This document shows, one piece after another, positions 1 through 64,000 of a stretch of 64,000 bases of DNA. The notes under the pieces were generated by a model. The model was not told the DNA's origin. It did no database searches and saw only the letters and a list, made by a program, of their open reading frames with translations. The stretch covers positions 4,046,501 to 4,110,500 of the forward strand of contig NZ_CP119421.1 of the NCBI RefSeq assembly GCF_030506305.1. Reading direction: 5' to 3'. Origin of the DNA: Porifericola rhodea. GTDB lineage: Bacteria; Bacteroidota; Bacteroidia; Cytophagales; Cyclobacteriaceae. Both the position numbers and the translations under genes were made by a program. Numbering within the stretch: the first letter of the stretch is position 1; every line of letters starts with the position of its first letter.

Positions 1-405
1 ATGATTACTATTAAGTCTACTTACTCTGGAGAATTACGAACAGAAAATATTCATATCAAGTCTCAGGAAAAAGTCATTACAGATGCACCTACAGACAATA
101 ATGGTAGAGGAGAAGCATTTTCCCCAACTGACTTGGTATGTGCTTCTTTGTGCAGTTGCATGATGACAATTATGGGTATAAGAGCACAGAAAAATGATAT
201 TTCTCTGGAAGGTCTGGAAGCTGACGTCACCAAGGTGATGGCTTCAAGTCCTCGTAAAATCTCAAAAATAAAAATTGAATTTCGTCTTAAAAAAACGAAT
301 GCCACCGACTCACAGATTGCTATGCTGAAAGATGCAGCACTGACTTGTCCGGTGGCTTTAAGCTTAAACCCTGATATTAAACAGGATGTTTCTTTTAATT
401 TCTAA
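1..405 (+). CDS. OsmC/Ohr family protein
   Basis: The 134-residue protein fits the OsmC/Ohr fold, a thiol peroxidase-like family that reduces hydroperoxides in the cytoplasm or acts as a YhfA-like protein of unclear substrate. The two family cysteines are visible, one in the LCSCMMT helix near residue 52 and one in LTCPVALSL near residue 116. The FSPTDLV stretch before the first cysteine is typical of the family. The start ATG is the first base of the window, so an upstream in-frame start cannot be excluded. It converges tail to tail on a bacilliredoxin gene with no base between the two stop codons, which fits a shared thiol-redox theme. Which OsmC subfamily it belongs to is not clear. Confidence 0.85.
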   Translation: MITIKSTYSGELRTENIHIKSQEKVITDAPTDNNGRGEAFSPTDLVCASLCSCMMTIMGIRAQKNDISLEGLEADVTKVMASSPRKISKIKIEFRLKKTNATDSQIAMLKDAALTCPVALSLNPDIKQDVSFNF

Positions 406-750
406 TTAAGCAAGTTTGGCAGCCTGCTCATTAATTTCTCTGTAAGAAATCCCCATGTGCGAATTATCATAGACGCATTTTCCGTCCTTGATAATAAGTA
501 CCTGGGGAGACTGATGGGTTATATTGAAGGTAGAAGCTACCTCATTAGAAATGTCTCTGTTTTTAATCAGATCCAGAAAGTAAGCTTGAATGTTTGCCTC
601 ATCAGTTTTCCAGTCACGCTCCAATCTATTTAACGCCATACTACTTATACTACAGCGTGTACTGTGCTTAAAAATAAGTATTGGCTGTAGGTTAGACTTT
701 TCTTTAATTTCTTGTAGAGTATCTACTTTATCTAGCTTATTCCAGTTCAT
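406..750 (-). CDS. ytxJ: Monothiol bacilliredoxin, YtxJ/BrxC family
   Basis: A 114-residue thioredoxin-fold protein matching the YtxJ (BrxC) family, which removes bacillithiol from S-bacillithiolated proteins in the cytoplasm. The diagnostic region is HSTRCSISSMAL near residues 29-40, with one active-site cysteine followed by I-S (C-x-S, monothiol type). A cis-Pro-like segment HQSPQVLII lies near residues 79-87, and the protein ends with a short helix. Its presence suggests that the organism makes bacillithiol, as many Bacteroidota do. It is convergent with the OsmC-like gene. The six-base gap to the gene upstream on the same strand (start 750, previous stop 757) suggests cotranscription. Confidence 0.8.
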   Translation of the reverse strand: MNWNKLDKVDTLQEIKEKSNLQPILIFKHSTRCSISSMALNRLERDWKTDEANIQAYFLDLIKNRDISNEVASTFNITHQSPQVLIIKDGKCVYDNSHMGISYREINEQAAKLA

Positions 751-756
751 AAGAGT

Positions 757-1833
757 TTAATAATACCAAATTTCACTTTCTTCCTTATCATATCTGGGTT
801 TACGTTCCTTCTCTTTTGCGCTTTTAGGAAGGTCGTTCTTTTTAAAGATATGAGAAATTATTAATCTCCAACGTCTGTATTGTTCTTTTTGTTCGTATGA
901 GCGCATCGTTTTCCCTTTTAAGTGGTATACGCTAGGGTGCATATCCTTTCCGGGCTTACGCATTCTGATATCGCCATCGTACTGATGAACTTTTGCCGAT
1001 AACTTTTTAAAGTGCCGAGTTCTTGCCTTCAGGGTTGGTACTTTAATCTGGCCATGGTAAGAAGTATAAGAAGCAGCTTTATCTTTTTCCTTCTTTACTT
1101 TATACATTCCCGCGCTCTGAAGGTCAGAAGACTGCCTTTCGTTGATTTTAATCTGTCGTTTTGGCTTAGCAATTCTTATACCTCCTGAGTAAAAATTCAT
1201 ATACTCAGCTTTGTATTGAAATTGTTTGTCTACTCTTTTTTGAGGAGCCCTGCGAATATTTCCCTGATACAGGTGTTGGTCTTTGGCTAGCTGTTCGTAG
1301 TCAACCTTCTTTCTCTTTATAGTACCCTGATAATCGGTTCCCTCCGTACCTTCTATCTCTTTCTTCCTTTTTAGCCTACCTTGAAAAGTGCTGGGTTTAT
1401 TTCGGTTAAAAGTTCTCTGCCAAAAACTTTCTCGGGGTTTGTCCTGACCTTCTTCATAGGCAGGTTCATTATTGACAGGAGCGTCATAGGGGCTATTATT
1501 GTAATTGAGGGTTTTGCTGGCAGGCTGCTGATAGTTATCTCTATGTTTCTTTTTTTTGCCTTTAGAAGCAGGACGTTGGTAATTGTCTTTTGCCTTTGAG
1601 CTATTACCTACGCTGGCAGGCTGCTTGTAAGCGTCTTTAATTTTGATCGGTTTTTTAACCTCTTTGGCTTCTCTTGGCTTCTTTTTTTTCTTTGCTACTT
1701 TAACGGTTGGTAGTTTCCCCTCATTGGACTGGGCATAAGCTTCTCCGTTGATCCCACTAAGCAGGAGTACAAAAATCACCAATATAACACAGTGAAGAGG
1801 GTGTAAGAAATGTGTAAGTATTCTATTTTTCAC
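757..1833 (-). CDS. Secreted, highly basic repeat protein of unknown function
   Basis: Not recognised. The 358 residues start with a signal peptide (hydrophobic core near residues 14-28, AYAQ cleavage-like end near 35). A Lys-rich region follows with three copies of a D-[AN]-Y-[KQ]-[QR]-PAS motif (about residues 67-105). The C-terminal two thirds hold six spaced copies of an aromatic-x-G-x-[IL]-basic motif (FQGRLKRK, YQGTIKRK, YQGNIRRA, YSGGIRIA, YHGQIKVP, YDGDIRMR). The protein ends in EIWYY. It is extremely basic, so a nucleic-acid, LPS or polyanion-binding envelope role is conceivable, but that is inference. It follows a small lipoprotein-like gene by 32 bases, probably as one unit. Confidence 0.6.
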   Translation of the reverse strand: MKNRILTHFLHPLHCVILVIFVLLLSGINGEAYAQSNEGKLPTVKVAKKKKKPREAKEVKKPIKIKDAYKQPASVGNSSKAKDNYQRPASKGKKKKHRDNYQQPASKTLNYNNSPYDAPVNNEPAYEEGQDKPRESFWQRTFNRNKPSTFQGRLKRKKEIEGTEGTDYQGTIKRKKVDYEQLAKDQHLYQGNIRRAPQKRVDKQFQYKAEYMNFYSGGIRIAKPKRQIKINERQSSDLQSAGMYKVKKEKDKAASYTSYHGQIKVPTLKARTRHFKKLSAKVHQYDGDIRMRKPGKDMHPSVYHLKGKTMRSYEQKEQYRRWRLIISHIFKKNDLPKSAKEKERKPRYDKEESEIWYY

Positions 1834-1865
1834 AGATAGAAACTATCGTTGAAGCCCAGCGTAGT

Positions 1866-2081
1866 TTAGTTTTTCACTCTTCCGTTTTTGTCAAATTTAA
1901 TTTTGGAGCTACTGCCCAACTGATCTTTATCAGCTTTATTGAGGTGCGAAAAAGAAGGGCAGGGTATAGCATGGCTACGGCATGATGAAAGCCAAAACGA
2001 ACCTAGTACCAATACCAGAACCATTTTGATTATTTTTGAGCCTAGAATTGAAGTACTTTTTGACTTGCTGAAATGTTTCAT
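1866..2081 (-). CDS. Small lipoprotein-like protein
   Basis: A 71-residue protein of unknown function. A basic N-terminus is followed by a hydrophobic segment (KMVLVLVLGSFWLSSC, about residues 19-34) ending at a cysteine that could be lipidated. The mature part is only about 38 residues and ends with the basic tail KIKFDKNGRVKN. Start ATG with no obvious Shine-Dalgarno, as usual in this phylum. It precedes the basic secreted repeat protein on the same strand, and the two may form a cassette. The small size lowers certainty, but the lipobox-like end supports a real gene. Confidence 0.5.
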   Translation of the reverse strand: MKHFSKSKSTSILGSKIIKMVLVLVLGSFWLSSCRSHAIPCPSFSHLNKADKDQLGSSSKIKFDKNGRVKN

Positions 2082-2244
2082 TCTTACAGTTTTAAATGGT
2101 AAATCAATAGCTTAAAGATACGTGCAAGAGAGGTGCCATACCCTACGAATTTTAGCTATCATTACATCCATGTACTACAGTAGAAAGTTTTAGATTTTGA
2201 ATAATTCTATAGGGCTTTAATGGGTACTTGCTAAAAACAAAAAA

Positions 2245-2265
2245 ATCTCACCACAGGGGTGAGAT
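2245..2265 (-). terminator. Intrinsic terminator of the TSGGS-repeat gene
   Basis: Eight-base-pair inverted repeat ATCTCACC / GGTGAGAT with a five-base loop. Read on the minus strand it is followed by a run of seven T and then GTTTTT, the expected layout for an intrinsic terminator about 90 bases after the stop codon of the leftward gene ending at 2357. Confidence 0.7.
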
Positions 2266-2356
2266 CTTTAGTCTTCAGTAATACATCATCTATTCAGACT
2301 ACTCAGCATATTGCTGTTTTATAAATACATAGGGTTAATGTGTGTTGTTTTCTGAT

Positions 2357-3325
2357 CTAGTTAGAAGCTTCTGCACGATGATAATCCAGGTTTACTGATC
2401 CTCCTGATGTTTTCATAGTTACCGGCACGCCACCACCATTCATTCTGCCTTCTATACTATTTTTTTCGGCTTCGCCGGTAAAATTGTTAAGTTTAGTATT
2501 AACTCGGTTTCCGGATAAATCTAAATCTACCCCTGCACCTTCTGGTATGACAGCGTTAATACTGCCTCCACTAGTTTTAAGTGTAAGGTAATCTCCCAGA
2601 TCATTAACATAAGCTTTTATACTTCCGCCACTGGTGTGGGCATCAATTCCGCCGCTTACATCTTCTAAAAATATACTCCCGCCAGAAGTATGTAATTTTA
2701 GGTCACCGCGAGAGTTATATGCACGTATAGAGCCCCCGCTAGTCCTTCCATTAAGAACACCCTCATATTTATCTATATTTATGCTTCCTCCAGAGGTACT
2801 TGCTTCTGTAAATCCAGTAATTCTATCAAAACTTAGGCTTCCTCCACTTGTCTTCACCTGATGCTCACCTTCCAGGCGATTCATATTTATGGAACCCCCA
2901 CTGGTGTTTAGATTAGCTGACATGGCATATGGTACATCTACCTCAAAAGAAATGCTTAGGCTATTATTCCAGCTTCTACTCCTTTTTTCAGCTTCTGCAT
3001 AAATTGTATTGCCTTCCTTACGTATGCTGATGTCATAGTTTTCCAGTGCTTCTTCTATATCATCTTCATCACTACCAAACCAGCTGCTGGCACCATTCTG
3101 TTTAACGTACATTCTTACTTCTACCTCGTTGCCGCTATGGCCAGAAACGGTTATGCTTCCTCCGGAGGTGCGAACATTTAATTTGGCAGGTGTTTTTACC
3201 GTATAATTTTTAATGATATATGGGTCTTGGTCGTTAGTCTTATCAGGGATATGAATATTAAAAGCTGTAAGACCTATAATACAGCAGAGAAAAGCTGGTA
3301 GTAGGTAGTTACGGTAAGGTTTCAT
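2357..3325 (-). CDS. Exported TSGGS-repeat beta-helix protein (DUF4097-like)
   Basis: A 322-residue exported protein: signal peptide of about 25 residues, then a repetitive body. The motif TSGGS[ILV] occurs nine times at intervals of roughly 15-40 residues from about residue 53 to 310, mostly followed by short beta-strand-like runs. This is the pattern of the DUF4097/DUF2807-type right-handed beta-strand repeat proteins common in Bacteroidota. Between repeats 1 and 2 there is a longer insert with an acidic stretch (SDEDDIEEALENYD). Function is unknown for this family; location is probably periplasm or cell surface. A double inverted repeat lies about 100 bases upstream of the start, and an intrinsic terminator lies downstream. 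Confidence 0.75.
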   Translation of the reverse strand: MKPYRNYLLPAFLCCIIGLTAFNIHIPDKTNDQDPYIIKNYTVKTPAKLNVRTSGGSITVSGHSGNEVEVRMYVKQNGASSWFGSDEDDIEEALENYDISIRKEGNTIYAEAEKRSRSWNNSLSISFEVDVPYAMSANLNTSGGSINMNRLEGEHQVKTSGGSLSFDRITGFTEASTSGGSINIDKYEGVLNGRTSGGSIRAYNSRGDLKLHTSGGSIFLEDVSGGIDAHTSGGSIKAYVNDLGDYLTLKTSGGSINAVIPEGAGVDLDLSGNRVNTKLNNFTGEAEKNSIEGRMNGGGVPVTMKTSGGSVNLDYHRAEASN

Positions 3326-3427
3326 AGTATTATTGGTTAAGTTTTGTTTCTAGGGTTTCATATGTTGTGCCACCCTTTTAATGTGTTGTAATTCAGTGTT
3401 TTATGTGATGTGTTGCCCTTCTGATTT

Positions 3428-3461
3428 GTTCGTATGCGAACAAGCTTGTTCATTATTGAAC
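3428..3461. promoter_or_regulatory. Tandem GTTC-N6-GAAC operator-like array
   Basis: Four half-sites alternate at exact 10-base spacing: GTTC at 3428, GAAC at 3438, GTTC at 3448 and GAAC at 3458. The two dyads are 20 bases apart, two helical turns, and their flanks also match (TTGTTC on the left, GAACA on the right). The middle half-sites form the perfect palindrome GAACAAGCTTGTTC. The array overlaps the 3' end of the gene ending at 3453 and lies about 100 bases upstream of the TSGGS-repeat gene. It is probably a binding site for a dimeric repressor; the regulator is unknown. Confidence 0.55.
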
Positions 3462-3854
3462 ACCTTGATTAGTTTCTAAGGGGCTCTCTTGTTTATACCT
3501 GGATTGATCGCGATTTGAAAAAAATACAACCAGGCAGTAAACACCTATTGCCGTACCCAAAGGGAAAACAAGAAGGTAAAAGCAGCCCAGTGGTAAAATA
3601 AAATTATCAGCCCAGCCTTTCTGTTTAGTCAGGCCTATTCCAACAATTACAGAGGGTAATACAAAAAGCAAAATTAGCATGATGCTTCCTGCCAGAGAAA
3701 CAATCTTAAAAAGGGCTGGCATTCTATTTTCAAATACCATGGGATCTTCTAAAGGAAAGGCAAAAAGTAGGGTGCAGGCTAAAGTAATCATTAAGAGAAA
3801 GAATCCTCCGCTTATGATGAATATATAACCTAAGATACGTTTTTGGTGGTCCAT
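3453..3854 (-). CDS. Small integral membrane protein, unknown function
   Basis: A 133-residue protein with three predicted membrane segments: about residues 9-34, 50-72 and 86-110. A hydrophilic Gln/Arg-rich tail of about 20 residues follows. No catalytic motif is visible. It lies 127 bases upstream of the TSGGS-repeat gene on the same strand and probably shares its regulation; the operator-like array sits between them and includes its stop codon. Small membrane proteins beside DUF4097-type genes are common, but no specific family was recognised. Confidence 0.55.
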   Translation of the reverse strand: MDHQKRILGYIFIISGGFFLLMITLACTLLFAFPLEDPMVFENRMPALFKIVSLAGSIMLILLFVLPSVIVGIGLTKQKGWADNFILPLGCFYLLVFPLGTAIGVYCLVVFFSNRDQSRYKQESPLETNQGVQ

Positions 3855-4050
3855 GATAAGGTCTTTTGATAAATTTAGGCCAAAGTACTATGTTTTGCAA
3901 GGTACTATGTGGAAATTATACGCCACTCGCTTCTTTTAGTTGACTAGCTGACAATTTTTTTTCATTTTTTTGAAATACGATTGCGATGATGGCCTTTTGA
4001 GAAAATCTTATAAGCTTTGCTTAAATTATAGGATCAAGGAATTTTTATAA

Positions 4051-4365
4051 ATGAGGCCCCAGCAAGAAGTACTAAACTCCGCTGTCGTCAAAATAAAACA
4101 GCAGTTTGACATCAGTGTCAATTGTAATGATGCTGACCCGAAAAAGATGCTCAATATGATGCGGGAAGAGGTTAGAAGAATAGTGAGCCATTGCCTCGCT
4201 CATGATATTAACCAATTGTTGCGTCTGCTTTACCGTGTAGATGTAAATGAAGAAGATGTAAAATTAGCACTTACCAAAGCAGAGCCAGATACTGAACTAG
4301 CCAGACTGATCGTTGAGCGTGAACTAGAAAAAGCAAAAACAAGAATAAGCTATCGTAACAAATAA
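4051..4365 (+). CDS. Conserved small protein of unknown function
   Basis: A 104-residue soluble, mostly helical protein. The first ATG follows a 196-base divergent intergenic region. It has no signal peptide or membrane segment. The middle (about residues 29-60) contains MLNMMREEVRRIVSHCLAHDINQLLRLLYRVDV, which reads as two amphipathic helices, and the end is charged. It is three bases upstream of csaA and then murF-alr, so it is the first gene of a tight operon. The cellular role cannot be inferred beyond this context. Confidence 0.6.
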   Translation: MRPQQEVLNSAVVKIKQQFDISVNCNDADPKKMLNMMREEVRRIVSHCLAHDINQLLRLLYRVDVNEEDVKLALTKAEPDTELARLIVERELEKAKTRISYRNK

Positions 4366-4368
4366 GCT

Positions 4369-4704
4369 ATGGACTACATCAATTGGAATGATTTTACCAA
4401 AGTAGATATCAGAATTGGTACTATAATTAAAGCACAGCCTTTTCCTGAAGCGCGAAAACCAGCTTATCAGCTTTGGGTAGATCTTGGAGGTTTAGGAGTA
4501 AAAAAAACAAGTGCACAGATTACTCAAAACTACCAAGCTGAAGATTTGCTAAACAAGCAGGTAATTTGTGTTTGTAATTTTCCTCCCAAACAAATTGGGC
4601 CATTTATGTCTGAAATTTTAGTAACAGGTTTTGAGGATGAGAATGGAAATATTGTACTCTCTACAGTAGATACTCAAGTACCTAACGGTAAAAAGCTTCA
4701 CTAA
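4369..4704 (+). CDS. csaA: tRNA-binding / secretion chaperone CsaA
   Basis: A 111-residue protein that is a complete CsaA, the stand-alone form of the tRNA-binding OB domain found in MetRS and PheRS. The start DFTKVDIRIGTI, the segment KPAYQLWVDLG, and the C-terminal run of VCNFPPKQIGPFMSE-like residues are characteristic. CsaA binds tRNA and has been reported as a chaperone for exported proteins in Bacillus; its role here is not known. It lies three bases after the preceding gene and two bases before murF-alr. Confidence 0.9.
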   Translation: MDYINWNDFTKVDIRIGTIIKAQPFPEARKPAYQLWVDLGGLGVKKTSAQITQNYQAEDLLNKQVICVCNFPPKQIGPFMSEILVTGFEDENGNIVLSTVDTQVPNGKKLH

Positions 4705-4706
4705 GC

Positions 4707-7175
4707 ATGAATTTTAAAGAACTAATACAGCTTACGTCTGCCCAAACGATAGCCCTGCCTAAGCCGGAGCGGGAGGTATTATATTTACTTACAGATAGCC
4801 GGCAGGCCTTAGTACAAAATGAGTCCGTTTTTTTTGCTATTAGAGGGGCTAATCATGATGGGCATCAATTTATACAAGCTTTGTACGAACGTGGCTGTAG
4901 ACAGTTTGTCGTAGAAAAAATACCAGAAATTTCATTACCGGATGCTAACATAGGCCTTGTAGATTATTCTATTCATGCACTACAGGCTGTGGCTGCTGCA
5001 CATCGCCAACAGTTTAATTTCCCTGTCATTGGTATTACGGGAAGTAATGGTAAAACAATTGTTAAAGAGTGGCTAAGTCAGATTTTGGTAAGTCAGCTAA
5101 AGGTGGTAAAAAGCCCAAAAAGCTATAATTCCCAGCTCGGAGTACCTATATCTGTCTGGCAGCTTAAAGAAGACTATCAGGTAGCGCTGATTGAGGCCGG
5201 TATCTCACGTCCCGGCGAAATGGAGAATTTAGAAGAAGTAATTCAACCCAGCATTGGTATTTTTACTAATCTGGGTCCCGCACATGATCAGGGCTTTACA
5301 GATCGTATGCATAAAGCTGAAGAGAAAGCCAAACTTTTCGTAAAAGCAGATTTTGTTGTTTATCGTAAAGACTACCCGGAAATAGATCAGGTGCTTAGTG
5401 CGCAAAAATCTGAAAGCTCACTCATCAGTTGGACTACTAAAGAGACGCTTCCGGCAAAATACATGGTGACTTTTCAAGCTAAAGGAGAGGAGAGCAGACT
5501 ACAAGTGAGGCAAGGTGCGCGGCTGTGGCAATTTGATGCTGCTTTCACTGATAGTGCTTCTCTAGAAAACCTGACACATTGCATAATTTATCTGCTGTTT
5601 ACCAATTGGTCTGAGGCCGATATTCAACAGGGAATATGGCAGCTCAAACAGGTAAGCATGCGCATGGAACTTAAAGAAGGTGTAAACCAGTGTTATCTCT
5701 TAGATGATAGCTATAGTAATGATTTATCTGGATTAAAGCTGGCGCTGGATTACCTGCAAAGACAATCTCAAAATGAAAGTAATACAGTTATTATTTCTGA
5801 TTTGCTGGAAAGTGCTTATGCAGATGAAGACCTTTATAGTAAAGTAGCACAACTTTTACAGATTTATGGAATAAAAAAGCTGATTCTTATAGGTGAGCGA
5901 AGTGGGGCACATCTCCAAAAGTTTAAGCTGGAAGGAGGAAGCTTAGCTCATTACAACAGTACTGAAGCTTTTTTAGCGGTATTGCAAACATCTGATTTTT
6001 TTAGAGAAAATATTTTAGTGAAAGGGGCCAGAAAGTTCGGCTTTGAGCGTATCGTTAGAAAGCTACAGCAGAAAATTACCAGCACTACTTTAGAGATAAA
6101 TCTGGACGCAATTATCCACAACCTAAATTATATCCGTGGCCTTCTGGAGCCTCAAACCCGCTTGATGGTAATGGTGAAGGCATTTTCTTATGGTGGTTCT
6201 ACCTTTGAAATTGCCAACCTGCTACAGTACCATAGAGTAGATTATCTGGCTGTAGCCTATGCTGATGAAGGTGTAACCTTAAGACAGCACGGAATCAACA
6301 TCCCGGTACTGGTGCTTAACCCTTCTCCCGAAGCATTCGGACTGATGATAGAGTACAAACTGGAACCTGAAATTTACAACATGAGTATGCTTAAGCAGTG
6401 GCATGCAACGGCCAGGCAGTATCTGAATGTACCAAAAATTCATATTAAACTAGATACGGGTATGCATCGGCTGGGCTTTATGGTGTCAGAAATGAACGAA
6501 CTACTTCTGTTTTTGCAGGAGAATAAATCTATAAAGCTTAGTAGTATTTTCAGCCATTTGGTGGCTTCAGAAGACGAGTTAGAAGATAAGTTTAGCCTGC
6601 ATCAAATTGAACAGTTTGAAGATATGTACCAGCAAATTTCTCAAGTGCTGGGGTATTTTCCTTTAAAGCACATACTTAATAGTGGAGGTATATTAAGGTT
6701 GCCCCAATATCAGTTTGATATGGTTCGTCTGGGCATTGGGTTATACGGTGTGGATGTTAGGGCGGGAGTAAATTCTGCATTGAGGCCAATCAGCACGCTT
6801 AAAACTATTATTTCGCAAATCAAGACATTAGAAGCAGGGGAGACAGTTGGCTACAATCGCAGAGGCAAAATTAATGAAGCTACCCGTGTAGCTACTCTGG
6901 CTATTGGCTATGCTGATGGCCTGGATCGTCGGTTGGGAAACGGAAACCTTAAAGTGTACATCCATGGTAAAGCAGCACCTACCATAGGAAATATCTGTAT
7001 GGATATGTGTATGGTTAATATAGGAAATATAGATGTTGAAGAAGGTGACGAAGTAATCATATTTGGTGAAGAGCAAGCTGTAAGTGTTTTGGCAGCTAGC
7101 ATGCGAACTATTCCGTACGAAGTGCTTACAAATATTAGTGCTCGGGTAAAAAGAGTGTTTTATTCTGAGACCTAA
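4707..7175 (+). CDS. murF: Bifunctional MurF ligase / alanine racemase
   Basis: An 822-residue fusion of two consecutive steps in D-Ala-D-Ala use for peptidoglycan. Residues about 1-450 are MurF (UDP-MurNAc-tripeptide:D-Ala-D-Ala ligase), with the ATP loop GITGSNGKTIVKEW near 110-123. Residues about 460-822 are a PLP-dependent alanine racemase, with the PLP lysine in MVMVKAFSYGG near residue 490, the arginine in DMVRLGIGLYG, and the catalytic tyrosine in VGYNRRG. The lysine motif differs from the usual VKANAYGHG, as in other Bacteroidota fusions. This fused architecture is typical of the phylum. Translation starts two bases after csaA. Confidence 0.93.
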   Translation: MNFKELIQLTSAQTIALPKPEREVLYLLTDSRQALVQNESVFFAIRGANHDGHQFIQALYERGCRQFVVEKIPEISLPDANIGLVDYSIHALQAVAAAHRQQFNFPVIGITGSNGKTIVKEWLSQILVSQLKVVKSPKSYNSQLGVPISVWQLKEDYQVALIEAGISRPGEMENLEEVIQPSIGIFTNLGPAHDQGFTDRMHKAEEKAKLFVKADFVVYRKDYPEIDQVLSAQKSESSLISWTTKETLPAKYMVTFQAKGEESRLQVRQGARLWQFDAAFTDSASLENLTHCIIYLLFTNWSEADIQQGIWQLKQVSMRMELKEGVNQCYLLDDSYSNDLSGLKLALDYLQRQSQNESNTVIISDLLESAYADEDLYSKVAQLLQIYGIKKLILIGERSGAHLQKFKLEGGSLAHYNSTEAFLAVLQTSDFFRENILVKGARKFGFERIVRKLQQKITSTTLEINLDAIIHNLNYIRGLLEPQTRLMVMVKAFSYGGSTFEIANLLQYHRVDYLAVAYADEGVTLRQHGINIPVLVLNPSPEAFGLMIEYKLEPEIYNMSMLKQWHATARQYLNVPKIHIKLDTGMHRLGFMVSEMNELLLFLQENKSIKLSSIFSHLVASEDELEDKFSLHQIEQFEDMYQQISQVLGYFPLKHILNSGGILRLPQYQFDMVRLGIGLYGVDVRAGVNSALRPISTLKTIISQIKTLEAGETVGYNRRGKINEATRVATLAIGYADGLDRRLGNGNLKVYIHGKAAPTIGNICMDMCMVNIGNIDVEEGDEVIIFGEEQAVSVLAASMRTIPYEVLTNISARVKRVFYSET

Positions 7176-7529
7176 AAACAGATACTTAATTCTTCTTTAT
7201 TAATTTCTTACAAAATAAACATTTGAAATATGTCTCATGTGTTTGTTAATTATTCTTTAAAAACAATAATTATATGCTAATCATTTAAAATTTGACTGAA
7301 AACTATGCTATTATTTTAAACTAATCAGCAGATGCTTATGAAATCTTTTGTTTATAAATAAAATAATAGAATTAAATTTTGAATTTAAGTTTAGTTTGTT
7401 TTAGATTTGATTGATAACAGCGAGAAAGTCAATACAATGTATTGTATGTAAAGTTTGCTGCAGAATATCTTTAATACAGTACTGTTCTCTCTCGCACTGC
7501 TACCATTGACTAACTAAAATGGCTAAACT
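7176..7529. other. AT-rich regulatory region upstream of the SusC/SusD operon
   Basis: This 354-base stretch holds no gene. It is very AT-rich up to about 7410, with an AT-only inverted repeat TTAAATT/AATTTAA around 7372-7388. The last 110 bases contain the two operator-like palindromes listed separately. No clean TTTG-N19-TAnnTTTG promoter was seen; TAAAGTTTG at 7449-7457 is one base too long for the consensus. Confidence 0.5.
7432..7447. promoter_or_regulatory. Operator-like palindrome upstream of susC-like gene
   Basis: ATACAATGTATTGTAT: seven-base arms with a two-base centre, about 83 bases before the susC-like start. A second perfect palindrome, ACAGTACTGT, lies at 7476-7485. Both are in the region where a promoter would be expected, so a regulator may bind here. 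The cognate regulator is not in the neighbourhood. Confidence 0.4.
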
Positions 7530-10500
7530 ATGAGGAACAACTTTACTTCTCATGTCGGGAGTATAGGTGTCAAAAAGAGACACTTTTACCTCTTGACCGC
7601 AATCCTTCTCTTTACTCACCCTCTTCTGGCTCAGAACCGCACAATCAGCGGAACTGTACTATCGGCCGAAGATCAGTCCCCTCTACCAGGCGTAAACGTA
7701 CTTGTGAAAGGTACCGCCGTAGGAACCATCACAGACATACAAGGAAAATACTCTTTAGATGTTTCTCCAGAAGCAGAAGCACTTGTATTTTCTTTTATTG
7801 GTCTAAGCAGTCAGGAGGTGAGTATTGGCAATCGTGAAAAAATTGATATCAATCTGGCACAGGATGTTAAGTCACTCTCAGAAGTGGTAGTGACTGCATT
7901 TGGGCTGGAACGTGAAAAGAAAGCTCTCGGATATTCAGTGCAGGGTATCAGTGGTGAAGAAGTGGCGCAGGTACCTACACAGAGTGTAGTAAATAACTTA
8001 TCGGGTAAGGTAGCTGGTCTACAGGTATCTGGTAATGGTACCCCGGGTGGTAGTCCGGAATTTGTTATTCGTGGCTTCTCCTCTGTGGCAGGTAACAACC
8101 AACCTCTTATTGTAATAGATGGTGTGCCCATGCAGCAGACTGTTAACAGTACGCAGGGAGAAAGGTCGGATAATCAGCAATATGGTGGAGGTATCTCTGA
8201 AATAGATCCTAATAATATTGCTGAAATGAGTGTGCTAAAAGGTCCAAATGCGGCAGCATTGTATGGCTCGCGTGCAGCTAATGGTGTTATACTTATTACC
8301 ACTAAAAATGGTGCCGGACAAAAAGGCATTGGAGTAGATGTTAACTTCAGTACCACTTTTGAGCGCCCTTTGGTAAAGCCTCAATTTCAGAATATTTATG
8401 GAGGCGGGTCAGGTTTCACCTGGTATGCCGATGGCTGGAGCGGTACAGTAGATGGCTATAAAGGTACAGCGGGTACAGATGAAAGCTGGGGTTCTCCTAT
8501 GGATGGCAGGCTGGTACGTCAGTGGTGGTCTGGAACGGAAGCAGTTCCACTTACACCAGAGGCAGACAACTGGGAGCAGTGGTGGGAGACTGGCATCACA
8601 AAAAACGGAAGTGTTGCGCTTAGTGCAGGTAATGAAAATGGTTCTTTCCGTCTGGCAATAGGTCGTACTGAGCAGGAAGGAATTGTCTACAACAATGATT
8701 ACTGGAGAAACAATTTTCGGCTTAATTCTGCCTACAATTTTACAGATAAGCTGTCTGTCACCGCTATGGGTGAGTACATCAAATCAGGCTCCGATAATAG
8801 AGGCTACCAAAGTGGGCAGGAGTTTATCTGGCATCATCGCCATATTAATTTTGACAGGCTGAAAGATTATAAAAGCTATGAGGATGCGCATATTCAACCT
8901 GAGGGTAATGATGAGCCACCTAACTGGCAGCATACTTATTTTACCAACCCCTACTTCTGGCAGGAAGTAATGGTAGAGCCAAATGAGAAAGACCGTTTTC
9001 TGGGTAATATTGCTGTTAACTATCAGTTTAATGACTGGCTTAGCCTAATGGCCAGAAGTGGTACAGATATTTGGTCAGATACCAGAATAGTAGTGGATCG
9101 ATATGCTCGTACCCGAGGTTCTTTCCGAGCCGGTAGATATAGCGAGGAAGTGCTTCGCCGTCAGGAAACTAACTCAGACTTTATCCTTTCTTTAGACAAA
9201 GATTTTGGAAGCGCGCTCTCAGTTGTGGCTCAGGTTGGAGGTGTAAACCGCGTTAATTACTATAAGCGTAATTATGCCAGAGTTAATGAACTTACCATTG
9301 ATGGAATTTACAATTTAGGAAATAGTGCCAGCCCTAACCTTAACGAAAGTCTGATTGAAGAGTCAAAAGTCAATAGCTTGTTTGCTTCAGCGCAGTTAGG
9401 CTTTAACAATTATCTCTTTTTAGATATTACAGGTCGTAACGACTGGTCCAGTACCTTACCAGAAGGTAGCAATTCATTCTTCTATCCTTCGGTTTCTTTA
9501 AGCGCGGTAATTACCGACATGCTGGACATCCAGAGTGACTTCTTCTCTTTTGCCAAAATTAGAGCCAGCTGGGCACAGGTAGGTAATGACGCCGACCCTT
9601 ATATGCTACAGCAGGTATTTGAGCCAGAAGGGCTGTGGGATGGTAGTGTTCCCAAGTTTGCTGAAAGCAAAGAGATTGCCAACCTCAATCTTAAACCAGA
9701 AACTACCACAGGTATAGAAGTAGGCGCCGACCTTAGATTTATGAATGGTCGCCTTGGTCTTGATATAACTTATTATGATCAGTCAACTCAAGACCAGATA
9801 CTTGCTGTAGATATCTCCAGAGCTTCTGGCTATACTAGCAGGGTGCTAAATGCCGGTCAAATTACGAACAAAGGTATTGAGCTTATGTTGAGCGGTACAG
9901 TACTGGAGTTACCTGGAGGCTTACAGTGGGATGCTAGTATAAACTTTGCACGTAACAGAAATGAAGTGGTAGAACTTGCTGATGGTTTAACTTCACTTAC
10001 ACTATGGAATATCCGGGGGGCATCATTAGAAGCCCGGGTAGGAGAGCCCTACGGTAATATTTACGGTAATAAATTTGCCCGTACTGAAAGCGGAGAGGTT
10101 ATTTTTAATAATGGTTATCCTACTACACTGGATGGGCAGCATGTTATTGGAAACATAACTCCCGACTGGATAGGCGGTATTTCCAACACCATCAGCTACA
10201 AAGGTATTAGTATCAGTGCCTTAATCGATATTAAAAATGGTGGTGATGTATACGATATGGGAAGTAGTATTGCCCGAATTACTGGTGTGTTGGAAGAAAG
10301 TGCCCTGGGAAGAGAAGAAGGAGTAATCGGCCAAGGCGTTATGAACGTGGGAACTGCTGAGTCGCCGGAGTATGTAGCAAATGATGTAGTTGCATCTGCT
10401 CGTACATTTTATGGTTATTATAGCGGTCGCCAGTACCACGAGGCTGCAGTAATGGATGGAAGCTACGTTAAGTTAAGAGAGGCCACTGTTAGCTACCAGC

Positions 10501-10691
10501 TACCAGCATCCTGGTTTGACGATATCTTCTTACAGTCGGCACGCTTATCAATAGTCGGTAGAAACCTGGCTATTCTACACAAAAATACTACCCACATAGA
10601 TCCTGAAATTAGTGCGGCAGATTTAGGGTACAACTATGGCCAGCTACCCAGTACACGTTCAGTAGGCTTCAACCTAAATGTGAAATTTTAA
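7530..10691 (+). CDS. SusC/RagA-type TonB-linked outer-membrane transporter
   Basis: A 1053-residue SusC-like porin that, with its SusD partner, imports oligomers such as glycans or peptides across the outer membrane using TonB energy. Order: signal peptide ending at about residue 35 (PLLAQ), carboxypeptidase-regulatory-like domain starting with RTISGTVLSAEDQ at about 37-115, plug domain (VVVTAFGLEREKK near 118-130, then FVIRGFSS and PLIVIDGVP), then the 22-strand barrel to a C-terminal phenylalanine (NLNVKF). Length is normal. It is followed after 12 bases by the SusD gene. No glycosidase or protease lies in the operon, so the substrate is unknown. Confidence 0.95.
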   Translation: MRNNFTSHVGSIGVKKRHFYLLTAILLFTHPLLAQNRTISGTVLSAEDQSPLPGVNVLVKGTAVGTITDIQGKYSLDVSPEAEALVFSFIGLSSQEVSIGNREKIDINLAQDVKSLSEVVVTAFGLEREKKALGYSVQGISGEEVAQVPTQSVVNNLSGKVAGLQVSGNGTPGGSPEFVIRGFSSVAGNNQPLIVIDGVPMQQTVNSTQGERSDNQQYGGGISEIDPNNIAEMSVLKGPNAAALYGSRAANGVILITTKNGAGQKGIGVDVNFSTTFERPLVKPQFQNIYGGGSGFTWYADGWSGTVDGYKGTAGTDESWGSPMDGRLVRQWWSGTEAVPLTPEADNWEQWWETGITKNGSVALSAGNENGSFRLAIGRTEQEGIVYNNDYWRNNFRLNSAYNFTDKLSVTAMGEYIKSGSDNRGYQSGQEFIWHHRHINFDRLKDYKSYEDAHIQPEGNDEPPNWQHTYFTNPYFWQEVMVEPNEKDRFLGNIAVNYQFNDWLSLMARSGTDIWSDTRIVVDRYARTRGSFRAGRYSEEVLRRQETNSDFILSLDKDFGSALSVVAQVGGVNRVNYYKRNYARVNELTIDGIYNLGNSASPNLNESLIEESKVNSLFASAQLGFNNYLFLDITGRNDWSSTLPEGSNSFFYPSVSLSAVITDMLDIQSDFFSFAKIRASWAQVGNDADPYMLQQVFEPEGLWDGSVPKFAESKEIANLNLKPETTTGIEVGADLRFMNGRLGLDITYYDQSTQDQILAVDISRASGYTSRVLNAGQITNKGIELMLSGTVLELPGGLQWDASINFARNRNEVVELADGLTSLTLWNIRGASLEARVGEPYGNIYGNKFARTESGEVIFNNGYPTTLDGQHVIGNITPDWIGGISNTISYKGISISALIDIKNGGDVYDMGSSIARITGVLEESALGREEGVIGQGVMNVGTAESPEYVANDVVASARTFYGYYSGRQYHEAAVMDGSYVKLREATVSYQLPASWFDDIFLQSARLSIVGRNLAILHKNTTHIDPEISAADLGYNYGQLPSTRSVGFNLNVKF

Positions 10692-10703
10692 AAGAACTTA
10701 AGC

Positions 10704-12176
10704 ATGAAATTATATATGCCTTACAAGACGCTGGCTCTACTTATGGTGGTACTGATGTGGAGCCCATCATGTACAGATGATTTTGAAGAACTAAATACTA
10801 ATCCTAATTATCCAGTTACGGTAGATCCTCAATACCTGCTACCTCAGGCATTACAGACTACCATGGATAACTACTGGGGAAGCAAAACCAGAAACCAACG
10901 TTTGAATTTTGACCATGCCATGTCGTGGATCGGATACCTTACCCGTAATATTTATGAAAATGAAGGTGACAACTATAATGTGCAACCTTCGGTTAATAGT
11001 ACAAACTGGGAAGTTTTCTATGCTGATGGCTTAATTAACTTTCATAAAATTCAGGAGTTTTCTTCCGAAGATTCTGAAAGCCCTAACGCTAATTTTGAAG
11101 GTATTGGTTTAGGGATGAAAGCCTGGATATTTTCACTTTTAACGGATGTATGGGGAGCTATTCCTTATACTGAAGCAGTAAGTGGTACATCTGAAGCGGC
11201 TATATACTCACCTTCTTATGATAGCCAGGAGGTTGTATATGCAGGTATTATAGAGGACCTTAGAATAGCCAATGAAAAACTTGACCCAAATGGACCTCCA
11301 GTAGCCGGTGATATTTTATTTGACGGCGACATTATGATGTGGAAAAAGTTTTTCAATTCTACGCGTTTCAAATTACTAAACCGTCAGGCTCATAAAGTAG
11401 CATCATCGGGAGCTGAAATGCAGAAAATGCTGGACGATCCCGCTACTTATCCCATGATGGAAAGCAACGAAGATATTGCTCAGCTTGTGTATGGAGCGGT
11501 GCCTACTAACAACCCCTGGCATGATGTATTGGTCAATCAAGGACGTAGCGACTGGAATATAAACAGTGTGTTGGTAAACAAGCTTAAGTCTTTGGGTGAT
11601 CCACGTCTGGAGCTCTATGCCGTACCTGGCTCTCAGGTAGATGAAATCAGTGGTCACCCCAGCGGACTTCCAGGTGAAATTGCTACTACTTATCTAGGAC
11701 AAAGCGCTACCATAAATACAGATGTATTTGCTCAGTCTACTTCACCAGCAGTACTTATGAGTTATGCCGAGTTACTTTTTGTACAGGCAGAAGCAGCAGC
11801 TGATGGAGACATCTCTGCAGACCCTCAGGCACTGTACGAAGCTGGTATTGAGGCGGCTTTTGCACAATATGGCCTTAGTGTACCTGATGGCTATATGTCT
11901 ATGGTAGGTACGGCTACAAAAGAAAACATCATGACTCAAAAATGGATAGCACTCTTTGGACAGGGGATAGAGGCCTGGACAGAGTATCGCCGTACTGGTT
12001 ATCCACTTATGCCTGCCGCTGACCCAAGAGCGCAATTTCATAATGATGGTGTATTGCCAACCAGATTAGTTTATCCTTCTACAGAATACTCTTTAAATGA
12101 GGCCAATGTAGAAGCAGGAGCAGCTCTGAATGGCGGAGCGGATGATATGAAAACCTCACTCTGGTGGGTAGAATAA
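10704..12176 (+). CDS. SusD/RagB-family outer-membrane lipoprotein
   Basis: A 490-residue surface substrate-binding lipoprotein, partner of the SusC-like transporter just upstream. The lipoprotein signal ends at a cysteine in WSPSCTDDFEELNTNPN (about residue 23), and the NTNPN segment is typical of the SusD-like_2 group. The body contains conserved SusD features, such as the VWGAIPYTEA segment near residue 150 and a C-terminal WIALFGQGIEAWTEYRRTGYP near 414. The sequence is complete. It cannot be assigned to a substrate by reading. Confidence 0.93.
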   Translation: MKLYMPYKTLALLMVVLMWSPSCTDDFEELNTNPNYPVTVDPQYLLPQALQTTMDNYWGSKTRNQRLNFDHAMSWIGYLTRNIYENEGDNYNVQPSVNSTNWEVFYADGLINFHKIQEFSSEDSESPNANFEGIGLGMKAWIFSLLTDVWGAIPYTEAVSGTSEAAIYSPSYDSQEVVYAGIIEDLRIANEKLDPNGPPVAGDILFDGDIMMWKKFFNSTRFKLLNRQAHKVASSGAEMQKMLDDPATYPMMESNEDIAQLVYGAVPTNNPWHDVLVNQGRSDWNINSVLVNKLKSLGDPRLELYAVPGSQVDEISGHPSGLPGEIATTYLGQSATINTDVFAQSTSPAVLMSYAELLFVQAEAAADGDISADPQALYEAGIEAAFAQYGLSVPDGYMSMVGTATKENIMTQKWIALFGQGIEAWTEYRRTGYPLMPAADPRAQFHNDGVLPTRLVYPSTEYSLNEANVEAGAALNGGADDMKTSLWWVE

Positions 12177-12206
12177 ATCCAATCACTCATATTTAACTTA
12201 ATTGAC

Positions 12207-12587
12207 ATGAAACATATACTGCGTTTAAGCTTTTGTTTGAGCCTTGCCATACTGCTGCTGGCAGCCTGTGAAGAAGAATCTGACATGGCATTTGACCGAG
12301 TTGAGTCTCCAGTCTTTCTTCAGTATGATAGCGTTGCTCCGGATCAGGTGCAGGCTACTTTCTTTGATTTGGATAAAAGTGGTATCCTGGATGAGCAGGT
12401 AGGCATACAATATTTGCCCATTGAGGGTATGGAGATAGAAGTAAGCCACGATGGTAATCTATTAGGTACCTATACTACCAATGCTGAAGGAAGTATTATA
12501 GTACAATATAGTAGCGAGTTTCCGCATGAGTTTGCTGGCTCATACGACGAAACTGCTTTTAGAATATTTAAGAATGGTTTTGATTGA
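12207..12587 (+). CDS. Small lipoprotein of the SusC/SusD operon
   Basis: A 126-residue protein with a lipoprotein signal peptide (AILLLAAC, cysteine near residue 21) followed by about 105 residues rich in beta-strand-like and acidic segments. The stretch from about residue 70 (IEGMEIEVSHDGNLLGTY) resembles an immunoglobulin-like or transthyretin-like domain, but no family was recognised. It lies 30 bases after the SusD gene and before a strong terminator, so it is the last gene of the operon and probably an accessory surface lipoprotein. Confidence 0.6.
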   Translation: MKHILRLSFCLSLAILLLAACEEESDMAFDRVESPVFLQYDSVAPDQVQATFFDLDKSGILDEQVGIQYLPIEGMEIEVSHDGNLLGTYTTNAEGSIIVQYSSEFPHEFAGSYDETAFRIFKNGFD

Positions 12588-12622
12588 TTTTTTGTAAGTA
12601 ATAGGTTGTTTGCATGGAAAAG

Positions 12623-12650
12623 AGAGATGTGTTTACGTCTCTTTTTTTTT
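12623..12650 (+). terminator. Intrinsic terminator of the SusC/SusD operon
   Basis: Stem AGAGATGT / ACGTCTCT (eight pairs, one T-G wobble) with the four-base loop GTTT, followed directly by eight T. It lies 36 bases after the last gene of the operon. Confidence 0.8.
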
Positions 12651-12709
12651 GCTATATCATCCAGTTTGGAAAGTATTATTGAGAAATTTGACAATTCTTT
12701 AATAAGGGT

Positions 12710-12740
12710 TTTGGAAAACCATCTAATCGTCTTACCTTTG
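12710..12740 (+). promoter_or_regulatory. Bacteroidetes-type promoter of the SRP RNA
   Basis: TTTG at 12710-12713, a 19-base spacer, then TACCTTTG at 12733-12740. This is an exact match to the known Bacteroidetes housekeeping promoter TTTG-N19-TAnnTTTG. The predicted start, about 5 bases downstream, coincides with the base of the SRP RNA stem. Confidence 0.8.
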
Positions 12741-12745
12741 CGCAA

Positions 12746-12828
12746 GACGGGTACAACCAGCTCCTGCTGAACTCCCCCAGGACAGGAATGTAGCAAGGGT
12801 AGGCGGTCGTAGCGGTGTGATACCCGTT
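12746..12828 (+). ncRNA. ffs: Signal recognition particle RNA, bacterial small (4.5S-like) type
   Basis: An 83-base RNA closed by the terminal stem ACGGGTA (12747-12753) with TACCCGT (12821-12827). The apical part carries the SRP54/Ffh-binding domain: a GGAA tetraloop at 12785-12788 and the AGCA asymmetric loop strand at 12792-12795, between CCCCCAGGAC and AAGGG. The RNA forms the SRP with Ffh and targets nascent membrane proteins to SecYEG. A T-rich stretch follows the stem. It has its own promoter and lies between a closed operon and an aldolase gene. Confidence 0.9.
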
Positions 12829-12925
12829 TTTTATTTCCCCTCTTTTCTATTATTTCTTCTTATCTTTTTTACTTGTCTAAACTCCTGTATCTTTAAAGCC
12901 GATTTTAGAGCTAAACATATTAACA

Positions 12926-13582
12926 ATGGAATTTTTTATTGACACTGCAAACCTAGACGACATTCGCGAAGCCTACGACCTGGGTGTATTGGATGGAGTT
13001 ACTACTAACCCTTCTCTTATGGCTAAGGAAGGTGTAACCGGGCACGAAAATATTATTCAACGTTATAAAGACATCTGCAATATTGTGGATGACAATGTAA
13101 GCGCCGAGGTAGTAGCTACTTCTTTTGACGAAATTGTTAAAGAAGGATTAGAGCTTGCCAAAATTGATGATAAGATTGTAGTAAAAGTACCTATGATCAA
13201 AGATGGGGTTAAGGCCATTAAAAAACTGACTTCAGAAGGTATTCGTACTAATTGTACACTGGTATTTTCACCCGGTCAGGCAATTCTGGCTGCTAAAGCA
13301 GGAGCTTCTTATGTATCTCCTTTTATTGGTCGCCTGGATGATATTTCTACCGATGGTGTAGCGCTGATAGAGCAGATTGTAAATATCTATCAAAACTATG
13401 CTTATGAAACGCAGGTACTAGCAGCCTCTATCCGCCACACTATGCACCTCATACAGTGTGCAGAAGTAGGTGCAGATGTTGCTACCTGCCCTCTTAGTGT
13501 AATCACCGGCTTGCTAAAGCACCCTTTGACTGATAGCGGACTGGAGAAATTTCTAAGCGACCACCGCAAAGGAAATTCTTAA
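12926..13582 (+). CDS. fsa: Transaldolase-like fructose-6-phosphate aldolase
   Basis: A 218-residue short transaldolase of the Fsa/TalC type. The start [18 protein letters not shown], the GVTTNPSL motif near residue 25-32, the Schiff-base lysine in KIVVKVPM near residue 86, and [10 protein letters not shown] near 165 are all present. The enzyme either cleaves fructose 6-phosphate to dihydroxyacetone and glyceraldehyde 3-phosphate or serves as the transaldolase of the pentose phosphate pathway; the short form alone does not decide. The start ATG follows the SRP RNA by about 100 bases. A small conserved gene and ftsE follow closely. Confidence 0.92.
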
Positions 13583-13608
13583 GAAAAAAAGTAAGACAGG
13601 TGAATTCA

Positions 13609-13812
13609 ATGTACATTTTCAAAGTAAAAGGAAAAGCCAAGATTCCTGATTATATTCAGCTACGTGATGATAACTTTGTGCTGGTAGCTTATTTCCGTGC
13701 CGATCGTGAGCTAAAAAAACTTGAGAAATACGGTCTGGAAGGGAAAGACGAAGCACTGAAAGAAGTTATTGATCGTTTACCTTACGGAAAACTCCAAAAG
13801 CTGGAAATCTAG
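13609..13812 (+). CDS. Small conserved protein between aldolase and ftsE
   Basis: A 67-residue soluble protein of unknown function (MYIFKVKGKAKIPDYIQLRDDN...). I chose the ATG at 13609; a GTG at 13600 would add three residues. It has a beta-rich start and a charged helical end (RELKKLEKYGLEGKDEALKEVI) and no cysteines or signal. It starts 26 bases after the aldolase and ends 12 bases before the ATG of ftsE, so the three are probably cotranscribed. No family was recognised. Confidence 0.6.
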   Translation: MYIFKVKGKAKIPDYIQLRDDNFVLVAYFRADRELKKLEKYGLEGKDEALKEVIDRLPYGKLQKLEI

Positions 13813-13824
13813 AGATTGAATATT

Positions 13825-14550
13825 ATGTCTGAGGCTTCTCAATTTTTTGATAATACACCTGTTTTAAAAGTAAATAATGCATGCATCTTCCAGGAGCATA
13901 AAGTTGTCCTGGAAGATGTTCATTTTAGTATAGAAAAAGGAGAGTTTGTCTATCTGGTAGGAAGAACTGGAAGTGGTAAAAGCTCTCTGTTACGCACCCT
14001 CTATGCTGATCTGCCTCTTAAGCTTGGCGAGATTGATATCGCCGGATACTCCATCAAAACTATCAGTAGCAAAGAAATTCCTTTTCTTAGGCGTCGTTTA
14101 GGTATTATTTTTCAAGACTTTCAGCTTTTTGCGGATCGTACCGTAGATGAAAACCTGCTTTTTGTAATGAAGGCTACTGGTTGGAAAGAGCGCTCCAAAA
14201 TGAAGCAACGCCTCAGCGAAGTGCTTATGCAAGTTGGGTTAGGCTCTTCTGGTACCAAAATGCCACACCAGCTTTCAGGTGGAGAACAGCAACGTGTAGT
14301 CATTGCTCGTGCCTTAATTAACGAACCTATCCTTCTTATTGCCGATGAGCCTACCGGTAACCTTGACCCGGAGGTATCTGGTGGTATTCTGGAGCTATTT
14401 CAGGATATTAACCGAAGCGGTACTACAGTACTTATGGCAACGCATAACTATCAGTTTATTAAGAACTTCCCTTCCCGAGTGCTCAAGTGCGAAGACTCAA
14501 AATTATTAGACTCTCAAAAACATGATTTTGAGCTAAGTAGCCTACATTAA
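13825..14550 (+). CDS. ftsE: Cell-division ABC-type ATPase FtsE
   Basis: A 241-residue ABC ATPase with Walker [10 protein letters not shown] (about residues 46-54), signature LSGGEQQR (about 150), Walker [11 protein letters not shown] (about 170) and an H-loop in MATHNY. The size and the [16 protein letters not shown]-loop region fit FtsE, which with FtsX couples divisome assembly to peptidoglycan hydrolase activation. The ATG at 13825 is preferred over a TTG nine bases upstream. No ftsX follows; the next gene is a giant AsmA-like protein, so ftsX must lie elsewhere, or this is a related ABC ATPase. Confidence 0.8.
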
Positions 14551-14667
14551 ACGGGGTTGCGCCTTGTAAGAAAATAAGTGAGTTCGTACTTTTCTGTGTG
14601 CCATGAATGTGATGAAATTTTATCATATTGATGGGTGTTAAGCACATATGTTCTAATACAGATTGGG

Positions 14668-17600
14668 ATGAAAAAGAGAAAAGTTCGTAAATGGATATGG
14701 TGGATATTAGGTACTTTGGTGCTATTAATAGCTGCTATTCAAACGACTCTACTTTTCTTTGGAGATGAGCTTTTTAAGGAGTCTGTACTCTTAGGATTCA
14801 GGCAATACAGCGAGCGTAATTACCACCCCGAACAGCGGCCGAGTCTGAACTTTGACGATCTTAGCATTAATATATTTACTGGTAATCTTTCTGTTACCGG
14901 TCTTCATTTTACCGGATACATTCATTCAGATAGTAGTAGTTCGTCTGCGGCTGATCATCTGGATATGTATGTCCAGAAGGCAGAGATACTGGATGTGAAT
15001 TTTCTAAAATTTTATAAGAGCGGACAACTTGAATTGAATGAGATAATCTTTGAGCAGCCTGAGATTACATGGATAGGTGCGTCCTCAAAATCATTAGATC
15101 GCCCTGGTACACAGCAAAGAATTGACTTACTTCAGCAGCAGCTAACAGAGGATATACAGTCATATGTTCGTTCATTCTCATTCAATGCATTAAAAATAAG
15201 AAATGGTAACCTCTTTATTACTGAGCAAAATGCTAAGCAGAATAAATCTTCCGGGTTGCATAATAAATTCCACGCTCAGAAAATAAACATCACATTAAGT
15301 GATTTCTTGATTGACTCTGCCAGCTACCTCCGTAAAGACAGGCTACTTTTTACAAAAGACATAGACATACAGTTTGCAAATTATCAGCTCTCTGCAGATA
15401 GTTTGTACTTAATAAAAGCTGATACCCTGGGCTTTTCTACCCTAAGTCGTGAAATTTATCTCAAAGATGTTCAGCTGTTACCAGTCAGTGATCATAGTGG
15501 CAATACTATTAATGCTAAAATTCCCTTCCTAAGTCTGACCGAAGTTAACTGGCAAGACTTATACTTTGAGGATAAACTAATCAGCAACCAACTTCTAATA
15601 GACGATGCTTCAGTCTTAGTAGAAGTACGAGCAGATAGTCTGAAGCAGCAAAATGTTTTTCGTTTTGCATCGCTAAGTGCGGATAGCCTTTACCAAAAAT
15701 TAGGTGGAAGGTTTAAGAGTTTACAAATCAATGATGTAACTATAAGGCGAGCGCAACTCAGTTTGATTGATTTAAGCGAAGAATCGCTGGAAATTGCTAA
15801 AGTAGAAGATATAGAGATGCTGCTATCAAATATTCAACTGGATTCTACCCTTCAGTTGGATAGTTTACAAAAAATTTTGCCGGCAGATAGTGTCAGCTTA
15901 CTTGCAAAAAATATCAAAGTCTACTTACCCGATCGTCGTCATTCTTTTATGACAAAATCAGTAAGCCTAAATACAGCTAGAAGCCGAGCTTTTGCCTGCG
16001 ATGTGTTTTTTGACTCTCTGAATTTCAATGCTGGAGTAGATTCTCTGGAGCAGTTACTTAGAGATCTTCCAGACCATCCACTTACTTTTGATGTAAAGTT
16101 GCCATCGCTTTCTTTTTTCGGAATTCAGCTTCAGGCATTGGCCCATCATAAAGCTGCGCTGCTGGATAGTATTTATGTACAAAAGCCTAGGGTGAAAATC
16201 GCAAATTTTGCTGAGCAGTCTTTAGGTAAACTAGCTGCCGGCAGATCAATAGTAAAGTCAGGTACTATTACAGATGAAGTAGAGAGTGTCAAATCATTGC
16301 TATATGATTGGAGTAATGCGAAACTAAACTTATACCCGCTCATTGCTCCAGGCGATACTTCGGCTCTTTTTCAGTGGCTAAGAGCAGGGCAGCTACAGAT
16401 TGACTCCGGACAGGTGGAAGTTTTTAAGGTAAACAGTGATACTACTGCATTTACGCAGGTTACTGCTATAGATACCTTTTACGCTTTTCTTAATAATATC
16501 AGTATAGATGAGCTAGAAACTGAAAGCAAAGAGTCTTCCGATGGAAAAGTAGCTGTTTTAGCATCGGATGTTGATTTGTTTGCTCAAAAAAATACTTTCC
16601 TGCTACCTGGCGAGCGTGGTGAAGGAGGATTGCTAGAGGTTCAAGATATAAAAATCTCAACTTTAAGCGAAGAGGCGTATTTTACAAATATATATTTCTG
16701 GACCAATCCGGGCAGGCCTCCTTCTTCTGAAGTATGGCTTCACGAAATGTATATTCCTCGCGTACAATTTAGCCAGGTGGACCTAAAAAAGATATATACT
16801 GAACAGGACGCTGAGATAGCACGGTTATCAGTCTATTCTCCTCAAATCACGCTGAATTACAAATACAATCAGCAAGCTCAAAGAGATCAAAAGTTCAATT
16901 ATACTAATCTCTACCCTCAACTTTCCTCTTATCTGGACCGACTGTATTTACCTTCTGTAAATGTTGTCAATGCTCAGCTGAGATTGCAGCAGATTAACGA
17001 AAGAGGGGTGGAGCCTCTTTTTGTAACTGAGAAGCTAGATGTGAATATGCGTGGTTTTTATCTGGACTCCCTTACCAGAATGAATCGTCTGCGTCCTTTT
17101 TATGCCGATAAGCTAAGTGTAAAAGCAGAAGATTATCAATGGCACTTTTATCCTGAAGATGATACCTATCCTCTACTTGGAGTAAAGGGTGGTCAACTTA
17201 GGTATGACTCTCAACTCGGAGAATTAGAAGCTGGCCAGATTACGGTGGTTAGTAATACGGCCAACAAGTTGGGATTGGAAGAACTGAAACTGGGGTGTAA
17301 CAAAATTATGGCGGATGATATAGACCCTTACCGCCTTATTCATGATCAAGCTCTGGACGTGGGTAGGGTAATGATCTACCAGCCTAACTACCAGGTAGTA
17401 GAAAATAAGCTGACCGAAAGAGTGAAGAAAAAGAATGAAGCAGATAGCCGGCAGTTCTTGCAGCCTGACCTGAACAGTCTTCTGAACAAAAATTTAAAAA
17501 ATATACGATTAAGGTATGTAGGTGTAGAGCAGGGAACTGTAACCTACCTACAGAAAGAAGCCAAAGACACCCTGGCTTGTGTAAAAGTTACGGCTATAGA

Positions 17601-19272
17601 TTTTAAAGCAAGACAGCTAAAAGTAGACGGTAGTCCTGAGCGGCACATGCATAAAATTTTATATGCCGATGAAATAGACTTCAGCTTCTTTGCAGATGAC
17701 ATTAGAGTAAAAAAAGACGATAAGAGCCAACAGTTGAGAATAGATGATGCGTATTTTTCAAGCAGAGATTCTCAATTAAAGATTGAGAAGCTACAGTTTG
17801 TGCCTCCTCCTGAACTTTACAAGTATCAAGACAAAACACACTTTGCCCTAGACGCGTCTTCGCTCCACATTCAAGGATTGAATTTCAAGAGAGCTTATTT
17901 ATATGGAGATTTTAACGTACAACATCTTAATATTGAAGAGTCGGCCCTTAAAGTCTATGTTGGACATAATTCTGCTGCTAAAGAAGGCTCTCATGCATCC
18001 ATACATGAAGTTATTTCACCATTTCTAAGCAATATTAAAGTAGAAAAAATTAACTACCCTCAAAGTAGCCTTCATGTTTACGACAAAGAAGACCAGTCTA
18101 TGCGGTTTTCTTCCTCAAAAATTAAAGCAGATATTTCTAATTTTTACGTAGATCAGTCTACATTTTCTTTACAGTTTGGGCCTCAGCAAAACTCTACGGC
18201 TCGTATGTTCTTCTCTGATGATATAGATATCAGCATTAAAGATTTTAGTAGAGTTATTGATAACGGTCTGTACAAAATCTCCGCAGACGCAATACGTATT
18301 AAGTCAGGTGATAATAAGATTCTGGTTGATGGACTAAAATTAGAACCCTTGTTAAGCAGATCACAGGTATTAGAAAGGTATGCTTACAGCAAGTCTATAG
18401 CACAGCTGTATTCAGACAGGGTAGAACTACAAAATGTTGACTTTAAAGCATTAATGGAAGAGGAGAAGTTAATTGTAGGAAAAATTAATATTTATGAGCC
18501 TAGTCTGGAAGTTTATCGTGATAACCGTCTACCCCGTAACCTGAAAAAAAATCCTGCTTTGCATCAACAACTTTTACTTAATCTTGATCAGCAGCTAAGT
18601 ATTGAAGAGCTTAATGTATTTGATGGGCTCATTACCTATGCTGAACGTACTGCAGCTGGAGAAGAAGCTGGCCAAATCACCTTTGAAAACGTAAATGCGC
18701 AGGTGCTTCATCTGAGCAATTTACCAGAGGCTATTAAAAATAATACAGTAAGTACTTTGCATATCACTACCAAAGTAATGGGTAAGGGCCTACTGAATGT
18801 TCATTTTAGCTTTCCACTGGCAAGTCAAAATCTGGCTTTTCAGGCAAATGGTCACTTAGGAACTATGGATTTAAAAGCATTAAACCCTATGCTAGGGCCT
18901 GTAGCCTCAGTGCACATCAAAGAAGGTATTAATCAGAGTATGCGTTTTGAGTTTGAAGGCAATGAAGATAGGAGTGAGGGTAGCATGGAGTTTCGCTATA
19001 ATGATTTGAGCGTACAAATGATAGATCAGCAAAAAGGAAGAAGCGGCCTTGACGAAAAACTTGGTACTTTTATAGCTAACGCTTTTGTACTAAAAGCTAA
19101 CAATCCTAAAGCCGTTTTCTTAAGAATAGGGAATATTAAGTTTGAAAGAGATAAAACACGCTCTATGTTCCATTACTGGTGGCAGAGTCTGCTTTCTGGA
19201 GTAAAATCCAGTATTGGTCTGGATAAAGACATGGAAAAAACTAAAGACTTTGCCGAACTGGATAAAAATTAA
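14668..19272 (+). CDS. Giant membrane-anchored AsmA/DUF748-like protein
   Basis: A 1534-residue protein with one N-terminal membrane segment (about residues 9-32: [20 protein letters not shown]) after a basic start, and a very long exported body of repeating beta-strand units. Recurring elements have the form L-x-[IV]-D-x-[AG]-x-[LV] or LYLPSVNV-like strands. The C-terminal 150 residues ([19 protein letters not shown], then [17 protein letters not shown]) resemble the AsmA-C/DUF748 end. AsmA-like proteins are thought to carry lipids between membranes. I chose the ATG at 14668 because the GTG at 14635 lies in a non-coding-like stretch. The stop codon overlaps the stop of convergent cca. Confidence 0.6.
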
Positions 19273-20708
19273 ACCTTGTTGACAGGTTTTAATCCTTTTT
19301 GGCGAGCCAACTCATACATATACTGGAAAGCCTCATCTTTAGAATTGCTTATTTTTCCATCAAGAATGGCCTCCCTAATTTCGTTTTTAAGGTCACCAAC
19401 AATTTTAGATGGCTTAACATCAAATATGTACATGATATCTTCACCGGATACCGGAGGTTGAAAATTTCTAACTTTGTCTTTTTCTTCTACCTCTTCCATT
19501 TTAGCCACGACCCTGTCAAAATTATTAAGGTACTTTTGAACTTTGTTAGGGTTTTTAGAGGTGATATCTGCACGGCAGAGCGTCATCAGGTCATCCACAT
19601 CATCACCAGCCTCATAAAGCAGACGCCGAATGGCTGAATCAGAAACTTCATCTTTGACAAGTGCAATAGGACGAAGGTGTAGTTTAACCAACTTTTGCAC
19701 ATATTTCATCTTCTGATCTAAAGGAAGTTTTAAGTTCCTAAAAATCTTGGGAACCATACGTGCGCCTTTATCTTCGTGTCCATGAAAAGTCCAGCCCACG
19801 AGTTTATCAAAGCGTTTGGTGGCGGGCTTAGCGATATCATGCAAAATTGCGGCCCAGCGCAACCATAAATCATCTGTATTTTCCGAGATATTATCCAGTA
19901 CTTGCAGAGTATGGTAAAAATTGTCTTTATGAGAGCGACCTTCAACAGTATCTACCCCTTTTAGGTCTACCATTTCAGGAAAAATCAGCTCTAGCAGCCC
20001 TGCATGGTATAGCAGTTTAAATCCGTAACTAGGTGTTTTTGTAAGAATGATCTTGTTCAACTCATCCGCAATTCTTTCACGAGATACAATCTTTATGCGA
20101 TTGGCATTGGATATGATTGCATCAAATGTTTTGGAGGTGATGTCAAATTTGAGCTGAGCAGCAAAACGAACCGCGCGCATCATTCTCAATGGATCGTCTG
20201 AAAAAGTAATATCAGGGTCCAAAGGAGTCTTAATCTGCTTACGTTTCAGGTCTTTTACGCCATCAAATGGATCTACCAACTGTGCGAAGCTATCCTGGTT
20301 TAGGCTAATAGCCAGTGCATTAATAGTGAAATCTCTGCGAAGCTGATCATCTTTAAGGCTGCCAGCACTCACTTCGGGCTTCCGAGAATTAGAACGATAA
20401 GATTCTTTTCGTGCTCCAACAAATTCTACTTCCCAATCCTGATAGCGGAGCATGGCTGTTCCAAAATTCTTGAAGACAGCCACATTAGTTTTTTTACCAC
20501 TCTGTTGTTCAATTAGGCTGGCTACTTCATTGGCCAGTTTTATGCCATCTCCTACGCAAACGACATCAATATCTTTAGAAGGCCTTTTAAGAATAAGATC
20601 CCGTACATAGCCTCCTACAGTATAGGTCTCTAATTTTAGCTTAGAGGCAGCTTCGGCAATGATGGTGAATACCGCTTGTTTATCTAATGCAGATTTGAAA
20701 TTTTTCAT
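19269..20708 (-). CDS. cca: CCA tRNA nucleotidyltransferase with HD domain
   Basis: A 479-residue enzyme that adds or repairs the 3' CCA of tRNA. Nucleotidyltransferase head: [12 protein letters not shown] near residues 29-40 and the metal-binding DID in KDIDVVCVG near 45. [13 protein letters not shown] lies near 120. A C-terminal HD phosphohydrolase domain has the motif AILHDIAKP near 255. The ATG at 20708 is chosen because a longer reading would start inside the promoter element at 20730-20737. The start follows the YrdC-like gene by 39 bases. Its stop overlaps that of the AsmA-like gene in a shared TTAA. Confidence 0.92.
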
Positions 20709-20729
20709 TCTTAAAAGGATCATTCTTCG

Positions 20730-20737
20730 CAAAGGTA
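20730..20737 (-). promoter_or_regulatory. Probable -7 element of cca
   Basis: Read on the minus strand this is TACCTTTG, an exact match to the TAnnTTTG element. It would start transcription about 15 bases before the cca ATG. The -33 element is weak (TTTTC rather than TTTG). Confidence 0.45.
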
Positions 20738-20747
20738 ATAAGAAGGA

Positions 20748-21239
20748 TTACCTTAGAAAAGTGAAGCTACCATCCTCAAAGAGTTTCATGACCTTTACCA
20801 CCGTATATTTACTGTCTTTTTCCCGGCAATCTACAGTTTCATCAATCAGAGCATCCTCTGAAAAATTTTTTGCTGCCCTAAAAGCGATTATCGGACCGTT
20901 TTTACGAACAAACTGCTTTAACTTTTCTTCTTTTACCAATCGGATGCTGATGAATGAGCTCTCATCAAAAGGTGTCTGGTATTTTTTATGGGGGAGAAGT
21001 AGCTCCAGAGGTTCTTCTGCATATTCTATCATTTCCCAAGCTAGTTCAGGTACCTGGCTAACGAAATAATGTATGTCCTCTTCTCTGTAAATGAGTATGC
21101 TATAATTAGGTGACTCATCATTAGAAGCACCAGCATTTGCTCTAATTCGTTCAATCGTATCTTTGGCATAAACGTGAGTACCAATCAGGGTTTCAGGGGT
21201 GTTCTTCAGAAGAAAAACTGAAGTGGTTTTAGTTTTCAA
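20748..21239 (-). CDS. Degenerate YrdC/Sua5-like domain protein
   Basis: A 163-residue protein that reads like a YrdC (threonylcarbamoyl-AMP synthase) domain without its active site. Visible correspondences: VPELAWEMIEYAEEPLELLLP (about 67-87; YrdC has ELAWKL...PGPLTLVLP), SSFISIRLVKEEKLKQF (about 100), GPIIAFRAAKNFSE (about 121, in place of the PLAATSANLSG nucleotide-binding motif), DALIDETVDC and KYTVVKV (in place of the C-terminal STVVDL). The KxRP lysine region is absent. Function is unknown. The start codon is TTG, as no ATG is available. It lies 28 bases after the kinase gene and 39 before cca. Confidence 0.55.
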   Translation of the reverse strand: MKTKTTSVFLLKNTPETLIGTHVYAKDTIERIRANAGASNDESPNYSILIYREEDIHYFVSQVPELAWEMIEYAEEPLELLLPHKKYQTPFDESSFISIRLVKEEKLKQFVRKNGPIIAFRAAKNFSEDALIDETVDCREKDSKYTVVKVMKLFEDGSFTFLR

Positions 21240-21267
21240 AGCAAAAAATAGGTTGAGTGAATATCTG

Positions 21268-22503
21268 TTAAGATATAGAAATAGTATTTCCTGTTAAAGA
21301 AGGCAAAAGTATAGTAATTTTTGTTCCTACCGATACTTCGCTGGAAATAGATATATCTCCCCCTAGTTTTTCTACATTTGACTTTACAATAAAAAGCCCC
21401 AAGCCACTCCCTTTAGAGGCCGAATGCCCTCTGTAAAACATATCAAAAGCTCTGGACAAAACGTTGGCGTCCATTCCACAGCCATTGTCTTCAAAGTAAA
21501 ATAAGAGGTTCTTTTCTTTTTGGAGCGCAGAGATTTTTAAATAAGAATTTTTCTGTGCATTACCCTTAAAAGTATAAGCGTTTTCTATGATATGTTGAAA
21601 AATGGATATAACAAACTTCTTTCCACTGGTAATATACAAATCAGCTGCAACATCTACCTTTACTTTTATGCTGCTAGCCGCTGGGGATGAGGCATAGCTA
21701 TTAATTATTTCTTCCAGCAAAGGCTTTATAAAAAAGGTATTGAGCTCAAAACTTGGCTGAGTAGATAATGAGTATTCAAAAAGGTTAACAATAGTATGGT
21801 TTAGCTTTCCCAAGCTGTTTTTGATATGGGTAAGATAGTTTTGAACTGTAACCAAATCGTCCCCGGCCATTTCTGCTAGGTCTAGCAAGCCCATTACTGA
21901 GGCTACAGGCCCTTTTAAATCATGAGACACTTTATATACAAGCGTCTGCAATTCTGAGTTTTTTTGCTTGAGTGCATCGGCAGTCAGCAGTACCTGTTTC
22001 AGGTCTTTAGCCACCAGCACATAGCCCTGTACCTTGTTGTCATTATCTTTGAGCAATGAAAGTGAAGCAGAAACAGGTACAGTATGGCCGGAATGATGTC
22101 GGAATGAAGATTCTTGATTGTATAAAAATCCTTGATATGCAAGTTGGTTCTTCATAAGCTCAAGTGTTTCTTTTTCTTCTGATGGAAAAAGAAACGCTAT
22201 ATTTTGGCTTATTAAATCTTCTTGATGAAAACCTAATAGCTCTCCAACTTTGCTGTTAACTTCTTTAATTGAAAAATGCTTATCAAAAATGATAAGCATA
22301 TCCACTATACCTTCAAAGATGCTATTCAAATAGTTTTTAGCAATGACGGATGCTTTTAACTCTTCGCCCAACATATTTATGCCAGAGACAATAGCATCTA
22401 TTTCATCAAAACTATCTGAGATTTCTAAACTATGATTAAAATTCCCATTAGCAATTTCTAGGATAAGCGTATTGATATCCTCTATCCGGTCATTTACCTC
22501 CAT
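21268..22503 (-). CDS. Cytoplasmic PAS-domain sensor histidine kinase
   Basis: A 411-residue hybrid of sensing and kinase modules without membrane segments. Residues about 1-55 look HAMP-like (IEDINTLILEIANGNFN...). A PAS domain spans about 60-180 (FDKHFSIKEVNSKVGELLGF). The dimerisation helix has the phospho-accepting histidine in YKVSHDLKGPVASVMGLL near residue 193. The ATPase domain carries N-box NAYTF, G1 DNGCGMD and G2 GSGLGLFIV. It lies 2 bases after the preceding gene, with two small paralogues upstream, so all three form one operon. No response regulator is adjacent. Confidence 0.9.
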   Translation of the reverse strand: MEVNDRIEDINTLILEIANGNFNHSLEISDSFDEIDAIVSGINMLGEELKASVIAKNYLNSIFEGIVDMLIIFDKHFSIKEVNSKVGELLGFHQEDLISQNIAFLFPSEEKETLELMKNQLAYQGFLYNQESSFRHHSGHTVPVSASLSLLKDNDNKVQGYVLVAKDLKQVLLTADALKQKNSELQTLVYKVSHDLKGPVASVMGLLDLAEMAGDDLVTVQNYLTHIKNSLGKLNHTIVNLFEYSLSTQPSFELNTFFIKPLLEEIINSYASSPAASSIKVKVDVAADLYITSGKKFVISIFQHIIENAYTFKGNAQKNSYLKISALQKEKNLLFYFEDNGCGMDANVLSRAFDMFYRGHSASKGSGLGLFIVKSNVEKLGGDISISSEVSVGTKITILLPSLTGNTISIS

Positions 22504-22504
22504 A

Positions 22505-22882
22505 CTACAAAAACTTTCTCAACCACTTCAACGCATCTTGTTGATTCGAAAATACTTTATGAGGAATTTTAGGCTTATTAAAATTAAAAACGATTGTTGT
22601 TAGTACTTTTTCTACGGTACTGGTTTCTACCAGTGCTATAGCTGTAATGTTAATTAGGCCTTCGCTAAACAAATATTCTCGGGCCTGTTTGTCTATACTT
22701 TTTATACGTGAGCTTCTGATTAAAACTGGGGTTTTAAGATCCCCAAAATGCTCCAGGCGTTCAGATACAATACGTTTAGCATCTTCCAGCTTTAGGTGCA
22801 AGTTTGGTTTGTATTGTACCGTTACAATATTATCATTAAGTTCAGCATAAAAGTAGTCTGTTTCAAACTTGTTTGAGTTCAT
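22505..22882 (-). CDS. Small SpoIIAA/STAS-like protein (paralogue 2)
   Basis: A 125-residue soluble protein resembling the STAS/SpoIIAA-like fold. It has a beta-strand-rich start (YFYAELNDNIVTVQYKP), a central region of VLIRSSRIKSIDKQAREYLF type with a hydrophobic strand then a loop, and a final FNFNKPKIPHKVFSNQQDALKWLRKFL. It is clearly related to the next gene upstream, which has the same ending pattern [FH].KPK-P...F....A-K-W. It overlaps that gene by 20 bases, and its stop is one base from the kinase start. A role as a small partner or regulator of the kinase is suggested by context, not shown. Confidence 0.65.
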   Translation of the reverse strand: MNSNKFETDYFYAELNDNIVTVQYKPNLHLKLEDAKRIVSERLEHFGDLKTPVLIRSSRIKSIDKQAREYLFSEGLINITAIALVETSTVEKVLTTIVFNFNKPKIPHKVFSNQQDALKWLRKFL

Positions 22883-23273
22883 TATACTGAGGTTGTGTTA
22901 CCTTATATTCTGTAATCCACTTTTTGGCATGTCCTGTATCCTTAAAAAACCGGAAAGGGTATTTGGGTTGATGGAATTTAAGGAAAAAATTTCCCATTAT
23001 CCTCGTTACAGGATTATTTACTATCACAGCCAGAGCTAATAAATCATCTCCGGCATCACTAGAAAAGTACTCTCTGCTTTCTTTTGTAACCTCCTTAACC
23101 GTTGATATATAGGCAATTGAAGGATACTTCATCCCCTGAGTAATTTCCTTTCTGAAGGTGGTGGCTTTTTGAGCTGCATCAAGGTCTATACGAGAGACTT
23201 TATACCTCCCGAAAAGTATCCCATCTACAATATCAAATTCCACTACGTCGTTCTGGTACTTTAAAGTGTTCAT
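22863..23273 (-). CDS. Small SpoIIAA/STAS-like protein (paralogue 1)
   Basis: A 136-residue soluble protein with the same layout as its downstream paralogue: strands near the start (DIVDGILFGRYKVS), a central region SIAYISTVKEVTKESREYFSS followed by LLALAVIVNNPVTRIMGNFFLKF, and the ending HQPKYPFRFFKDTGHAKKWI. SpoIIAA-like folds often act as scaffolds or anti-anti-sigma-like partners. No phospho-serine site could be fixed by eye. It is first in an operon with the second paralogue and a PAS kinase. The upstream 120 bases are AT-rich without a clear promoter match. Confidence 0.65.
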   Translation of the reverse strand: MNTLKYQNDVVEFDIVDGILFGRYKVSRIDLDAAQKATTFRKEITQGMKYPSIAYISTVKEVTKESREYFSSDAGDDLLALAVIVNNPVTRIMGNFFLKFHQPKYPFRFFKDTGHAKKWITEYKVTQPQYNELKQV

Positions 23274-23394
23274 ACAACAAAATAAACAGTTCTGTCTTAT
23301 TTAAACCCAATTGGTGCTGTATGAAACTTACATCTTATGAAAATATAAAAACATTTGATAGTTTCTATCTATTTCACGCTAATACTTCTCCTTC

Positions 23395-24567
23395 TTATTT
23401 GTTAAGTATTTCTATTTCTACTCGGATATTATTTTTAGCCATAGGTGAATCCTCATCAAAAAGCATTTGCTTTCCTCCCCAACCATAGGTTTTAATACGC
23501 TCTTCACTAATTCCTTTGTGCACCAGATAACTTTTAATGGTTTCAGCTCTGTATTCAGATAATTTAGTGGAGCTAAATCCTCTTTTTTTGTACTCGTTGG
23601 TTCTTATTAGGTCAAAATAGTTTCGCTTTTCTTCATTGTAAAGATATGCTACACCTCTGGAATTACCGTTGGTATGGCCATGAACCTTAATACTCATGTT
23701 GGGGAATCTACTCAATAAGTTGTACACAATATCCAGTTCGTGCTTAGACTGCAATCTCATTACTGTTGAGTTAGCGTAGAAGTAGGTATTGTACATGGTT
23801 TGAAAATCGCCAACCTCTAGTTGTTTCAGTGGAAATTGTACAAAAACAGTATCATTTCTTATTTCTTTAATTAGAGACTGCATTGAACTCATATCGCTTT
23901 GTAGGTCCAGTAAGAAGCTGCTTTCTTGATAACCCAAGGCACGTGTAGTTATAAGCAAAGTATCTGTAGTCCTTTGTCCACCCTCCAGGCTTAAATATTC
24001 ATCAGATTGAAGTTTGCTAATAAGTTTAGAGCTACTTTTGTCAGTGATAGTCAATTGGGCCGGAATTAATTCCTGACGAACATCATCATAGTTTTCAAAA
24101 GCAAAAACTAAACTTTTAGAAGCTAATGAAAAAGCTTCCTCCTTAGGGTTCTTTTGTGCTGTTGGCCTTATGGTATGCTTTTCTTCTTGCTGTTCCCCTA
24201 AAGCCTCTAGTCTAGTATTTTCTAGTTTGTCATCTACGGTAAGAAGCCAGGCATCTTTAAAAGGAGTTTTGCTTCTAATTTCATAATATGCACTAATGAG
24301 CTTGCTTTTAGACAGTGCACGGTAAGTGTATACGTAATAAAGTTTGTTTTTAGAATGGAGCTTATAAAATGCGGGTAAGCCTTGCTGGCTTGCACTCTTG
24401 GTCATGCGCTGGGCGTTTGTTTCTTGCTCAAAGACGCCAATTACCAGGTATATTCCAGCGTTAAGAGTTTCGGGGTCTTTCAGGAAAGCTGAAGTTACCG
24501 GTTTTGCAGTAGAAGATTGAAATATAAAGGAAGCTATGACAAAAAAAGAGAAGAGTAATCTTTTCAT
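23395..24567 (-). CDS. OmpA-family protein with SPOR-like N-terminal domain
   Basis: A 390-residue exported protein. The signal peptide starts at the ATG at 24567 (MKRLLFSFFVIASFIF); a 10-residue longer reading is less likely. Residues about 30-110 resemble a SPOR peptidoglycan-binding unit (GIYLVIGVFEQETNAQRM... YYVYTYRALSKSK). The C-terminal about 120 residues are an OmpA peptidoglycan-binding domain (SIKVHGHTNGNSRG, LSEYRAETIKSYLV, NNIRVEIEIL) with an insert of about 30 residues (YLYNEEKRNYFDLIRTNEYKKRG). It probably tethers the outer membrane to peptidoglycan. The next gene is divergent. Confidence 0.8.
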   Translation of the reverse strand: MKRLLFSFFVIASFIFQSSTAKPVTSAFLKDPETLNAGIYLVIGVFEQETNAQRMTKSASQQGLPAFYKLHSKNKLYYVYTYRALSKSKLISAYYEIRSKTPFKDAWLLTVDDKLENTRLEALGEQQEEKHTIRPTAQKNPKEEAFSLASKSLVFAFENYDDVRQELIPAQLTITDKSSSKLISKLQSDEYLSLEGGQRTTDTLLITTRALGYQESSFLLDLQSDMSSMQSLIKEIRNDTVFVQFPLKQLEVGDFQTMYNTYFYANSTVMRLQSKHELDIVYNLLSRFPNMSIKVHGHTNGNSRGVAYLYNEEKRNYFDLIRTNEYKKRGFSSTKLSEYRAETIKSYLVHKGISEERIKTYGWGGKQMLFDEDSPMAKNNIRVEIEILNK

Positions 24568-24737
24568 ATTGTGGTGTAATAACATGATGTATGTCATTAG
24601 TTTTACTTTGTCTTACGATTATATTACAAATCCCATTCGCAAGCTGAAAAAAACGATGCTTAATTACGCTAAAGCTTATGCAAGTGATATATTATGTGGT
24701 TTAGAATGGTTATAAATATTACTATACATTGATTTAT

Positions 24738-26423
24738 ATGAATATACCAATATTATCTTTTGATCTTAAAGCCCATATCACAACTGCGAGGGCATTATCA
24801 CTATTGCTGATGCCCCTTTTCATAGCATGTTCCTCCGAACAAAATAGTGTATCACAATATGAGGTTGAAATAGACACTACTCAGTTTAAAAAACATATTA
24901 CAAGACTTGCATCCGATGAGTTTGAAGGCAGAATGCCTTTTTCAGAGGGAGAAAAAAAGACGGTGGCCTATCTGGAGCAGGAATTTATAAATATGGGACT
25001 TGAGCCTGGGAATGGAGATAGCTATTTACAGGAAGTTCCATTGGTTGAAATAGACGCGGTACCTACTACAGATTTAAAAATTAATTCATCAGACGAGCAA
25101 ATCAGCCTGAGATACAGAAACGATTTTGTTGCCCTTACCAGAAGGGTAACGGAGCAGGTATATGTAGAGGATTCAGAGTTGGTATTTTGTGGGTTTGGCA
25201 TTGTTGCACCAGAATATGATTGGAATGATTACGAAGGCATAGATATGCGTGGGAAAACCGCGGTGGTATTGGTTAACGATCCTGGCTTTGGTTCTGATGA
25301 TACTACTTTCTTTAAAGGCAATACCATGACATACTATGGACGCTGGACTTATAAATATGAAGAAGCTGCCAGACAGGGAGCCGAAGGTGTAATTATCGTA
25401 CATGACACTGCTCCGGCTGGTTACCCTTGGGGGGTGGTAAGAAGTAGCTGGACTGGTAAGGCTCTATACCTTCAGTCAGACGATGATAATATGTCTCGTT
25501 GTGCCTTTGAAGGCTGGATAAATAATACTGCCGCAAGACAAATATTTTCTAAAGCTAAAATTAGCAATTATCTGGGACAGGCACGTGAGCAGGGCTTTAA
25601 GCCTATTCCTATGAATATGACTGTTTCTGTAGCATTGGAAGCAAGTTACGTAAAAGCAAGTTCGCCCAATGTAGTTGCTAAATTAGAAGGTAATAAACAT
25701 TCCGATGAATATATCATTTATTCTGCTCACTGGGATCATATTGGTATCAACGAAGCAGTAGAAGGAGACAGCATTTACAATGGGGCATTGGATAATGCCA
25801 GTGGTGTAGCAGCAATGTTAGAAATTGCACGTGCCTTTAGTGAACTTCCCGAAAAGCCAGAGAGAAGTATTGTGTTTATTGCGGTTACTGCAGAAGAACA
25901 AGGCCTGTTAGGCTCTGCGTATTATGCGGAACAACCCATCTACCCAATTGAAAAAACAGTTGCAAATATCAATATGGATGGTATTTGGTTTCTTGGCTCC
26001 ATGAAAGACGTAACTGTAGTAGGCTATGGGCAATCTGAATTAGATGAGTACATCTCAGAGGCAGCAGCTCAGCAGGGTAGATATGTAATTCCTGACCCTC
26101 AGCCCGAAAAGGGATACTTCTTTCGCTCCGATCATTTTAATTTTGCCAAAGTAGGTATACCAGCCCTCTACGCAAGTGGGGAGTCAGACCATCGTCAAAA
26201 TGGCAAGGCATGGACCGAACAAAAGAACAGCGAATGGACACAGAAGCATTATCATCAACCTTCCGATGAGTACGTGCCTGAAGAGTGGAGCTTTGATGGT
26301 ATGGCCCAAGATGCTGAATTGCTCTTCAATGTTGGGTATCGTTTGTCTAATGAAAGATATTTTCCAGAATGGAAAAGCGGATCAGAGTTCAAAACTATAC
26401 GCGAATCCTATATGCAACAGTAA
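24738..26423 (+). CDS. M28-family metallopeptidase, lipoprotein
   Basis: A 561-residue zinc aminopeptidase/carboxypeptidase-like enzyme. A lipoprotein signal ends at a cysteine in LFIACSSEQN (about residue 31). A PA domain insert covers about 140-220 (GKTAVVLVNDPG, EEAARQGAEGVIIVHD). Zinc ligands are visible: His in YSAHWDHIG (about 332), Asp in NGALDNASG (about 352), the Glu pair in VTAEEQGLLGS (about 385), Asp in INMDG (about 412) and His in RSDHFNFAKVG (about 477). It probably trims peptides at the cell surface or in the periplasm. I chose ATG 24738 over a TTG at 24729. Confidence 0.92.
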   Translation: MNIPILSFDLKAHITTARALSLLLMPLFIACSSEQNSVSQYEVEIDTTQFKKHITRLASDEFEGRMPFSEGEKKTVAYLEQEFINMGLEPGNGDSYLQEVPLVEIDAVPTTDLKINSSDEQISLRYRNDFVALTRRVTEQVYVEDSELVFCGFGIVAPEYDWNDYEGIDMRGKTAVVLVNDPGFGSDDTTFFKGNTMTYYGRWTYKYEEAARQGAEGVIIVHDTAPAGYPWGVVRSSWTGKALYLQSDDDNMSRCAFEGWINNTAARQIFSKAKISNYLGQAREQGFKPIPMNMTVSVALEASYVKASSPNVVAKLEGNKHSDEYIIYSAHWDHIGINEAVEGDSIYNGALDNASGVAAMLEIARAFSELPEKPERSIVFIAVTAEEQGLLGSAYYAEQPIYPIEKTVANINMDGIWFLGSMKDVTVVGYGQSELDEYISEAAAQQGRYVIPDPQPEKGYFFRSDHFNFAKVGIPALYASGESDHRQNGKAWTEQKNSEWTQKHYHQPSDEYVPEEWSFDGMAQDAELLFNVGYRLSNERYFPEWKSGSEFKTIRESYMQQ

Positions 26424-26502
26424 GTTTTATTTTAAGTTGTACATACTCCTTAAAAGGTAGAGATGCAGGTGTGAACTTTTTATAAGTAAAATCCTTAATT
26501 AG

Positions 26503-26533
26503 TTGTGAAGGAAGTTAATACTTAGTATTTTTG
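26503..26533 (+). promoter_or_regulatory. Probable rpsA promoter
   Basis: TTG at 26503-26505, a 20-base spacer, then TATTTTTG at 26526-26533. The -7 element matches TAnnTTTG exactly. The predicted transcript would begin at or just before the hairpin at 26539-26560. Confidence 0.55.
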
Positions 26534-26538
26534 CGGAA

Positions 26539-26570
26539 AATAGGGGCTTTGTTCCCTATTTCTTTTTTTT
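26539..26570 (+). promoter_or_regulatory. Hairpin plus T tract at the 5' end of the rpsA leader
   Basis: Stem AATAGGG / CCCTATT (seven pairs), loop of eight bases, then TCTTTTTTTT. By form it is an intrinsic terminator, but it lies only six bases after the rpsA -7 element and 80 bases before the rpsA ATG. It may end transcripts from the M28 gene, act as an rpsA attenuator, or form a stabilising 5' hairpin. Confidence 0.45.
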
Positions 26571-26650
26571 TTATTAAATATAATGTATAACCAAAAACTG
26601 CTAGCCCTATTGCTCTAAGGCCAGTATGTAATCAGAGCTATTTTCTCGAT

Positions 26651-28537
26651 ATGGCAGAAGAACAAAAAGAAAAGTTTGATTGGGATCAGGCAGATCTTCG
26701 TGGATTTGGTGAAGAATACACTGAAGAAGAGAGAGCCAACATGGCCTCTATGTACGATGATACGCTTACCCAAGTAAACGAAAACGAAGTAGTAACAGGT
26801 ACTGTAGTGGGTATCAACGATCGTGACATCATCCTTAATATCGGATTTAAGTCTGACGGTTTAGTTTCTTCTTCTGAATTTCGCGACATGCCTGACCTCA
26901 AGGTTGGAGACGAAGTAGAAGTGTATGTAGAGGAGCAGGAAGACGCACAAGGACAGTTAATTCTTTCCCGTAAAAAAGCTAAAATTGTTAAAGCTTGGGA
27001 AAAAATTCAGCATGCTCTTGATCATGATGAGGTAATTGAAGGTACCGTTAAGCGTCGTACCAAAGGTGGTCTTATTTGTGATATATACGGAGTTGAGGCT
27101 TTCTTACCTGGTTCTCAAATTGACGTGAAGCCAATTCGCGACTTTGATGTATTCGTAGGTAAGAAAATGGAAGTTAAAGTTGTTAAGATCAACTATGCTA
27201 ACGACAACGTAGTAGTTTCTCATAAAGTACTTATTGAGAAAGATCTTGAAGAGCAAAAAGCTCGCATCCTTAACAACCTTGAGAAAGGTCAGGTACTTGA
27301 AGGGGTTATTAAAAACATGACCAACTTTGGTGTATTTATTGATCTTGGTGGTGTTGATGGACTATTGCACATCACTGATATCTCTTGGGGTAGAATCAAC
27401 CATCCTGAAGAAGTACTCAACCTTGACCAAAAGGTGAACATTGTAGTACTTGACTTTGATGATGAGAAGAAGCGTATTTCTCTTGGTATGAAGCAGCTTA
27501 CGCCTCATCCTTGGGATTCTCTTGCTGAAGAAATTCAGGTGGGTTCTAAAGTTAAAGGTAAAATAGTAAATGTAGCAGACTATGGCGCATTCCTGGAAAT
27601 TATGCCAGGTGTAGAAGGTCTGATCCACGTTTCTGAAATGTCTTGGTCTCAGCACCTGCGTAATCCTCAGGACTTCATCAGCATTGGTGACGAATTAGAG
27701 GCAGTAGTGCTTACCCTTGACCGTGAGGAGCGTAAAATGTCTCTAGGTATTAAGCAACTTACCGAAGATCCTTGGACTAAGCAAGACCTGCTTACCAAGT
27801 ATGCGGTAGGTACTGTACATAAAGGGATCGTTCGTAACCTGACTAACTTCGGCCTGTTCATAGAACTGGAAGAAGGTATTGATGGTTTGGTACACGTTTC
27901 TGACCTTTCTTGGACGAAAAAAGTAAAGCATCCTTCTGAGTTTACCAAAGTAGGCGAAGAGCTTGAAGTTCAGGTACTGGAGCTTGACGTTGAAAATCGT
28001 CGTCTGGCATTAGGACATAAACAACTAGAAGAAAATCCTTGGGATACTTTTGAAGACCTTTTCCCTGTAAACTCAGTACACAAAGGAACTGTGATGAGCA
28101 AAGTGGATAAAGGAGCTTTAATTGAGCTTCCTTATGGTATTGAAGGTTTCTCTAGTTTCAAACACTTAAAGAAAGAAGATGGTACTGAGCCTCAGGTAGG
28201 TGAAGCGCTGGATTTCAAAGTGGTTGAGTTCTCAAAAGATGACCGTAGAATTGTGCTGTCTCATAGCAACGTACACTCTGAGGTGGAGGAGAAGCCTGCA
28301 GCCCAGGAAGCTTCTGCTCCTAAAGCTAGCAAAAAGGCTAAGCCTAAGCAGCAGGGTGGAGGAGAAGGCGGAGATCGTTCTACTCTAGGTGATCTTGAGG
28401 CGCTTTCTAGCTTGAAAGAGCAAATGCAGGAAGAGCAAAAGAAAGCTGCACAAGAGAAAATGGATAAGAAAGAACAAGCTAAGTCTCAGGCTGATAGCAA
28501 AGAGGACGAAGCTGATTCTTCTGAAGAAGAGAAGTAA
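26651..28537 (+). CDS. rpsA: 30S ribosomal protein S1
   Basis: A 628-residue S1 protein with six S1 RNA-binding repeats between about residues 45 and 535; the repeats at GVIKNMTNFGVFIDLGGVDG, GKIVNVADYGAFLEIMPGVEG and GIVRNLTNFGLFIELEEGIDG are the clearest. It helps the 30S subunit bind mRNA, which matters more in Bacteroidota because Shine-Dalgarno sequences are weak. The C-terminal 80 residues are low-complexity Lys/Glu/Ala (KASKKAKPKQQGGGEGGD, DSSEEEK end). Start ATG MAEEQKEKFDWDQ is preceded by an unusual leader with a hairpin. It is closed by a long stem-loop before tRNA-Cys. Confidence 0.96.
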   Translation: MAEEQKEKFDWDQADLRGFGEEYTEEERANMASMYDDTLTQVNENEVVTGTVVGINDRDIILNIGFKSDGLVSSSEFRDMPDLKVGDEVEVYVEEQEDAQGQLILSRKKAKIVKAWEKIQHALDHDEVIEGTVKRRTKGGLICDIYGVEAFLPGSQIDVKPIRDFDVFVGKKMEVKVVKINYANDNVVVSHKVLIEKDLEEQKARILNNLEKGQVLEGVIKNMTNFGVFIDLGGVDGLLHITDISWGRINHPEEVLNLDQKVNIVVLDFDDEKKRISLGMKQLTPHPWDSLAEEIQVGSKVKGKIVNVADYGAFLEIMPGVEGLIHVSEMSWSQHLRNPQDFISIGDELEAVVLTLDREERKMSLGIKQLTEDPWTKQDLLTKYAVGTVHKGIVRNLTNFGLFIELEEGIDGLVHVSDLSWTKKVKHPSEFTKVGEELEVQVLELDVENRRLALGHKQLEENPWDTFEDLFPVNSVHKGTVMSKVDKGALIELPYGIEGFSSFKHLKKEDGTEPQVGEALDFKVVEFSKDDRRIVLSHSNVHSEVEEKPAAQEASAPKASKKAKPKQQGGGEGGDRSTLGDLEALSSLKEQMQEEQKKAAQEKMDKKEQAKSQADSKEDEADSSEEEK

Positions 28538-28543
28538 TATTGA

Positions 28544-28571
28544 AAGTAGAGGGAATTTATTCCCTCTACTT
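28544..28571 (+). terminator. Perfect 12-bp stem-loop after rpsA
   Basis: AAGTAGAGGGAA / TTCCCTCTACTT with a four-base loop, starting seven bases after the rpsA stop. The stem is perfect, but the sequence after it is CACAAAAAG rather than a T tract, so it may be an mRNA 3'-end stabiliser or a weak terminator. Confidence 0.6.
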
Positions 28572-28581
28572 CACAAAAAGT

Positions 28582-28612
28582 TTTGTATAAGTCGGTAAGA
28601 TTTATACCTTTG
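28582..28612 (+). promoter_or_regulatory. Bacteroidetes-type promoter of tRNA-Cys
   Basis: TTTG at 28582-28585, 19 bases, then TACCTTTG at 28605-28612. It has the same -7 sequence and spacer as the SRP RNA promoter. The tRNA starts 18 bases after the -7 element. Confidence 0.75.
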
Positions 28613-28629
28613 CAACTTCTTAAAGAAAT

Positions 28630-28700
28630 GGTCGCGTGGCCGAGCGGTTAGGCAGAGGTCTGCAAAACCTCCTACAGCGGTTCAAATCCGCTCGCGACCT
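28630..28700 (+). tRNA. tRNA-Cys (anticodon GCA)
   Basis: A 71-base cloverleaf. The acceptor stem GGTCGCG (28630-28636) pairs with CGCGACC (28693-28699), with discriminator T at 28700, as expected for tRNA-Cys. The anticodon loop holds CTGCAAA, giving anticodon GCA; the T arm contains GGTTCAAATCC. The CCA end is not encoded, so the cca gene in this window would be needed. It has its own promoter and terminator. Confidence 0.95.
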
Positions 28701-28701
28701 C

Positions 28702-28730
28702 AAAAGCTGGGTATTCACCCGGCTTTTTTT
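28702..28730 (+). terminator. Intrinsic terminator of tRNA-Cys
   Basis: Stem AAAAGCTGGGT / ACCCGGCTTTT (11 pairs including one T-G wobble), loop ATTC, ending in seven T. It begins two bases after the tRNA. Confidence 0.85.
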
Positions 28731-29040
28731 ATGCCTTTCTTTGTACTGTCTCTCTTAAAAAAATATAGAGCTACCGTACAGCTTCTGACTTGTAGCAGGA
28801 CGGTATAAAACAACTAAACATAGACTTTTTTCTTTATTTAATACCGTTCCTTAAATCCTCTATTTATACTCATTCTAAATTTGCTGGCATCGCACCAATA
28901 CATCATGGTAATTTCTTGATTACCAGTTGTTTGTGTATTAAGATCGCACTGCATCAAAGCATGTACCAATTTGGTCAAAATATATTTGAAATCAATTAAT
29001 GGCGTATTACTTTTGTGGGTGTTTAAAATCACGGGAAATA
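28731..29040. other. Intergenic region upstream of actA, no gene seen
   Basis: This 310-base stretch separates the tRNA terminator from the respiratory operon. TATATTTG at 28981-28988 matches the -7 element and lies about 52 bases before the actA ATG, but no TTTG at the right distance is present. No conserved coding frame or RNA was recognised. Confidence 0.45.
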
Positions 29041-30360
29041 ATGTTGAAAAATAGATTAGACTGGCATTTGAGCAAATTTAGCACTCTTCGTTACCTCCTT
29101 TTTTGTCTCGCTTTTACTTTAAGTTTTTCTACTTCGTATGCCCAGGACGAAGCTGCCGCAGAGGCCTCGGATGGGATTCCTACGGATGAAGAGACGATCA
29201 ATCAAGGAAAAAGTTTATTTACTAACAACTGTACTGTTTGTCACGCAATCAATGAACAGGTTGTTGGTCCTGCACTGAAAGATGTGCACGAGCGTCGCGA
29301 CCTCCCCTGGCTGCAGAGTTTTATTAAAAACTCTCAGAAAGTAATCCAGAGTGGAGATGATTACGCGGTTAACCTCTATAATGAGTATAACAAAACGCTC
29401 ATGCCTTCATTTGACTTTACTGATGAGCAGGTAACTTCAATAGTTGCTTATATCAAAAGTGAGTCACAAGCTCCTGCACCGACGGCTGGCGGAGGTGAAG
29501 TAACAGAAGGAGGTGAGGTATCAACTGGAGGGCAGGCTGGTGGAATATCATCAGACTATCTTACCATTATTCTATTAGGTCTTTTAGTTGTACTTATCCT
29601 TATACTGGTAGTATTAGTTCTGATTATCTCAGTTCTAAAGCGCTTTTTAAGCCAAAAAGCTGATCTAGATGAAGAAGATCGTGAAATCCTAAGTCAGAAA
29701 GTTGACGTACAGAAAGTAGTTAAAAGTAAGCCTTTCTTAGGGTTATCACTTTTCCTATTTATGGCAATAGCAGTTAAGCTGGTTATTGATGGCCTGTATT
29801 CTGTTGGTATTCAGCAGGGGTACCAGCCTAAGCAGCCAATTGCATTCTCTCACGCGCTACATGCTGGGCAGTATGAAATTGACTGCCAGTACTGCCACAC
29901 CGGCGTTATGAAAGCAAAATCTGCTAATATTCCTTCAGCAAATATTTGTATGAATTGCCACCAACAAGTAAAAACAGAATCTCCTGAAATTCAGAAGATT
30001 TATGCCGCAATAGATTTTGATCCTGAAACCCAGACTTACGGAAATAATAAGCAGCCTATTGAATGGGTTCGTATACATAACTTACCAGACCTGGCCTATT
30101 TCAACCATTCTCAGCACGTAAATGTTGGTGGGCTTGACTGCCAGACTTGTCATGGTGAAGTACAGGAGATGGAAGTAGTATATCAGCACTCACTCTTAAC
30201 TATGGGATGGTGTATTAATTGCCACCGCGAAACCCAGGTGAACGCTGAAGGTAACGAATACTACGATAAACTTCTAGAGCTGCATGAAGCTGCAGACTCA
30301 AAAGAACCTCTGAGAGTGGAAGATATAGGTGGTTTAGAATGTTCTAAGTGTCACTATTAA
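29041..30360 (+). CDS. actA: ActA, multihaem cytochrome c subunit of alternative complex III (with extra N-terminal monohaem domain)
   Basis: A 439-residue protein with six CxxCH haem sites. After a signal peptide comes a monohaem cytochrome c (NNCTVCHAI near 63) and a Gly/Glu linker. A membrane segment follows (SDYLTIILLGLLVVLIL, about 170-200), and a second near 235-255. The pentahaem ActA core has CQYCH, CMNCH, CQTCH, CINCH and CSKCH. Alternative complex III oxidises menaquinol and passes electrons to the terminal oxidase. I chose the ATG at 29041; the frame opens 42 bases earlier without signal-like sequence. It is the first gene of a 17-kb respiratory operon. Confidence 0.93.
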   Translation: MLKNRLDWHLSKFSTLRYLLFCLAFTLSFSTSYAQDEAAAEASDGIPTDEETINQGKSLFTNNCTVCHAINEQVVGPALKDVHERRDLPWLQSFIKNSQKVIQSGDDYAVNLYNEYNKTLMPSFDFTDEQVTSIVAYIKSESQAPAPTAGGGEVTEGGEVSTGGQAGGISSDYLTIILLGLLVVLILILVVLVLIISVLKRFLSQKADLDEEDREILSQKVDVQKVVKSKPFLGLSLFLFMAIAVKLVIDGLYSVGIQQGYQPKQPIAFSHALHAGQYEIDCQYCHTGVMKAKSANIPSANICMNCHQQVKTESPEIQKIYAAIDFDPETQTYGNNKQPIEWVRIHNLPDLAYFNHSQHVNVGGLDCQTCHGEVQEMEVVYQHSLLTMGWCINCHRETQVNAEGNEYYDKLLELHEAADSKEPLRVEDIGGLECSKCHY

Positions 30361-30396
30361 TTCCCTTTCTTTTAACGAACAGACATTATCAACAAA

Positions 30397-33300
30397 ATGG
30401 CAAATAAAAAAAATTACTGGCAAGGATTAGAGCAGCTCAGAAACGACCCTGAGTTTGTAAAACATGCTGATAAAGAGTTTCCCGAGTACTTGCCTATTGA
30501 TGAAAAGAAACGGAATGGTGAAGTATCAGATGGTAGTTCACGTCGTGATTTTCTTAAAATGATGGGCTTTGGTATTAGTGCCGCCACGCTGGCTGCCTGT
30601 GAAGCTCCTATTCGCAAGGCAATACCTTATGTAGTAAAACCAGTTGATGTAGACCCATCTATACCAAATTACTACGCCTCTACTTATCTGGAAGGTGGTG
30701 ACTATTGTAGTATAGTAGTGAAGACCAGAGAGGGTAGGCCTATCAAGTTAAAAGGTAATGATCGTTCTGGAGTAACTCTTGGGGGTACTAACGCTCAGGT
30801 TGAAGCTTCAGTTTTGTCACTTTACGACAAGCGTAGATATACTTCTCCTATGATCAACGGTACTGCAGTGTCATGGGATGATCTTGATAAAAAAGCAAAA
30901 GCTGAACTTGCTAAGAGCAGAAATACAGTAATAGTAAGTAATACAATATTAAGCCCGTCTACTCAGGCTGCTATTAACAGTATGGCTGATACATATGGTG
31001 TGAAGCACCTAATGTATGACCCCCAGTCTGCTGATGGCATACTAGATGCTTATCAGTCGGCAGTTGGGCAGCGTATACTTCCTACACACGATTTTAGTAA
31101 AGCACAAAGTATTGTAAGTTTCGGTGCAGACTTTTTAGGGACATGGATCGCACCAATCGCCTTTGCAAAGCAATATGCCAAGACTCGCAAAGTAAGTAAG
31201 GGCAGTGCTAATATGTCTAGGCACTATCAGTTTGAATCAAACCTTTCTATGACTGGTGCCAATGCTGACTACCGTTCTCAAATTAAGCCTTCACAAGAAG
31301 GTCTGGTAGTTGGGCAGCTATATAACTTATTGGCTGCTAAAGCTGGACGTGCTTCAGTATCTGTAAGTAAAGTTGAAGAAGTGGCGCATTTAAAAGCTGC
31401 GGCTGACAACCTTTGGGCTAATCGTGGCAAAGCAATAGTTGTTTGTGGCTCTAATGATCCGGCAGTACAAAGCCTGATTATTGCTATTAACGATATGCTG
31501 AATAGCTTTGGTAATACCATAGATATTCAAAAGCCTTCTTACTTCAGAAAAGGAGATAATGCTCAAATGTCTCGTTTTGTTGCTGATGTAAAAGCAGGGA
31601 AAGTAGATGGAGTTATCTTTTACAACTGTAACCCAGTTTATGATTTTCATGAAGGAGCTGAACTTGAAGCAGCACTTGAAAAAGTAAACTTTAAGGTTAG
31701 TACAAGTGGGGCCCCTGATGAAACTGCTGCATTGTGTAGCTATATTGCTCCTGACAATCACTTCTTAGAGTCATGGAATGACGCGGAACCTCAGAAAGGT
31801 CAATTTAGTCTTTCTCAGCCTGCTATCTCACCTATATTTAATACAAGACAAGCACAGTCTACTTTCTTAAACTGGTCTAATGCACCTGAAACGGACTTCT
31901 ATACAGTTATCAAGAACAACTGGAGAAGCACTCTTTATGGAGCACAAAGTGAGGAGACAGACTTTGAACGCTTTTTTGACAAAGCCCTATATGATGGTGT
32001 TGTAGACTTTGATACTGAAGTGCCTTCTCCTGGAGTAGGAACTGTTGGTTTCCCTAACGAAAGCCTGAATGTAAATGTATCTCAGTCAGCCTCACAGATT
32101 AACAAAAACTACAAAGTAAGTGATGGTGTTGATCTGGTTCTTTATCAGAAAGTTGCTATTGGTAGTGGAAGACAGGCGAACAACCCATGGTTACAGGAAA
32201 CTCCTGACCCTATTTCAAAGGCTTGCTGGGATAACTACATCACAGTATCTCAGAAGATGGCTGATAACTTAGGTGTAGACTATCATGAAGGTAAAACTAA
32301 CCTGATCAAGCTAACAGCAGGAGAGCAGAGCATAACACTTCCAGTGTTAGTACAGCCGGGGCAAGCAGAAAATACGGTAGGTGTAGCAGTTGGCTACGGA
32401 CGTAAGGTAGCTGGTAAAGTAGCTGAAGGACTTGGAGCCAACGTTTATCCTCTAGCGGCTAAAGTAGGTGCTAACTTCTTAAATTTCCATGCTGATGTGC
32501 AGCTGGAACTGATAGACGAAGTTTACAAAATTGCTCAAACGCAAACTCACAATACCTTTATGGGTCGTGAGACAGTGTTACAGGAGTCAATTCTAAGTAA
32601 ATACAAAGAAAATCCTAAGGCAGGTAGGTACGAACCAAAGATTGCTACCTCAGAAGGTAAAAAAGACCCTGCTACAATCTCATTATGGAAAGGGCACAAA
32701 TACCCTAACCACCATTGGAACATGGTCATAGACCTGAATAGCTGTATTGGTTGTAATGCCTGTACAGTTTCTTGTCAGGTTGAAAACAATGTGCCGGTTG
32801 TTGGTCGCCAGGAGGTTATCAATCGTCGTGAAATGCACTGGTTGCGTATTGACCGATACTATAGTAGTGATGCTGTAGAAGATCTGCAAGACATGGAAGT
32901 GGCTTCTGCAAACCCTGAAGTTACGTTCCAGCCCATGCTTTGTCAGCAGTGTAACAATGCTCCTTGTGAGACAGTTTGTCCTGTAGCTGCAACTACCCAT
33001 AGTTCTGAAGGTCTTAATCAGATGACATACAACAGATGTATAGGTACACGCTATTGCGCAAATAACTGTCCTTACAAAGTAAGAAGATTCAACTGGTTCA
33101 AATATCATGATAATGAGCAGTTTGCTAGCGTAAACACTCCTATGAATGATGATTTAGGTAAAATGGTACTTAACCCTGATGTAACGGTTAGAGCTCGTGG
33201 AGTTATGGAAAAATGTACCTTCTGTGTACAACGTATCCAGTTAGGTAAACTTGAAGCTAAAAAAGAAGGACGCCGCCCTACAGATGAGGATGTAAACACT

Positions 33301-33495
33301 GCTTGTGCAGAGTCTTGTCCTACCAATGCGATTACTTTCGGTGATATCAACGATCCTGAAAGTAAGGTGTCTAAACTTCTAGCTGAAGAGGTAGAAGGTA
33401 GAGCATACCGTGTACTTCATGAAATCAATACCAGCCCTAACATCTGGTATTTAACTAAGATTAGAAATAAAGACGAAGAGTCTCCTAATGCATAA
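30397..33495 (+). CDS. actB: ActB, iron-sulfur / molybdopterin-oxidoreductase-like subunit of alternative complex III
   Basis: A 1032-residue protein with a Tat-like region [13 protein letters not shown] near residue 48 and a following cysteine (LAAC) that may be lipidated. The first about 740 residues are the molybdopterin-oxidoreductase fold, which in ActB has no cofactor. The C-terminal part is a four-cluster ferredoxin with [35 protein letters not shown] and CTFCVQ...CAESC. It takes electrons from quinol via its iron-sulfur clusters to the haems. It sits 36 bases after actA. Confidence 0.95.
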
Positions 33496-33515
33496 AGCCA
33501 TATAAAAAAGAGATT

Positions 33516-34934
33516 ATGGAAATTACTTCTTCAGTACGTAAGCCTCTGGTAACAGGAGGAAAAACAATACACGATGTAACAGAAGATGTCTGCCGTCACG
33601 TAGAGAGCAAACCAACAGTAAGTTGGTTGTTAGCTCTTGCCGTTTCGTTAGGTGTTTTAGCAATAGGGGCATACGCCCTGGTCATGACCTTATGGGAAGG
33701 TATAGGAATGTGGGGACTGAACAAAACCATAGGCTGGGCATGGGATATCACAAACTTTGTATGGTGGGTAGGTATAGGTCATGCTGGTACCTTAATTTCT
33801 GCCGTACTTTTATTATTCCGTCAGAAGTGGAGAACTTCTATTAACCGCGCCGCGGAAGCCATGACAATTTTTGCGGTAATTTGTGCCGCAATGTTTCCGG
33901 TAATACACATGGGAAGACCATGGCTTGGATTCTACTGGGCACTCCCACTTCCCAATACTTTTGGATCGCTATGGGTAAACTTTAATTCGCCACTGCTTTG
34001 GGACGTATTTGCGATTAGTACATACTTCTCAGTATCCTTAGTATTCTGGTATATCGGACTCGTTCCTGATTTTGCCACTATTCGTGACCGTGCCAAAGGA
34101 ATTGTTTCTAAAACAGTATATGGCGCATTAAGCTTAGGATGGACGGGCTCTGCAAAAGCATGGGAACGTTATGAGGCTGTTTCTTTAATACTTGCTGGTC
34201 TGGCTACTCCATTGGTACTTTCAGTGCATACGATCGTATCATTTGACTTTGCAACTTCAGTAATACCAGGATGGCATACCACTATTTTTCCTCCTTACTT
34301 CGTGGCAGGAGCGATATTCTCTGGCTTTGCCATGGTACTTACTTTGATGCTTATTACCAGAAAAGTATATAAGTTAGAAGACTACATCACGATCAACCAC
34401 ATTGAGTTGATGAACATCATTATTATTGTTACAGGTTCTATCGTTGGTGTGGCTTACCTCACTGAGTTGTTTATGGCATGGTACTCTGGTGTTGAATATG
34501 AGCAATATGCTTTCTTAAATAGAGCTACCGGACCTTACTGGTGGGCATACTGGACCATGATGACGTGTAATGTGATTTCACCTCAGCTTTTCTGGTTTAA
34601 AAAGATAAGAACCAATATTGTTGCTACGTTCATTCTTTCAATTGTAGTGAATATAGGTATGTGGTTTGAGCGTTTTGTAATTATTGTTACCTCTCTACAC
34701 AGAGACTATCTACCTTCAAGTTGGGCTATGTTTACACCTACCATGTATGATGTAGGTATTTATCTGTTCACATTTGGTTTGTTCTTTACCTTATTCTTCC
34801 TGTTTGCCAAATTCTTCCCGGTAATCAACATGGCTGAGGTTAAGTCAATTTTAAGATCGTCTTCAGAGAGATCCGTAACTCATGGAGCTTCGCACACAGA
34901 AGCTTCTCAAAAAACAACTCCTAAAGAAGCTTAA
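33516..34934 (+). CDS. actC: ActC, NrfD/PsrC-like quinol-binding membrane subunit
   Basis: A 472-residue integral membrane protein of the NrfD/PsrC family with about ten membrane segments. It starts with a short cytoplasmic part ([20 protein letters not shown]) and continues with segments such as [21 protein letters not shown]. ActC is a quinol-oxidising membrane subunit of alternative complex III and may take part in proton translocation. The family segment [16 protein letters not shown] near residue 131 is present. It ends in a charged tail. Spacing to actB is 20 bases and to actD 8 bases. Confidence 0.93.
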
Positions 34935-34942
34935 TTTATATC

Positions 34943-35467
34943 ATGAAAAAGAAGAATTACCTGATAGGTGTATTTAATGATGAAGATATCCTGCTCACGG
35001 GAGTTAAGCATGTGAGGGATGCAGGGGTGAAAATTCATGAGTGCTATACACCATATCCTGTGCATGGTCTTGGTCATGCGCTCGGTTACAAAAGATCACG
35101 TTTGCCTATTGCTGCTTTTATGTTTGGTATGCTGGGTACTTCACTTGCTCTTTTAATGCAGTATTATATGATGGGGATTGACTGGCCTATGATAATAGGC
35201 GGTAAAAATTATACTTCTTTGCCTACGTTTTTCCCGGTTACTTTTGAGTTAACAGTACTGCTTTCTGCATTTGGTATGGTAATTACCTTTTTGGTAATTA
35301 GTGACCTTCGCCCTTATGGCAAAGCTAAAGTATTTGACTTAAGAGCAACAGATGATAAGCATATCATGGCTATTGATCTTTCCAAAAACGCTAGTACTCA
35401 AATAGCAGAACTTAAAAAGATTTTACAAGACTCAGGTGCTGCTGAAGTGAATGAGAAAAGCATGTAA
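34943..35467 (+). CDS. actD: ActD, DUF3341 membrane subunit of alternative complex III
   Basis: A 174-residue DUF3341 protein. The cytoplasmic start (YLIGVFNDEDILLTGVKHVRDAG) with HECYTPYPVHGLGHALG is characteristic. Two membrane segments follow (about residues 55-78 and 96-120). ActD is an accessory membrane subunit of unknown detailed role. Its end abuts the actE start region closely; the frame of actE opens inside its last codons, but the chosen actE ATG is five bases after its stop. Confidence 0.92.
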   Translation: MKKKNYLIGVFNDEDILLTGVKHVRDAGVKIHECYTPYPVHGLGHALGYKRSRLPIAAFMFGMLGTSLALLMQYYMMGIDWPMIIGGKNYTSLPTFFPVTFELTVLLSAFGMVITFLVISDLRPYGKAKVFDLRATDDKHIMAIDLSKNASTQIAELKKILQDSGAAEVNEKSM

Positions 35468-35471
35468 ATCC

Positions 35472-36098
35472 ATGAACAGAATGATATTTAAGAAAATTAC
35501 ATATTTACTGGTTTTAGCAGTTGTTTTTGGAGCCTGTTCTGCTGACGGTGAGTTTCCTGGTTATGAATATGCTCCACAAATGTATCATTCCACTCCGTAT
35601 GAACCTCTCTCTCAAATAACTAATACCGAAGAGGGAGAATGGGTGAGCTCTCTGGATGATGAAGTGGGAGAGTTTTACAACTCTAATCCTAATAACCCTT
35701 ACGGAATGACAATGAGAGATCCGGCGGCTAATACTGTTCGCCGTAACTCTGGAGGTTACCTTCCTTATCGCATACACAAAGATAGCATAGAACTGGCTGC
35801 TAGAGTGTTAAAAAACCCTTTAGATTCTTCTGAAGCAGTTCTTCAGGGAGGGCAAGCATTATATGCAAGCTATTGCTACCCTTGTCATGGGGGCTCTGGA
35901 CAGGGAGATGGACCTGTAGGTAAAGTATATAAAGGGGTTCCTGCCTATAACGTAGGACGTTATGCTGAGCTTACAGAAGGTCATATCTTCCATACTATCA
36001 CTTATGGTAGAGGTAGAATGAATGCCCATGGTTCACAGATAGATATTGAAGATCGTTGGAAGATTGTACGTTACGTACAACAATTGCAAAATCAATAA
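35472..36098 (+). CDS. actE: ActE, monohaem cytochrome c lipoprotein subunit
   Basis: A 208-residue c-type cytochrome with a lipoprotein signal (VVFGACSADGE, cysteine near residue 21). One haem site ASYCYPCHGGSGQGDG lies near residue 141, and the axial Met is probably in RGRMNAHGSQI near 188. ActE is the electron-exit or accessory cytochrome of alternative complex III. The ATG at 35472 is preferred, since an earlier in-frame ATG at 35451 would overlap the end of actD and spoil the signal peptide. A 30-base gap precedes actF. Confidence 0.9.
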   Translation: MNRMIFKKITYLLVLAVVFGACSADGEFPGYEYAPQMYHSTPYEPLSQITNTEEGEWVSSLDDEVGEFYNSNPNNPYGMTMRDPAANTVRRNSGGYLPYRIHKDSIELAARVLKNPLDSSEAVLQGGQALYASYCYPCHGGSGQGDGPVGKVYKGVPAYNVGRYAELTEGHIFHTITYGRGRMNAHGSQIDIEDRWKIVRYVQQLQNQ

Positions 36099-36128
36099 AA
36101 AACTAACTCTAAAGTCAGGCTAAGAAAG

Positions 36129-37403
36129 ATGACAGCAGAACAATTTAATTTTAATTCAAGCCTCAAAAAGAAGATTGCGATTCTGGGTATATCCGGTATT
36201 GTAGTGCTTGCTTTGGGGATTATCTTTTTAATCTTCGGAGGAAGTGGTCATGAAGCTGCTGATGCTGCTCATGGAGCTGCGGCAGGTCATGGTGGAGGCC
36301 ATGCAGAGTTTCACTGGTACGACCGTCTATTCACCAATCTATGGATTAATAATGTTTACTTCACTGGTTTAGGAGTTATTGGGCTATTCTTTGTGGCTTT
36401 GCAGTATGCTGCTCAGGCAGGATGGTCTGCGGGTATTAAAAGAATCCCAGAAGCTTTTGGTGCGTGGCTGCCTTATGCAGCAGTACTAATGCTATTGGTC
36501 TTCTTTATCGGAGGGCATACCATTTTTCACTGGACACACGAATATCTTTACGATGAGGCAGATCCTCGCTACGATTCGATTATTGCAGGTAAGCGTGGAT
36601 ATTTAAATACACCTTTCTTCGTAATTCGTATGGTGGTCTATTTTGCAGTGTGGTATCTGATGTATCGCCTGATCAGGAAAGAATCTTTAGCAGAAGATAT
36701 TAATGGAGGAACTGCCCATCACTTTAAGTTAGTGAAGCTATCTACCATATTTATTGTATTCTTTGCTGTTACTTCTTCTACTTCAGCTTGGGACTGGACT
36801 TTATCAATAGATACTCACTGGTTCAGTACAATGTATGGATGGTACAATTTTGCCAGTTGGTTTGTGTCTGGTTTAGCAGCTATCACACTAATTGTAGTAA
36901 TGCTTCGTGAGAACGGTTACATCAAACTGGTAAGTTCAGAACACTTACACGATTTAGGTAAATTTGTGTTTGCTTTTAGTATTTTCTGGGCTTATATCTG
37001 GTTTGGTCAGTTCTTGCTTATCTATTATGCTAACATACCAGAAGAGACTATTTACTTCCTGGAAAGACTGGAAAGTGATTTCTATTCACCTTTCTTTTTC
37101 GGTACTCTAATCCTGAACTTCTTCTTTCCCTTTCTAGTTTTAATGACGAGAGATTCCAAACGTCATACGGTATTTCTTAAACTGGTCTGTACAGTGGTAT
37201 TAATTGGTCAGTGGTTAAACTTCTATTTAATGATAACCCCCGGAATTCTTAAAGAAAATGGTGGTTTAGGTTTTATGGAATTAGGAACTACCATGATCTA
37301 TCTCGCAGCTTTTCTATATGTTGTATTAAACAACCTTTCTAAAGCTTCGCTGGTAGCCAAGAACCACCCCATGTTACAAGAAAGTATCCATCATCATACT
37401 TGA
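36129..37403 (+). CDS. actF: ActF, second quinol-related membrane subunit (NrfD-like)
   Basis: A 424-residue integral membrane protein related to ActC, with about ten membrane segments. The first is near 15-35 (KIAILGISGIVVLALGIIF). A His/Ala/Gly-rich loop follows (DAAHGAAAGHGGGHAEFHWYDR) with several histidines. ActF pairs with ActC as a membrane subunit of alternative complex III. It ends with QESIHHHT. The cytochrome oxidase subunit II gene follows after 23 bases, joining the two complexes in one operon. Confidence 0.92.
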   Translation: MTAEQFNFNSSLKKKIAILGISGIVVLALGIIFLIFGGSGHEAADAAHGAAAGHGGGHAEFHWYDRLFTNLWINNVYFTGLGVIGLFFVALQYAAQAGWSAGIKRIPEAFGAWLPYAAVLMLLVFFIGGHTIFHWTHEYLYDEADPRYDSIIAGKRGYLNTPFFVIRMVVYFAVWYLMYRLIRKESLAEDINGGTAHHFKLVKLSTIFIVFFAVTSSTSAWDWTLSIDTHWFSTMYGWYNFASWFVSGLAAITLIVVMLRENGYIKLVSSEHLHDLGKFVFAFSIFWAYIWFGQFLLIYYANIPEETIYFLERLESDFYSPFFFGTLILNFFFPFLVLMTRDSKRHTVFLKLVCTVVLIGQWLNFYLMITPGILKENGGLGFMELGTTMIYLAAFLYVVLNNLSKASLVAKNHPMLQESIHHHT

Positions 37404-37426
37404 TTTATTAAAACAGCATAGCAATT

Positions 37427-38485
37427 ATGTTTGAATTACTCATAGGTATAGGCGTCGTTTTAGTGGTCGCCATAATTCTTACCATATTAAGAATTTTAAG
37501 ACTGGTAAATGTAGCGAGAGGAGTTGAGAAAAAGTCGCCTGATTCTTCTTCCGCCAACAAAGTAAACGCATTATTATTCCTTCTATTTTTATTGATTTCT
37601 GGAGCAGCAACTACCTGGTATTCAGTTAGTAGGTTTGATGAGTATCAGTTGCCTATTGCATCTGAGCATGGAATCATTACTGATAGGTTGTTCTGGATTA
37701 CAATGATTGTTACGGGGGTTGTATTTATTATCACCCAGATTTTACTGTTTTACTTCTCGTACAAGTATCAGTTCAAAACAAGCAGAAAAGCTCTTTACTA
37801 TCCTGATAATAGTAAACTGGAAGTAGTCTGGACGGTAATACCTGCCATTGTACTCTCTATTTTGGTATTTTCCGGATGGAAAGCCTGGTCAGATATTACT
37901 AATGCTGCTCCTGACGATGCAGAAGTAGTAGAAGTGATGGGTTACCAGTTTGGATGGGAATTTAGATACCCAGGCAAAGATAACGAGCTTGGAAATCATG
38001 ATTTCCGCTTGATTGATCCTGTAAATATGTGGGGGATGGATTTTACTGATCGTTCTTCATTTGATGACTTTTCTTCTGGTACTAAGCTAGTTATCCCTAA
38101 AGGAAAGCCTGTATTATTTAAGATCAGAGCACGTGATGTACTTCATAGTGTTTTCATTCCTGAGTTTCGTCTTAAGCAGGATGCAGTTCCTGGCATGCCA
38201 ACTCGTTTCTGGTTTACACCTAACAAAACTACCGCGGAAATGCGCGAAGAGCTAGGAAACCCAGACTTTAACTACTATATCTACTGTACGGAGGTATGTG
38301 GTAGAGGACATTTTTCTATGAGAAAGATGGTTGAAGTGGTAGAAGCCGATGAGTACGAGCAATGGTATGCTGAGCAGCAGCCTTTCTTGCAAAAAAATCC
38401 TGATTACCTGGCAAAAGTGCCTAGCAATATGAAGGAGCTTGCAGTAGTGAGTGCCGGCATGGATTCAGAAGTAGAAGAAAATTAA
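37427..38485 (+). CDS. coxB: Cytochrome c oxidase subunit II
   Basis: A 352-residue subunit with the copper-A site. Three hydrophobic segments near 1-25, 45-62 and 85-110 are followed by the cupredoxin domain. The CuA ligands are visible: His in VLHSVFIPEF near residue 244, then YCTEVCGRGHFSMRKM near 287-302 (Cys, Cys, His, Met). It receives electrons from cytochrome c or from alternative complex III. No cytochrome c domain is fused to the C-terminus. It follows actF and precedes coxA by 27 bases. Confidence 0.95.
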   Translation: MFELLIGIGVVLVVAIILTILRILRLVNVARGVEKKSPDSSSANKVNALLFLLFLLISGAATTWYSVSRFDEYQLPIASEHGIITDRLFWITMIVTGVVFIITQILLFYFSYKYQFKTSRKALYYPDNSKLEVVWTVIPAIVLSILVFSGWKAWSDITNAAPDDAEVVEVMGYQFGWEFRYPGKDNELGNHDFRLIDPVNMWGMDFTDRSSFDDFSSGTKLVIPKGKPVLFKIRARDVLHSVFIPEFRLKQDAVPGMPTRFWFTPNKTTAEMREELGNPDFNYYIYCTEVCGRGHFSMRKMVEVVEADEYEQWYAEQQPFLQKNPDYLAKVPSNMKELAVVSAGMDSEVEEN

Positions 38486-38512
38486 GCAATTAGCATTTAA
38501 TACCTTATCTGT

Positions 38513-40396
38513 ATGGCTACAGCAAACATAAGTAATGAAAATATAGCACACGATGTGCATGGCCATGATGATGACCACCATCATGGTAATTTTATAACGA
38601 CTTATATCTTTAGCACAGACCATAAAATGATTGCCAAACAATACCTGTTAACGGGTATTCTTTGGGCGTTTGTTGGTGGTTTGCTTTCTATCATATTTCG
38701 TCTACAGCTTGGCTTTCCAGGCATGAGCCTTGAATTTTTGAGACCATTGTTAGGTGACTGGATATCATCTTCAGGTTCTTTAGATCCTGAGTTTTATCTT
38801 GCCCTGGTTACGATGCATGGTACCATTATGGTATTCTTTGTACTAACAGCAGGTCTAAGTGGTACTTTCAGTAACTATCTAATTCCTTTACAGATTGGTG
38901 CCCGTGATATGGCTTCTGGATTTATGAACATGCTTTCTTACTGGCTGTTCTTCCTTGCTAGTATTATCATGTTCATCTCTTTATTTCTTGAAACTGGACC
39001 TGCAGCTGGGGGATGGGTAGTTTACCCTCCGCTAAGTGCACTTCCTCAAGCAATACAGGGGTCTCAAGCAGGTATGACTTTATGGCTAGTAGCGATGGTT
39101 TTTTTCATTGCATCGCAGCTATTAGGAGGTATTAACTATATTACTACCGTTATTAACCTTAGAACAAGTGGAATGTCTTTTTCTAAACTTCCACTCACAA
39201 TCTGGGCTTTCTTTTTAACTGCTGTTATTGGTTTGTTATCATTCCCGGTACTAATGGCGGCTTCTCTTTTATTAGTATTTGATAGAAGCTTCGGTACCAG
39301 CTTTTACCTTTCAGAAATTTATATTGGAGGCGAAGCTCTTCCTAATGTGGGAGGTAGCCCTATCCTATATCAGCATTTGTTCTGGTTCTTAGGTCACCCT
39401 GAAGTATATATAGTACTATTGCCAGCTCTGGGTATTACATCTGAGGTAGTAGCTACAAACTCAAGAAAACCAATATTCGGTTATCGTGCCATGGTTGGTT
39501 CAATGCTGGGTATTACTATACTTTCATTTGTTGTATGGGCACACCATATGTTCGTTTCAGGGCTTAACCCTTTTCTGGGTTCAATATTCATGTTTCTGAC
39601 ACTTATTATTGCTGTTCCTTCAGCTGTTAAAGTGTTTAACTACCTAACAACTCTTTGGAAAGGTAACATCGTATTTACGCCCGCCATGTTATTTTCAATT
39701 GGCTTGGTGTCAGTGTTTATTTCTGGTGGTCTGACAGGTATATTCTTAGGTAACTCAGCAATTGACATCCAGTTACACGATACTTATTTTGTAGTGGCTC
39801 ACTTCCATCTGGTAATGGGTAGTGCTTCATTCTTCGGATTAATGGCTGGTGTATACCACTGGTTCCCTAAGATGTATGGTAGAATGATGGATAGACACCT
39901 GGGATATGTGCACTTCTGGTTAACTTTTGTGGGTATTTATCTTGTATTCTTCCCGATGCACTACATTGGTATCGCTGGTTTCCCTAGAAGATATTATTCA
40001 TTCACAACTTTTGATATACTTGATACATTCGCTGATTTGAATATGTTCATCAGTGTAGCTGCTATATTGACATTCTCAGCACAGGCTATATTTGCTTATA
40101 ACTTCTTCTACAGTATGTATAGAGGAAGATTAGCACCAGCTAATCCTTGGAAGTCAAATACATTAGAGTGGACAACTTCAAGATATCCTGGTCACGGAAA
40201 CTGGCCTGGTGAAATACCAAAAGTTTACAGATGGCCTTACGATTACAGTAAGCCAGGGGCTAAAGAAGATTATATTCCTCAGCATATTCCGTTTTCTGCT
40301 ACGCCTGAATCCAACCTTCCGCATGAAAATGAAATGATTGCAGAGGAGAAAGCAGCAGCAAAAGTGGATACAACTTCAAATGAGGCTAAAGCCTAA
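38513..40396 (+). CDS. coxA: Cytochrome c oxidase subunit I
   Basis: A 627-residue haem-copper oxidase subunit. A His/Asp-rich start (HDVHGHDDDHHHGNF) precedes about 12 membrane segments. Active-site features: WFLGHPEVYIVLLPALG near 287 (Glu of the D-channel type and the His-Tyr crosslink), WAHHMFVSG near 343 (two CuB histidines) and DTYFVVAHFHLVMG near 424 (haem a3 and haem a histidines). The Glu in HPEVY indicates an A1-type enzyme. It reduces oxygen to water and pumps protons. The 3' end overlaps the heme A synthase gene by 17 bases. Confidence 0.97.
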   Translation: MATANISNENIAHDVHGHDDDHHHGNFITTYIFSTDHKMIAKQYLLTGILWAFVGGLLSIIFRLQLGFPGMSLEFLRPLLGDWISSSGSLDPEFYLALVTMHGTIMVFFVLTAGLSGTFSNYLIPLQIGARDMASGFMNMLSYWLFFLASIIMFISLFLETGPAAGGWVVYPPLSALPQAIQGSQAGMTLWLVAMVFFIASQLLGGINYITTVINLRTSGMSFSKLPLTIWAFFLTAVIGLLSFPVLMAASLLLVFDRSFGTSFYLSEIYIGGEALPNVGGSPILYQHLFWFLGHPEVYIVLLPALGITSEVVATNSRKPIFGYRAMVGSMLGITILSFVVWAHHMFVSGLNPFLGSIFMFLTLIIAVPSAVKVFNYLTTLWKGNIVFTPAMLFSIGLVSVFISGGLTGIFLGNSAIDIQLHDTYFVVAHFHLVMGSASFFGLMAGVYHWFPKMYGRMMDRHLGYVHFWLTFVGIYLVFFPMHYIGIAGFPRRYYSFTTFDILDTFADLNMFISVAAILTFSAQAIFAYNFFYSMYRGRLAPANPWKSNTLEWTTSRYPGHGNWPGEIPKVYRWPYDYSKPGAKEDYIPQHIPFSATPESNLPHENEMIAEEKAAAKVDTTSNEAKA

Positions 40397-41498
40397 AACA
40401 AAACTGTACAGGAGACTAAGCTTTATCACCTTAGTCTCCGTGTACTTCCTTATACTGGTAGGTGGAATCGTCAGAAGTACTGGCTCTGGAATGGGTTGCC
40501 CTGACTGGCCTAAATGTTTTGGTAAGTGGGTTCCTCCATCCTCAGTTGATGAACTTCCATCTGATTATAAAGAAGTTTATGCTCAACAAAGAGCAGACAA
40601 AAACCTGAAGTTTACTTCTTATTTAGATGCTTTAGGTTTTGTTAATCTTGCCGAGCAAGTCAGGAATGATAAAAGCATTTTAGTTGAGGAGAACTTTAAT
40701 GCAACCAAAACCTGGACTGAATATCTTAACAGGCTGGTAGGTGTAGTTGTAGGAGGGCTGATCTTTCTTACCTTTTTAGTGTCTATATCCTATATTGGAA
40801 CAGTTACCAAGATATTTACTATGTCATTCGCTACTCTTATTGCAGTAGGCTTTCAGGGGTGGATAGGGTCAATTGTAGTTTCCACTAACCTTCTCCAGTG
40901 GATGATTACTCTGCATATGCTAATAGCCCTTCTGATTGTAGGCTTAATTACATATCTGCTCATTAAGGCAAATGCTCATAAACTTCTAGTATTATCAAAG
41001 ACATATTCCAAAACTGTTAATTATACTATAATATGTCTGCTTGCTTTATCGGTGCTACAAATTATATTCGGTACACAAGTAAGAGAGTCGGTGGATATAG
41101 TAGCTGAGCAAATGCATTTTCAGAATCGTGAAAGCTGGATAGAGCAATTAGGTTTTGAATTTTATTTCCATCGTTCCTTTTCTATAATAGTAGTATTAGC
41201 CCATGTTTTCTTACTTTTTAAAGTAGCTAAACATTACGGTAATCAAGGAAACTTAATGAATAATTCTTTGGTATTGTTAGTAGTTTTGTTGCTTGAAGTA
41301 CTTAGCGGTGTGATTATGGCATATTTTGCAATTCCACGATTTGCACAGCCCATTCACTTACTATTTGCTTCTTTAGTGTTTGGTATTCAGTTATACATTT
41401 GGCTTAAAATAATTATGGCCAGACACTTAAGCTCAGAACAGAACGACGAACACCAAGACGAAAAAATAAAAGATGTTAGCTACCAAGTCTACCACTAA
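40380..41498 (+). CDS. ctaA: Heme A synthase (COX15/CtaA)
   Basis: A 372-residue membrane enzyme that oxidises heme O to heme A. Features: VGGIVRSTGSGMGCPDWPKCFG near residues 21-42 with a cysteine pair, and His in TLHMLIAL, FYFHRSFS and QPIHLLFA. In the first helix pair the motif reads TEYLNRLVG, where many CtaA proteins have a histidine in place of the Asn. This may be a lineage-specific form rather than a defect. I chose the ATG at 40380; the frame opens at 40338 inside coxA. It overlaps ctaB by 26 bases. Confidence 0.88.
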   Translation: MRLKPKTKLYRRLSFITLVSVYFLILVGGIVRSTGSGMGCPDWPKCFGKWVPPSSVDELPSDYKEVYAQQRADKNLKFTSYLDALGFVNLAEQVRNDKSILVEENFNATKTWTEYLNRLVGVVVGGLIFLTFLVSISYIGTVTKIFTMSFATLIAVGFQGWIGSIVVSTNLLQWMITLHMLIALLIVGLITYLLIKANAHKLLVLSKTYSKTVNYTIICLLALSVLQIIFGTQVRESVDIVAEQMHFQNRESWIEQLGFEFYFHRSFSIIVVLAHVFLLFKVAKHYGNQGNLMNNSLVLLVVLLLEVLSGVIMAYFAIPRFAQPIHLLFASLVFGIQLYIWLKIIMARHLSSEQNDEHQDEKIKDVSYQVYH

Positions 41499-42372
41499 AG
41501 CGGGAACTGCAGATTTTAGCTCCAAACTAAAGTCCTATATAAGCTTGATGAAGTTTAGGCTTTCGTTTTTAGTAGCCTTTTCTTCTGCCTTCGGTTACGT
41601 ATTAGCAAGTACAGGTCCTTTGGATGTAGTTAAAATGCTAATCCTTAGTTTTGCTGGCTTTCTCATCTCAGGTGCATCTATCACAATCAATCAGATTATT
41701 GAAAGAGACCTGGATAAGTTAATGAGCAGGACAAAAAATCGGCCTTTGCCAACAAAACAGATTAGCGTACAGGAAGCTATTATTTTTGCACTGCTTGTAG
41801 GCACTAGTGGCTTGTGGTTATTATTACAGTATACAAACATGCTAACTGCTGCCCTTTCGCTATTTTCGTTGGTAGCCTATAGTTTTATGTATACTCCACT
41901 TAAAAGAGTTGGCCCTATTGCCGTATTAGTAGGTGCTATACCAGGGGCTCTACCCCCATTATTAGGTTGGGTTGCTTTTACTGGTCAAATTGATCCTGAA
42001 GCTTTAGTACTCTTTGGAATTCAGTTTATCTGGCAATTTCCTCATTTTTGGGCTATTGCATGGGTGGCAGATGAAGACTACAAAAAAGCTGGCTTTAAAC
42101 TACTTCCTTCGGGGGGAGGTAAAGATCTTAAGACAGCAATACAAATTATGACCTATGCTCTTTTCCTTATTCCATTAGGGTTACTTCCATTAAAATTTGG
42201 TATAACTGGCGTAGACTCTGCAATAATCGCAACGGTTTGTGGTGCTTTATTCTTATTCCAGACTTTTCGTCTCATGGCAGATTGTTCTCGTAAATCTGCT
42301 CTACAAATTATGTTCGGTTCGTTCATCTATTTGCCAGTCGTGCAGATAGCGTTTCTTTTAGATAAACTGTAA
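41473..42372 (+). CDS. ctaB: Protoheme IX farnesyltransferase (heme O synthase)
   Basis: A 299-residue polytopic prenyltransferase of the UbiA superfamily that adds the farnesyl tail to haem B, giving haem O for heme A synthase. The Asp-rich motif NQIIERDLDKLMSRTKNRPLP near residues 76-96 is diagnostic. The second segment VADEDYKKAGFKLLP near 195 matches the family, and about eight membrane segments surround it. It lies between ctaA and the first subunit III gene, as expected for a cox assembly cluster. Confidence 0.95.
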   Translation: MLATKSTTKAGTADFSSKLKSYISLMKFRLSFLVAFSSAFGYVLASTGPLDVVKMLILSFAGFLISGASITINQIIERDLDKLMSRTKNRPLPTKQISVQEAIIFALLVGTSGLWLLLQYTNMLTAALSLFSLVAYSFMYTPLKRVGPIAVLVGAIPGALPPLLGWVAFTGQIDPEALVLFGIQFIWQFPHFWAIAWVADEDYKKAGFKLLPSGGGKDLKTAIQIMTYALFLIPLGLLPLKFGITGVDSAIIATVCGALFLFQTFRLMADCSRKSALQIMFGSFIYLPVVQIAFLLDKL

Positions 42373-42377
42373 GAAGA

Positions 42378-42980
42378 ATGGAACAGAAATTTGATATGGA
42401 AAACCTTAAATTAGAGTATATAGAAGAGCCTAAGCAGACGCTCTCTATGCATCCTAAAAAGTTTGCGCTCTGGTTATTTATAGTCACGGTAGTTATGATT
42501 TTTGCAGCACTAACTAGTGCCTATATAGTGCGTCAGTCAGAAGGAAACTGGTTAGACTTTGAACTACCAACCCGCTTGTATATTACCTCAGGCATCATAT
42601 TTTTGAGTAGTATTAGTATGCATTGGGCATATATATCTGCAAAAAAAGATAGTTTGGGTAGTCTCAAAATTAGTATGTTTGTTACTGCTGTATTAGGTGT
42701 CGCTTTTTTGGTAGGTCAGGTTTTAGCCTGGCAGGATATGGTAGCGATAGATGTTTATTTTGTTGGCAATCCGGCGGGATCATTCTTATATGTACTTACG
42801 GGCCTACATGCGGTACACTTAATTAGTGGTGTAATTTTCTTAATTGTAGTATTAATCAATGCTTTTCGTTACAAAGTCCACGCGAAAAGCATGGATCAAA
42901 TTGAAATGTGTGCAACTTATTGGCACTTTTTAGATGGACTTTGGCTCTATTTATTCATATTTTTGCTCCTTAATCATTAA
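42378..42980 (+). CDS. Cytochrome c oxidase subunit III (first copy)
   Basis: A 200-residue subunit III-like protein with five membrane segments (first near residues 30-50, after a MHPKKFALWLF start). The segments containing LHAVHLISG near 145 and CATYWHFLDGLWLYLF near 176 are typical of subunit III. It is shorter than the usual seven-helix form. It is followed 14 bases later by a second, longer subunit III gene, so the oxidase operon encodes two related proteins. Confidence 0.85.
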   Translation: MEQKFDMENLKLEYIEEPKQTLSMHPKKFALWLFIVTVVMIFAALTSAYIVRQSEGNWLDFELPTRLYITSGIIFLSSISMHWAYISAKKDSLGSLKISMFVTAVLGVAFLVGQVLAWQDMVAIDVYFVGNPAGSFLYVLTGLHAVHLISGVIFLIVVLINAFRYKVHAKSMDQIEMCATYWHFLDGLWLYLFIFLLLNH

Positions 42981-42994
42981 TTCACGAGTATACA

Positions 42995-43747
42995 ATGGCT
43001 ACAACTGCAACAAGCGTTGAAGAAGTAAATCAGAAGAACATTTGGAATGGTGGTGTATCGCCTTTAAAAGCTAGTTATGGAAAACTCATGATGTGGTTTT
43101 TCCTACTTTCAGATGCTTTTACATTTTCTGCCTTACTAATCTCTTACGGTCTTATTAGATATTCTTACCCTGCCTATTCTGGCGAGGTGGAAAACTTTCA
43201 GTTTTCTCAAGAATACTGGCCAATTCCTGAAAAAGTTTTTGAAGCAGTTCCCTTCTTACATGGCATAGAGCTTCCACTGGTATTTGTAGGTATCATGACA
43301 TTTATTCTAATTTTGAGTAGTGTTACTATGGTGCTTGCTGTAGAAGCTGGTCATAGAATGGACCGTAAAGCAGTTGTTAAGTGGATGCTTTGGACTATTA
43401 TCGGTGGGTTTACTTTTTTAGGCTGCCAGGCTTGGGAATGGTCTCACTTTATTCATGGAACTGATGCTGGTGGTTTGTTCCCTGATGGTTCAGTTTTCTT
43501 TGGGGCTAACCTGGTGCAAAATCAGTATGGACCGCCACTATTTGCTTCATTGTTCTTTTTTATCACTGGTTTTCACGGTTTCCACGTTTTTAGTGGTGTT
43601 GTTCTTAATGTAATTGTTTTCTATCAGGCTTCTGTTGGAGTATTAGAGAAGAGAGGACACTACGAAATGGTTGAAAAAGTTGGTCTTTACTGGCACTTTG
43701 TTGACCTTGTATGGGTATTTGTATTTACGTTTTTCTATTTGATATAA
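42995..43747 (+). CDS. Cytochrome c oxidase subunit III (second copy)
   Basis: A 250-residue subunit III with the family motifs GFHGFHVFSG near residue 195 and GLYWHFVDLVWVF near 228, and about five or six membrane segments starting near 28. A loop of about 30 residues (SYPAYSGEVENFQFSQEYWPIPE) lies between the first two. It probably forms the oxidase together with subunits I, II and IV. The relation between the two subunit III proteins (alternative or joint use) is not evident from sequence. Confidence 0.88.
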   Translation: MATTATSVEEVNQKNIWNGGVSPLKASYGKLMMWFFLLSDAFTFSALLISYGLIRYSYPAYSGEVENFQFSQEYWPIPEKVFEAVPFLHGIELPLVFVGIMTFILILSSVTMVLAVEAGHRMDRKAVVKWMLWTIIGGFTFLGCQAWEWSHFIHGTDAGGLFPDGSVFFGANLVQNQYGPPLFASLFFFITGFHGFHVFSGVVLNVIVFYQASVGVLEKRGHYEMVEKVGLYWHFVDLVWVFVFTFFYLI

Positions 43748-43762
43748 TAAGTAATTAATAAC

Positions 43763-44092
43763 ATGGGTGAATTAGACGAAACTAGTAGCGTAGCATATGA
43801 ACCAGCGGATAAGAGCAAAATCAGAAAACTCTGGATAATCGCTTTGATACTTGCTGTAGTTACTGCTATAGAATTTTTACTAGCAACAATATTACCTAGA
43901 GGTCCTTTATTATACTTTACCTTTATCGCGCTTACCATCGTAAAAGCGTTTTATATAGTAGCTGAATTTATGCACCTTAAAGGTGAGGTTAAAACTTTAA
44001 TATGGTCAATCCTTATACCTATTGTTTTTGTAATTTGGCTTATTATAGCGCTTCTTGCTGAAGGCGCCTCTATATTTGAATTGAAATTTTAA
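43763..44092 (+). CDS. Cytochrome c oxidase subunit IV family protein
   Basis: A 109-residue protein with three membrane segments (about residues 24-45, 50-68, 78-105) and a charged cytoplasmic start. This is the size and layout of the caa3-type oxidase subunit IV (prokaryotic COX4). It contains the family-typical FIALTIVKAFYIVAEFMHLKGEVK stretch near 52. It sits 16 bases after subunit III and 44 before the SCO-like gene. Confidence 0.85.
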   Translation: MGELDETSSVAYEPADKSKIRKLWIIALILAVVTAIEFLLATILPRGPLLYFTFIALTIVKAFYIVAEFMHLKGEVKTLIWSILIPIVFVIWLIIALLAEGASIFELKF

Positions 44093-44135
44093 AGTGATGC
44101 GCAGCTACTACTGCTACGTATCTGTATAGATATCA

Positions 44136-44768
44136 ATGAGAATTAATACTAAAACCGGTATTCTGCTTTTAACATTAGCAATACCGGTTTTTATTTGGCT
44201 ATTTCTTAAGCTTTTTGGTCAAAATTCTTTTGACTTGCCTGTCTATTATTCAGAAGGAGTAAATACAGAGGCTTGTGATGCTACTAATCAAGCTCATACT
44301 GTGCCGAAGTTCAGTCTTCAGATCTCAGATAGCAACACTATTAGCTCTGAATTTTTAAGTGAACAAATAGTTATAAGTCACTTTTTACCCGATGAGTGTT
44401 TAGAAAGTTGTACGCAGGTTTTAGAAAACATAGCAAATTTGCAAAGTGTATTTTCTAAAGAATATGCTCTCAAAATTTTAACAATAGCACCAGAACACTA
44501 TTCATTTGAAGAATTAGCTCACTTATCTAAGCAATTTAATATTGACCCTGAGCTTTGGGTGGTAGCCAAGGCTAAACAGCAAAAAGTAAATGAACTCCAG
44601 CAGTGTGGGTTCGTATTATCTGATTATTCACAAAATACCTTTGTACTTACGGATCCTGAAAGGCAAATAAGAGGTTATTATAATGCCCTGGATTCAGATG
44701 AAGTTGATAGGATGAAAGGTGAGATTAAAATTTTAGAGTACTTGCTTGAAAACTTCCGTAATGATTAG
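44136..44768 (+). CDS. SCO1/SenC-like copper chaperone, copper-ligand histidine replaced
   Basis: A 210-residue protein with an N-terminal membrane anchor (residues about 7-30) and a thioredoxin-like domain. The SCO cysteines are present (DECLESC, Cys88 and Cys92). The third copper ligand, a His in the VDH-[ST] motif of SCO proteins, aligns with Tyr164 in SDYSQNTFVLTDPERQIRGYY. SCO proteins deliver copper to the CuA site of subunit II. Without the His it may be a thiol reductase rather than a copper donor. Its start codons lie within a 12-bp hairpin (44151-44191). The end overlaps the DUF420 gene by 8 bases. Confidence 0.8.
   Translation: MRINTKTGILLLTLAIPVFIWLFLKLFGQNSFDLPVYYSEGVNTEACDATNQAHTVPKFSLQISDSNTISSEFLSEQIVISHFLPDECLESCTQVLENIANLQSVFSKEYALKILTIAPEHYSFEELAHLSKQFNIDPELWVVAKAKQQKVNELQQCGFVLSDYSQNTFVLTDPERQIRGYYNALDSDEVDRMKGEIKILEYLLENFRND
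44151..44197 (+). promoter_or_regulatory. Hairpin with T tract inside the start of the SCO-like gene
   Basis: AAAACCGGTATT (44151-44162) pairs perfectly with AATACCGGTTTT (44180-44191) over a 17-base loop, followed by TATTT after the last T of the stem. It lies 15 bases after the start codon, in codons for the membrane anchor. By form it is an intrinsic terminator within coding sequence, so it may attenuate the distal part of the operon. Confidence 0.45.
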
Positions 44769-45339
44769 CTCAGCCAACGAAAATCGTAATCTAGTAATAA
44801 TAGGTGTACTTTCAGTAGCTATACCAGTGGTAGTAGCCATACTGATGTTTTCTTCTCTTAAAACTGGTATAGAAAGCGACTGGGTTAGTTTTCTTCCTCA
44901 TCTTAACGGAATGATTAACTCTGCTACCAGCATAGTTTTAGTAGCAGGGCTTATTTTTATTAAACAACAGAAAGTAAAATATCATAAAACTGCTATGCTT
45001 TCTGCTTTTGTACTTGGTGCCATATTTTTGGTTTCCTACGTAATTTATCATGCAAGTGCAGATTCTACCGTTTATGGTGACCTGAATGGTAATGGTGAAC
45101 TGGATGCCAGTGAGGAAGTTGCACTAGGAGGAATGAGAACTTTTTATCTAATTATTTTGCTGTCACATATTGTGCTTGCAGCAATAGTGGTTCCTTTTGT
45201 ATTATTGGCATTATATTTTGCTATTGCTAATAAAATAGATAAGCATAAAAAGATTGTTAAGTTCGCCTACCCAATCTGGCTGTATGTATCTGTCACTGGA
45301 GTTATTGTTTACCTTATGATTAGTCCGTACTACCAATAA
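44761..45339 (+). CDS. DUF420 membrane protein
   Basis: A 192-residue integral membrane protein of the DUF420 family, found next to cytochrome oxidase genes in many bacteria and thought to help in oxidase assembly. It has about five membrane segments (first near residues 12-34). The signature histidine-rich turns include FLPHLNGMINSATSIVLVAGL near 42 and QKVKYHKTAMLSAF near 72. The ATG at 44761 overlaps the SCO-like stop; a TTG at 44746 would add five residues. The loop DLNGNGELDASEEV resembles a calcium-binding EF-hand-like loop. Confidence 0.85.
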   Translation: MISSANENRNLVIIGVLSVAIPVVVAILMFSSLKTGIESDWVSFLPHLNGMINSATSIVLVAGLIFIKQQKVKYHKTAMLSAFVLGAIFLVSYVIYHASADSTVYGDLNGNGELDASEEVALGGMRTFYLIILLSHIVLAAIVVPFVLLALYFAIANKIDKHKKIVKFAYPIWLYVSVTGVIVYLMISPYYQ

Positions 45340-45411
45340 TATTATTCATTTGTGTAGACTGCCAGAACTAGTGAGCTTCGGCAATCGTTTAGTATTCAAA
45401 AGACTAATACC

Positions 45412-45672
45412 ATGAAGAAAGTCCTGATATTTTTAAGTTTGCAATTGCTTTTAGGGTTTCAGAGCCTGATGGCACAATGTGCAATGTGCAGGGCTACTGT
45501 AGAAAATAACGTTAGTGCTGGAGAAACCGCACTGGGCTCTGGTCTAAATCTGGGTATATTGTATTTATTTGTTACTCCATATTTGATATTTGGAGTGCTT
45601 GCATTTTTTTGGTACAAAAAAAGTAAAGAGAATGTCAAAAAAGTCAGGGCTATACGCTATTCTAAACCATAA
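45412..45672 (+). CDS. Small CxxC membrane protein in the cox cluster
   Basis: An 86-residue protein with a signal-like start (VLIFLSLQLLLGFQSLMA), then QCAMCRATVENN near residue 21, a single C-terminal membrane segment (LGILYLFVTPYLIFGVLAFFWY) and a basic tail. The CAMC pair could bind a metal or haem or form a disulfide in the periplasm. No named family was recognised. It is 72 bases after DUF420 and overlaps the next gene by 41 bases, so its product is likely made with the oxidase assembly factors. Confidence 0.65.
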   Translation: MKKVLIFLSLQLLLGFQSLMAQCAMCRATVENNVSAGETALGSGLNLGILYLFVTPYLIFGVLAFFWYKKSKENVKKVRAIRYSKP

Positions 45673-46027
45673 ATGTCCAAGATGCCGACAGGGCGATCTT
45701 TTTAAATATAGCCTTTTAAGCAAGCCTCATAAATTTACTGCTACCCACAAAACCTGTCCTAAATGCCAATTGATATTTGAGCGTGAGCCAGGTTTCTTTT
45801 TTGGCGCCATGTACGTGAGCTATGGGCTTACTATGGGAGTATTACTGGCTACCGCTTTTATCCTCTACAATTTTTTTGGAGACCCTGATTTAGTGGTTTA
45901 CATCACGGCTGTTCCACTTATTGTATTGCTACTTCTTCCTGTAATTTTTCGTTACTCCCGTACATTATACCTTCATGGATTTGGAGGTGTAAAATACGAT
46001 CCAAAGTATGTAAAACAGTCCGACTAG
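45632..46027 (+). CDS. DUF983 family protein
   Basis: A 131-residue DUF983 protein: a zinc-ribbon-like part with two CxxC pairs (KCPRCRQGDLF near residue 12 and TCPKCQLIFEREPGFFFG near 42), then two membrane segments (about 55-80 and 85-110). The family is often beside heme A or oxidase genes and its function is not known. The ATG at 45632 (MSKKSGLY) is preferred to an upstream frame that would overlap more deeply with the preceding gene. It is the last gene of the respiratory operon. Confidence 0.85.
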   Translation: MSKKSGLYAILNHKCPRCRQGDLFKYSLLSKPHKFTATHKTCPKCQLIFEREPGFFFGAMYVSYGLTMGVLLATAFILYNFFGDPDLVVYITAVPLIVLLLLPVIFRYSRTLYLHGFGGVKYDPKYVKQSD

Positions 46028-46045
46028 CATATTCTTGGCTTTGTG

Positions 46046-46072
46046 TATACTATTGTGTGCTACAATAGTATA
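46046..46072 (+). terminator. Perfect 11-bp stem-loop after the respiratory operon
   Basis: TATACTATTGT / ACAATAGTATA with a five-base loop, 18 bases after the DUF983 stop. No T tract follows, so it may be a 3'-end stabiliser or an operator rather than a classical terminator. A second dyad, CATAAACC/GGTTTATG, lies at 46125-46150. Confidence 0.45.
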
Positions 46073-46216
46073 GAACTATAGATTGAAGCTTTGTCGTTTA
46101 TCTATCAGTACTATACTTTATCCGCATAAACCTCTATATATTGGTTTATGTGATGTGTCTGATTAATTTACAAGTCGGAGAAAAGGAGCACAGAATTTGA
46201 TACTGCAAAGCAAACC

Positions 46217-49200
46217 ATGAAGTTAGATCCTACCGTATTTCAGTTCTTCAAGATAAAAAAAATCTCATTGTTTACAGCTTTACTGCTATTGCTGTTCGCA
46301 TTGGTGCTTAGGCTGTTTTTTATCGGTGGATTTAGAAGCGAATCTCAGTACCTTAAAGACATTGCAAATAATGTAGAAGATGCGCTGGATGCTATAGAAG
46401 AAGACTCTGAAGTAATTCGTGAAAAGATACAGGGAATGGATAGCTTGAGCTTTGCTAGCTTCCATTTTAATAGTGAGTATCCGTTCTATGTATATGAAGA
46501 GGGTAAACTATTATATTGGTCAGACTATCGTCAGGTTCCTAACTACAGAGCGCTGCGCGGTAGTTATACATATAAGTATCAGAATCTGGAGGGTGGCAGT
46601 TTCGTTATCAGAAGGGATACACTTACCTATAAAGATAAGCAACTGGAGTATTTTGTACTCCTACCCATATATCACGAAAACAAAATCAATAATAAGTATA
46701 TCAGTTCGGGATATAATACTGATATTTTTCCTCAAGGTGCTGTTTCGGTCAAGCATTATCTGAATGCTGAAAATGAAGCTAGTAAGATTAGCTATAATGG
46801 TAAGCCGATACTAAGTGTAGACCTGAATAAACCTTCCAGAGGGTATAGGGAGCATAAAACAGCAAAGTCATTTCAGGCGCTCTTGAGTGTACTTATCTTC
46901 CTCTCAATAGTGCTGGTACTATTTAATGTTTTTCGCAGTCTTCATCAGATGCTGGATGCAAAACAGTACGATCTGGCGATGGCACTGGTCATTGTGAGTC
47001 TACTGGCATTAAGGTTTGGCATGTTGTACTTTGACTTCCCTTTCAGTATTATGCCTCTCAAATTGTTTGATGGGCGCTTCTTTGCATCTTCAAGTATCAA
47101 TCCATCCTTAGGAGACCTTTTACTTAATTCTGTTTGCCTGCTGATAGTTCTTTTTTATCTCTATACCTATTATGGCAGGCTTAGAGCATACCAGTTAATT
47201 TTTAGCCTCAAATCTAAAGTTACTACTATCATAGCTGTACTTTTAATATTGGCCGGGGTAGGAGGACTGTATCTGCATTACTATATCATTAAGTCTATTT
47301 ATTTCAATTCTCAATGGACACTTGATATTACCAGTAGCCTTAGTTTCTCTTCGTTAAAGGTAATTAGCCTGATCATCTTTGTACTAAATACAATAAGCTA
47401 TTTTCTGTTCGCACACATATTATACCGAACATTCATCAGTTTAATCAGCTACTCGCATTTATCATTGAAGTGGCTGATTACCATAGCTTTAGCCATTTCC
47501 ATTCTTACCAATTTATTATGGGGCATACCCACAATACCCATAATTGTCGTTAGCTTCTTTTATTTAGCCTTGCTCTATATCTTTCATCTGCCTAAGTACC
47601 TGACTCGCATAAGCTATATCACTTTTCTCTATCTATTTGCCTGTGCTTTTGTAAGTGGGGTTGCAGGAGCTATTGCCGCTTTTGATATTAATAGGGTAGA
47701 CTCATTAGATAATAAACAAAAATTTGCCAATCAGCTATTGGTAGACAATGACATATTAGGAGAATATCTACTCAACGAAATTGCGGTAAAGATCAACAAA
47801 GATCGTTTTATCAAAAACAGAATCTATAATACACTTGCCTCAAAAGAGGCAATCCGACAAAAAATTAACAGAATTTACCTTAGCAATTACTTTGACCGCT
47901 ACGATATACAGATTCATCTTTTTAATAGCAGAGGGGTTCCATTAGAAGAAAGAAATATTCCAAACTATCAGCAGTTTGTAGAGGTTACTGATGATCCTCG
48001 CTTTAGCACAGAGTATGATAATATTTTCTTTATTACTGAGAGTAGTGATCAGCGTATTGCTAGAGGAGCTCCTAAGCGTTATCTCACACTAATAGAGCTG
48101 GAAGACTTTAATACGACCATCGGCTATATTGTGATAGACCTTTCTCTAAAAAGATTTATTCCTAACCGGGTTTATCCAGAACTACTCATTGACCGCCGGT
48201 ATTTGCAGTCGTATCCAAGTAACGACTATGACTACGCCATCTTCAATGAAGCCGGAGAAATGACTTATAGCAATGGAGATGATGTGTCGTTTACCAGCCT
48301 GGATGGATACGACTTTGGAAGTAAAGTAAAAAGCGATAAAAGCATTAACAAAGGAGGGCACGATTTCTTAATCGTTAAAGGTAAGGTAGACGAATATATC
48401 GTTATAGTTTCTGAGACTTATTCACTGATTAATGTAGTCTCTAACTTTTCATTCCTCTTTTTACTACTGGTATTCACTATTCTAATAATGCTGGGTGGGT
48501 ATTCCATCTATTTTGTCTTTAAACAGGAGAACCTGAACTTCGCTACAAAGATACAACTCTATCTAAATGCAGCTTTCTTCATGCCTCTGCTGGCATTAAG
48601 TATCACCACACTGAGTGTAATTAGCAAATCGTATAGCGAGGAAGTAGATTCTGAATATCTGAAAAAAGCTGAACAGATTGGGAGGAATATCATTGATATT
48701 CTGGACAACTACTACAATGATGAACTCAGTGATGAGGCTTTGGCAAATGCTCTTTCTCAGATGTCAAAATACGCTGAAACTGATGCCAATGTGTTTGATA
48801 CAGAAGGAAAGCTAATCGCAACCAGTCAGCCTCTAATATATGAAGACAGCCTCTTATCTCCGTATATTAACCCTCTAGCCCTGGCAAATATTAAAGAGCA
48901 GAACAACAACAAACTGGTATTGGATGAGTCTGTAGGTAGCTTGTCCTATAAATCTTCTTACATCGGGCTTAAATCAGAAACTACTGGTGAACTTATGGGT
49001 ATGCTTAGTCTACCCTTCTTTGAGTCTCGGATTCAGTTAGAAGAACAGATAATCCAGGTACTTACAAATATCATGAACATATTTACCGCGGTTTTTATTG
49101 TGTTCTTGATTATCTCTTACCTGGCTTCCTTACTGCTTACATATCCTTTAAAGTATATTACACAGAAGATCAAGCGTACGTCACTTTCCGATTATAATGA

Positions 49201-50020
49201 GCCCCTCTCATGGGACTCTAATGATGAGATAGGGCTGATGATAGGTGAGTATAATAAAATGCTGGTTAAGTTGGAAGCCAGTAAAGCTGCACTTGCCAGA
49301 AGTGAGAAAGAGTCGGCCTGGCGCGAAATGGCCAAGCAGGTTGCCCACGAAATTAAAAATCCGCTAACACCCATGAAGCTAAGCCTTCAGCACCTGAAAA
49401 GAAAGTTGCAGGTAGATTACAAAGAGGGGATGAAACCCTGCGAAGTAGAGGAAATGGGTAAGCCTTTTGATAACTTACTCTATCAGATAGATACGCTGAG
49501 CGATATTGCTAGCTCCTTCTCTAATTTTGCCAAAATGCCAACTCCTAAAAGTGAATATTTTGAGTTCTCGGCAATGGTAGAGAAAATTGTCGGACTGTTT
49601 ACAGAAGAGGGAGGCAATCATATAGATTTAGTAATAGAGGAGGGGAATTACCATATCGTTAGTGATCAGCAATTGATGGGGCGAATTCTGAGTAACCTGA
49701 TTATCAATGCAAAACAGTCGGTACCTAAAGACAGACAGCCAAAAATTAATATTCACTTACAACAGGTAGGTAGAGATAAACTAATACTAAAAGTGAGCGA
49801 CAATGGTACGGGCATTGCCAAAGAGATACAACATAAGGTATTCCTGCCAAACTTTAGTACCAAGTATGCGGGCTCAGGAATTGGCTTAGCAATTACTAAA
49901 AGAGGAATTGAGCATGCAGGAGGTCGTATTGCCTTTGATTCCATAGAAGGAAAAGGTACTACCTTTTTTATAGAATTGCCACTAGCTATTGATGTAGAGG
50001 CAGTTAAGCTTAAAGAATGA
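46217..50020 (+). CDS. Large membrane sensor histidine kinase, NtrY-like
   Basis: A 1267-residue kinase. Order: one membrane segment near residues 15-35 and a periplasmic part to about 220. A block of about eight membrane segments (about 222-500) follows, then a second large periplasmic domain (about 510-760) and membrane segments near 765 and 950. A HAMP-like linker, the His box VAHEIKNPLTPMKLSLQHL near 1047-1065 and the ATPase domain (N-box NLIINAKQS near 1163, G1 DNGTGIA, G2 GSGIGLAITKRG) complete it. The kinase core is NtrY-like. The stop codon overlaps the next start (ATGA), so the two are translationally coupled. The nearest NtrC-type regulator is at 63068. Confidence 0.9.
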   Translation: MKLDPTVFQFFKIKKISLFTALLLLLFALVLRLFFIGGFRSESQYLKDIANNVEDALDAIEEDSEVIREKIQGMDSLSFASFHFNSEYPFYVYEEGKLLYWSDYRQVPNYRALRGSYTYKYQNLEGGSFVIRRDTLTYKDKQLEYFVLLPIYHENKINNKYISSGYNTDIFPQGAVSVKHYLNAENEASKISYNGKPILSVDLNKPSRGYREHKTAKSFQALLSVLIFLSIVLVLFNVFRSLHQMLDAKQYDLAMALVIVSLLALRFGMLYFDFPFSIMPLKLFDGRFFASSSINPSLGDLLLNSVCLLIVLFYLYTYYGRLRAYQLIFSLKSKVTTIIAVLLILAGVGGLYLHYYIIKSIYFNSQWTLDITSSLSFSSLKVISLIIFVLNTISYFLFAHILYRTFISLISYSHLSLKWLITIALAISILTNLLWGIPTIPIIVVSFFYLALLYIFHLPKYLTRISYITFLYLFACAFVSGVAGAIAAFDINRVDSLDNKQKFANQLLVDNDILGEYLLNEIAVKINKDRFIKNRIYNTLASKEAIRQKINRIYLSNYFDRYDIQIHLFNSRGVPLEERNIPNYQQFVEVTDDPRFSTEYDNIFFITESSDQRIARGAPKRYLTLIELEDFNTTIGYIVIDLSLKRFIPNRVYPELLIDRRYLQSYPSNDYDYAIFNEAGEMTYSNGDDVSFTSLDGYDFGSKVKSDKSINKGGHDFLIVKGKVDEYIVIVSETYSLINVVSNFSFLFLLLVFTILIMLGGYSIYFVFKQENLNFATKIQLYLNAAFFMPLLALSITTLSVISKSYSEEVDSEYLKKAEQIGRNIIDILDNYYNDELSDEALANALSQMSKYAETDANVFDTEGKLIATSQPLIYEDSLLSPYINPLALANIKEQNNNKLVLDESVGSLSYKSSYIGLKSETTGELMGMLSLPFFESRIQLEEQIIQVLTNIMNIFTAVFIVFLIISYLASLLLTYPLKYITQKIKRTSLSDYNEPLSWDSNDEIGLMIGEYNKMLVKLEASKAALARSEKESAWREMAKQVAHEIKNPLTPMKLSLQHLKRKLQVDYKEGMKPCEVEEMGKPFDNLLYQIDTLSDIASSFSNFAKMPTPKSEYFEFSAMVEKIVGLFTEEGGNHIDLVIEEGNYHIVSDQQLMGRILSNLIINAKQSVPKDRQPKINIHLQQVGRDKLILKVSDNGTGIAKEIQHKVFLPNFSTKYAGSGIGLAITKRGIEHAGGRIAFDSIEGKGTTFFIELPLAIDVEAVKLKE

Positions 50021-53000
50021 CGCTGAATAAGCTTTATATTTTCGTTATCTTTTTCTTTATAATAAACCCTCTGTTTGCTCAGCATACAGGGAGAGCATCC
50101 TCATGGTTTGTGCGAAATATCACTATACCTCATGCTCAGGACTCTGTTATGCTGGATAGCATGAGCCTTCAGCCTTCTTCTTTACTAATCAAGAATCAGG
50201 GTAGAACTTTAGATTCCAGCCAATATCATTATGATTACAATACGCACTACTTACATTTTCATCAGCCTGAAAGTATTGCATTTCCATTAGAGGTCAGCTA
50301 CCGAATATTGTCTTTTAACCTGTCTCAGGAGTTTGCGCATAAGAGAATGGATTTGTACGACTCTACGGCTTTGTTCAAAGCAGTAGATAGTAGTTATTCT
50401 ACCTCCAAGAGTGGTGAAGAACTATTTAAGACTCCTAGTCTTAGAAAAAGTGGAAGCCTCAGTAGAGGAATTTCAGTGGGAAACCGTCAGAGTGTATTTC
50501 TTAATTCTGCCCTCAATTTACAACTAGAGGGGGAGCTAACTGAGGGGTTAAATATCAGAGCATCCATCACTGATCAGAACATACCAATACAGCCGGAAGG
50601 AAATACTCAGCAGTTACAGGATTTTGATAATGTGTATCTGGAGCTTTATAATAAAGACTTCTCCATACTTGCTGGTGATGTAGTACTGCAACAATCTGGC
50701 AAGCAGTGGCAAGCTAACACTCGTGCCAACACAAACAGCTTGAGCAATACGCAGGAAGGGCCTTACTTTTTAAGATACAGAAGAAATGTACAGGGCGGTC
50801 AGCTCAACACTAAACATCAGTTTACCGAAAATATTCAGTCAGAAACCAGCTTAGGCTTTGCCATTTCCAAAGGTAAATTTGCATCGCTCACGCTAAGCAT
50901 TGAAGATGGAGTACAAGGACCTTATCAGATTACCTCTCCTGAGCATCAGGCCAATGTAAATGTACAGTACCTAAATGCTTATTTTATAATCGCAAACAGC
51001 GAAAAAGTTTATCTTGATGGTAAACTGCTGGAGAGGGGCTACGATAAAGATTACACCATCAATTATAACCTGAGTGAGATAACCTTTACCAGCCGTGTCT
51101 TACTTACCCGGTATTCACGTGTATACGTAGACTTTGAGTATGCTGACCGTAGCTATAGCAGAAGCATCATCTCTGCCAGCCATACACAACAGTTTAAACA
51201 TCTGAAGTTCTACTCGCATTACTATCGCGAAAAAGATAACCCAAACCAGGCTTTAGGCTTTAGTTTAAGTGATGATGACAAATTTACACTACAGGAAGCC
51301 GGCGATCAGTTAAGAAATGCAATAGTACCTGCTGTGGACTCTGCTATTAACTTTCAGCAGCAGCCTAAGTATCAAGCAAATAGAAGTGCAGATGTCCCTG
51401 GGGTCGGTAATTTGTATCAGATATTTTATAATCGTAGAGATACTATTGTTAATGCCCAGACTTATGAGATTTATGTATTTGAAGGTAAAGAAGGTGACTT
51501 TAAGCTGGACTTTAGTTATGTAGGAGAGGGGGAAGGCAATTACATTGCTTCTGGCACTGCGGTTAATAGCAAAGTATACCAATGGGTAGCACCTCTAAGG
51601 GGGCAACCTCAGGGCAATTACGAACCTGTACGTCTCCTTACTACTCCTCAGAGCCAGCATATGATAGTATTGGGTGCAGAAGCCGAACTAACGTCAAAAG
51701 ATAAGTTTAAGGTAGAAGGGGCTTTTAGTAAAAATGATTTAAACGTATTGTCTCCAAAAGATACCTATGACGATCACGGTCAAGCTTTGCTTACCAGCTT
51801 TAATATTGCCGAACGTTCACTATCAGGGAGTGCCTACCAATGGGGATCAGCAATAAGCTACGAATATCGGCAAAAATACTTCAGGGAAATAGATCCATAC
51901 CGTAGTATAGAGTTTGAAAGAGACTGGACTCTAAAGGCTTTTGGTTTAGGTGATACGACTAGGCAGTACGATGACCATCTGCTTAGCGCTGAGCTATATC
52001 TCAAAAAAGATGCCTACAACCAAATTAACTACCAATGGGTTGGCAGAAACAAAAGTGAAGCAATAAAAGGTATTCAGCAACATGCGGAACTAGACAAAAG
52101 ACTGGGTAAATTTCAGTTATCAAGTCAGCTTTTTTTACTTAGTAGCCAATATTATGGCTATAAGGCTTATTGGAGGCGAATCTCCGTAGACTTTAGCAGA
52201 AGAGGAAAGTATGTACGCCCGGGCTACATATATCGCATAGATAAAAACCAGCAAAGCATACAAAATTCCGATTCTGTCACTTTTTCTTCTATGAACTACG
52301 AGGAGCATATGTTTTATCTGCGCAGTGCGGATAGCCTTAATGGTACATTCCAACTGGATTATAGCCTGCGAGAAGATTTTCTACCTTATCAGGGGCAGAT
52401 GCTTCTTAGAGATAACGCACAAACCCTAAGAGGAACAGCAGAATTAACTGTGCTTAAAAATCAGCACCTGGGTTTACAACTAACTTATCGTCAGGCGCAA
52501 AGTAAAAACGACAGTCTTTTTCTATCAGAAAACGCGATAGAGTCACAGGCAAATACTTTGATGGGTCAGCTTTCCTGGAAAGGCAGTTTGCTTAAGGGGG
52601 CTATAAACAGCGATCTTTTTTATAGCTTGGCTAATGGTAGAGAGCCTAAAAGAGAGTTCGTCTATGTACAAGTGCCGGTAGGTGAGGGGAGTTACACCTG
52701 GCGAGACGATAATGGCAATGGAGTAGAAGAGCTTGATGAATTTTATGAGGCACGTTATTTTGATGAACGCAACTATATAAGAGTATTTGTGCCTACTACA
52801 GATTATCAATTGGCTTTTACCAACAACTTTAATTATCAGCTTAAAATTCAGGGCCCGAGCAGCTGGAATAAACAGCAGGGCATCCGAAGCCTGTTAAATA
52901 GGTTTTCTAACATTACTTCCTGGCAGATAGATAAAAGAGTAAGTGATCAAAATTTGGCACAGCGTACCATCCCCTGGCTTATTAGCTCGGAAGAAAATTT

Positions 53001-53673
53001 GCTATCAATTACAGAGAATCTAAGATCTACACTCTTTTTTAATCGTAAACAAACTACATACGGGGCTGATCTGGGAATAAGAAATCGCCGGAGAAAGCAA
53101 TTACTAAACGGAGGTTTTGAAGAACGAATTAAAGAGGCTTATGTACTTGAAGCACATTGGAATCTCAACAGACATTGGAGAGTACAGTGGGAAGCTGAGC
53201 AGGGAGAAGAAATTCAGCGCCTTGAGGTTAACAGTCAGTCAGGAAGAAACTTCCATATACAATATTACAGTTTATGGCCAGAACTTGCCTGGCAGCCTAC
53301 TATGAATACGCGTATCGCAACGCGTTACACTTTTCTTCAGAAGCAGAACATACAGCATAAAAGTGAAAATGATGCGTCGGAACTATCTGATCAGCATATT
53401 GTAGGCCTAGATGTTCGCTTGAGTAAGCTAATGAGCTATAATATAAATGCAACCCTGGAGTATGTAACTATTGACTATCAAGGCCAACTAAACACCCCGA
53501 TCGCCTATGAAATGCTGGATGGTTTACAGTCGGGAGCTAACATAAGGTGGACCCTTAACTGGCAACAGCAGTTGCTGGAAGGATTGCAACTTCTTATGAA
53601 TTATTATGGAAGAAAATCTCAGGAAAAGCAGACTGTACATTCTGGAAGTTTAATGCTGAGAGCACTTTTTTGA
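50017..53673 (+). CDS. Giant outer-membrane beta-barrel protein, coupled to the sensor kinase
   Basis: A 1218-residue exported protein: signal peptide (FFFIINPLFAQ, end near residue 22), a periplasmic or surface start, then long beta-strand-rich sequence to a C-terminal phenylalanine (SLMLRALF). The region near residues 150-205 (KSGSLSRGISVGNRQSVFLN, then TDQNIPIQPEGNTQQLQDFD) resembles the barrel of SprA-like translocon proteins, but the protein is much shorter than SprA. The barrel may therefore be a large channel. Its start codon overlaps the kinase stop by four bases. Function unknown. Confidence 0.6.
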   Translation: MTLNKLYIFVIFFFIINPLFAQHTGRASSWFVRNITIPHAQDSVMLDSMSLQPSSLLIKNQGRTLDSSQYHYDYNTHYLHFHQPESIAFPLEVSYRILSFNLSQEFAHKRMDLYDSTALFKAVDSSYSTSKSGEELFKTPSLRKSGSLSRGISVGNRQSVFLNSALNLQLEGELTEGLNIRASITDQNIPIQPEGNTQQLQDFDNVYLELYNKDFSILAGDVVLQQSGKQWQANTRANTNSLSNTQEGPYFLRYRRNVQGGQLNTKHQFTENIQSETSLGFAISKGKFASLTLSIEDGVQGPYQITSPEHQANVNVQYLNAYFIIANSEKVYLDGKLLERGYDKDYTINYNLSEITFTSRVLLTRYSRVYVDFEYADRSYSRSIISASHTQQFKHLKFYSHYYREKDNPNQALGFSLSDDDKFTLQEAGDQLRNAIVPAVDSAINFQQQPKYQANRSADVPGVGNLYQIFYNRRDTIVNAQTYEIYVFEGKEGDFKLDFSYVGEGEGNYIASGTAVNSKVYQWVAPLRGQPQGNYEPVRLLTTPQSQHMIVLGAEAELTSKDKFKVEGAFSKNDLNVLSPKDTYDDHGQALLTSFNIAERSLSGSAYQWGSAISYEYRQKYFREIDPYRSIEFERDWTLKAFGLGDTTRQYDDHLLSAELYLKKDAYNQINYQWVGRNKSEAIKGIQQHAELDKRLGKFQLSSQLFLLSSQYYGYKAYWRRISVDFSRRGKYVRPGYIYRIDKNQQSIQNSDSVTFSSMNYEEHMFYLRSADSLNGTFQLDYSLREDFLPYQGQMLLRDNAQTLRGTAELTVLKNQHLGLQLTYRQAQSKNDSLFLSENAIESQANTLMGQLSWKGSLLKGAINSDLFYSLANGREPKREFVYVQVPVGEGSYTWRDDNGNGVEELDEFYEARYFDERNYIRVFVPTTDYQLAFTNNFNYQLKIQGPSSWNKQQGIRSLLNRFSNITSWQIDKRVSDQNLAQRTIPWLISSEENLLSITENLRSTLFFNRKQTTYGADLGIRNRRRKQLLNGGFEERIKEAYVLEAHWNLNRHWRVQWEAEQGEEIQRLEVNSQSGRNFHIQYYSLWPELAWQPTMNTRIATRYTFLQKQNIQHKSENDASELSDQHIVGLDVRLSKLMSYNINATLEYVTIDYQGQLNTPIAYEMLDGLQSGANIRWTLNWQQQLLEGLQLLMNYYGRKSQEKQTVHSGSLMLRALF

Positions 53674-53821
53674 CCTAAAAAGAATGATTTAGTAGTTATT
53701 TTGTGGTGGTTTTCTACAAACTGTGGGTGTCAATCTACCAATTTCTGAACAGCATGGAGTAGGTTTCGTTTAACAATATATAAGAATTAGTTAAACAATT
53801 TTTTGATATAACTCTATCTTC

Positions 53822-56161
53822 ATGTATAGCTACCGTTTTATTTTCCTTTTTTGTTTCGCATTGCTGTCAACTCCATTATTTTCTCAGGAAACACATTCCA
53901 TCCAAGGCAAAATTGTGGACGCAAAAAGTGGCGATGCAGTTCCTTTTGCGCAGGTTGCCTTGTATGAGCCTGGTAGTGAGAAGCCCTACACCGGCGGAAT
54001 TAGCAAGGAAAATGGTCAGTTTAGTATTAATGCTGAAGAAGGCCAATATGTACTGGAAATAATATTTGTAGGCTACGAGAACAAGAGAGTCAAAAACATA
54101 CAGTTAGAAAACGAAAAGCTTAATCTGGGTAGTATAAAATTACAATCAGATACTCGCCAGCTGGAAGAGGTAGTAGTAGAAAGTAATGAAGTTAGAAGAC
54201 CCGTACAGGCAGATCTGGAGGGATTAAGTATTACTCCCGATCAGACAATTTCAAATGTTGGTGGTAGCTTGCTGGATGTCTTAAGAAACACACCTTCGGT
54301 AAATGTAGGACAGGATGGTACAGTAACCATAAGGGGGAGCAGTGGTACTAATGTGCTTATTGATGGCCGTAATTCTGCCTTAGCATCTGATTTAGAGCAG
54401 ATCCCTGCCAGCGCCATAGATCAGGTAAAAATTGTGAACAACCCCAATTCTAAATACGATGCAGAAGGAGCTGGCGGGGTTATTAATATACAACTGAAAA
54501 GAGGACAGGACCAGGGGACCAGTGGTAAAGCGGAGCTCACTATGGGAACCCGTTATCGTTTAAGCAGCAACCTGAGATTAAGCCACAAAAGTGAAGATTT
54601 TAATGTATACGGAGGCTATAGCTACCGCTCTTGGCCCAGAGTAGGAAATTCTCAGACCACGCGTTATACATACGATGATAACAGAAGATTAGAACAAATA
54701 GGTGATAGTGAAAGAAATGATCGCGAACATACCCTTAATCTGGGAGGAGACTACTTTATAGGCAAAAACAAACTGAGTTACGAAGGCGCCTTTAATATGG
54801 AAACTGAAAGTGATTCTGATGAAAACCAGACTCGGGTATTTAATACGCTAAACAACAGTACAGTGCTGGAATACATAAGGCAAAACAATGAAGGCGAAGA
54901 GAATTATTCGTATGACAATGCACTTATCTATGAACGACTGTTTGATCAGAATGGCAAAGAGTTCAGGTTTTCAATAAGTCACTCTATGCGCGATCAATTG
55001 GAAGACCAAAAAATAGATGTGTACTCCGGTACTATTCGTCCTGAAGGTGAGGCTCCCAATGGTGAAGAACGTTCTTTTAACGATGAATTAAGACAAACTG
55101 TAGTAGCCCAGGCAGACTATGTTCAACCTCTGGGTGAGGCCAAGCTGGAAGCGGGCTATAAATCAACTTTTCGTTCATTTGACAATGATTATCTGTACGA
55201 AGTATACAATCCTCAAAGCGAAGTGTGGATCAATCAGACAGAAGTAAGCAATCGCTTTTTATACAAAGACCAGGTACACGCTTTATATGCTATTTACTCT
55301 CGTAGCTTTGATGCCCTGGAGTTTTCTGTAGGTTCTCGCTTAGAGCAAACTTATGTAGATACCAAGCTTTACAACACTGGTGAAACTAATGAGCAGAACT
55401 ACTTAAATCTATTCCCAAGTTTGCAGGCATTGTATACCCTTAATGAACTCAACTCACTTAAGTTTACTTATAGTCGTAGGATAGACCGCCCTAATGGATG
55501 GCGTCTGAATCCGTTTCCTGATATTTCAGATTCGCTCAACGTAAGGCTGGGAAACCCCGAATTACAGCCCGAATTTATTCACTCTTTAGAATTTGGGCAT
55601 ATGGTAAGCTTTGAAAGAGCAGATATTACCACGAATGCTTTTTTTCGCAATGTAGATGGTCAAGTAGACTATATTGTTAGAATAGAAGATGGAATATCGT
55701 ACCGCCAACCCACTAATCTAAATACAAGTCAGACTTATGGACTTGAGCTGATCACTACTTCTCAGCTTTTTGAATGGTGGAGCGTTAATGCGAGCTATTC
55801 AATTTTTCAAACCAATGTGGATGGTACTAATGTAGATCAGTCTTTTAATAACGATGGTGTATCGTGGAATGCTAAATTGACTACTGACCTAAGCTTGCCT
55901 TACAATATAGATTTCCAGCTTACAGGTAATTATACTGCACCAGAAATAGAAGCTCAGGGTAGAGATTTAGCCCGTTATTATACAGATATAAGTCTTCAAA
56001 GGGGCTTTCTGGATAATAAGCTTGATTTAAGTGTAAGTTTAAGAGATGTGTTTGATACGAGGAGGTTTGCCGGTGAAAATTACGGAGAGGACTTTCTCCA
56101 AACCTTTGAATATAAGAGAGAATCAAGAATATTATTAGTCAGTCTGGGTTATCAATTCTAG
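53822..56161 (+). CDS. TonB-dependent-receptor-like outer-membrane barrel
   Basis: A 779-residue protein with a signal peptide (STPLFSQ near residue 20), a carboxypeptidase-regulatory-like domain starting HSIQGKIVDAKSGDAVPF (about 25-105), a plug (VVVESNEVRRP, then NVLIDGRNSAL and KYDAEGAGGVINIQLKRG, about 115-225) and a barrel to the end (LVSLGYQF). This matches the outer-membrane beta-barrel/TonB-dependent receptor group whose ligands are often unknown. It is shorter than SusC and has no SusD partner. It follows a 148-base intergenic gap, so it may have its own promoter. Confidence 0.85.
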   Translation: MYSYRFIFLFCFALLSTPLFSQETHSIQGKIVDAKSGDAVPFAQVALYEPGSEKPYTGGISKENGQFSINAEEGQYVLEIIFVGYENKRVKNIQLENEKLNLGSIKLQSDTRQLEEVVVESNEVRRPVQADLEGLSITPDQTISNVGGSLLDVLRNTPSVNVGQDGTVTIRGSSGTNVLIDGRNSALASDLEQIPASAIDQVKIVNNPNSKYDAEGAGGVINIQLKRGQDQGTSGKAELTMGTRYRLSSNLRLSHKSEDFNVYGGYSYRSWPRVGNSQTTRYTYDDNRRLEQIGDSERNDREHTLNLGGDYFIGKNKLSYEGAFNMETESDSDENQTRVFNTLNNSTVLEYIRQNNEGEENYSYDNALIYERLFDQNGKEFRFSISHSMRDQLEDQKIDVYSGTIRPEGEAPNGEERSFNDELRQTVVAQADYVQPLGEAKLEAGYKSTFRSFDNDYLYEVYNPQSEVWINQTEVSNRFLYKDQVHALYAIYSRSFDALEFSVGSRLEQTYVDTKLYNTGETNEQNYLNLFPSLQALYTLNELNSLKFTYSRRIDRPNGWRLNPFPDISDSLNVRLGNPELQPEFIHSLEFGHMVSFERADITTNAFFRNVDGQVDYIVRIEDGISYRQPTNLNTSQTYGLELITTSQLFEWWSVNASYSIFQTNVDGTNVDQSFNNDGVSWNAKLTTDLSLPYNIDFQLTGNYTAPEIEAQGRDLARYYTDISLQRGFLDNKLDLSVSLRDVFDTRRFAGENYGEDFLQTFEYKRESRILLVSLGYQF

Positions 56162-56746
56162 ATTCTAATTGACAATTTTATTTGAGGGACGCTATAGGTT
56201 GGATAAGTGTATCTACATATAGCGTCCCTTCATTATATGTCTTACAAATAGTTTCCGCTTATCTAAAATAAGTTATAATCTTAGGCTGAATCCTAACCTA
56301 CTTTTTGCCCGACAGAATCATATAGAATAGCTGTATAGTCAAAGTATATAAATTTATTAAAAACAACCTTTATACACAGCTAATTTAATCAAATAAATAA
56401 TATATCAACTTAAAATTACTATACACAAAATGTTGTAATAAAACGGCTATCAAATTGAATATTTACAATTTTGTGATATATGAAGATTCATTGAAATTAT
56501 TTCACAAAAAAATAAAATCTTAAAAACTTCATTTTATTTGCTAATAAAGCTGAACAAATTGCCATTTATAAGCGTATTTATACTGTCATTTTAAGAGTTT
56601 TTATCGTATATTAAGTGTAAGGGTTTTTTTTTAGGGATCATTGTAAGTAGCTGCACTTGCGAGTTGTATCTAACTTCTATTTTTTTAAGAGTTCCTAAAA
56701 CCGTACAATTAATTTGATAATCAGCAGTATAACCAACACATTTTAT
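56162..56746. other. Long AT-rich intergenic region
   Basis: These 585 bases contain only the stem-loop at 56185-56229. The remainder to 56700 is very AT-rich, with small AT-only inverted repeats (for example AAATAAAAT at 56510-56518 with ATTTTATTT at 56531-56539, and TTTTGTGA with TCACAAAA around 56470-56509). I see no credible coding frame and no recognised RNA. It may carry a regulatory region for the SpoIIAA-like gene. Confidence 0.4.
56185..56229 (+). terminator. Stem-loop terminator after the receptor gene
   Basis: AGGGACGCTATA / TATAGCGTCCCT, a perfect 12-bp stem with a 21-base loop, beginning 24 bases after the stop. It is followed by TCATTATAT rather than a long T tract, so it is a probable but imperfect terminator. 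Confidence 0.6.
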
Positions 56747-57196
56747 ATGCACAGAATCATCAATAGTTTAGCGGTCGCCGAGTATAATAAATCTCTTAGG
56801 GCGGTAGAAATTAATTTTAACGGGCAGGGTCCGTCGGCACTGTATCACGATACCATGGACATAGCTATGAATATCTCTATGATACACCAAACCAACAATT
56901 GGTTGTTTTATAAAGACGACTTCACCGATATCAGCCCAAATGCATTTATTGCTTTTGTAAGAAAGTGGTCTAAAAAAGCTTGCACTATGCACAATGCCGG
57001 CCTATCAAATAACATTTGCAAAGTTGCTTTGGTAACTTCAGCTGAATCTTATCTTTACCTCATTTCTGAACATGAGTGGCTGGAAAATCCGAAAAAGAAG
57101 TTTGGTAGTCTTCATCTGAAATTGTTTACTGAAGCGGAGCAGGCAAAAAAATTTCTAAACAATGGCTATTCTTCTCGCGTATTAATGAATAGTTGA
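56747..57196 (+). CDS. SpoIIAA/STAS-like small protein
   Basis: A 149-residue soluble protein of the SpoIIAA-like type seen in Bacteroidota. Central region: NNWLFYKDDFTDISPNAFIAFVRKWSKK, then ICKVALVTSAESYLYLISE. The ending HLKLFTEAEQAKKFLNN matches the pattern of the two paralogues at 22505-23273. I chose the ATG at 56747; a TTG at 56714 would add 11 residues. A single-domain protein of this type usually acts through partners; none is adjacent, since the next gene on this strand is a 47-residue ORF. Confidence 0.65.
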   Translation: MHRIINSLAVAEYNKSLRAVEINFNGQGPSALYHDTMDIAMNISMIHQTNNWLFYKDDFTDISPNAFIAFVRKWSKKACTMHNAGLSNNICKVALVTSAESYLYLISEHEWLENPKKKFGSLHLKLFTEAEQAKKFLNNGYSSRVLMNS

Positions 57197-57204
57197 TTTT
57201 TTTA

Positions 57205-57232
57205 GCGAATTAGTCGCAAAATTTTTTTATTT
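57205..57232 (+). terminator. Weak terminator-like hairpin
   Basis: GCGA / TCGC (four pairs) with three further T-A pairs after an A-A mismatch, followed by a long T-rich run. It lies right after the SpoIIAA-like gene. The stem is short, so this is a low-confidence call. Confidence 0.3.
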
Positions 57233-57256
57233 TTTTTGTCTACCAATTTTTTAATT

Positions 57257-57400
57257 ATGAACACTACTGAGACTAAAATACCTTCGTACTGGAAGCTAAG
57301 AATGGATGAGTGGAAAAATAAAGCCAGGGAACAACAGCATTTTCACGAAAATATTAGCTCATATCTTAAAAAGGTTTACCAAAAAACTGAAAAATCCTGA
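57257..57400 (+). CDS. Small 47-residue ORF
   Basis: Starts with ATG and reads MNTTETKIPSYWKLRMDEWK then a charged helical stretch ending KVYQKTEKS. It is too short to identify. Support: it sits between the SpoIIAA-like gene and the convergent GH1 gene, ends exactly one base before that gene's stop, and uses typical codons. No signal or membrane segment is visible. It may be a small regulatory protein or not a gene at all. Confidence 0.35.
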   Translation: MNTTETKIPSYWKLRMDEWKNKAREQQHFHENISSYLKKVYQKTEKS

Positions 57401-58774
57401 TTAATTTTTTGAAAGGCTATTTGTGCTGATTTTGACTTTTTTCTGATCGTTAACAAATTTTCCATACCAGTAGCCGGATTCTTTAATCGTGCGTTTTTGA
57501 GAGCTAAAATCAACATGTACCAGACCAAAAGTTGGCTTGTAGCCCTCAGCCCATTCAAAATTGTCCATGAGCGTCCATGCAAAGTATCCGGCTAAAGGTA
57601 CACCTTCCTGCTTAGCTCTTAGGCATTGTCTTATATACTGCTGTAAATAATATCTTCGGGGCGTGTCTTTAATCCTGCCTTTATGCCAGCTGTCTTTAAA
57701 AGCTGCTCCATTCTCAGTAATAATAATCTTTTTCAAATCATACCGCTCATGGAATAGCTTCAGAATCTGATAAATTGATTCAGGATATACCTCCCAGCCC
57801 ATTAATGTTGTAGGTACATTACGCTTAGTAGCCTCTACGTGGCGAGCATGTATATAAGGGGTAAAAAGTGAGTGCCTGATGATCTCCCGAGTATAGTTCT
57901 GTAAGCCTATAAAGTCAAAGTCAAACGCCAGTGCGCTTTCGTCTTCGGGGTACATATGTCTCTCTATACGGTGCAGCGCATGAAAATAGTCCGTTGGATA
58001 ACCCAAGCCCAGAGCGGGCTCAATAAAAAGACGATTGAGCAAGGCATCGGTACGATGAGTTGCATTAATATCTTTAGGCGTAGGACGATAAGGCTCCACA
58101 GGAGAGCAGGAAAAAGTAGTGCCTATTTCTGCCTGTGGGCAGAGTGACCTCAGTATTCTACCTCCTTCAGCCTGGCAAAGTGCTGCATGATGTACCGACG
58201 ACAAAAATGGAATCAAGCCCTTTTCTCCAGGGGCATGTACACCCAAAAAATACCCAGCTCCTGTAAACACAAGTGGCTCATTAAGTACCATCCAGTATTT
58301 GACCATATCACCAAACTCCCGTGCGCATAATTCTACATACTCGCTAAACCAGTGAATGATATCGCGATTTTTCCAGCCACCCTTATGGCTTAGTGCTAGC
58401 GGTAGATCCCAGTGATAAAGAGTTACCCAGGGCGTAATGCTTTTTTCCAGACATTGCTCAATCAGCTTCTTGTAAAAATCAATACCTTTTTGATTAACCT
58501 GTCCGCTGCCCTGAGGTAATATTCTAGACCATGCAATTGAAAAACGGAAATTCTTAATTCCCAGCTGATTAATAATCTGTAGGTCTTCCGGGTAGCGGTG
58601 ATAAAAATCACAGGCTACATTAGCATGCTGATTCTGATATATTTTACCTTTTTGTCTTACAAAATCGTCCCAGATGGATGGTCCCTTACCGTCTGTATTG
58701 TAAGCACCTTCAGTTTGGTAAGCTGCAGAAGATACCCCCCAGTGGAATGCATCTCCAAAGTCTTGTGCGCGCAA
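57401..58774 (-). CDS. Family 1 glycoside hydrolase (beta-glucosidase type)
   Basis: A 457-residue GH1 enzyme. The start FHWGVSSAAYQTEGA near residue 10 is the conserved strand of the family. The acid/base Glu is in WMVLNEPLVF near residue 167 and the nucleophile Glu in IIITENGAAF near 353. The end FAWTLMDNFEWAEGYKPTFGL is typical. GH1 enzymes hydrolyse or transfer beta-linked sugars; substrate cannot be read. There is no signal peptide, so it is probably cytoplasmic. The start codon is TTG one base after the stop of the glycosyltransferase, and no ATG is available near the start. Confidence 0.9.
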   Translation of the reverse strand: MRAQDFGDAFHWGVSSAAYQTEGAYNTDGKGPSIWDDFVRQKGKIYQNQHANVACDFYHRYPEDLQIINQLGIKNFRFSIAWSRILPQGSGQVNQKGIDFYKKLIEQCLEKSITPWVTLYHWDLPLALSHKGGWKNRDIIHWFSEYVELCAREFGDMVKYWMVLNEPLVFTGAGYFLGVHAPGEKGLIPFLSSVHHAALCQAEGGRILRSLCPQAEIGTTFSCSPVEPYRPTPKDINATHRTDALLNRLFIEPALGLGYPTDYFHALHRIERHMYPEDESALAFDFDFIGLQNYTREIIRHSLFTPYIHARHVEATKRNVPTTLMGWEVYPESIYQILKLFHERYDLKKIIITENGAAFKDSWHKGRIKDTPRRYYLQQYIRQCLRAKQEGVPLAGYFAWTLMDNFEWAEGYKPTFGLVHVDFSSQKRTIKESGYWYGKFVNDQKKVKISTNSLSKN

Positions 58775-58775
58775 T

Positions 58776-59789
58776 TTATAAGCTTTTAGAATGAGGGTGC
58801 AGTGCTAAATGTTTAGAAAGCACCATATCAATTATTTCTTCGGTAATATCTGGATAGTGGATCTCTAAAGATCGTCCTCCAGATACCCAATCTTCAATTT
58901 TTGGTAATTGTTTCTTTTTAAGATTTTTTAAAACCGGTATACCCAGAGTCTCAAGCGCAGCAGCATTGCAATGTTGCTCAAACTGGTTCTTCATAGGAAT
59001 TACCATCAGTTTCTTGTTAAGATAGAGGGCTTCAGCCGGAGTTTCAAAACCAGCCCCACAAAGAATACCCTCGCTACTTGCCAGACTTTTAATGAAACTT
59101 TCATTATTGATGGGCTTAATTCGGATATTTTTGACTTTGTGTTTTTGCTTGGTGTGCTTAGAAAATACGTGCCATTTTACATCACTGATTTTTTTTAGTC
59201 TTTTGATGAGCTTTTCGTCATCGTAGGAGGGTAGGTAAACAGTATAATGTCCTTTATTTTTTACTTCGGCATTACGAATTTCTTTTCGGATAACCGGTGT
59301 AAAAATATTGTCATCAAAGGCGGCAAAGTGGAAACCATACTGCATGGCTGCCGGAGCATAGCGCTTCAATATCATTTTTCCGAAAGCATCCCCTTTTTTG
59401 GGCTGAGGAGAATGAGGGGCCAGTATTGCACTCTGGTGGCTCAAACTGATGCAAGGCTTCTTTTTAATTTGAGATGCCCAGGCGGTTACCGGTTCAAAGT
59501 CATTAATAATCAGGTCGTATTTCTCTACCGGAAAATGGTGTATGTCTTTCCAGAGTTGGCAGGTATTGGTTCGGCGGTATGTCTCTAGTATATCCACACC
59601 ACCAGATTTGCCAAAAATAAAGCTCATGCCGCGCATTTGGTAGGTAACAGGATAGGGTAAACTCACATCAGCCTGTATACCACTGATAAGTATATCCAGA
59701 TCAACTTTTTGCTGTAGCAAAGGTACAATGTCTCTTGCTCTGCTTACGTGTCCATTGCCCGTACCCTGTATCGCATAAAGTACTTTCAT
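58776..59789 (-). CDS. MurG-like / MJ1255-type glycosyltransferase
   Basis: A 337-residue GT-B glycosyltransferase. The N-terminal domain begins VLYAIQGTGNGHVSRA near residues 3-18, and the C-terminal nucleotide-sugar site is GILCGAGFETPAEALYLNKKLMVIPMKNQFEQ near 250-281. It resembles the MurG/UGT superfamily, particularly the MJ1255/VC2487 group. It probably transfers a sugar from a UDP-sugar to a lipid or other acceptor. Its start overlaps the LpxH-like stop by four bases (ATGA), and its stop is one base from the GH1 start, so all three are one translationally linked operon. Confidence 0.8.
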   Translation of the reverse strand: MKVLYAIQGTGNGHVSRARDIVPLLQQKVDLDILISGIQADVSLPYPVTYQMRGMSFIFGKSGGVDILETYRRTNTCQLWKDIHHFPVEKYDLIINDFEPVTAWASQIKKKPCISLSHQSAILAPHSPQPKKGDAFGKMILKRYAPAAMQYGFHFAAFDDNIFTPVIRKEIRNAEVKNKGHYTVYLPSYDDEKLIKRLKKISDVKWHVFSKHTKQKHKVKNIRIKPINNESFIKSLASSEGILCGAGFETPAEALYLNKKLMVIPMKNQFEQHCNAAALETLGIPVLKNLKKKQLPKIEDWVSGGRSLEIHYPDITEEIIDMVLSKHLALHPHSKSL

Positions 59790-60640
59790 GCCTTCTTCAA
59801 TTGAAATTCCTGTAGTAAATTGGTATATAAAATGCCTATGTCCATGCTCTTATCGTCCTCATCAGCCATGTCATTATGGTTCTTAAGCTTAGTGTCCTCA
59901 TTGTATTTATAGAGTGTCCAGCGGCGGTTGTTATACTCCAGTGCAGTCAGGTTTTCTATCCAGTCGCCACTGTTCAGGTAGGTTACTTCTCCTTCTTCTC
60001 GCTTGATCTGGCGCATTTCTGGGTTGTGGATGTGCCCACACACCACATAATCGTAACCATTAGAAATGGCAATTTCAGCAGCTGTATTCTCAAAGTCATC
60101 AATAAACTTAACGGCTCCTTTCACGCTATTTTTAATTTTCTTACTGAAAGATACTTTGCCCTTGCCTAGTTTTTCAGAGCAGAAATTAACCATCGCGTTT
60201 AGCAGTATTAGAGTGTCATAGCCAATAGCGCCCAGTTTGGCCAGCCATTTAGAGTGCTTCATTGTAATGTCAAATACATCTCCATGAAAAATCCAGGCTT
60301 TTTTTCCATCTAACTCCAGCACCAGTTTATTTTCTATGGTAAGTGTGCCCATCGTAAAGCCTTCAAACTTACGTAGCATTTCGTCGTGATTACCCGTTAT
60401 GTAATAGACCTGTGTGCCCTTGGAAGCCATACTGAAAACCTGTTTGATGATTTTCATGTGGGTAGTAGGAAAGTAACGCTTGCTAAACTGCCAGATATCA
60501 ACGATATCGCCGTTGAGGACAAGAATTTTAGGTTGAATGCTCTTTAGGTATTTTTGCAATTCTTTAGCATTGCAGCCATAGGTCCCGAGGTGTACGTCGG
60601 AGATAACGACTACCTCTACAGCTCTTTTTTTTGCAGACAT
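59786..60640 (-). CDS. LpxH-like metallophosphoesterase
   Basis: A 284-residue calcineurin-like phosphoesterase. Metal-binding motifs: VVISDVHLGTYG near residue 12, VLNGDIVDIW near 42, YYITGNHDEML near 78 and VVCGHIHNPEMR near 202. This order and spacing fit UDP-2,3-diacylglucosamine pyrophosphatase (LpxH/YbbF) relatives that act in lipid A biosynthesis, but the exact substrate is uncertain because the true lpxH may be elsewhere. It is the first gene of the operon with a glycosyltransferase and GH1. No clear promoter was seen in the 290 bases upstream. Confidence 0.82.
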   Translation of the reverse strand: MSAKKRAVEVVVISDVHLGTYGCNAKELQKYLKSIQPKILVLNGDIVDIWQFSKRYFPTTHMKIIKQVFSMASKGTQVYYITGNHDEMLRKFEGFTMGTLTIENKLVLELDGKKAWIFHGDVFDITMKHSKWLAKLGAIGYDTLILLNAMVNFCSEKLGKGKVSFSKKIKNSVKGAVKFIDDFENTAAEIAISNGYDYVVCGHIHNPEMRQIKREEGEVTYLNSGDWIENLTALEYNNRRWTLYKYNEDTKLKNHNDMADEDDKSMDIGILYTNLLQEFQLKKA

Positions 60641-60929
60641 ATGTATGTTTTATTAAGACGGTATAGTTACTAGCAAGGTCTTGTGAAAGTGTGGCTTGGT
60701 TAGAAGAGGGAGAAGGCTGCTCATCTACAGTGGCTAAAAGTATAACTGTAGTATGTGAATATGCTATCTGAGAATAGTACCAGAAATATACGCTAAGCTT
60801 TACCTTCAATTCGTTACTTTTTAATTACATAAAGTAATTAAGAAAACTTAAAAGGTAGGTTAACTGATGTTTAAAGCATTGTTAACAGGAGGTGAAGTTT
60901 TGAGAAGGCAAGCATTGTTGGCATAACAA

Positions 60930-61814
60930 TCACTTAATAGGAGTCATTACTTTCAGGCTGCCGGGCTTGGTACGTATGTTTATCCAGCGATCATCGCAAA
61001 GGTATTCTCCATCTATATGGATAGGTGCCTGCTCTTCATTCTCCAGGCTAAACTTATCAGCTCTTATAATTTTAACATAGGGTGAGCGATGTAAGCTTTT
61101 AAATAGGGCCATCATTGTAAAGGTTGGCAGGTGTATAGGAGGGAATGGACTTATTAAGACAATATCCAGCAGTCCGTCGTTGGCCGTTGCATGGGGTGCG
61201 ATTATAGCATTGTTACCATACTGGGTAGTATTGGCAAAAGCAATTAAAAAATAGTCTTCTTCTATTGTTTTACCCTCAACTTCATAACGAAATTTTTTAG
61301 GGGTATAAGTTTGAAATTCTTCTACCACACAGCGAGCATAGGTCATGTATCCACGTTTGAGCTGCTCGGCAAAAGTCTTACTTATCTGTCCGTCAAAACC
61401 TACTCCTGATACATTGAAGAATGGCTTATCATTAAGCAGGCCAGTATCAAACTTCTGTGCGTAGCTATCATTCAACTGCTGTATGGCGCGGGCAGCCTGG
61501 GTAGAGATATCCAGGTAACGGGCGAATCCGTTTCCAGAACCTAACGGTATCACACCCATACAGGTCTCCGTGTCTACAAGGGCAGTAGCAACTTCGTTTA
61601 CGGTTCCGTCACCACCCACAGCTACTACTACATCAAATTCATCTTTATGTTGGGCGGTAATTTTTGGTGCGTGCCCAGCATATTCGGTAAAACTAATCTC
61701 AAAAGTATATTTTTGCTTGTCCAGAAATTTATCTATCAGCTCAGGCATTATCTTTTGTTTGCCTAAGCCTGAGATTGGATTGATGATAAACAGACAGCTT
61801 TTCTTTTTGTGCAT
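60930..61814 (-). CDS. Diacylglycerol-kinase-type lipid kinase (YegS/BmrU-like)
   Basis: A 294-residue lipid kinase of the DAGK catalytic domain family. Motifs: FIINPISGLGKQ near residue 10, VAVGGDGTVNEVATALV near 65 (GGDGT nucleotide loop), IPLGSGNGFARYL near 90 and VSGVGFDG. It phosphorylates diacylglycerol or a related lipid. I chose the ATG at 61814 because a -7-like element (TAATTTTG read on the minus strand, 61835-61842) lies just upstream; the ATG at 61862 would add 16 residues. A 70-base gap separates it from the divergent GGCT-fold gene. Confidence 0.85.
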   Translation of the reverse strand: MHKKKSCLFIINPISGLGKQKIMPELIDKFLDKQKYTFEISFTEYAGHAPKITAQHKDEFDVVVAVGGDGTVNEVATALVDTETCMGVIPLGSGNGFARYLDISTQAARAIQQLNDSYAQKFDTGLLNDKPFFNVSGVGFDGQISKTFAEQLKRGYMTYARCVVEEFQTYTPKKFRYEVEGKTIEEDYFLIAFANTTQYGNNAIIAPHATANDGLLDIVLISPFPPIHLPTFTMMALFKSLHRSPYVKIIRADKFSLENEEQAPIHIDGEYLCDDRWINIRTKPGSLKVMTPIK

Positions 61815-61884
61815 AGGTTTTAAAGAGTTCTCGGCAAAATTACTATCTAAAGTAGAGAACATGCATTTAGGTTTAAATTATCAG

Positions 61885-62250
61885 ATGAATTACAACGTTT
61901 TTGTGTACGGAACTTTACGGCAAAGAGGTACAAACCATCATATTATAGCGCAGGCACGCTGCGTGGAACATAGAAAAAAAATATATGGCTATGCGCTGTA
62001 TGACTACGCTCAGGAGTATCCATTTATGGTTCAGGCTCAGCCAGATGAGTATGTAGTAGGCGAAGTATACGAAGTAAATCCTGAACTGCTTAATGATTTA
62101 CACATTTTAGAAGATATAGCTAATAATTTGTACAAGTTTATCTTTTTAGAGTCAGAAGCGTGTTATACCTATGTTAAATTTGATCAGGAGGTTAGTCGTC
62201 TGCAAAAAATTAAAGGAGGCGACTGGATAAAGTATATTCATAACATTTAG
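61885..62250 (+). CDS. Gamma-glutamylcyclotransferase-fold protein (AIG2-like)
   Basis: A 121-residue protein of the GGCT/AIG2 fold: start NVFVYGTLRQRGTNHH with the YGTLR motif near residues 7-11, then GEVYEVNPELLNDLHILED near 68-86 with the family VYEV segment. GGCT enzymes cyclise gamma-glutamyl groups, but many bacterial homologues have unknown substrates. The divergent gene starts 70 bases away. I chose the ATG at 61885 (MNYNVFVYG), as an earlier ATG at 61861 adds a non-conserved segment. Confidence 0.82.
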   Translation: MNYNVFVYGTLRQRGTNHHIIAQARCVEHRKKIYGYALYDYAQEYPFMVQAQPDEYVVGEVYEVNPELLNDLHILEDIANNLYKFIFLESEACYTYVKFDQEVSRLQKIKGGDWIKYIHNI

Positions 62251-62559
62251 CTGTGTATGTCCGTACAAAGCTCAAAGTGGCATTAATAATTTTTAGGGTA
62301 ATGATGATTTTTTTCCACAAATTTTGTGGAATATTGTCGCATATCTTACAAAAGATAAAGTGTGGTATGTGAATATTTCAATTTTATATTGTTTATTTAT
62401 CACAACATAATACCTCTGTTTATTGAAATAAAGCCTATCTTTACGTTTTTATCCTATTATTGAGCGTTGCCATAATATTTTTAGTACTAAATATGAAGTG
62501 AAGACTTTATTTAGTTATTACATCGGTTCATTTTTTGGGAAAGTTTATGGTCGCGTTTT
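62251..62559. other. Intergenic region with a long perfect dyad
   Basis: These 309 bases hold no recognised gene. TTCCACAAATTTTGTGGAA at 62313-62331 has nine-base arms and a one-base centre, so it reads as a protein-binding operator more than a hairpin. The remainder is AT-rich. No exact TTTG-N19-TAnnTTTG promoter was found. Confidence 0.5.
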
Positions 62560-62970
62560 ATGTATCCAGATATTGAGTATCCATTTATAATGAAAGGCAA
62601 GAAAATTCTTATACTAGATGACGAAAAAGAAATTTGCTTTTTACTTTCAGCATTGCTTAAACAAATGGGGTATATCCCCGATCAGGCCTATACAATAGAA
62701 GAAGCCCTGGGCAAGTTTAATCAAAATCAGTACGATCTTGTATTTTTAGATCTGAACCTACCTGATGGCTTAGGGTATCATTTGGTACCTCTCATCAAAA
62801 AGCGCCTCCCTCGCGCCAAAATTATCATGATCAGTGCTCATGACGGAATGCTCAAGCAGATACAGTCTGAAGTAGAAGGCATAGACTACTTTATTGACAA
62901 GCCTTTCAACAAAGCCAAAATAAATGAAGCACTTGGTAAAATAGATATGCTTAAATTTGCTTCAGGGTAG
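62560..62970 (+). CDS. Single-domain response regulator
   Basis: A 136-residue receiver domain without output domain. The acidic pair is in ILILDDEKE near residue 17-25, the phospho-acceptor Asp in LVFLDLNLPDG near 64, Ser/Ala in IIMISAHDG near 91 and Lys in FIDKPFNK near 114. The ORF opens with MYPDIEYPF before the receiver; an ATG at 62590 is an alternative start. It is followed, after a terminator, by an NtrC-type activator whose receiver is similar in layout. Confidence 0.88.
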   Translation: MYPDIEYPFIMKGKKILILDDEKEICFLLSALLKQMGYIPDQAYTIEEALGKFNQNQYDLVFLDLNLPDGLGYHLVPLIKKRLPRAKIIMISAHDGMLKQIQSEVEGIDYFIDKPFNKAKINEALGKIDMLKFASG

Positions 62971-62993
62971 AAAGAGATTTTATCTCTTTTTTT
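62971..62993 (+). terminator. Terminator between the two response-regulator genes
   Basis: AAAGAGAT / ATCTCTTT (eight pairs) with a three-base loop, followed by TTTTG. It begins immediately after the stop codon at 62970. Confidence 0.75.
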
Positions 62994-63067
62994 GTTTCCG
63001 TAACTTTACATAATTGTCTCAATTTATTGTAAATTAAACCTACTTTTACTTACTATTTTGCTGCTTA

Positions 63068-64000
63068 ATGGCTAAAAAAATACTTATTGTTGACGATGAT
63101 CAGGACATTCGTCTGTTGCTGGATAAGTTTCTTTCCAAAAAAGGTTACGAAACCAAAACCGCATCAGACAGTGCTACTGCTATAGATATACTTAAATCTC
63201 ATAAGTGTGACCTTGTACTATGTGATTTTAAACTACCTGACCTTAATGGCTTAGAGCTAATTCAAAAAATTAAGGTGATCAACCCAGAAGCTGCACTTCT
63301 GGTAATTACCGGTTACTCGGATGTTAAGGTAGCCGTACAGGCTATCAAACTGGGCGCTTACGACTATGTAACCAAGCCCCTATATCCAGATGAGATTCTG
63401 ATGACTATTGAGCAGGCGCTTAATAGCAAAAAGAATCAGAATAAGCCCAAAAAGCCTAAGGAGAAGAAATTTATTATCGGAGATAGCCCTCAGGCCAATC
63501 AGGTAATGAAGCACATTAGACTGATTGCTCCTACCGATATGTCGGTAATTATTCAGGGTGAAACCGGAACAGGTAAAGAGTTTGTAGCCAACGAAATTCA
63601 TAACCTAAGTAAGAGAAAATCAGCACCTTTTATAGCAATAGATTGTGGTGCATTGCCTAAAGATCTGGCAGGAAGCGAGCTTTTTGGTCACGTAAAAGGG
63701 GCATTTACCGGTGCGCTAAACGATAAAGAAGGTAGCTTTGAAACCGCCAATGGAGGTACGCTCTTTTTGGATGAAATAGGTAACCTTTCTTACGAGAATC
63801 AGGTGAAGCTTTTGCGTGTTATTCAGGAGAGAAGGATCAAAAAGATTGGAGGTACAAAGGATATTCCTATAGACGTGCGCCTGATCGTAGCTACTAATGA
63901 AAACCTGGTAGAAGCAGTAAAAAAAGGTGAATTTAGAGAAGATTTATATCACCGTTTCAACGAATTTAAAATTGGCCTCGCTCCCTTAAGAGAGCGTAGT
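63068..64000 (+). CDS. Sigma-54-dependent response regulator (NtrC type), truncated at window end
   Basis: The first 311 residues are visible. Residues about 1-120 are a receiver domain (LIVDDDQD near 6, Asp in LVLCDFKLPDL near 53, KP in YVTKPLYPDE). An AAA+ sigma-54 interaction domain starts near 137: Walker A GETGTGKE near 168, GAFTGA near 215 (the loop that contacts sigma-54), Walker B TLFLDEIGN near 235 and REDLYHRFNEF near 295. The C-terminal HTH lies outside the window. It activates sigma-54 promoters when phosphorylated; its kinase is not adjacent, though the NtrY-like kinase at 46217 is a candidate. Confidence 0.95.
   Translation, partial: MAKKILIVDDDQDIRLLLDKFLSKKGYETKTASDSATAIDILKSHKCDLVLCDFKLPDLNGLELIQKIKVINPEAALLVITGYSDVKVAVQAIKLGAYDYVTKPLYPDEILMTIEQALNSKKNQNKPKKPKEKKFIIGDSPQANQVMKHIRLIAPTDMSVIIQGETGTGKEFVANEIHNLSKRKSAPFIAIDCGALPKDLAGSELFGHVKGAFTGALNDKEGSFETANGGTLFLDEIGNLSYENQVKLLRVIQERRIKKIGGTKDIPIDVRLIVATNENLVEAVKKGEFREDLYHRFNEFKIGLAPLRERS

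Follow-up and report, generated by a model that had tools for sequence, protein, structure and literature searches.

Gene content of the locus

In the window (the whole stretch of 64,000 nucleotides of Porifericola rhodea DNA analysed here), positions 20748..21239 of the minus strand encode a protein of 163 amino acids that appears to be a pseudoenzyme derived from TsaC/YrdC (hereafter pseudo-TsaC), as judged by the open reading frame, the YrdC fold, the profile match and the loss of the catalytic KxR/SxN tetrad. The TTG start codon is in the identical position in both congeners (L005 and L006), whose orthologues are 55-56% identical to the window protein. Directly downstream, on the same strand, lies cca (19269..20708, with a possible TTG start at 20732), encoding a tRNA CCA nucleotidyltransferase with matches to PF01743, PF12627 and an HD domain; the best NCBIfam match of the product is TIGR02692, at 356.5 bits, under the curated cut-off of 438.8. 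TsaC helps make t6A on tRNAs, a modification whose synthesis is nearly universal, and the cca product adds the CCA ends of tRNAs. Convergent with cca is a very long open reading frame (14635-19272, plus strand; 1545 amino acids), the product of which we take, by its appearance, to be AsmA-like.

On the upstream side, a gene for a PAS histidine kinase (21268..22503, minus strand), a genus-level neighbour, ends 28 bases before pseudo-TsaC and is preceded by two consecutive genes for DUF7793 proteins (PF25056, SpoIIAA/STAS-like; 22505-22882 and 22863-23273, minus strand); of these, the kinase gene and the DUF7793 gene next to it are also conserved in the two congeners. An earlier note, made from the letters of the window, had given the coordinates, strand, TTG start, length of 163 residues and 28-base gap to the upstream histidine kinase correctly; what it had called a kinase operon does lie at this distance and comprises one PAS histidine kinase preceded by the two DUF7793 proteins.

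The kinase adjoins the gene only at L004-L007, that is, in the window genus and in genome G071, and was rejected as a general partner on that ground. At the G071 locus (L007, 1495-3219), the same kinase lies a few bases upstream of the TsaC-derived gene, and cca is not downstream, the next gene being convergent; the pseudoenzyme of G071 is linked to the kinase and not to cca. In the window genus and G071, pseudo-TsaC may have been recruited into a signalling unit, which is not a general arrangement.

Homology to TsaC and predicted fold

Taken alone, the window protein had no match in Pfam, NCBIfam or the PDB sequences, gave only a chance-level match in a PHROGs search, and found no relative in a single-protein scan of genome contigs. 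Homology to PF01300 is established through the family members and by profile-profile comparison, not through the window protein alone. In an alignment of the window protein with 14 same-family orthologues (A1), 8 of the 15 proteins individually match PF01300 (E ≤ 0.1; best E = 4.6 × 10−6). The A1 profile finds the Sua5 encoded in the same genome (E = 9 × 10−6), matches PDB Sua5 weakly and, in hhalign, is aligned with canonical Bacteroidota TsaC over the full length (probability 99.9, E = 3.2 × 10−36). When scores of this profile are compared, canonical TsaC of the nearest Cytophagales families reach 106-130 bits, more distant canonical TsaC (family f13) are lower, at about 23-60 bits, and the genome's own Sua5 and YciO-like paralogue (L002) score 26 and 17 bits, respectively, so that the protein is not nearer to YciO than to TsaC.

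An AlphaFold model of the window protein, for which the input comprised degenerate orthologues without canonical sequences, has a pLDDT of 86 and a pTM of 0.85 and adopts the twisted alpha/beta fold of YrdC. All of its top Foldseek matches are YrdC domains of Sua5, TsaC or HypF; in VIA-align, too, the top matches are all YrdC domains, with Pyrococcus abyssi Sua5 reaching Z 15.6 (157 residues, rmsd 2.8) and RibB, the first unrelated fold, Z 5.8. On these profile and model comparisons, the window protein belongs by descent to the YrdC superfamily. The reading that it has no YrdC fold, and that the resemblance first noticed is coincidental, could appeal to the lack of Pfam, NCBIfam or PDB-sequence matches for the single protein; we give it negligible weight, as the profile, the structure, the gene position and the graded intermediates point the same way, and the structural match (Z 15.6) together with the hhalign result (E = 3.2 × 10−36) rules it out. 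In copies of the type found in Algoriphagus, the model is only moderately similar to YrdC (Z 7.7, Foldseek E = 0.03) and the profile matches A1 at 98.4% and TsaC at 95.5%; homology there leans on profile and position more than on fold.

Loss of the catalytic residues

In P. abyssi Sua5 numbering, the ATP residues are K56xR58 and S143xN145, and the threonine residues are T33, S181 and R195 (PMC10321239). In the window protein, the KxR site falls within ANAGASND (residues 34-41, 21117..21140, minus strand), has neither the lysine nor the arginine and reads A36-x-A38. At the SxN site (RAAKN, residues 121-125, 20865..20879, minus strand), the triplet aligned by hhalign is R121-A-A, that is, R-x-A, and the segment after SAN is deleted; the protein is some 25 residues shorter than canonical TsaC, mostly after this point. 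The threonine-binding P-T-D-T loop is replaced by KNTPE (residues 12-16, 21192..21206, minus strand), in which N-T-P is conserved in the three congeners and G071. Among the threonine residues, T33 has become N and S181 has become V, and R195 is kept as the C-terminal arginine (S181 and R195 were read from the hhalign alignment, their columns being shifted in MAFFT alignments). The conserved arginine of the IxR strand (ISIRL) is also still present, as R100. A helix and turn typical of Bacteroidota TsaC (PELAWEMIEYAEEPL, residues 64-78, 21006..21050, minus strand) has been retained despite the loss of catalysis; this element is conserved in A1, altered in Algoriphagus-type copies, and present in many canonical TsaC across the class.

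The pattern extends well beyond the window. In the clade table, the tetrad is absent as a set from all 34 Cyclobacteriaceae copies (4 + 11 + 19) and from all eight degenerate copies of family f11, and is kept in 26 of 26 canonical copies; in the Algoriphagus-type copies, the SAN segment is lost entirely. Intermediates occur in f16 (G157) and in family f5, where SAN has become SAC or SAE. The f5 loci (L029, L030 and L047) encode complete or nearly complete TsaC, some of them with these changes, in what appears to be early erosion.

Thus, the window protein lacks the ATP-binding tetrad that defines TsaC/Sua5 enzymes, as well as part of the threonine site, and, read from its aligned residues, is very probably a pseudoenzyme derived from TsaC. 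The earlier note had recognised most of this. The YrdC resemblance that it described goes beyond chance, given the PF01300 matches of eight family proteins, the hhalign E-value and the AlphaFold fold, and the structure prediction that it proposed as a check indeed yields a confident YrdC fold by AlphaFold, Foldseek and structural alignment. The missing KxR is likewise borne out (A36-x-A38). Its reading of SAN as AAKN was displaced by one or two residues, with R121-A-A as the triplet that aligns, and its statement that the nucleotide and threonine sites are lost holds for the tetrad, T33 and S181; the equivalents of the IxR arginine (here R100) and of R195 are retained in the genus. All same-family orthologues examined share the loss of the active site, as it had anticipated.

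Linkage to cca

The general neighbour of the pseudo-TsaC gene is the downstream cca, not the kinase. In a first set of 16 Cyclobacteriaceae copies, cca is downstream of 14, and one of the other two runs off its contig; the same arrangement is found in family f11 and in the canonical families, and in most Cytophagales loci, canonical and degenerate alike, cca is directly downstream. Among 30 canonical tsaC loci from across the class, 18 have cca within about 1.5 kb, and all 80 named Algoriphagus-type loci (from Algoriphagus, Belliella, Echinicola, Indibacter, Cecembia and others) adjoin it. The tsaC-cca pair is an old one in the class, and, given this conserved adjacency, the window gene, which stands directly upstream of cca (19269-20732), is positionally the tsaC of that pair.

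In most Algoriphagus-type loci (L153-L232), the stop codon of pseudo-TsaC overlaps the start codon of cca in a near-invariant ATGA, which suggests translational coupling to cca; in the window genus there is no overlap, and the ATG of cca is some 40 bases downstream. The linkage is not universal, being missing in G071 (L007), f22 and f5 (g106). Furthermore, many Cyclobacteriaceae genera have no TsaC-like gene upstream of cca, and the absence of the gene from so many sister genera indicates that it is dispensable over long times.

Co-occurrence with Sua5

The window protein ends at the YrdC domain, without the C-terminal SUA5 domain (PF03481). Elsewhere, its genome encodes an intact Sua5 (L001; 324 amino acids, tetrad intact), which is the sole PF03481 match in the genome; the complete synthase that had been expected to exist is therefore present, as Sua5 and not as a second tsaC. 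Also encoded are the YciO-like L002 (222 amino acids), TsaD and TsaE, and a further member of the TsaD family that is consistent with TsaB and is a candidate for this component. With Sua5, TsaD, the TsaB candidate and TsaE at hand, t6A synthesis should not need pseudo-TsaC.

When genomes are compared by the state of TsaC, Sua5 (PF03481) is present in 50 of the 51 whose copy is incomplete (the one without it is a genome of 72% completeness) and in 6 of the 27 with a complete copy (Fisher p = 1 × 10−12, a value that ignores kinship and is not to be taken at face value). All 30 genomes examined at the position upstream of cca have PF03481, and a TsaC-like gene upstream of cca was recognised in none of them (one locus is cut by a contig end). 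On the tree of the CCA enzyme, the degenerate label requires 8 changes in the best tree, of which 2 are forced by well-supported branches; an independent-pairs test of the association had 2 supported pairs and hence no power. The association with Sua5 is strong but in part reflects shared ancestry, with few independent events. Erosion of TsaC is family-wide and probably took place more than once.

TsaC and Sua5 have been reported to co-exist rarely, and clear transfers to be followed by loss of the endogenous gene (PMC10321239). Because that survey retained only sequences with the KxR/SxN tetrad, pseudo-TsaC proteins would have been discarded there.

Selection on the degenerate copies

Pairwise dN/dS among degenerate copies ranges from 0.02 to 0.23 (0.018 and 0.038 for the closest pairs), with synonymous changes near saturation for the more distant pairs, and 18 columns are invariant across 19 divergent Algoriphagus-type sequences. 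For most of the same pairs, dN of pseudo-TsaC is about 2-3 times that of cca. In place of PTDT, each clade has a conserved loop of its own: NTP in the window genus and G071, EGNGK in the Algoriphagus type and ADETGWS in f11. The family f11 copies (L043, L046, L048-L051, L073 and L074) are a degenerate TsaC of their own, with conserved ADE for PTD and PFE for the SAN region, which by its sequence looks like a re-lined pocket. The PExAWDxxExAxKPL element is found in most degenerate copies, sometimes altered, as well as in many canonical Bacteroidota TsaC. The low dN/dS speaks against decay, as do the clade-specific motifs of the former substrate loop, and a decaying pseudogene was rejected on the dN/dS values.

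Discussion

We propose that pseudo-TsaC descends vertically from the short TsaC that is encoded beside cca in Bacteroidota. In Cytophagales lineages that carry Sua5, this TsaC is usually either lost or devoid of the KxR/SxN tetrad and of some of the nucleotide-binding segment; the takeover of t6A chemistry by Sua5 could have made its catalysis expendable. In several lineages the stripped form persists under purifying selection, usually adjoining cca. Being kept under selection, mostly in that position, it probably acts otherwise than by catalysis, and may be an adaptor or small partner protein in the maturation of tRNAs. The conserved helix and turn (PExAWD..E.A.KPL) would be its binding surface for another protein, and its re-lined old pocket would perhaps hold a small ligand. 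The likeliest partners would be the CCA-adding enzyme encoded alongside it or the machinery of TsaB/D/E and Sua5, and binding to either could allow formation of the CCA end and t6A modification to be coordinated. We assign this whole account, that of a vertically inherited, catalytically dead tsaC-cca descendant retained as a partner in tRNA maturation, a probability of roughly 0.55; the role as a non-catalytic partner, considered by itself, we regard as somewhat short of even odds.

Among known proteins, the closest is the short, single-domain TsaC/YrdC of Bacteroidota (L-threonylcarbamoyladenylate synthase; PF01300, EC 2.7.7.87), with which pseudo-TsaC shares the fold, a full-length alignment, the position upstream of cca, the PExAWDxxExAxKPL element and a C-terminal GxxxFxR strand. 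It differs from this enzyme in lacking KxR/SxN, in its replaced threonine loop, in being about 25 residues shorter with the post-SAN segment deleted, and in the presence of Sua5 in its genome. Sua5 (TsaC2; PF01300 + PF03481) has a TsaC-like domain of the same fold and gives the best structural match (Z 15.6), whereas pseudo-TsaC has no SUA5 domain, linker loop or tetrad, and an intact Sua5 is encoded separately. YciO, a TsaC paralogue, is likewise a YrdC-fold protein found in genomes with a functional t6A synthase without serving as such itself. However, YciO has a basic patch and retains most residues of the active site (PMC12506659), whereas pseudo-TsaC is acidic, has lost the tetrad and lies closer to TsaC (106-130 vs. 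17 bits), the YciO-like L002 being separate. The YrdC-like domains of HypF and TobZ/GdmN have the same fold as well but are catalytic, handle a nucleotide and form part of multidomain carbamoyltransferases, whereas pseudo-TsaC stands alone without the nucleotide residues.

Other roles have to be weighed against that of a tRNA-maturation partner, and two of them, a re-lined ligand pocket and a coupling cistron that acts mainly in cis, are serious competitors. The old active-site cavity, re-lined in each clade, might now have another small molecule as its ligand or substrate; in the window genus, for instance, the protein could be a sensor that cooperates with the adjacent histidine kinase. The loop motifs are indeed clade-specific (NTP; EGNGK; ADETGWS, with PFES for SAN, in f11), the IxR arginine is kept in the window genus and f11, and the kinase adjoins in the window genus and G071. 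However, conservation of the loops can equally be structural, the Algoriphagus-type copies lack the whole SAN segment and have a weaker modelled fold (Z 7.7), and the kinase neighbourhood is restricted to two genera, so that we consider this role possible but doubtful. An RNA-binding protein in rRNA or tRNA processing, as proposed for YciO, which has a conserved basic patch and is linked to rRNA maturation (PMC12506659), seems very unlikely: although the neighbouring gene encodes a tRNA enzyme, the protein is nearer to TsaC than to YciO and is acidic (pI 5.5, net charge −4; median pI 5.75 in the Cyclobacteriaceae set). Binding of RNA through bulk positive charge was rejected on this pI, and the RNA-binding guess of the earlier note is accordingly not supported.

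The gene could also be a relic upstream cistron, the translation of which delivers ribosomes onto cca by coupling, with the protein itself mattering little. The ATGA overlap with cca in most Algoriphagus-type loci, the complete loss in many sister genera, the common non-ATG starts and an evolution faster than that of cca are all in line with such a leader. Nevertheless, a mere leader would not be expected to show a dN/dS of 0.02-0.23 or to keep 18 columns invariant among 19 divergent sequences, the window genus has no overlap, with the ATG of cca about 40 bases downstream, and G071 retains the protein without cca; we therefore think a relic cistron improbable. The tRNA-maturation partner remains our preferred reading. 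The earlier suggestion of a non-catalytic TsaC relative, possibly repurposed, fits well with the fold, the shared loss of residues, the intact Sua5 and the selection, and repurposing itself gains indirect support from purifying selection and the clade-specific conserved motifs; that suggestion did not include the main context, and the origin from an ancestral tsaC-cca pair, the breadth across the family and the link to Sua5 are added here.

In the open-access literature, we found no earlier account of a catalytically dead TsaC that is retained next to cca. Compared with the pattern of gene loss (PMC10321239), these genomes show a TsaC copy that is often stripped of its active site, under selection and mostly beside cca. 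As regards annotation, no model in Pfam or NCBIfam fits pseudo-TsaC proteins well, and t6A synthase is a label that they could receive in error. They constitute a natural experiment in which a replaced housekeeping enzyme became a pseudoenzyme, with graded intermediates, and offer a direct way to ask whether TsaC acts beyond catalysis. It may even be, unlikely as we consider it, that the TsaC of Bacteroidota has a second, non-catalytic function tied to the CCA-adding enzyme, which alone was retained in several lineages after the takeover by Sua5; if true, the pseudo-TsaC copies would reveal that t6A modification and the maturation of CCA ends are linked.
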